Shown here piece after piece: positions 1 to 23,464 of a DNA stretch of 23,464 nucleotides. The first letter of the stretch is position 1; each line of letters begins with the position of its first letter. Below the pieces are notes generated by a model. The model was not told where the DNA came from, ran no database searches, and saw only the letters and a list, made by a program, of their open reading frames with translations. A program made the position numbers and the translations under genes. Source of the stretch: a virus; IMG/VR virus record IMGVR_UViG_3300030329_002525, positions 1 to 23,464 of that record; one strand, 5' to 3'.

Positions 1-95
1 GCGGTCATAAGCGCCGACTTGCCCACGCCCGGACCACCTTGGATGTGGATGGGGTTCCCGGTCTGGATCGCAACTGCTGTGGCCTGAAAAGACAT
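1..95 (-). CDS. AAA+-type P-loop ATPase, N-terminal part only (runs off the left edge)
   Basis: Reading leftward from the ATG at 95, the first 31 complete codons encode a protein with a clear Walker A loop, GGPGVGKSA, at residues 20-28. The lead-in NPIHIQGGPG is typical of AAA+ ATPases of the MoxR or dynein-related type, which use ATP to remodel proteins or load metals. The start is firm: a strong Shine-Dalgarno (GAAAGGAGAGAG on the minus strand) lies just upstream, preceded by one copy of the TCCGGA palindrome and, further up, by a promoter. Walker B, the arginine finger and any partner domain lie outside the window, so subfamily and role stay open. In some phages such ATPases sit beside a VWA-domain protein. 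It is the last visible gene of the leftward arm. Confidence 0.75.
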   Translation of the reverse strand, partial: MSFQATAVAIQTGNPIHIQGGPGVGKSALMT

Positions 96-111
96 GATAC
101 TCTCTCCTTTC

Positions 112-124
112 TCCGGAGTCCGGA
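112..124. repeat. TCCGGA palindrome, copy 1
   Basis: TCCGGAGTCCGGA, symmetric around the central G and extended to TTC...GAA (109-127). It lies 16 nt upstream of the ATPase start codon, directly next to its Shine-Dalgarno. One of nine copies, all in the left 4.4 kb. Confidence 0.9.
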
Positions 125-255
125 GAATTTCTGGTGAATGAAAGGAGGCGCCATCCATTATCCCGCTTAGAGCGCCACCACCGGGTAGAACTACGGGTCC
201 CGGCCCCCATCTCTAAGGCAACCGCAATGGGGCAAATGATATGTCACTGTCAACT

Positions 256-284
256 AAGATACACAATAAGGGAGATACTGTCAA
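256..284 (-). promoter_or_regulatory. Leftward sigma-70-like promoter before the ATPase gene
   Basis: On the minus strand, TTGACA (284-279) is separated by exactly 17 bp from TATCTT (261-256). The -35 is consensus and the -10 matches 4 of 6. It sits just past the stop codon of the C2H2-finger gene. The predicted RNA starts near 249, leaving a leader of about 150 nt that contains palindrome copy 1. The -10 hexamer is the same as in the promoters at 2339-2367 and 5138-5166. The 185-bp gap 96-280 holds nothing else that I recognise. Confidence 0.55.
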
Positions 285-1138
285 CCTCCAAGAGCGGAGA
301 ATGTCGCGTAGGTTTTGACGGCATCCTCATCGAAGATCACCCCATCAATAACCTTTCTCCATGCAGCCTTTTGCCCCATAGACTGAGCCCTCTCCGCATC
401 GTCCCTGCCATAGTAGAAGGTTCTCCACTTGATCCCCTTGGCGAGAGCATCCTCATGCTCCACCACATGCTCCTTTGTCCACATGCCAGAGTTCCACCTG
501 CTCGCTCCCCCTGCCTTGTTGTAGGAGTGAGGGTGGCGAACGATAAGGTCTTCATAAAACTTTTCCCGCTCCGCTCGTAGCTCTTTGGGATTGGGCGACT
601 GGAACCCGTGTTGCTGATTCACCACTTGAGGGTGGTCGTTTATCTCCAGCAGTTCACTCAGCACCCTGAAAGTGTTTGAGTTTGACGGCACCTTGCGCCA
701 TCCTCCCGCTTCCAGTTCAGCGATGCGGACGCGCCCCTTGTGGCTGGCGCTCCGCTCGTGGCTCTTTATGTTTTTAACATGCTTCTTACACAGGGGGCAA
801 TACTTCTTGTCTTCAAGAGCCGCCTCTTTTGTGGCATAATCCTCAACCACATCCTGCATGAGCTGTAGATACTTGGCGTTGTTGGTATCATACAGCCGCT
901 CCCGGCGGCTTGGTTCGCCCTCTTCATCCAGCAACCAGTTGATCTTCCGCTTCAGACCGAAGCGTAGACTTTCCGCTGGACTACCGCCTAGTGCCTTCAT
1001 GAATCGCTGGGCCGGGTCCGGGTTGGGGTGTTCCCGCTCCCGCTTAATGGCATTGACGATGACCCCATAGTGATACGCGAGGTCGTTTACGCACTGATCC
1101 ATTGCCCGTGCGATGTGTTCCAACTGTGAAGGTGTCAT
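281..1138 (-). CDS. Phage protein with a central C2H2 zinc finger, function unknown
   Basis: 285 residues. The ATG at 1138 overlaps the stop of the HNH gene (ATGA), so the two are probably translationally coupled. An in-frame ATG exists 20 codons upstream, inside the HNH gene, but the coupled start is more natural. Residues 114-133 form a classical C-x2-C-x9-H-x5-H finger (C114, C117, H127, H133) on a basic surface, suggesting nucleic-acid binding. The N-terminal 110 residues are probably helical and charged. The C-terminal half is rich in aromatic, Lys and Glu residues (motifs GGASRWNSGMW and WRTFYYGRDD) and could be a separate domain. I do not recognise the family. Adjacency to an HNH nuclease suggests DNA metabolism, which is inference only. 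Confidence 0.75.
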   Translation of the reverse strand: MTPSQLEHIARAMDQCVNDLAYHYGVIVNAIKREREHPNPDPAQRFMKALGGSPAESLRFGLKRKINWLLDEEGEPSRRERLYDTNNAKYLQLMQDVVEDYATKEAALEDKKYCPLCKKHVKNIKSHERSASHKGRVRIAELEAGGWRKVPSNSNTFRVLSELLEINDHPQVVNQQHGFQSPNPKELRAEREKFYEDLIVRHPHSYNKAGGASRWNSGMWTKEHVVEHEDALAKGIKWRTFYYGRDDAERAQSMGQKAAWRKVIDGVIFDEDAVKTYATFSALGG

Positions 1139-1581
1139 GCGGTCTCTCCTTTGCTGTGATGGTGAACCCTGTGGCAGTTTGCGCACAGGATGATGCACTT
1201 CTCTGCTTCGCGCTGGATCTTTGCGAAGCCATACCTTTTCCGCTGCGCTTCGTTAAGGGCGAATAGTTTCTCCTCTTCGTTGATGTGGTGAAAGTCGAGC
1301 GCACAGGCATGGCTATTGTAACCACACTCTTTGCACCCTCTGTCTGTCTTGTAGGCGTTGAGCCAGTCCAGTATCGCCCGGCTCCGGGCCTTGTTTTTCT
1401 TCAGCACCCGCGCCTTGTTGGCGATGTAGTATTGCTGGCCATACTCCCGCTGGCACGGGCGACAGTAGCTGTAGCTGGATTGCCGCCCATGATTGGGGCG
1501 CTTGCCCACATCATCGGTCTGCCGCTTGCACCGGGGGCAAACGAACACCCCCGATGCTTTTCCGGACTCCGGAGAAATCAT
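1135..1581 (-). CDS. HNH endonuclease with N-terminal zinc ribbon
   Basis: 148 residues. An N-terminal ribbon (C15-x2-C18 and C40-x2-C43) is followed by a linker rich in Lys and Arg. The HNH/beta-beta-alpha-metal nuclease comes last: structural cysteines C83/C86 and C133/C136, the DFHH pair at 97-99, and a final H137 with H140. Such enzymes nick or cut DNA. Phages use them as homing endonucleases, in packaging beside terminase, or in host-DNA attack. Here it lies in the left arm away from terL, so a packaging role is less likely. The ATG at 1581 overlaps the stop of the preceding gene (TAATG) and has GGAGAGG upstream. A GTG at 1548 is an alternative start. Palindrome copy 2 falls inside codons 3-7 if the ATG is used. 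Confidence 0.85.
   Translation of the reverse strand: MISPESGKASGVFVCPRCKRQTDDVGKRPNHGRQSSYSYCRPCQREYGQQYYIANKARVLKKNKARSRAILDWLNAYKTDRGCKECGYNSHACALDFHHINEEEKLFALNEAQRKRYGFAKIQREAEKCIILCANCHRVHHHSKGETA
1561..1573. repeat. TCCGGA palindrome, copy 2
   Basis: TCCGGACTCCGGA, central base C on the + strand, flanked by TTT and GAAA. It lies within the first codons of the HNH ORF (read as SPESGK), or 12 nt before the alternative GTG start at 1548. Confidence 0.9.
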
Positions 1582-2273
1582 TAGCTCGCCTCTCCGGAGC
1601 GGACAAACTGCAAGCTAAAGGTCAGGTGGTAGTTGGGCGGCGTCTTGCGCCCCGGCACCTTGGTGTAGTCGTAAAAGGTCACGTCGGGAAACATGTCGAA
1701 CAACTCCGGAAAGATCCGCTCCCACCGGAGATCGCTGGTCCCGTTGAGCCGCACCGCTGGCCTCTTGTTTTCCCGCTTGGCCTTGCGGACCAGTGCCTTG
1801 ATCTCTTTGACCAGTTGCGCCTTGTAGGCTGGCCTATCCTTTAGGAATAGCGCGGCCCGGCGTTGTCTCGCCTCTTGTACATTGTCGAACACTCCGCGCC
1901 CGGATTCATCAAGGCAATACATCCAACACGGCTTGTCGCCGTCTGTCTTCTTCGCTTTGCCCTTGCTCCGCACCCCAATGACATGAGGGGTTGTGGGATC
2001 TAAGAATCTCCAATCCCTTTTATCCCCGTCGAAAACCGGGTAGCCCCAAAAGGTGGCGGGTAGCGGTGCGTCTTTCTTTACAGCAAAGACCACCGCCACA
2101 TTGCCGCCATCCTCTAAGAATTCTCGCGCCTCTTTGTCGTTCGCCTTGTGGGCGAATGCGCAAAAGTTCGCTCCGCTTTTGGTGTATGGAGGTAGGTGCT
2201 GGATCGCACCTAGAATATTCTCGCCCTCTTTGGCGGTCTTCGCGTTGGCGCTAGCGGGTGTGAGAAGTGCCAT
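1581..2273 (-). CDS. GP88-like phage protein (conserved, function unknown)
   Basis: 230 residues from the ATG at 2273, chosen over an upstream in-frame ATG because AAAAGGAG stands 6 nt before it. Several motifs recall a phage family annotated as gene product 88/GP88-like: CLDESGRGVFDNVQEAR (120-136), KDRPAYKAQLVKEIKALVRK (145-164), RLNGTSDLRWE (175-185), FYDYTKVP (200-207) and NYHLTFS (214-220). Family members carry a compact cysteine cluster ahead of the GRG motif. Here C38 is separated from C116/C120 by about 75 residues containing WGYPVFDGDKRDWRFLD, which looks like an insertion. The biochemical activity of the family is not known to me. A promoter and palindrome copy 3 lie directly upstream, and the HNH and C2H2 genes follow in the same transcript. 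Confidence 0.75.
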   Translation of the reverse strand: MALLTPASANAKTAKEGENILGAIQHLPPYTKSGANFCAFAHKANDKEAREFLEDGGNVAVVFAVKKDAPLPATFWGYPVFDGDKRDWRFLDPTTPHVIGVRSKGKAKKTDGDKPCWMYCLDESGRGVFDNVQEARQRRAALFLKDRPAYKAQLVKEIKALVRKAKRENKRPAVRLNGTSDLRWERIFPELFDMFPDVTFYDYTKVPGRKTPPNYHLTFSLQFVRSGEAS

Positions 2274-2286
2274 CGTTCGCTCCTTT

Positions 2287-2299
2287 TCCGGACTCCGGA
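2287..2299. repeat. TCCGGA palindrome, copy 3
   Basis: TCCGGACTCCGGA followed on the minus strand directly by the ribosome-binding site AAAAGGAG and, 13 nt away, by the ATG of the GP88-like gene. It lies in the 5' leader of the promoter at 2339-2367. Confidence 0.9.
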
Positions 2300-2338
2300 A
2301 TTTGTGGTGGTAGTGGGTGGTGCTGTGTATTGACAATA

Positions 2339-2367
2339 AAGATAGTAAAGGGACTACTCGTTGTCAA
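2339..2367 (-). promoter_or_regulatory. Leftward sigma-70-like promoter before the GP88-like gene
   Basis: Minus strand TTGACA (2367-2362), 17-bp spacer, TATCTT (2344-2339). Same hexamers and spacing as the promoter at 256-284. The -35 overlaps the last codons of the 61-residue basic gene. The expected RNA start is near 2331, giving a leader of about 60 nt with palindrome copy 3. Confidence 0.55.
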
Positions 2368-2539
2368 CCGAAAAGTGCAACAACTCAAACTCCTTTGCGC
2401 GGCGAACCGCGCCCCGTTGGCGGAGCCGCGCCCCCTTGTGCCGCCGGGAATGCGAACGCTTGACCCACTTGCGATCACTCCGGTGATAAGTGGCCTCAGA
2501 AATCGTCTTGTAATTGCCGCGCCGATCATAGGGGGTCAT
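2354..2539 (-). CDS. Small basic hypothetical protein (61 aa)
   Basis: The ATG at 2539 has AAGGAG upstream at good spacing and overlaps the stop of the preceding small membrane ORF (ATGA). The product is strongly basic in its middle (SHSRRHKGARLRQRGAVRR, residues 28-46) and ends in FSVDNE. There is no zinc-binding pattern, signal peptide or membrane segment. A short basic phage protein could bind DNA or RNA, but no family is recognised. The coupled start and ribosome-binding site support it as a real gene. Confidence 0.6.
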   Translation of the reverse strand: MTPYDRRGNYKTISEATYHRSDRKWVKRSHSRRHKGARLRQRGAVRRAKEFELLHFSVDNE

Positions 2540-2700
2540 GCGTTTCTCCTTATAGGACGGTGCGTTCGACCGTCCCGGTAAAGGTACCGGCTTTTCCGGA
2601 GTCCGGAGCGCCGGGACCACAGCGTGTATGTGATTATGGCGATGGCATAGGGACCGATCAGCAGTCCCACCTCAGCCAGCGCCAGCAGCCACCCGCCCAT
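2536..2700 (-). CDS. Small single-pass membrane protein candidate (54 aa)
   Basis: The ATG at 2700 overlaps the stop of the preceding gene (TAATG), and the TGA overlaps the next start (ATGA), so it is coupled at both ends. Residues 4-27 form a hydrophobic segment (WLLALAEVGLLIGPYAIAII) followed by a very basic tail, the pattern of a type II or inside-positive single-pass protein. It has no obvious Shine-Dalgarno of its own. Palindrome copy 4 lies inside it and reads as RSGLRK. Function unknown: small phage membrane proteins can be spanins, antiholins or superinfection-exclusion factors, but nothing here decides. Confidence 0.5.
   Translation of the reverse strand: MGGWLLALAEVGLLIGPYAIAIITYTLWSRRSGLRKSRYLYRDGRTHRPIRRNA
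2595..2607. repeat. TCCGGA palindrome, copy 4
   Basis: TCCGGAGTCCGGA inside the 54-residue membrane ORF and 55 nt upstream of the start of the 61-residue basic gene. Confidence 0.9.
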
Positions 2701-2888
2701 TAGTCGCAATGATCGAAGCGATATCCGCTTGCGATCCAGTACGTCTGTGTGTGGTCGTTGGCGTCCTGCAACTTCATAGGCTTACGAAAGGTGGTCCCGT
2801 AGCCAGCCGGGTGATACTCTCGTTTCACCCGGTCAATCTTCGCTTGAAGTTTCTCAAGCGAATCAGCTTTTAAAACGTAGGTCTTCAT
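2700..2888 (-). CDS. Small hypothetical protein (62 aa)
   Basis: The start at 2888 is supported by AAAGGGG about 6 nt upstream. The N-terminal half (KTYVLKADSLEKLQAKIDRVKR) predicts a strand and an amphipathic helix. The C-terminal half is rich in aromatics (YHPAGYGTTFRKP, TQTYWIASGYRFDH), suggesting a compact alpha/beta fold. There are no cysteine pairs or catalytic motifs that I recognise. Palindrome copy 5 lies 25 nt upstream. Its stop overlaps the start of the small membrane ORF. Likely a real early or accessory phage gene of unknown role. Confidence 0.6.
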   Translation of the reverse strand: MKTYVLKADSLEKLQAKIDRVKREYHPAGYGTTFRKPMKLQDANDHTQTYWIASGYRFDHCD

Positions 2889-2901
2889 TGCTTGCCCCTT
2901 T

Positions 2902-3012
2902 CTATTGGTTTTTTCCGGAGTCCGGAAAATTTAGGGTGGGCCGTAAAACGAAAACGTAGAGTGCGCCAGTATACAGCACGGCTAGACTGAGTATGAGAAG
3001 ATATTGCCACAT
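2902..3012 (-). CDS. Very small single-pass membrane protein candidate (36 aa)
   Basis: The ATG at 3012 is 4 nt beyond the stop of the preceding gene and has AAAGGGG 9 nt upstream, a good site for so short an ORF. Residues 3-23 are continuously hydrophobic (QYLLILSLAVLYTGALYVFV), followed by a short polar tail whose FPDSGK is encoded by palindrome copy 5. No function can be assigned. It would be missed by length-filtered gene callers. The alternative is chance hydrophobicity, but the ribosome-binding site and operon fit argue against that. Confidence 0.5.
   Translation of the reverse strand: MWQYLLILSLAVLYTGALYVFVLRPTLNFPDSGKNQ
2914..2926. repeat. TCCGGA palindrome, copy 5
   Basis: TCCGGAGTCCGGA within the full 19-bp form TTTTCCGGAGTCCGGAAAA (2911-2929). 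It overlaps the last codons of the 36-residue ORF and precedes the 62-residue gene by 25 nt. Confidence 0.92.
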
Positions 3013-3016
3013 GTGA

Positions 3017-3199
3017 TCAATCCCCTTTATAGTCGTTTGGGTTGTATCGGACAACTGGCGCGCCTACCGCCTCTATAGCTTCCTCCTGACTCTTGAAAAC
3101 AAAAGGCAAAGCGATTTTGTGGGTGTCTAAGTCTATATATACCCAGCTGTGGCCGCCTCTATAGGCAATGTTTATCCTAGACACCATTGCGTGTTTCAT
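3017..3199 (-). CDS. Small hypothetical protein (60 aa)
   Basis: The start at 3199 has GGAG 9 nt upstream. A second ATG follows four codons later. The sequence (INIAYRGGHSWVYIDLDTH, then FVFKSQEEAIEAVGAPVVRY) predicts a beta-hairpin followed by a helix and a strand. There is no membrane segment and no metal site. It is followed after 4 nt by the 36-residue membrane ORF and preceded by a 119-bp gap with two palindrome copies. I do not recognise the family. Confidence 0.6.
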   Translation of the reverse strand: MKHAMVSRINIAYRGGHSWVYIDLDTHKIALPFVFKSQEEAIEAVGAPVVRYNPNDYKGD

Positions 3200-3276
3200 A
3201 TTGATAGCTCCATTGGTTATAGGTGTTTCGGCCTTACGGCCTTTTCAAGGACGGTCCCGCACCGCCCGACACCTTT

Positions 3277-3289
3277 TCCGGAGTCCGGA
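3277..3289. repeat. TCCGGA palindrome, copy 6
   Basis: TCCGGAGTCCGGA, half of a head-to-tail pair with copy 7 separated by only 5 bp. It lies in the gap between the 229-residue and the 60-residue genes. Confidence 0.92.
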
Positions 3290-3294
3290 AATTC

Positions 3295-3307
3295 TCCGGA
3301 CTCCGGA
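3295..3307. repeat. TCCGGA palindrome, copy 7
   Basis: TCCGGACTCCGGA, 18 bp centre-to-centre from copy 6 and with the opposite central base. This is the only paired occurrence in the window. Confidence 0.92.
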
Positions 3308-3318
3308 AAACTGGTTAT

Positions 3319-4008
3319 CTACTTTAAGACAATCCCCTCTTCGCCCAGCCGATCCAACAGGTTGTTGAGCATAGCGACGGTGTCGGCCTTGCTGGCTTTG
3401 CCCGTCTTGGCCTTTTCCAGCTCTTTGCTGTTTATATGGCTGGCGACGCTGGCGGCGACGGCGCGCTTTATCGCTGGCGCGTTTCCGCTAGTGACCGGCT
3501 TTTTCTCCGCGGCCTTGCTAGGGCTAGCCTTTACCCGGCACGTCTGAACATAGGCCCGGACATCGCTGGACTTGAAAAGCCCTTGGTCTACCAAGTGCGC
3601 CACAATTTCCTTGATACCGACAGAGAAATTTTTGGGCCGCGACAGGGGCGCTAGCTCATGAAGCGCCGATACCGAAAAGCTGGCCGCGCAATTCTGAAAA
3701 AATGCGGCCGACGGCATCGCCTCATACACCTGAGCGCTTTTCAGCCAGTAGCTAAAGGTCTCCGACTCCAAACCCCGCTGGCCGCGCTCCGCAACTATGG
3801 CATGGGCAAGGTCGCTACGCTTGACGGTTTTTGCCTCCAATTCCCCCGCCAATTCTTCGTTGAACTCCAACGCGCCGACAATTGCCTTGCCTACTTCATA
3901 TACTTCCCGCTTGCTGGCGGCGGCGATACTTTCTCCGCGCTTCTGTGTTACGTCTACGATAAGAGTCGCGGCGGCTTTAACGGCGGCGGTGATATTGAGA
4001 GTGCTCAT
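3319..4008 (-). CDS. Hypothetical Ala/Lys-rich phage protein (229 aa)
   Basis: The start at 4008 is supported by AAAGGAG 7 nt upstream. Residues 1-160 look mostly helical and folded (for example REVYEVGKAIVGALEFNEEL and FSYWLKSAQVYEAMPS). Residues 160-205 are a low-complexity Lys/Ala/Pro linker (KASPSKAAEKKPVTSGNAP). A short helix (DTVAMLNNLLDRLGEEG) closes the protein, the layout of a folded domain tethered to a small interaction motif. I do not recognise the family. It has the first well-supported start of the leftward arm, so early expression and a regulatory or replication-accessory role are possible (inference). Confidence 0.7.
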   Translation of the reverse strand: MSTLNITAAVKAAATLIVDVTQKRGESIAAASKREVYEVGKAIVGALEFNEELAGELEAKTVKRSDLAHAIVAERGQRGLESETFSYWLKSAQVYEAMPSAAFFQNCAASFSVSALHELAPLSRPKNFSVGIKEIVAHLVDQGLFKSSDVRAYVQTCRVKASPSKAAEKKPVTSGNAPAIKRAVAASVASHINSKELEKAKTGKASKADTVAMLNNLLDRLGEEGIVLK

Positions 4009-4009
4009 T

Positions 4010-4231
4010 TTACGGCTCCTTTGTGTGCTGGCGTGGCCAGCGGTGAACTACGATGTAAACGAATGGGAAGCCAAAGATACAGGGTATTGACAAAATAGCA
4101 AGCGGGGGAATTTTTCCGGAGTCCGGAAAACGGGACCGATCCTTGCCCCTATAATGAATAGGAGAATTGGACCTAAACCAGATAGATAGGTAAACGCTGT
4201 AAGCTATTGGGACACAGAGCGATATAAACAA
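4010..4231 (-). CDS. Possible small two-segment membrane ORF, weakly supported
   Basis: An open frame of 73 codons begins only at a TTG (4231), has no Shine-Dalgarno and ends 1 nt before the next ATG. It has two hydrophobic stretches, residues 2-19 and 41-62 (LAILSIPCIFGFPFVYIVV), separated by a basic loop. The loop includes palindrome copy 8, read as FPDSGK, as in the 36-residue ORF. A promoter-like sequence for the 229-residue gene overlaps its 3' half. The repeated membrane-segment pattern argues for it; the poor start argues against it. Confidence 0.25.
   Translation of the reverse strand: MFISLCVPIAYSVYLSIWFRSNSPIHYRGKDRSRFPDSGKIPPLAILSIPCIFGFPFVYIVVHRWPRQHTKEP
4074..4101 (-). promoter_or_regulatory. 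Weak leftward promoter before the 229-aa gene
   Basis: Minus strand TTGCTA (4101-4096), 16-bp spacer, TATCTT (4079-4074). The -10 is the same as at the other leftward promoters. The leader to the 4008 start would be about 60 nt. Palindrome copy 8 lies 13 bp upstream of the -35. Confidence 0.35.
4115..4127. repeat. TCCGGA palindrome, copy 8
   Basis: TCCGGAGTCCGGA within TTTTCCGGAGTCCGGAAAA (4112-4130), just upstream of the weak promoter for the 229-residue gene. Confidence 0.92.
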
Positions 4232-4306
4232 AATGAAGCTAAAGTGAAACTTTTTTTAAAAAAACCCTAAAAAACCCCTTTACCTAGCGGATTTAGCGTT
4301 TACCTA
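4187..4306. repeat. TTTACCTA boxes: inverted 12-mer plus a third copy
   Basis: TAGGTAAACGCT (4187-4198) is the exact inverse of AGCGTTTACCTA (4295-4306). A further TTTACCTA stands at 4279-4286, exactly 20 bp (about two helical turns) before the one at 4299-4306. Between the arms is a T7/A7-rich tract (4251-4276). This arrangement fits operator or initiator boxes for a dimeric DNA-binding protein; no protein is identified. Confidence 0.6.
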
Positions 4307-4391
4307 CCAGATTAATGAACTTAATTTAACCTGATTAAGCTGGCCTTTTATAGCCCTAAACAAGGGGCGAAAACAGACTATTTATGGCCGT

Positions 4392-4404
4392 TCCGGAGTC
4401 CGGA
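4392..4404. repeat. TCCGGA palindrome, copy 9
   Basis: TCCGGAGTCCGGA, the outermost (rightmost) copy, upstream of the entire leftward gene set and about 160 bp from the nearest open frame. Confidence 0.92.
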
Positions 4405-4508
4405 AAATACGCCGGGTAAATGAGGGTAATATGTCCATAATTCAGACAGGTAATACCGCCATATATCAATAGGTATAGGGACCGTGTATCGAAAATAGTT
4501 GTAAAGCA

Positions 4509-4883
4509 TTGCGACACAGTCTTTTATCTATGGTATCACGGGGTTAAAATATGCGATATCCGGGCACTTATGGCATGCGATAATATGGCTTGACGCTAAG
4601 TTGTTGCAGGACAATAGTATAGAGCAGGTAGGGTATCCGGCCTCTTTTCTTCTATTTACCCGGCGATTCCCTGCGAGGGGCGCGACCTAAGCCCTTGCGG
4701 CACAGTAACTTAGCGCGATTCCTTCTATATGGGCAAACATTTCCCTTGACAAGTGTCACCTTGCCACTATATGGGCGTAACTCGTTGCAGCACAACGCTT
4801 TGCCATATGAAGAATCTTCCCACGGCAGTAATTTCCTGCGTAGGAAAAGATTTCCCTTGACAGCGCAAATCATTGCGGCACAA
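4509..4883. repeat. Five-copy TTGCRGCACAA motif with ~90-bp period
   Basis: Copies start at 4509 (TTGCGACACAG), 4604 (TTGCAGGACAA), 4695 (TTGCGGCACAG), 4785 (TTGCAGCACAA) and 4873 (TTGCGGCACAA). The steps are 95, 91, 90 and 88 bp. The last three are best conserved and share a following CTTWGC-like block. CTATATGGGC occurs twice inside the array (4725 and 4767). The steps are close to 8.5 helical turns. A related CATTGTCGCACAA occurs at 8164 in the leader of the structural operon. Confidence 0.6.
4746..4773 (+). promoter_or_regulatory. Possible rightward promoter within the motif array
   Basis: TTGACA (4746-4751), 16-bp spacer, TATATG (4768-4773). It is one of three TTTCYCTTGACA elements. The other two, at 4857 and 4911, lack a good -10. 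No ORF follows closely, so any RNA would be a long leader or non-coding. Confidence 0.3.
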
Positions 4884-5036
4884 CGACTTAGCGATGGGAA
4901 AAGTTTTCTCTTGACAGGGGCCGATAGTGGGCGGCTTCCCCCGGTGCGCGCCCGGTTTTATTAAAAACCTACCCCTACTGAGTCTACCATTTTACCCCCC
5001 TATACATTATCTATGGTATACCGCACATATTCGCGC

Positions 5037-5112
5037 TACTGCGACCTACACGGGCAGTATATACCCCGACATTTCCTTACTACGACACAATTACGCGGTA
5101 TATACCCCGATA
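5037..5112. repeat. Direct repeat, 41-bp period, ending in GTATATACCCCGAYA
   Basis: GTATATACCCCGACA at 5057-5071 and GTATATACCCCGATA at 5098-5112. Each is preceded by a related TACTRCGACMYA block (near 5037 and 5078), so the unit is about 35 bp. The period is almost exactly four helical turns. A degenerate third element, GGTATACC, is at about 5015. Confidence 0.6.
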
Positions 5113-5137
5113 TAACAGTATTTTAAGTTCCAGTCGC

Positions 5138-5166
5138 TTGCATTAGCAGATGAACGACTATATCTT
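5138..5166 (+). promoter_or_regulatory. Rightward promoter for the small terminase gene
   Basis: TTGCAT (5138-5143), 17-bp spacer, TATCTT (5161-5166). The -10 is the same as at the leftward promoters. The predicted RNA start is near 5173, which leaves almost no leader for the ATG at 5176 and favours a downstream start (5188 or 5230). Confidence 0.4.
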
Positions 5167-5175
5167 ACCTTGTGT

Positions 5176-5631
5176 ATGAACGCTATCATGAAAATGGTTG
5201 AGAAGTCAAAGCCTGTTAAGGGTAGCAGGATGGCTCTGGGGCAAAAGCTGGCATTCTTGAAGGCGCTGGAGGTTACTCCCGGCAATATCTCCAAGGCTTG
5301 CCGTATAGCTAAGGTGTCGCGAGGAATGGCTTACCACCAGAAGAAGGTGGATGGGCTATTTTCGGAGTGCTGGGATGAGGCGCTGAATGCTCAGCTTGAT
5401 GAACTGGAGCAAAAACAGCTTGAAGTTTCGATGGATGATACGCATGCTCGGCAGTGGACGCTAAGCAGGCTCCGTAGGAGCAAGTGGGGCGATAAGCAGT
5501 TGATCGAGGTGGGTGGCGAGGTGGAGCACGTTCATTCTGCGCGTGAAATCCCAACGGACAAGCTGGAATCCATGATTCGCGACAGGCTCAAGGCCGATGC
5601 TATTGAGGCGGAGGTTATAGAAGAAGCTTAA
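5176..5631 (+). CDS. terS: Terminase small subunit (DNA recognition, packaging)
   Basis: 151 residues from the ATG at 5176. The alternatives are an ATG at 5188, and an ATG at 5230 which alone has a fair ribosome-binding site (AAGGG) and would give 133 residues. A basic N-terminus leads into a helix-turn-helix at about residues 35-57 (TPGNISKACRIAKVSRGMAY). A helical middle and the block WTLSRLRRSKWGDKQ at 94-108 are characteristic of small terminase subunits that bind pac/cos DNA as oligomers. The acidic C-terminal tail probably contacts the large subunit. It lies 0.9 kb before terL, separated by three small genes, so the pair is less tight than usual. The 3' end overlaps an opposing gene by 3 bp. 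Confidence 0.8.
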   Translation: MNAIMKMVEKSKPVKGSRMALGQKLAFLKALEVTPGNISKACRIAKVSRGMAYHQKKVDGLFSECWDEALNAQLDELEQKQLEVSMDDTHARQWTLSRLRRSKWGDKQLIEVGGEVEHVHSAREIPTDKLESMIRDRLKADAIEAEVIEEA

Positions 5632-5828
5632 TTCGCTTCGGCCCACTCTATATCTTCGTCGCTATCCTCTACCGTCTTGTCAACCACCAATGAACTACTG
5701 GGGACAACAATCTCCAGTGCCTGTAACAATTCCTCCCATCGCTCTATTGTCAACAGGCAGGCACTATCATGGATCATATTATCTATTACACCAACGCTAT
5801 GTTCAAAGTCAGTAATGTCAGGTTCCAT
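5628..5828 (-). CDS. Small acidic protein on the opposite strand (66 aa)
   Basis: The ATG at 5828 has GGAG 8 nt upstream. A longer form would need a TTG at 5840. The product is very acidic, especially at the end (EDSDEDIEWAEAN), with a helical centre (LTIERWEELLQALEIV). It is the only minus-strand gene in the right arm and runs tail-to-tail into terS. It has its own promoter (5859-5887) with a 13-bp palindrome across the -10, so it is probably regulated separately from the packaging genes. A small, acidic, solo gene could be a DNA-mimic inhibitor or antirepressor (speculative). No family is recognised. Confidence 0.6.
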   Translation of the reverse strand: MEPDITDFEHSVGVIDNMIHDSACLLTIERWEELLQALEIVVPSSSLVVDKTVEDSDEDIEWAEAN

Positions 5829-5854
5829 GTCGTTCTCCAAGAAGTCAATGTGTG

Positions 5855-5867
5855 ACCTAATTTAGGT
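5855..5867. promoter_or_regulatory. Perfect 13-bp palindrome, candidate operator
   Basis: ACCTAA-T-TTAGGT, symmetric around the central T. It covers the -10 of the leftward promoter for the 66-residue gene and lies about 40 bp before the rightward 74-codon ORF. A bound repressor dimer would block that promoter and perhaps affect both directions. Confidence 0.55.
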
Positions 5868-5887
5868 ACACTTTCTATTTAAGGCAA
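5859..5887 (-). promoter_or_regulatory. Promoter for the 66-aa acidic gene
   Basis: Minus strand TTGCCT (5887-5882), exact 17-bp spacer, TAAATT (5864-5859). Each hexamer matches consensus at 4 of 6 positions. The RNA would start near 5852, about 24 nt before the ATG. The -10 lies inside the palindrome at 5855-5867. Confidence 0.45.
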
Positions 5888-5905
5888 TCAACCTTATATT
5901 TAAAT

Positions 5906-6130
5906 ATGCCAACCATCAGAGACAGGATCAGCAGGCGTCTCATTGTTTGGGGTGTGGCACTTCGCCCCGAGCAGGAGCAATCTGTATGGGTTGCTGTAAT
6001 GAATGGGACCGCAGAGCTTCTCAATTCAATGAATGGTGAAAAAGGTCGAGCGGAAATCACACTGGCACTCGAGATCAGCGATGATGCTTGGCCCGATAGA
6101 GAAAACGCAACCATAACCGGGGAGGTGTAA
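5906..6130 (+). CDS. Small hypothetical protein upstream of ssb (74 aa)
   Basis: The product begins MPTIRDRISRRLIVWGVALR, with a basic amphipathic helix, and ends in an acidic half (LALEISDDAWPDRENATITGEV). No Shine-Dalgarno precedes the ATG. A TATATT at 5895-5900 would place the RNA start at the ATG itself, so translation may be leaderless. Its stop is 1 nt before the ssb ATG, and the last codons supply the ssb ribosome-binding site (GGGGAGG). The tight junction with ssb supports it as a gene of the same transcript. Function unknown. Confidence 0.6.
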   Translation: MPTIRDRISRRLIVWGVALRPEQEQSVWVAVMNGTAELLNSMNGEKGRAEITLALEISDDAWPDRENATITGEV

Positions 6131-6131
6131 C

Positions 6132-6548
6132 ATGGCTGCAAAAGGAAGCGTGAATAAAGTAATCCTCGTAGGAAACCTTGGCGCGGATCCAGAATCCAAG
6201 GACATCAAAGGAACCCCCCTTACTACCGCCAGCTTGGCGACCACGGAAACGTGGAATAAGGATGGTGAAACGCAGGAAAGAGTAGAATGGCATAGGGTTG
6301 TCGCTTGGCGCAAGGTCGGAGAGATCCTCGCCAACTTTGGAAAGAAGGGCGACAAGGTCTACATCGAAGGGTCATTACAGACCAAGAGTTGGGGCGATGA
6401 AGGAGATAAGCGGTACTCCACGGAAGTCATCGTCAGGGACATGACGTTTCTTGGTGGCGCTAAGAGAGAGTCGGATCCCGCTCCTACTCCCGCTCCCGTG
6501 GAGCCGACTCCCAGTGCTGTTACCGCCGATGACGAGCTACCCTTTTAA
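6132..6548 (+). CDS. ssb: Single-stranded DNA-binding protein
   Basis: 138 residues. Residues 6-110 match the OB-fold of bacterial-type SSB: SVNKVILVGNLGADPE at the start, the WNKDGETQERVEWHRVVAW core, KGDKVYIEGSLQTKSW, and the final strand TEVIVRDMTFLGG. A Pro-rich linker follows, then the acidic tip DDELPF at 133-138, the equivalent of the DDDIPF tail that recruits repair and replication proteins. It coats single-stranded DNA during phage replication and recombination. The start is set by GGGGAGG upstream. Having ssb immediately ahead of terL, inside the packaging cluster, is unusual. Confidence 0.95.
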   Translation: MAAKGSVNKVILVGNLGADPESKDIKGTPLTTASLATTETWNKDGETQERVEWHRVVAWRKVGEILANFGKKGDKVYIEGSLQTKSWGDEGDKRYSTEVIVRDMTFLGGAKRESDPAPTPAPVEPTPSAVTADDELPF

Positions 6549-6551
6549 TCC

Positions 6552-8108
6552 ATGGAAGAACAGGCTCCCAAGACATTAGACCAACTTACGGACGATGATT
6601 TATTCCGTGAGTACGAAGCTCGTAAGGGAGCCCAGTCTAACCTTATGGATTTCATCCAATACACTAAGGTAGACTTTAATCCATCCACGCATCATCACTA
6701 CTTGTCCGATAAGCTTGAGGGGGTCATCAGTGGCGACATCAAGAGATTGATCGTCACGATGCCCCCTCGGCACGGCAAGTCAGAGATGGCATCACGCCGA
6801 CTTCCAGCCTACTACTTAGGGAAGCATCCTACCAGAGAGATTATCTGCGCCACCTACAACAGTGACTTTGCGGCTGAGTTTGGTAGAAATGTTCGTGAGA
6901 TCGTCAACACAGAAGAGTTTAAGAACATCTTCCCAGAGGTGGGGATCAAGAGCACGGACAGGGCAGCGGATCGATGGGCGGTAACACAGGGCGGTGGCTT
7001 TCGTGCCGCTGGCGTAGGAGGTGGCCTCACAGGTCGAGGTGGGCATCTGATCATCATAGATGATCCGATCAAGTCAAGAGAAGAGGCGGATTCGAAGCTA
7101 CAGCGAGATAGAGTCTGGGATTGGTATCGGTCTGTTGTTTATACTCGTCAGGCTCCCAACTGTGCCTTTATCGTCATACAAACCAGATGGCACGATGATG
7201 ACCTCGCTGGCAGACTACTATCTGAGTCGGACGGCGAAGGAGAAGACTGGGAGCTTGTAAACTTCCCAGCGATAGCCTCTGGGGGAGACGACTTAGGCCG
7301 AAAAGAAGGTGAACCCCTATGGCCTAACTGGTTTCCGATTCAAATGTTAGAACAGGTTCGCCGCACGATAGGCCCCCGCGAATGGAGCGCACTTTACCAA
7401 CAAACACCTGTAGAAGAAGATGGCGCATATTTCAAACGCCAATGGATAGAAGATTATTTCTATGATCGCGTTGACCTGCTGGATAAGTGGAAATCTGGGG
7501 CAAAGAACCTTCACATCTATGGAGCGTCTGATTATGCGGTCACTGCTGATGGGGGCGACTATACTGTCCATATGGTGGTTGGCGTAGATGATACCCACAA
7601 TATATATGTATTAGATCTATGGAGAGCGCAGACGACTCCAGAAGAATGGGTCGATGCCTTTTGTGATCTTGTATTAGAGTGGGGACCACTGCGATGGGGT
7701 GAGGAGTCTGGGCAGATCATTAAGTCCGTGGGTCCGTTTTTACAGCGGCGAATGCTGGAGCGGCAGGCATATTGCGCGAGGGAGCCCTACAGCAGTACGC
7801 GAGATAAAGCCACCAGAGCCCGATCCATACAGGCACGGATGGCGATGGGAAAAGTGTATTGGCCAAGGAATCAGCCATGGATCAGTGAGATGATGCATGA
7901 GATGCTTCGATTCCCGGCAGGCGTTCACGACGACATGGTAGACGCCTTATCACTCATTGGTCGTATGATGGATAACATGGCGGCGGCTCCAGAAGTAGAG
8001 GAAGGTCCGGTTACGGAACTCGTGCCCACGACATGGGGGGATCTCTGGGAAAATCATTTGCGCCGGAAGAAGGGCCGCAGGTCCTCAGGGGGGATCGTAA
8101 TGCCATGA
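6552..8108 (+). CDS. terL: Terminase large subunit (packaging ATPase and nuclease)
   Basis: 518 residues, a normal length. ATPase domain: Walker A TMPPRHGKSE at 69-78, Walker B LIIIDD at 166-171, and the coupling motif QTRWHDDDLAG at 210-220. The RNase H-like nuclease domain has D327 (GASDYAVTADGGD), E384/E385 (WGEESG) and D460/D461 (VHDDMVDA), the three metal-binding acidic positions. It pumps DNA into the prohead through the portal and cuts concatemers with TerS. The C-terminal 40 residues are basic (RRKKGRR) and may contact DNA. It starts 3 nt after ssb ends with no clear ribosome-binding site, so coupling to ssb is likely. Confidence 0.96.
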   Translation: MEEQAPKTLDQLTDDDLFREYEARKGAQSNLMDFIQYTKVDFNPSTHHHYLSDKLEGVISGDIKRLIVTMPPRHGKSEMASRRLPAYYLGKHPTREIICATYNSDFAAEFGRNVREIVNTEEFKNIFPEVGIKSTDRAADRWAVTQGGGFRAAGVGGGLTGRGGHLIIIDDPIKSREEADSKLQRDRVWDWYRSVVYTRQAPNCAFIVIQTRWHDDDLAGRLLSESDGEGEDWELVNFPAIASGGDDLGRKEGEPLWPNWFPIQMLEQVRRTIGPREWSALYQQTPVEEDGAYFKRQWIEDYFYDRVDLLDKWKSGAKNLHIYGASDYAVTADGGDYTVHMVVGVDDTHNIYVLDLWRAQTTPEEWVDAFCDLVLEWGPLRWGEESGQIIKSVGPFLQRRMLERQAYCAREPYSSTRDKATRARSIQARMAMGKVYWPRNQPWISEMMHEMLRFPAGVHDDMVDALSLIGRMMDNMAAAPEVEEGPVTELVPTTWGDLWENHLRRKKGRRSSGGIVMP

Positions 8109-8117
8109 GCAAATTTC

Positions 8118-8146
8118 TTGACACGAATTGCGCCTTATTGTATATT
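8118..8146 (+). promoter_or_regulatory. Near-consensus promoter of the structural operon
   Basis: TTGACA (8118-8123), 17-bp spacer, TATATT (8141-8146), the best promoter match in the window, in the 85-bp gap between terL and the portal gene. The RNA would start near 8153, about 40 nt before the portal ATG. The leader holds CATTGTCGCACAAGGG (8164-8179), related to the motif repeated at 4509-4883. Confidence 0.65.
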
Positions 8147-8193
8147 TGCGCTGATTCCCATTTCATTGTCGCACAAGGGTTTATGGGTAGCTT

Positions 8194-10314
8194 ATGAGTT
8201 CGTATCCAAAAGGTTCGCAAGCTAGAATCGAATACTGGAATCGACAGATCCAGTATGCGGAGGAACAAATGGCTCCCCTGTGGGAGGCGTCCGATGTCCT
8301 TCATAAACAATATGTTAATCAAGCGACAACTGAGAGGGAAATAAGAGAGGAGCAGGAAGACGAGCGAGAGAACCACGTTTCTCGCATTAAGGCGAATCTG
8401 ATCTTTGGATGGATCGATCAGTCGGTTGCCAACCTCCTTGAGCGCAATCCCGCATTTTTGGTTACCCCGAGGACACGCGAATCTACCGCTGGATCGCAGA
8501 CGGTAAAGCATATTGTAGATTACTGGTATCGGGAGACTGAACAGCTTCGGCAAGACGAGCGAATCCTCTTAGATTCCTTCCTTGGCCCCTATGGCGTTAA
8601 GAAGCTTGGGTGGACCGTAGATTATGAACAGCGAGTCCACGACACTGTGGAAAACGCTGAATATCAATTAGATACACCAGAAGAAGAAATCCTGATACTC
8701 GCTACGGGCATAGATACGCGAGTGACGAGGGATCAGGACCATGAAGCCTTTATTGACCATCACGTCAACTGGCTACAGGATCCATTAAATACAGAAGATC
8801 TCGCGGAAACATCTGAAGAGACGATTCAGCTTAATATTAAGATTCGGAAGCAGATGCTGGAGCGAGGGGATGATCCTGATCGGAATACCTCAATAGACTG
8901 GGAGGCTCCCTTTGGTCTGCGCTGGAGACCCAAGGACTTCTTAGTCGATCCTCTGGCCCAAGACGGAGTTCGTGATGCTCGCTGGATCGCATTCCGGTTT
9001 CGTAGGCCCGTGGAAGATTTTCAGGCTAATCCTATCTATGAGAACACGGAAGACTTAGAGCCTACAGGACGAATGGAAGAAGCTCCTGAATATGAGGCTT
9101 CTGAGCTTTCTGAAGATGATTTTGGCTTGGTTGTTGGTTGGGAGATATGGGCGAGAAATTTTCCCGTTGGCGGCAAGAATAGAGCCAACATGCTTATTAC
9201 TATAGCCGATGGTCACGATAAGCTCCTACAGCACGACGAAGAATGGCCCATACCTACCCTCGATGATTACCCCGTAGAAGTTCTTTCGCTTAATTACACC
9301 TCAGAAACATGGTACTCAAAGCCTGCCTTGCTCTTGGCGGGAGCAGATAATATTCAGGCTTTGGCCCATGAAATCCTCGACTCATATCTATCTGTGATCC
9401 GAAAACAGAAGAATGCGTTGTTGTATGATAGGGAGGTGATCACAGACGATATTATTGAGGAATTGCTGGCTGCGCCTGATATGACCGCTATTCCTGCGCC
9501 GGGGCTTTCAGGTAAGCCCGGTGCGGTACAGCCCATCCAGTTCGGTCAGATATCAAGCGATAGTGGACAGTTGCTGGGCACGATACGGCAATTGTTTGAT
9601 CAGGCCGCTGGTACGCCTCAGCCCGTGAGCTTGCCGGGCGAACAGACCGCCACTGAGTCTTCTATTTCGGAGCGAAGAACCACGGCTCGTGAGCAACGCA
9701 GAGGAAACCTGTTGAGCCAGCTTCAAGTCAATACTGCTCGTAAGTTCTGGCAAATGACGGTGTATTTCCGCCCGGAAAGGGCAATTCTAATTGATCCTCA
9801 AGCGAATATGTGGATGAATGTAGATGAGAGCACCGCACGCGGCGAGTATCGATTCTCTATGGATGTCGCAAGTCAGGCGAACGCTATAGCACTTGAACGC
9901 AAAAACTGGATGGATCTACTCAACCTGTTCTCTGGGCTTACGGGCATTTGGCAGCAGGTTTATCAGCAGCCCCCAAATCTGGCCGCATTGGCCGGGAAGC
10001 TCCTCTCTCGCGGGTATAATATCCAGAATCCGGAAGAAATAGTACCCGGAATGGCTGCTGCTGGAGCATCAAATCCGCTTGAGGAGCTTCTTAATCCGAT
10101 GAACAAGGGACTGGGAGAAACGGGCGGAGGTGAGGGAGGCGGCGATGTCGTTGACCTATTCTCGCAAGCAGGGGGGCGAGCGGCTCCAAATATGGAGGGT
10201 CCTCCAGCACGAGTAGAAGAAGCAGGGGAAGGTGGTCAAGCCGCTATTCCTAGAGCATTCAATGAACCCGCAACATCGCCTGCTCAACAGGGCGCTAACT
10301 CAGAGACAGCATAA
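8194..10314 (+). CDS. Portal protein
   Basis: 706 residues directly after terL. Portals form the dodecameric ring at one capsid vertex through which DNA enters and to which the tail attaches. Supporting features: an N-terminal helical region with many aromatic and charged residues, GPYGVKKLGWTVDY at about 140-155, acidic insertions, and the C-terminal block near 480-515 (LPGEQTATESSISERRTTAR). Such a G-x-x-TATE region followed by a long helical stem is common near the stem and crown of phage portals. The Gly/Pro/Ala-rich tail after about residue 635 is probably disordered. The length suits a podovirus-like portal. The start ATG lacks a strong ribosome-binding site but follows the promoter at 8118. 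The stop overlaps the next ATG (TAATG). Confidence 0.8.
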   Translation: MSSYPKGSQARIEYWNRQIQYAEEQMAPLWEASDVLHKQYVNQATTEREIREEQEDERENHVSRIKANLIFGWIDQSVANLLERNPAFLVTPRTRESTAGSQTVKHIVDYWYRETEQLRQDERILLDSFLGPYGVKKLGWTVDYEQRVHDTVENAEYQLDTPEEEILILATGIDTRVTRDQDHEAFIDHHVNWLQDPLNTEDLAETSEETIQLNIKIRKQMLERGDDPDRNTSIDWEAPFGLRWRPKDFLVDPLAQDGVRDARWIAFRFRRPVEDFQANPIYENTEDLEPTGRMEEAPEYEASELSEDDFGLVVGWEIWARNFPVGGKNRANMLITIADGHDKLLQHDEEWPIPTLDDYPVEVLSLNYTSETWYSKPALLLAGADNIQALAHEILDSYLSVIRKQKNALLYDREVITDDIIEELLAAPDMTAIPAPGLSGKPGAVQPIQFGQISSDSGQLLGTIRQLFDQAAGTPQPVSLPGEQTATESSISERRTTAREQRRGNLLSQLQVNTARKFWQMTVYFRPERAILIDPQANMWMNVDESTARGEYRFSMDVASQANAIALERKNWMDLLNLFSGLTGIWQQVYQQPPNLAALAGKLLSRGYNIQNPEEIVPGMAAAGASNPLEELLNPMNKGLGETGGGEGGGDVVDLFSQAGGRAAPNMEGPPARVEEAGEGGQAAIPRAFNEPATSPAQQGANSETA

Positions 10315-12104
10315 TGGCAATTGGAGATTTCGTAAAAGGTTTCGCAGGTACCGTAGAGTCTGGCGCTAGAAAAGCGCTTGCAGGAGGGGGCAGTGACTCA
10401 AAGTCAAAAAGACAGCCGCCAAGCTGGGTAAATAATCCTCCTAAGGGGTTCAAGGTTGTTAGTGCCGCATCTAAAGACTTGCAGGCTTCTAGAGGCAAGG
10501 CTGGCCTTGACGCAAAGGGAATGGGTGTTGGCCAAAGAGAAATTAGCGAAGCTGAGTCATGGGTTTCGGCTCTGGATGATGGTCGATATATGACGTACAT
10601 CCTTGTCCCAGATAAGGCAGCGGATACGGGCACGAAGAAGGGTCTTGAGGATGAGGTGACCTCTGCCATGGAGCCCAGATTTACGCGTGAGCGCCCCTCA
10701 GATCCCGTCTCAGAGGCTCCAGAGGAAGAACCAGATCTTTCCGCAGATGTTCCCGGCGAAGACATTGAGGCCATGCTGGCGGACATAGAGGACCTTAAAC
10801 CTGAAGAGTTGAAGGATATAGTAAGAGACATTGCACGAGACGAGATGGATACAGCAAGTGCTGACGCTACCGCAGTGGCGCTTGGCGATACCACTGGCGA
10901 GCGAATGGGTGTTTCTACTGGGGGACGGTTCCCTGAAGGAGAACAAGATGCACTCGCCCAGTCAATAGCAAGCCGTACCGCTGATTCGACGCAGCTTATG
11001 AGAGAGGCCGCTGAGGCTCCTCGCACACCAGCTGATACTTCGGTAGATTTTCAGCAATTTCAAACACCCGCATATCAACCTCCCGGAACTCCATCTCCTA
11101 CGCCAATTAATCAATTGCCAGCCTCTAGTGGGGTGCCTCTTGTCTCACAAAATCCACCTCCCGGCCAAGGATTTGTTGGACCGCAGCTTGCATCTGGTGG
11201 GGTTCCTCGCGTTTCACAGAATCCCCTCGCTCAGAATATGATGACGCCGACTGGTCCAGCACAGACTGGTGGGGCTGATCAAGGGTTTGTTGGACCGACA
11301 CAGGCTCCCCAGTTTCCTACTAGCCCATTAACCGATATTCAATCACAAGCGGATGCCGGACTTGCTCCTCCTCAGTTTCCTACGAGTCCACTGACGAATA
11401 TTCAGACTGAAGAGGAAGCACGCCAAGCCAACCTCGATAAAATGCGGGATGTATATAGGCAGCGTCCCCAAGCCCCACAGGCCCCATTAGATCAGGCGGT
11501 AACCGAAGCGATGGAGCCTCGTCAAGCATCGATGGCGGATAGGAATGCGGCAGCGGATGCGATGACGAGTCAGATTGCTGGCGCGATGGCTCCGATGCAT
11601 GAGTTCAATCGCACGGGTGGCTATGGAATGAATTGGCCACGGCAGTCTGGGACTCTTGGCCAGACACCTGAGGCACCCCGTCCCAAGGGACCTGTTTCCG
11701 GCACGGGCCTACCCTCAGAGGCTGGCACTGACTTAGAGGCACAGGAAGCCGCTGCGAGAGCGGCTCTTGCTGGTACTGGTGGCGGGGAATCAATGGGAAC
11801 CGCTTCTGGTGGCACACAACAAAGCCTAGATAGAAAGCCAGCACGCGAAGAGAGAGATGCTGAGGGTGGTGGTAGGGGAGAAAAGGCTAGGGGCATAATG
11901 GACAAGATTCGCAACTTCGTTGATCGAGGCGCGAACACTCCAGCCGCTAAGTTCTCCAGTGATCCTCGTAGGCGCACAAAAGAGCAGCAGGCGGAGCTTG
12001 AAGCGTGGATCGATGCAGGGAGGCCGAATGATTGGCCAGAAGACTGGAACCCTCGCAAGCCTTTGGGTCGTCGTCCTAAGCTTGAAAATACTGGAGCATA
12101 TTAA
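10314..12104 (+). CDS. Long low-complexity virion-associated protein with internal repeats
   Basis: 596 residues rich in Pro, Gln, Ala, Gly and Thr. The start is coupled to the portal stop (TAATG). Residues 1-100 look folded (SWVNNPPKGFKVVSAASKD). Residues 115-180 are acidic. Residues 240-380 contain repeated modules: GVP(L/R)VSQNP twice, QGFVGP twice, and PQFPTSPLT(D/N)IQ twice. The C-terminal 60 residues are basic (DPRRRTKEQQAELEAWIDAG). It has no enzymatic motif. Position between portal and scaffold suggests an ejected internal protein, a portal-associated plug or a head-assembly factor (inference). It shows no homology that I recognise. Confidence 0.7.
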   Translation: MAIGDFVKGFAGTVESGARKALAGGGSDSKSKRQPPSWVNNPPKGFKVVSAASKDLQASRGKAGLDAKGMGVGQREISEAESWVSALDDGRYMTYILVPDKAADTGTKKGLEDEVTSAMEPRFTRERPSDPVSEAPEEEPDLSADVPGEDIEAMLADIEDLKPEELKDIVRDIARDEMDTASADATAVALGDTTGERMGVSTGGRFPEGEQDALAQSIASRTADSTQLMREAAEAPRTPADTSVDFQQFQTPAYQPPGTPSPTPINQLPASSGVPLVSQNPPPGQGFVGPQLASGGVPRVSQNPLAQNMMTPTGPAQTGGADQGFVGPTQAPQFPTSPLTDIQSQADAGLAPPQFPTSPLTNIQTEEEARQANLDKMRDVYRQRPQAPQAPLDQAVTEAMEPRQASMADRNAAADAMTSQIAGAMAPMHEFNRTGGYGMNWPRQSGTLGQTPEAPRPKGPVSGTGLPSEAGTDLEAQEAAARAALAGTGGGESMGTASGGTQQSLDRKPAREERDAEGGGRGEKARGIMDKIRNFVDRGANTPAAKFSSDPRRRTKEQQAELEAWIDAGRPNDWPEDWNPRKPLGRRPKLENTGAY

Positions 12105-12368
12105 ATGATTCCGATCATACATGATTCCGTAGAAGACATGATCAAGCCCAGTGGGGGCGATACGAGCATTGACGTAGAACTTGAGATTATAGAGCGCAAG
12201 CTTTCTAATATGGAAGACGACGATAAGGATATGCCTGAGCTTATCCGAAAACGACACGATCTTCGTCGCAAGTCTCGCATAGAGCGATTGACTAAAGAGC
12301 TTGCTGAGCTACAGAAGAAAGAAGGCGTATCCGAGGAAGCCGATGAGAAGGAGGGCGATGATGCCTAA
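12105..12368 (+). CDS. Small coiled-coil protein (87 aa)
   Basis: The ATG follows the previous stop directly, with GGAG 8 nt upstream. Residues 22-75 are highly charged and helical with heptad-like spacing (IIERKLSNMEDD and IERLTKELAELQKK), predicting a coiled coil. The tail is acidic (EEADEKEGDD). It sits in the capsid-assembly cluster, so a minor assembly or scaffolding-related role is possible. Its 3' end overlaps the next small gene by 8 nt. Confidence 0.65.
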   Translation: MIPIIHDSVEDMIKPSGGDTSIDVELEIIERKLSNMEDDDKDMPELIRKRHDLRRKSRIERLTKELAELQKKEGVSEEADEKEGDDA

Positions 12369-12486
12369 GGTCGGAGGGAAGCATTACTCATATTCTGCCA
12401 AGGGCCGCGCTGCCGCTAAGAAGGAAGCTAAGCGCACTGGCAAGAAGATGACCAATACCAAAAAGAGTATGTCTAAGAAAAAATAA
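12361..12486 (+). CDS. Very small Lys-rich protein (41 aa)
   Basis: The ATG at 12361 has AGGAGG 6 nt upstream, the best ribosome-binding site in the area. About one third of the residues are Lys or Arg (RAAAKKEAKRTGKKMTNTKK), after a short N-terminal PKVGGKHYSYS. Similar tiny basic proteins occur in structural clusters of aquatic phages and may neutralise packaged DNA or bind nucleic acid (inference). It overlaps the gene before by 8 nt and the gene after by 1 nt (TAATG). Confidence 0.65.
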   Translation: MPKVGGKHYSYSAKGRAAAKKEAKRTGKKMTNTKKSMSKKK

Positions 12487-12911
12487 TGCCAAGATACGAC
12501 TACGCTTGCATATCTCCAGAATGCCGTGAGGAGCACACATTGGAACGGTCCTATCAGGATCGCACGAATGCCTCATGCTGTCCTAAGTGTGGGGCGAAGG
12601 CTGAGTATCAGTTTCCTGTTGGTGCAGCATTGGGCGTACAGGTTATGGAGCCGTATTATGATGAGGCTCTGGGATGTGATATAAATGGACACCAGCATAA
12701 AAAGAAGATCATGCGAGCACAGGGCGTCATCGAAGCTGGAGACTCTGTTCGTGGCGCTCGCAATTTTGATAAGCATGCTAAGCACCATATAAAACCACAG
12801 CCTCCACGAGGCATCGAGTATGCGCCACGTATTAAGCGGGATGCTAATATGGGCGTTCAAGCGGAAACAAAAACTGGAGAATGGAATTCTCCTAATACGA
12901 AAGATCTCTAA
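12486..12911 (+). CDS. FmdB-like zinc-ribbon protein
   Basis: 141 residues. The first 45 residues resemble the FmdB-type zinc ribbon: MPRYDYACISPEC with C8 and C13, then CCPKCGAKA with C32 and C35. A second region (EPYYDEALGCDINGHQHKKK) and a conserved-looking G-V-I-E-A-G-D turn follow, then a basic, His-rich tail. Zinc-ribbon proteins of this form are common beside phage scaffold and capsid genes, where their role is not settled. Start coupled to the previous stop (TAATG). Confidence 0.7.
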   Translation: MPRYDYACISPECREEHTLERSYQDRTNASCCPKCGAKAEYQFPVGAALGVQVMEPYYDEALGCDINGHQHKKKIMRAQGVIEAGDSVRGARNFDKHAKHHIKPQPPRGIEYAPRIKRDANMGVQAETKTGEWNSPNTKDL

Positions 12912-12925
12912 CCGGAGAAACCGTA

Positions 12926-13945
12926 ATGTCTGAAGCAGTAAGCATTCCCGAGCGACAGGACGATCCGACCATCGATGACAATGTTGCGGAACTCGACCCA
13001 ATTGAAGAATTGAGGGCGATGGACGAACAGGAGAATCGACAGGAGCTTGAGGCCATCGTAGGGGATGAGGCGAGACAGGAATATGCGGAAGCCAATCCCG
13101 CCTTACAAAATCAGGAAGCGCCCCAGCAGGAAGCGCCCCCGCAAGGGGAATCGGCCCAAGGGAATCGACCCGGATTTGATACATTAATCCGCGATATAGA
13201 AAATAATTTAGGTCCAGAGCACGCTGCGGTAGCACGCGAAATGCAACGCGATGGATCGCGCAGAGTTAATGAAGCTAAAGAGCTTCAAGATGAGCTTCGG
13301 TCAACCTTATTGGATGTCCGAGAGATTCAGCAGGAATTAGATCGCTACAAGAATGGGGAGCAACCTGAGCAGCAGGCTGAGGAGTCTGGTTCACAGGAAG
13401 ACCCCATGCTTGCCACGGTTCGTCCTGAGCAGTGGGAGCTATTTGAGAAAATGGCTCAACGCGCAGGATACATAAAGAAAGATGACGTTGAGCAGGAGAT
13501 GGCTCAAGAGGATCAGGCTGCATTCATTAAGGATGCGATTGATTCCGGCATCGAGACATATGGACAGAACTTTGGCACCCGTGATGGTGATGGTGATTTT
13601 GTTCCCAATGAAACAGTCAAGCCATTGCTTGACAATGAGTATGAGCGGGTGATGGATCCGAATAGGGGCCTAACCCTTAAAGACTTATTTGTTCTCGCCA
13701 ATCACGATCAAATCGTAGAGGCGGCACGCCAGTCTGGTGCTCCAGCACCTGTCGAGTCTGCTCCTGAGGGTGGAAGAGATGCATATGCACCTCGTCCTGC
13801 CGAGCGGAGGGAAGCGGCAAGGCGTGCTGCTGGCCAAGCTCATTCCAATAGCTCAGCGCGAACCACTCCCAACATTTATAGTCAGGGAGATCGCTTGGAA
13901 GACGTAGTTGCTCGCGCAACGCTGCTTTCTGCGAGACAAATATAA
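12926..13945 (+). CDS. Scaffold-like capsid assembly protein
   Basis: 339 residues, acidic, Gln/Glu-rich and largely helical, immediately before the major capsid gene, the classic place and composition of a scaffold. The N-terminal 70 residues are disordered and acidic (DPIEELRAMDEQENRQELEA), with a repeated QEAPQQEAPPQ stretch. A coiled-coil follows at about 95-145. The C-terminus is basic and Ala-rich (RPAERREAARRAAGQ), where scaffolds typically contact the capsid protein. No protease motif is visible, so whether it is removed by proteolysis or exits intact is open. Ribosome-binding site CGGAG upstream. Confidence 0.75.
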   Translation: MSEAVSIPERQDDPTIDDNVAELDPIEELRAMDEQENRQELEAIVGDEARQEYAEANPALQNQEAPQQEAPPQGESAQGNRPGFDTLIRDIENNLGPEHAAVAREMQRDGSRRVNEAKELQDELRSTLLDVREIQQELDRYKNGEQPEQQAEESGSQEDPMLATVRPEQWELFEKMAQRAGYIKKDDVEQEMAQEDQAAFIKDAIDSGIETYGQNFGTRDGDGDFVPNETVKPLLDNEYERVMDPNRGLTLKDLFVLANHDQIVEAARQSGAPAPVESAPEGGRDAYAPRPAERREAARRAAGQAHSNSSARTTPNIYSQGDRLEDVVARATLLSARQI

Positions 13946-13962
13946 GCGAGGAGTTATAAGTC

Positions 13963-14952
13963 ATGGCTAATGAAACTAGCCTAACACTGACCTATGGTCC
14001 CCTCTTGACCACTACGCTTAAGAGGGTTTTGGATTCGGGCGCACTACACGACAACATCTTTGAGAACGACGTTCTCTTGCAGTGGTTGCGTGGTGGCGGT
14101 CGAGTCAAAGTAGTGGACGGTGGCGAACGTATGCGCATCGGCATTATGGACGCCAAGAATACCACCGCAAAATGGTATTCGGACTACGAGAACTTGGATG
14201 TCACCGCTCAGGCGGGAATGACCTCCGCGTTCTACGCTTGGAAGCAGGGTTCGACTTCTGTTTCCGTTAATGGTCGCGAGCTTCGCTCTAACAAGGGCAA
14301 ATCGCGGATCACGAATCTTCAGCAGGAAAAGATCACGCAGGCTGCTGCCTCTTTGACTGATATCGTTGCTACGGGCGCGTACTCTGATGGTACGGGCACG
14401 AGTTCGAAGCAGTTGACGGGCCTTGAGGCCATGATCGAAACCACCCCCGGCACGGTGTCGTATGGCTCTGTTGCCACGGGTAATACTGCATGGCGCAATC
14501 AGGTGCAAACTTCAGTTGGCGCTGCTGCGGTAAATCTTCTGCCGAAGCTTCGTACTGCCTACAACGATTGCAAGCAGGGCAAGGGCGGCGCGTCCAGTGC
14601 TCCTGACTTCATCGTGACCACGCAGACGGTTCACGAGTCGTTTGAGGCTCTCATGTATCCTCAGGTTCGTTATCAGCAGAATCCTTCGGGTGGCGCTGAT
14701 GCAGGCATCGACACCTTGAAGTTCAAGGGCGCTGATGTTGTCTGGGATGACTATTGCACCTCTGGTATGATGTACTTGCTGAATAGCAATCACATCACGA
14801 TGTTTGTGCATTCCGACGCTAACTTTAGCATGGCTGAGGGCGGCTTTCAGAAGCCGATCAATCAGGATGCTCTCGTGACGCAGATCTTCTTCCAAGGCAA
14901 CTTGGCTACCGACAATCGTCGTAAGCTGGGTAAGCTTTCTGGTATTACCTAG
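13963..14952 (+). CDS. Major capsid protein (HK97-like fold)
   Basis: 329 residues preceded by GAGGAG. It contains the expected layout: an N-terminal arm, an extended-loop region (DAKNTTAKWYSDYENLDV), a long central helix (SRITNLQQEKITQAAASLTD), an A-domain with a Gly/Ser-rich insert, and the C-terminal block TSGMMYLLNSNHITMFVHS often seen in environmental phage capsids. It is preceded by a scaffold-like gene and followed by decoration-like genes. The short length and lack of an N-terminal delta domain fit a separate scaffold. The assignment rests on position, size and these sequence features, not on an alignment. Confidence 0.85.
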   Translation: MANETSLTLTYGPLLTTTLKRVLDSGALHDNIFENDVLLQWLRGGGRVKVVDGGERMRIGIMDAKNTTAKWYSDYENLDVTAQAGMTSAFYAWKQGSTSVSVNGRELRSNKGKSRITNLQQEKITQAAASLTDIVATGAYSDGTGTSSKQLTGLEAMIETTPGTVSYGSVATGNTAWRNQVQTSVGAAAVNLLPKLRTAYNDCKQGKGGASSAPDFIVTTQTVHESFEALMYPQVRYQQNPSGGADAGIDTLKFKGADVVWDDYCTSGMMYLLNSNHITMFVHSDANFSMAEGGFQKPINQDALVTQIFFQGNLATDNRRKLGKLSGIT

Positions 14953-14969
14953 AATAGGGAGAAAATCAA

Positions 14970-15266
14970 ATGGCAGTCGGTGATTTTACGATTGATGGGA
15001 ACACGCTCCGAGCTACTGGGAATGTGTTTACCGTAAATGGGACGCTTGAGGTCGATACGAATGCAACGACCTCAGCTATATTCCCAAGTGGGTACATCAA
15101 GTCTTTTGCTTTTACGAGCAATGCTGATGACTTGGATGTGTCTATTCCAAAGCTGGCTATTAATGCCAGTGACTTTTCGGGTACTGCCGCGTCTGGGTCC
15201 GTTCACGTCGATGCGTCTGGTGGCGCACCGGATACGTTGAACTGGACAGCAGACTTTTTAATGTAG
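14970..15266 (+). CDS. Small beta-rich structural protein, decoration-like (98 aa)
   Basis: GGGAG stands upstream of the ATG. The product is Thr/Ser/Asp/Ala-rich with alternating hydrophobics (FTIDGNTLRATGNVFTVNGT), predicting a beta-sandwich. It has no cysteine or catalytic motif. Placement right after the capsid gene and its size suit a head decoration or cement protein. I do not recognise a specific family. Confidence 0.65.
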   Translation: MAVGDFTIDGNTLRATGNVFTVNGTLEVDTNATTSAIFPSGYIKSFAFTSNADDLDVSIPKLAINASDFSGTAASGSVHVDASGGAPDTLNWTADFLM

Positions 15267-15277
15267 AGGACTAAACA

Positions 15278-15718
15278 ATGCAGTTTACTCAGGTACACCG
15301 CACCGAGCAGGAAAAGGTTTTTATTTCTGTTCAGAATAACCAAGGTGCCGCTCTTCAGCCCGGTTACATTGTGGAATTTTCCGCGACTACGACTGATGCT
15401 GATCAGGGTCGCTTGGTTGAGCTTGTTGACGCCGCTGTTAATGCTACTCTTGGCATTGGCGCAGCGGTTGCAGGTGTTGTTGAAACGACCATCGCTACTG
15501 GCGAGGTTGGTCGTGTTCAGGTTTATGGTCCGGCTAATGTCCGTGCTGGCGCTTCGATTATCGCTAGCACTGCGGTAGTTGCTCAGGACACTGGCACCGT
15601 TGGTGCTGCTGTTCAGACGACGACCACGACTGCGGCTTATGCTGACGCCTTTATTGGGTGGACGCTGGAGAATGGCCCGAACGCCACGAACAGCACCGTT
15701 TTCATTAAGTGTCTCTAA
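15278..15718 (+). CDS. Head decoration-type protein (DUF2190-like)
   Basis: 146 residues with GAGGA upstream. The centre (GIGAAVAGVVETTIATGEVG, then RVQVYGPANVRAGASI) resembles the core of DUF2190-like phage head proteins, which form small beta-barrels on the capsid surface. Very high Ala/Val/Thr content and no Trp except near the end (FIGWTLENGP). Role: stabilising the expanded capsid (family inference). Confidence 0.6.
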   Translation: MQFTQVHRTEQEKVFISVQNNQGAALQPGYIVEFSATTTDADQGRLVELVDAAVNATLGIGAAVAGVVETTIATGEVGRVQVYGPANVRAGASIIASTAVVAQDTGTVGAAVQTTTTTAAYADAFIGWTLENGPNATNSTVFIKCL

Positions 15719-15742
15719 ACTTTTAGGCAGGAGAAACCGGGA

Positions 15743-16648
15743 ATGTCTAATAAAGCAGAGCATGGGGTAGATATAGATCTATCCAAGTACAAAGTCCTTG
15801 TGGCTACTCCCAATTATACCAACACCTTTTCGGCAGAGGTATATGGGAGCCACATGGACTGCGTGCGACGATGGACCGAGTGGGACATTGACTTCAAGTG
15901 GATGGTTGTAGGTCGTACGTTTGTTCATTTTGCACGAACCGAGGCTTGCACCTTTGCGGTAGACAATGGATACACTCACATTCTGTGGCTTGATGATGAT
16001 GCCATCATTGGTCCCAGTGTTCTTCCAAAGCTGTTGAAGCACGACAAGGAAGTTGTAATCACTCCCTATCCTATGCGGAGACCACCGCATGAGATAGGCA
16101 TCTTGTCTTCAACGACTGGAGACTGGGAAGATCAGCAGAGCTATAGGAATTGGCAGGTTAAAGATATGTTGCAAGGACTGAAAGAGTGTGATGGTGGTGG
16201 AACTCATTGCATGCTCATGAAGACTTCGGTCCTTACAGACTTCTATGGCCCACCTGTTCTTGATGGACCCAAGCTTACTGACGCAGAATCTATGAGAACG
16301 GAAAATGACAAAGGGTACCCATACGTTGTTATGCCTAAAGTTGGCACAGAGGATATGTTCATGTGCCTTCGCTTGAAGCTTAAGGGCGTAAAGATCTGGT
16401 GCGATACAGATCTCTTTGCTTCGCACGTTGGATTTAATCCTGTCATTGGTCCGGGTCACGTAGAGCAGATGGAACTTTGGATGGCACAACCGGAGAATCA
16501 AAATGCAGAAACAATCGGGGTCCATAATAATATACCGGTGCTCAGTATGCGCGAAGGGTTTGGACACGACGCTGAGCAAGCAGAAGAGCAAGTGCCCGGA
16601 GTGCGGAGCCAACAGGTGGATGCACGCGGAACGTCTGCACTGGTATGA
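15743..16648 (+). CDS. GT-A-type glycosyltransferase with extended C-terminus
   Basis: 301 residues, AGGAG upstream. The N-terminus KYKVLVATPNYTN is the nucleotide-binding first strand of GT-A enzymes. W82-LDDD (82-86) is the DxD metal/nucleotide-sugar motif. TEDMFMC at 202-208 supplies the late ED motif, with a candidate metal His at 228. It would transfer a sugar from a nucleotide-sugar to an acceptor, here perhaps a virion protein, given its place among structural genes (inference). Modified phage DNA or host surface glycan are alternatives. Residues 254-301 are encoded over the next gene in another frame and look like non-domain sequence. No membrane segment is seen. Confidence 0.8.
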   Translation: MSNKAEHGVDIDLSKYKVLVATPNYTNTFSAEVYGSHMDCVRRWTEWDIDFKWMVVGRTFVHFARTEACTFAVDNGYTHILWLDDDAIIGPSVLPKLLKHDKEVVITPYPMRRPPHEIGILSSTTGDWEDQQSYRNWQVKDMLQGLKECDGGGTHCMLMKTSVLTDFYGPPVLDGPKLTDAESMRTENDKGYPYVVMPKVGTEDMFMCLRLKLKGVKIWCDTDLFASHVGFNPVIGPGHVEQMELWMAQPENQNAETIGVHNNIPVLSMREGFGHDAEQAEEQVPGVRSQQVDARGTSALV

Positions 16649-16763
16649 GATAGTTAAGGTTTGGAGAGAGACTGGGGTATGGTTTGTAGATCCTGAATCT
16701 AAATTCGCTAAATTCCTTTTGTTTATTGATAAGATAACACCGGGGAAAACAAAATGGGTTTAG
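16503..16763 (+). CDS. Zinc-ribbon protein (86 aa), nested in the glycosyltransferase 3' end
   Basis: The ATG at 16503 has CCGGAG 7 nt upstream and lies 146 nt inside the preceding gene, in another frame. Residues 11-38 form a rubredoxin/zinc-ribbon knuckle pair, C13-x2-C16 and C31-x2-C34 (CPECGANRW), with basic residues between. The remainder is aromatic-rich (WYEIVKVWRETGVWFVD). It ends overlapping the methyltransferase start by 10 nt. It may be an adaptor for the flanking enzymes or a nucleic-acid binder (inference). The cysteine pattern makes this frame the more constrained one in the overlap. Confidence 0.7.
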   Translation: MQKQSGSIIIYRCSVCAKGLDTTLSKQKSKCPECGANRWMHAERLHWYEIVKVWRETGVWFVDPESKFAKFLLFIDKITPGKTKWV

Positions 16764-17509
16764 ACGAAGAATACATTAATAGTCCAGAATACCACGAAGT
16801 AAAAGAGCAGGCTAGTGCGACAGGACAGGCTGCAACTACAGCCTCAAAGGTTTCATTTAGCTTAGATCTTTATAGTGGCACCAGTGGCCTGAATCAAGAT
16901 GGGATTGGATATATTGTTCTCCGTGGACAAATGACACCTCATGGCAGGTCAAAGGCATGGGAAATGAATCCCATATTTCCGGAGGCAATCTCAGTAAGAA
17001 TGGACTATTGGGGAATAGATGAAGGCGCAGCAGACCTGCTTCATGGGCTCGTAAGAGCAATACGACCAAGTGTTGTTCTTGAAACGGGCACACATAAAGG
17101 CAGAAGCACATCGGCAATGGCTTCCGCTTTAGTAAAGAATGGCACAGGGTCCTTGACTACAATAGATTCCATTGATTATGGACTATTTGAGAATGGGGCT
17201 CTTACAGAGCAAGAGAAGTCGATTGTAACACAGGTGATTGGCAAGACGCCAGAGGCATTTAATTCACCTGAAGTGAAGGATCTGTCTGGTATAGAGTTTG
17301 CATTTGTGGACGGTGATCACACGCTGGCTGGAATGTTGAGAGATATGAAATTTGTTGAATCAAGGATGGCAGAACGATGCACTGTAGTAATAGACAATGC
17401 CTTGGATGCCGGGTATCCTGACCTTGCTCGATATTTTAGCGATACCAAGACCGGGGTTTGCATTCCTACGATGAGCGGAATGCAAGTCATTGAACTGAAG
17501 AAGAAATAG
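16754..17509 (+). CDS. Class I SAM-dependent methyltransferase (Methyltransf_24-like)
   Basis: 251 residues, GGGG upstream. Motif I is VVLETGTHKGRST (107-119), and the motif II acid is D138 in LTTIDSIDYG. FAFVDGDHT at 182-190 is the typical DG-DH strand of the Methyltransf_24/cephalosporin-hydroxylase-like group, and VVIDNA at 211-216 is the next strand. These enzymes commonly methylate sugars or small molecules, which fits the glycosyltransferase two genes upstream: an O-methylated sugar on the virion is a reasonable hypothesis. The N-terminal 80 residues (NSPEYHEVKEQAS) are outside the core fold. A hairpin terminator follows. Confidence 0.8.
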   Translation: MGLDEEYINSPEYHEVKEQASATGQAATTASKVSFSLDLYSGTSGLNQDGIGYIVLRGQMTPHGRSKAWEMNPIFPEAISVRMDYWGIDEGAADLLHGLVRAIRPSVVLETGTHKGRSTSAMASALVKNGTGSLTTIDSIDYGLFENGALTEQEKSIVTQVIGKTPEAFNSPEVKDLSGIEFAFVDGDHTLAGMLRDMKFVESRMAERCTVVIDNALDAGYPDLARYFSDTKTGVCIPTMSGMQVIELKKK

Positions 17510-17535
17510 AGAATCCCGTGTGAGTGCGCGGGTTA

Positions 17536-17583
17536 GGGGTGTATGGGGATTTCGTTCCCGGTTGCCCCATGCGCCCCGCTTTT
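17536..17583 (+). terminator. Hairpin terminator after the methyltransferase gene
   Basis: GGGG-TGT-ATGGGG (17536-17548) pairs with CCCCAT-GCG-CCCC (17565-17577) across a 16-nt loop, then GC and TTTT (17580-17583). Ten G-C-rich pairs with a 3x3 internal loop and a short U-tract suggest partial termination or attenuation. The 90-bp gap 17510-17599 holds only this and the ribosome-binding site of the next gene. Confidence 0.5.
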
Positions 17584-17599
17584 AAAAAGGAAGCGAAGC

Positions 17600-17914
17600 A
17601 TGTACCTTGGACAACAAGTTTGGTCGGAAACCACTGCTGGAACGAACTCTGGCGCGGTTGCAACGCATAGTGCAATAACGGATCGTCAGCACTTTGTTAC
17701 GTCTATCTCTGGTCACACAGATGCAGACAGCATTATAACAATTAAAGATGGAACGACGATTGTTTGGGAAACAAAGATCGATGTGTCAGTTGAAGGCACC
17801 TCGTTTTCTTTTACTACCCCCTGTATCCCGATCACTCCGGGAGCTAATGCAGTGGGTACGATAGCATCGTCAAGCTCAGATAGTCAGGTGAACCTTACTG
17901 GCTACACCATTTAA
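17600..17914 (+). CDS. Small beta-rich structural protein (104 aa)
   Basis: The start at 17600 is chosen over an in-frame ATG at 17543, because AAAAAGGA stands upstream and the longer version would run through the terminator hairpin. Predicted beta-sandwich with Thr/Ser/Ile alternation (HFVTSISGHTDADSIITIKDGTTIVWETK). No cysteine cluster. It resembles small receptor-like or decoration domains of environmental phages in style, but I do not recognise a family. Likely a virion component. Confidence 0.65.
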   Translation: MYLGQQVWSETTAGTNSGAVATHSAITDRQHFVTSISGHTDADSIITIKDGTTIVWETKIDVSVEGTSFSFTTPCIPITPGANAVGTIASSSSDSQVNLTGYTI

Positions 17915-17931
17915 ATAACTGGGAGATTAGC

Positions 17932-18501
17932 ATGTCAAATGCTTTGATTGACATTACTTCTAAGGTCGATGATGCAGATCTTGGTGAGGTATCGCTTAGT
18001 AAGCCACAGAGGGACACGGTGCTTTTTACCAAGTACGAGTCTCAAAATCCTATGGTTTCTGATACACAGCATCAGGGGCCATGGCACATTCAAGTAACCT
18101 CTGATCAGGCCCTAGGAGACAAGCTGGGCCTGAGAGAAGATGATGGAGTTATTATCGACTTTGAGGGAACTCCACGAGGAGAGGTTGCCATATCTCCGAT
18201 GGGTGAAGAGCTAACTGAAACACAGGCTGACTTGCGAGAAGAAGCTACGGGGCAAAACCTGCCTCGCTTTATAGCATTTGACTTTCGGATTAAGAAGCTT
18301 ACTAAGACCGATGGTCCCGAGCAGCGCGAGATGCTCATGAAAAGCGTTGATCAGCGTAGGCAGGAGTCGGAGTCTACTCTGATTGAAACGCTTACCAAGG
18401 CATTTCAATCAGCTTCTGGACAGCTTGCCCAAGATGGCAATGTTAATCCAAGTGAAGGCGAGCTTTTGGATGCGGTGAAGAAGAATTCCAAGGGAAAGTA
18501 A
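17932..18501 (+). CDS. Hypothetical virion-region protein (189 aa)
   Basis: GGGAG precedes the ATG. Residues 1-115 look folded (DTVLFTKYESQNPMVSDTQH, then GPWHIQVTSDQALGDKLGL). Residues 118-165 are helical and charged (PEQREMLMKSVDQRRQESES). The Gln/Ser-rich tail ends basic (VKKNSKGK). There is no recognised motif. Its stop abuts the next ATG, so it is co-translated with the head-tail adaptor. A head-completion or chaperone function is possible. Confidence 0.65.
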   Translation: MSNALIDITSKVDDADLGEVSLSKPQRDTVLFTKYESQNPMVSDTQHQGPWHIQVTSDQALGDKLGLREDDGVIIDFEGTPRGEVAISPMGEELTETQADLREEATGQNLPRFIAFDFRIKKLTKTDGPEQREMLMKSVDQRRQESESTLIETLTKAFQSASGQLAQDGNVNPSEGELLDAVKKNSKGK

Positions 18502-19476
18502 ATGGCTGGCACGTTCCGTGATTTAATAGATGAAGTCCTTGATCTTGGAAGCCACGGAACCGGGGATGATTTTGAGGGCATGGTTAAGGCTGCGATCAAT
18601 CGCACCTATCGTCGTGTCCTCCAAAAGACAAGACAAGAGACCTCTCTTAGAGAGTTTAGCTTAGCTACAGTCGCAGACACCTCCAAGTACGGCATGCCTC
18701 TTTATGTTAAGAGAATTCTTAATATTGAGGACCCTACTAACAAAAGGGTTGTGTATGACATATCTTGGCGCGAGTATGATGACTTATATGCTGGCAATAC
18801 GACTACGGGCGATCCTACAAGGGCCTATGTCTTAGGGTCCTTTGGTACCGCAGCCCAAAATGCTTCTGCTTCAGTATTCAATGTAGTCTCCTCTAATACC
18901 GCAGATGCTAATAATAGATATGTTACCATTACAGGGTTTGTTTCGGGGCACTTAACCTCTGAAACAATCACCCTTAATGGCTTAGTCACTGCGACTGGTA
19001 GTACTTCATTTGATGCGAATGGCATTGAACGCATAGTAGTGCACTCAATAGTCAATGTAGATGTAGTTGGCACTATTACGGTTAAAGATGCGAGTGGCAA
19101 CACAATGGCATCTATCCCGCCCACCTTCAAAAGTCCAACGCATCTTTGGGTTGAGTTTTATCCCATACCGGATGGTGTCATTACATACACTGTTCGATGT
19201 GAGATGCGCAAGCCTGACCTCGTTGAAGATGAGGATTGGCCAGAGATTGATGAGGACTTCCATAATATCATAGTGTGGGGCGCTGCTGCGGATGTCTTGC
19301 CAAATGTAGGCAAAGGCAACCAAGCAGACAGGCTCCGTAGAGATTATGAAGAAGGCTTGATGGAAGCTCTTAATGCTCAGGGAGATCATCCGGGCCGCAT
19401 TCGAACCTTTGCAGACTTAGATGTAGACTCCAAGTATCCAAGGCGACCCTTGGTTAAGGGCGTGGACTTCGTGTAA
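18502..19476 (+). CDS. Head-tail adaptor protein with Ig-like insertion
   Basis: 324 residues. The N-terminus (FRDLIDEVLDLGSHGTGDDF, then VKAAINRTYRRVLQ) and C-terminus (NIIVWGAAADVLPNVGKGNQADRLRRDYEEG) are the helical parts seen in phage adaptor proteins that bind the portal underside. Between them, residues 110-205 form a Thr/Val-rich beta-domain (VTITGFVSGHLTSETITLNG) resembling the Ig-like modules often inserted in virion proteins. The start directly follows the previous stop. The adaptor assignment relies on helix pattern and position before the tail-hub gene. Confidence 0.65.
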   Translation: MAGTFRDLIDEVLDLGSHGTGDDFEGMVKAAINRTYRRVLQKTRQETSLREFSLATVADTSKYGMPLYVKRILNIEDPTNKRVVYDISWREYDDLYAGNTTTGDPTRAYVLGSFGTAAQNASASVFNVVSSNTADANNRYVTITGFVSGHLTSETITLNGLVTATGSTSFDANGIERIVVHSIVNVDVVGTITVKDASGNTMASIPPTFKSPTHLWVEFYPIPDGVITYTVRCEMRKPDLVEDEDWPEIDEDFHNIIVWGAAADVLPNVGKGNQADRLRRDYEEGLMEALNAQGDHPGRIRTFADLDVDSKYPRRPLVKGVDFV

Positions 19477-21053
19477 TGCCACAAAAAGATACGGTCACAA
19501 ATCCAGTAACACCCGGAATTATAACCTCTCCAATGTTTAGGGTGAGGGGACAAACTTCCAACTGGTCATACCCGCATGAACTCGCCACTCCTGAGAGCAC
19601 GAAGAGGCTTTCAAACATTAATATATCTGAGCGAGCAATCGCAGAAACCCGCGATGGATGGTCTAAATACAATAGTGCGTCAACTTCTGCGGCAATTACT
19701 GGACTTATACAGGTTCCATATTCAACTGGTAAGCATGTGGTGGTTAATACCGCATCAAAAATTTATGATGATGATGGCACTACTCGGAGGGATGTTACAG
19801 GCTCCGTTTCTTTTTCTGGCTCAGGTGCTGATAGTTTTTATAGATATGTCCTGCTAAAAGACACTCTGTATGCAACGGATGGCGTGAATCCTATTTGGAC
19901 GAAAGACAATGACTTTGACACTTCGCCCAATAATGCCGCAGTAATATCATATGATGCTAGCGGTATAACGCTACAGGGAGCCAAGGATATAGCGGCACAT
20001 CAAGGTATATTAGTTGCAGCTAATGTTAAAGAAGGCGGATCATGGTATCCTACCCGCCTGCGGTGGTGCGGAGTGAATACAAATGACTACTCGATAGACC
20101 CCACTAAGTGGCCTGATCGAAACAGGTATGAAGTCTACCAAGGTGGTCCAGCTATTGTAGGAGTCGTTGACAACTATACAAGCTTGCTCGTATTCAAAGA
20201 GGATGGCGTATATCCGGGCAGAATCGATGGCGATGTAGGGTTCTTAGAATTTCGCCTTGATGAGCAGAGGGTGCAGAGAGGGTTTTCGCCTCTCGCCAAA
20301 AACTCGCTTATAGCACGACCTGAGTTTGTCTTTTGTGTGGCTAAGGAGGGTGCGGTTGTTATACGACCCGATTTATCTTTTGAGGTGGTCACCTCTAACC
20401 TCCAAGATGAATGGCGTAAACTTGTTCAAAGCAGGCTTCAATATGCTGTAAGTTGGGTAAGAGAAAAAGACCATCAAGTTCGCACCCTATTGAGTTCCTC
20501 TGGCACTGGCCACAATATCATATTGGTATGGGATTACCAAACAGGAGATTCATGGTTTGATTATCCCGCCAAAAATATAGGATTCGCAACGGAGGCTGAG
20601 TTCTCAAATGTAGACTATGACTTTATAGGGGCAACAGATGGATACCTTTATAAGGGCAATGATACCGATCAGGCAACAGATGATGGGAGTGCATTTAACT
20701 GGGAAATAACAATGCAGGATAATGATCTTGGCCAACCGGGACGAGCTAAGCATATCGTGCGATTTCGTACATTCTATGAGTTCAAGTCTGGCAACACCTC
20801 GTCAGGCTTGACACTGTTCTTGGACCGTGGCGCACAGTCTTCTCGTGCTACTACGATTAGGTTCGACAACCTATTTGGTAGCTGGAATGACAACATCACG
20901 TTCTGGAACGATGACACAAAGTATCTAGGCGGCAATGCAGTAGAAGACATCTACTTTGTGAATAGAATTGCGGAAACTATTTCTCCACGATGGACGGGAA
21001 CGCAACCCGCAAAGATCGTGGGATACCAAGTCGAATACGAGTTAATGGAGTAA
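19476..21053 (+). CDS. Tail hub / stabilisation-type protein, probably beta-propeller
   Basis: 525 residues, ATG overlapping the previous stop (TAATG). It has repeated beta-blade-like stretches with short aromatic motifs: GWSKYNSAST, KDTLYATDGVNPIWTKD, NYTSLLVFKEDGVYPGRIDG and ATDGYLYKGND. The C-terminal jelly-roll-like region (SGLTLFLDRGAQSS, then FNLFGSW-like turns) looks like a separate domain. Such proteins form the tail nozzle or stopper of short-tailed phages below the adaptor. With the absence of a tape measure so far, it points to a podovirus. No alignment was made. Confidence 0.6.
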   Translation: MPQKDTVTNPVTPGIITSPMFRVRGQTSNWSYPHELATPESTKRLSNINISERAIAETRDGWSKYNSASTSAAITGLIQVPYSTGKHVVVNTASKIYDDDGTTRRDVTGSVSFSGSGADSFYRYVLLKDTLYATDGVNPIWTKDNDFDTSPNNAAVISYDASGITLQGAKDIAAHQGILVAANVKEGGSWYPTRLRWCGVNTNDYSIDPTKWPDRNRYEVYQGGPAIVGVVDNYTSLLVFKEDGVYPGRIDGDVGFLEFRLDEQRVQRGFSPLAKNSLIARPEFVFCVAKEGAVVIRPDLSFEVVTSNLQDEWRKLVQSRLQYAVSWVREKDHQVRTLLSSSGTGHNIILVWDYQTGDSWFDYPAKNIGFATEAEFSNVDYDFIGATDGYLYKGNDTDQATDDGSAFNWEITMQDNDLGQPGRAKHIVRFRTFYEFKSGNTSSGLTLFLDRGAQSSRATTIRFDNLFGSWNDNITFWNDDTKYLGGNAVEDIYFVNRIAETISPRWTGTQPAKIVGYQVEYELME

Positions 21054-21055
21054 CC

Positions 21056-23464
21056 ATGGCTACAGTAACCAGACCCACTGATGCGCTACCAGATCCCGGA
21101 GATGCCCTAAAGGCAGAGCCAGTACGTGATCATATAAACAACATACTGACTTTCTTAGAGTCTAATAATATAGACTCCGCCAATGTAGATTATTCTTCTA
21201 CAGATGGCATCATGGTACTTGATCAGGCGCAAACTGTTACAGGCGCGAAGAACTTTTCCTCTTCAATCCTCTTATCTGGTTCTGCTATTGTTGATCTAAA
21301 TGGCATAGCTGATTCACTGGTCCTTGATGAGGATGGCGATACTACACTGTCTTCCCCAACTGATGATCAGATAGACGTGGAGGTAGGTGGATCAGATCTC
21401 TATAAGTTTACCGCAACTGCATTTGTTTCCGGGTCAAACATTGTAAGCGATACAACGAATACAGACTCGTTGGGCACCACGGCCATTACGTGGTCTGACT
21501 TGTATCTTGGCGATGCAGCAGTACTGGCCTTCGGTGAAGATCAGGACGTTACGCTTACCCATAGTGCAGATGCGGGAATCTTCCTGAATGCTGGGATGAA
21601 GCTTGGCTTTAGGGACATGGGCGGTGAGTACATATACTCTGTCTCTGATGGGACACTGGGCATAGCGGCAGCAACCGAAGTAGACATTACTACTACAACA
21701 TTAGATGTAAATGGCGCAGTAGACATATCTGGCAATACGACGATAGGTGGCACGTTAAATATTGGCGCATCTACGGCTGTGTCTAATGTAAAAGACGAAG
21801 ATAACATGTCTTCTAATAGTGCCACCTCACTTGCCACTCAGCAGTCTATCAAGGCTTATGTAGACGCACAGGTTGCTGGTGCAGACACAATAGCCGAGCT
21901 AAGCGACACTGACATCACTAGTATTGCCAGTGCTAACATCCTTATCTACGATGGGTCGAATAGCTGGGACAACAAAGCCATGAGTGGCGATGCTACCATT
22001 GCAACTACTGGCGCAGTAACCTTGGCTGGAACCAATACCAACCTCACTACGCTGGCTAACGTAACTACGGTTGGAACGATTGGGACAGGGGTGTGGCAGG
22101 GAACCGCGATTGCCTCTGCTTATTTGGATTCTGACACAGCACACCTGACGGGCACGCAGACATTTACTGGAGATAAGACGTTTACGGGAACCGTCACAGT
22201 TGGCGTGGATGGCACTGGCAAAGACGTAAAACTCTTTGGCGATACATCTGGCGCATACATTCTTTGGGATGAAAGTGCAGATAAGCTACTTACAGCAGGT
22301 GCTGCTGTCGTTGATATCGTTAAAGATAAGCTTCTGATTGGCGGCACGGCTGTTACAACCACTGCTGCTGAGTTAAATACATTAGATGCCGTACTGGCTG
22401 GCACTGCATCCGCTTCAAAGGCATTGGTTGTAGATTCCAACAAAGATATTGCTGCTCTCCGAAATGTTTCATTGACGGGCGAGTTAGATGCAGCAACGCT
22501 GGACATTAGTGGGAATGCCGACATTGATGGGACAACGAATCTTGATGCTGTAGATATTGACGGTGCAACTCAGATGGATGGCACCGTTACCGTAGGTGTT
22601 GATGACACTGGATATGATGTAAAATTCTTCGGTGATTCCGCTGGTGCTTACATGGAGTGGGACGCGAGCGCAGACCAGCTACGTATCGTAGGTGCTTCTG
22701 CCGATGCAACTACAAGCACTGGCAAGCTACTGCTCGCTACCGCTCTTAATGACATTAACGCAAACGATGTTATAGGAAAGATCGAGTGGCAAGCTCCACT
22801 TGAGTCTGGCGCTGATGCACAGTCTGTCTCTGCTGCAATAGCAGCCGTTGCTCAAGCTACGTTTACCAACAGCGTAAATGATACTGACCTTATATTCTAC
22901 ACTGGGTTCTCTGAGGCGGCTACAGAGAAATTTAGAATTACAGCACAGGGGGAGTTGGGAGTTGGTGGCACTAACTATGGCACTGATGGTCAGGTTCTAA
23001 CTTCTGGTGGTGCGGGTGCGGCCCCAGCATGGGAAGATGCTGCTGGCGGAGGTCACACCATACAAGAAGAAGGCAGCAGCCTTACGCAGCGCACTAACCT
23101 GAACTTTGTAGGTGCTGGCGTAACAGCCACCGATGATAGTGGCAATAATGCTACAAAAGTTACGGTGACTCCTACGGGTGCATCCTTGCCCGTTACGCGC
23201 TCCGATGGCTCTACGAGCGATCCGATTGCCCTGACCTCTGCGGCTCTTGGCGAGAGTTTGGTATCCGACACTACCCCGCAACTTGGCGGCAACCTTGATG
23301 TCAACGGGCAGTCGATTGTCTCCGACAGCGGTAACGAGAACATCCCGATCACGCCCCACGGCACAGGGTCGGTGGTTGTCTCCAAGATCGATGTCGCTGC
23401 GGGTGAGATCGACGGCACGGCAATAGGTGCGAACTCTGCTTCTACCGGGGTGTTCACTTCGCTG
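21056..23464 (+). CDS. Tail fibre / receptor-binding protein, 5' part (open at right edge)
   Basis: 803 codons without a stop, starting at the ATG at 21056, 2 nt after the tail-hub stop. The N-terminus (ATVTRPTDALPDPGDALKAE) begins with a virion-anchoring-like segment and a helix, followed by a very long Thr/Asp/Gly/Ala-rich beta repeat. Near-duplicate modules include TVTVGVD-x-TG-x-DVK-x-FGD at about residues 380 and 510, and the TTTAAELNTLD motif common in marine phage fibres near 435. Trimeric, elongated fibre with receptor-binding or chaperone region beyond the window. The repeats suggest recombination-driven length change. Confidence 0.85.
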   Translation, partial: MATVTRPTDALPDPGDALKAEPVRDHINNILTFLESNNIDSANVDYSSTDGIMVLDQAQTVTGAKNFSSSILLSGSAIVDLNGIADSLVLDEDGDTTLSSPTDDQIDVEVGGSDLYKFTATAFVSGSNIVSDTTNTDSLGTTAITWSDLYLGDAAVLAFGEDQDVTLTHSADAGIFLNAGMKLGFRDMGGEYIYSVSDGTLGIAAATEVDITTTTLDVNGAVDISGNTTIGGTLNIGASTAVSNVKDEDNMSSNSATSLATQQSIKAYVDAQVAGADTIAELSDTDITSIASANILIYDGSNSWDNKAMSGDATIATTGAVTLAGTNTNLTTLANVTTVGTIGTGVWQGTAIASAYLDSDTAHLTGTQTFTGDKTFTGTVTVGVDGTGKDVKLFGDTSGAYILWDESADKLLTAGAAVVDIVKDKLLIGGTAVTTTAAELNTLDAVLAGTASASKALVVDSNKDIAALRNVSLTGELDAATLDISGNADIDGTTNLDAVDIDGATQMDGTVTVGVDDTGYDVKFFGDSAGAYMEWDASADQLRIVGASADATTSTGKLLLATALNDINANDVIGKIEWQAPLESGADAQSVSAAIAAVAQATFTNSVNDTDLIFYTGFSEAATEKFRITAQGELGVGGTNYGTDGQVLTSGGAGAAPAWEDAAGGGHTIQEEGSSLTQRTNLNFVGAGVTATDDSGNNATKVTVTPTGASLPVTRSDGSTSDPIALTSAALGESLVSDTTPQLGGNLDVNGQSIVSDSGNENIPITPHGTGSVVVSKIDVAAGEIDGTAIGANSASTGVFTSL

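Follow-up and report, generated by a model that had tools for sequence, protein, structure and literature searches.

The results presented here reveal that a viral virion operon carries a glycosyltransferase gene (GT) and a four-cysteine zinc-ribbon gene (ZR) as a core pair, to which a methyltransferase gene (MT) is added in many relatives but not in all. It is probable that these genes form a late-expressed glycan-decoration cassette, whose most likely acceptor is a virion protein at the capsid surface. The window, that is, the whole stretch of DNA analysed, is a 23,464-base viral record (IMG/VR record IMGVR_UViG_3300030329_002525), for which the phage collection contains no close relative at the DNA level. 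Pfam and PHROG profiles identify a terminase, a major capsid protein (MCP; phrog_9953, 9e-61) and a SU10-type adaptor in the window. GT, ZR and MT are three overlapping open reading frames between the capsid gene and the adaptor gene. The original prediction, made from the letters of the sequence, was thus right about their coordinates and about their placement between head and tail genes. The features discussed below are:

15278 to 15718, plus strand: P146, a small protein gene directly after the MCP and P98 genes, present in all slot-bearing relatives
15743 to 16648, plus strand: GT, a GT-A fold glycosyltransferase of 301 amino acids, assigned from profiles, an AlphaFold2 model and motifs
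16503 to 16763, plus strand: ZR, a four-cysteine zinc-ribbon protein of 86 amino acids (CxxC...CxxC), nested in the 3' end of GT
16754 to 17509, plus strand: MT, a Methyltransf_24/COMT-type class I O-methyltransferase of 251 amino acids, assigned from Pfam and a model, patchy in relatives
17536 to 17577, plus strand: a conserved RNA hairpin with a 13-bp covarying stem and a ATTTYGTTCCCGGTTG core that is fixed among close relatives, located after the cassette and ahead of the next small virion gene
17600 to 17914, plus strand: a member of the ORF123 family, a small gene of the virion operon that forms the downstream border of the slot and is a synteny anchor in relatives

P146 lies invariably upstream of the cassette, and this position makes it a putative capsid cement or decoration protein; it has no match in Pfam, PHROG or the PDB. 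Judging from homology with L001 at 3146, the true start of the ORF123 gene is probably the ATG at 17600 and not the listed start at 17543. Farther upstream, at 12486-12911, the window encodes a second zinc-ribbon protein, which is FmdB/Zn_ribbon_8-like (8e-5, below cutoff), precedes the genes for the putative scaffold and the capsid, and is kept in relatives. The close relatives of GT and MT that were found are all uncultured. Two scans of bacterial and archaeal genomes with the GT and MCP profiles yielded no relatives, and so provide no link to a host.

GT matches Pfam Glyco_tranf_2_3 weakly (0.005; 17.3 bits, below the gathering cutoff of 27) and phrog_1574, a family without assigned function, at 1e-6; the GT of L041 matches phrog_1574 at 4.5e-14. 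The GT profile gave chance matches only against PDB sequences. The AlphaFold2 model (pLDDT 79, pTM 0.80) has a clear, Rossmann-like GT-A fold. Its best PDB match is A197 of the archaeal virus STIV (Foldseek 2.1e-9; Z 19.3, 172 residues, 2.3 A); LH3, Mnn9, a mimivirus GT and COLGALT1 come next, and the fold matches are mostly enzymes that modify proteins or glycoproteins. GT contains the motifs DDD (D84-86), GTED (201-204) and H228. DDD, the DxD metal/nucleotide motif, and GTED are invariant across 24 GT sequences. The protein ends in a tail of ~40 residues, disordered in the window model, and then a conserved C-terminal peptide. This -[S/N/A]L[V/I]-like peptide occurs in nearly all GTs of a set comprising the window (~16600-16645) and 26 homologues. 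It is conserved for its own sake, since it is kept also in clades where the overlap of GT and ZR is only a few bases. It may serve for docking, or as a signal for degradation or a protease tag. The GTs of L020, L021, L024, L028, L032, L080, L092, L129 and L136 have an internal insertion between DDD and the SYRN segment, mostly with two cysteine knuckles, i.e., an inserted ribbon besides the separate ZR gene.

ZR has the two CxxC knuckles of a general zinc ribbon, which make up a predicted zinc site known from sequence. It falls below every curated family cutoff (Zn_ribbon_8, 18.6 vs 34.4 bits; FmdB, 17.8 vs 31.3). Among 27 homologues all four cysteines are invariant and Trp39 nearly so; the first knuckle of the L020 protein has a wider spacing. 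ZR is preceded by a GGAG Shine-Dalgarno-like site and overlaps GT by 146 nt in the +1 frame (16503-16648), so that the GT gene contains the complete coding sequence of its cysteine motif. The overlap is ~120-146 nt, also in the +1 frame, throughout the window clade and only a few bases in other clades (e.g., L009 and L056). Differences between the window and L001 per codon position are 0.10, 0.05 and 0.47 in the GT-only part, and 0.29, 0.17 and 0.29 in the overlap. This flattened pattern indicates that both frames of the overlap appear to be constrained.

MT overlaps ZR by 10 nt and matches Methyltransf_24 (PF13578) at 3e-14 (54.2 bits, above the cutoff of 26.3). Its match to the NCBIfam rhamnosyl O-methyltransferase NF045824 is weak (20.6 bits vs a curated cutoff of 400). 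The core of the AlphaFold2 model has a pLDDT of about 90, and the first 80 residues are poor. The model resembles COMT-type O-methyltransferases (Z 17-19), among them the sugar O-methyltransferase MycF (17.5). D186 and N215 are invariant in 17 sequences and D214 is nearly so; by analogy with cation-dependent COMT-type enzymes, the three would be metal-site-like residues. MT shares its fold and these residues with PF13578/COMT-type enzymes such as SafC and MycF, but differs from them in an extra N-terminal region of ~80 residues, modelled with low confidence. The original prediction of a GT-A enzyme, a four-cysteine ribbon and a Methyltransf_24-like enzyme in overlapping or abutting genes is therefore borne out by the A197-like fold and phrog_1574 profile of GT, the invariant ZR cysteines, the Pfam profile and COMT-type fold of MT, and the two overlaps. 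GT and MT are presumably active enzymes; fold similarity alone does not prove activity.

A bait search with GT returned 30 loci, and a search with the capsid protein, a bait that does not select for the cassette, returned 72 loci. The slot is conserved with either bait. The gene order in window-type relatives is capsid, P98, P146, GT, ZR, MT where present, small gene(s), P189 and adaptor. A tree was made of 27 distinct GTs from viral contigs, and ZR accompanies GT in all 27 lineages, in the same slot, which is flanked by the putative capsid-cement gene upstream and by tail genes downstream. MT is intact in 18 of the 27, absent in six (L002, L005, L012, L041, L045 and L092) and internally deleted in three (L056, L094 and L110). 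The state of MT requires about eight changes on the GT tree, of which five are forced by well-supported branches. The presence of ZR in all lineages and the patchiness of MT indicate a GT-ZR core with MT as an accessory. The internal deletions (L056:7267-7512, L094:2556-2801 and L110:1951-2490) are in frame, with GT and ZR intact, and may be snapshots of an accessory gene in decay.

With MT as bait, MT was always found with ZR and GT where the surroundings were readable; L121 starts at ZR, with GT out of reach. Independent occurrence of the three genes in relatives had been named as an outcome that would speak against a unit. GT and ZR were not found apart and MT was found only beside them, but GT-ZR often occurs without MT. 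The notion of a fixed three-part unit is not supported, since MT is an accessory, the order is GT-MT-ZR in L046, L129 and L136, and MT is doubled in L007, L122 and L128. ZR is doubled in L080.

The slot is replaced or expanded by other sugar-modifying enzymes in relatives, which upholds the original idea of a sugar-modification cassette. A second GT and a NAD-epimerase are inserted in L018, between GT and a ZR that is still kept, and also in L020 and L128. The NAD-dependent sugar epimerase of L018 (7715-8797) has an embedded cysteine-rich, ribbon-like insertion. Sulfotransferase-like proteins occur in the slot of L032 (weak match) and L104 (strong match); L104 is more distant, and its slot contains a ribbon and a GT-methyltransferase fusion in addition to the sulfotransferase. 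A sister clade (L067, L069, L072, L075, L083, L087 and L088) has 55-61% capsid identity and the same slot flanks. Its slot encodes a small protein of 60-93 amino acids, Cys/His-rich in most members and not in L088, together with a phrog_1574-type GT and a Glyco_trans_1_2 protein. Pfam was applied to L067, and the genes of the other members were assigned by similarity. In several members of the sister clade GT2 is fused to Methyltransf_11. Fusions of glycosyltransferase and methyltransferase in relatives are indirect evidence that both activities belong to one pathway. The combination of the GT2-Methyltransf_11 fusion and Glyco_trans_1_2 after the capsid genes was seen in the sister clade and a distant relative (L067, L069, L075, L088 and L107).

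Enzymes of sugar modification are known from other virion operons. The Cluster O mycobacteriophage Corndog encodes an O-methyltransferase, two GTs and a GlcNAc-transferase (gp35-gp38) in its virion operon; capsid modification was proposed by the authors, and the enzymes were seen in infected cells and not identified in virions (PMC4351075). Corndog thus resembles the window in that its structural operon includes both an O-methyltransferase and GTs. However, the Corndog genes lie between portal and protease whereas the window cassette follows the cement gene, and the word zinc is absent from the Corndog paper (PMC4351075). A tblastn search against phages gave no Corndog match to the window GT (E<=1e-5) or MT (E<=0.01). 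Glycans on the capsid and tail tube of mycobacteriophage virions were reported by Freeman et al. 2023, according to PMC12619734. The coat protein of STIV is glycosylated, with A197 as the proposed enzyme (PMC10551542). STIV combines the closest solved fold to GT with a glycosylated major coat protein, but A197 is only 16% identical to GT, STIV belongs to an unrelated lineage, and PMC10551542 does not describe A197 as part of a GT-ribbon-MT cassette.

The family phrog_1574, matched by the window GT and its relatives, offers a further comparison. GTs with tblastn similarity occur right after the capsid gene in the spring-water phages MW202496 and MW202711, and in the methanogen virus vir323 a phrog_1574 gene is flanked by the prohead protease gene and the tail genes. 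These three differ from the window in that their annotations show neither a ribbon nor a methyltransferase next to the GT. A GT-ribbon-methyltransferase unit was not found in the literature searched, in which few subscription papers were covered. The earlier statement that the unit is not a described system accordingly holds for the GT-ribbon pair, undescribed in these sources, but not for an O-methyltransferase with GTs, for which Corndog is a precedent. Virion decoration as a concept was known already from Corndog and STIV; the families, the obligatory GT-ZR pair and the modular slot set this cassette apart.

The cassette would operate late in infection. GT would take the sugar of a nucleotide sugar supplied by the host and attach it, during assembly, to an acceptor that is produced simultaneously. 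The likeliest acceptor is a protein of the capsid surface, for example the major capsid protein or the adjacent P146. ZR would be an obligatory partner of GT, either as a fold-stabilising subunit or as a docking adaptor, the latter being the role that the original prediction gave it. MT, when present, would O-methylate the sugar to cap or diversify it. We infer the virion protein as acceptor, the sugar as the substrate of MT and the binding of ZR to GT. A virion target is preferred to host glycans because of the position in the virion operon and the precedents of STIV and Corndog. More tentatively, a large group of uncultured marine phages may reserve this slot for virion glycans, as a module with exchangeable contents that is based on the obligatory GT-ribbon pair. 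The ribbon and/or the C-terminal peptide of GT would dock the enzyme on capsids as they form, and the sugar coat of the particle would change as methyl-, sulfo- and epimerase genes rotate through the slot.

Phage GTs that alter the host O-antigen are well known (PMC12619734), and the epimerases and sulfotransferases of the slot suit any glycan target. The cassette could, on these grounds, modify a host envelope glycan such as LPS or a capsule receptor late in infection, for seroconversion or superinfection exclusion. This is unlikely, given that the slots examined contained no recognisable flippase or polyprenyl-linked enzyme, that the genes lie beside capsid genes inside the virion operon in relatives, and that the best fold matches of GT include protein-modifying GTs. 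Hypermodification of phage DNA with glycosylated and methylated bases is far less likely still. DNA-glycosylating phage GTs exist, according to the citation of Pyle et al. 2024 in PMC12619734, but the cassette lies among structural and not replication genes. In addition, seven relatives of 41-56 kb, whose records are possibly incomplete, lack a thymidylate-synthase-like gene for hydroxymethyl bases.

With a lesser degree of probability, ZR may act outside the sugar pathway, as a small regulator or as a factor in assembly, the overlap of its gene with GT being incidental. Phage regulators often contain zinc ribbons, the FmdB-like ribbon at 12486-12911 is another ribbon upstream in the window, and the ZR profile weakly matches RNA polymerase subunit P. 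Yet ZR stays with GT in every lineage, even where the order is GT-MT-ZR or other genes intervene, as in L018. In three ZR-bearing records of 41-53 kb the strong ZR match is at GT, and only one of them has a further match elsewhere, a marginal one. A chance neighbourhood of unrelated moron genes is very improbable. The gains or losses of MT on the GT tree, at least five, would be expected of such genes, but the universal pairing refutes chance for GT-ZR, MT as bait was recovered only beside the pair where its surroundings were readable, and both reading frames of the overlap are constrained.

If virion decoration is correct, a widespread group of uncultured marine phages glycosylates its own particles, using sugars that vary and are methylated or sulfated, and virion glycosylation reaches beyond mycobacteriophages and archaeal viruses. 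The GT-ribbon pair after the capsid gene would then be a testable genomic marker, and as an obligatory pair it may represent a new type of protein glycosyltransferase made of two parts.

Finally, a conserved, covarying RNA element follows MT, before the next virion gene. The original prediction of a hairpin terminator was half right: there is a hairpin (the 13-bp stem; 17505-17600, MFE -45.1, z -4.9), but its tail, GCTTTTAAAAA, is TTTT followed by AAAAA and has only four T. An intrinsic terminator was taken to consist of a G+C-rich hairpin with at least 5 consecutive T after it. The reading as an intrinsic terminator was rejected because the hairpin is without a T tract and has a conserved loop; the terminator scan does not list it. 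No Rfam family matched it above chance. It could be a translational operator or an mRNA-processing element. All 16 pairs are kept in L001, L002, L040 and L041, three of them via changes on both sides, and the CCCGGTTG loop side is invariant in close relatives. Hairpins of the same kind, with a CGGTT loop side and different stems, occupy this gap between genes also in L045, L050, L009, L032 and L088. Positions in relatives include L001:3083, L002:1981, L040:490, L045:5429, L050:10421 and L009:7974.
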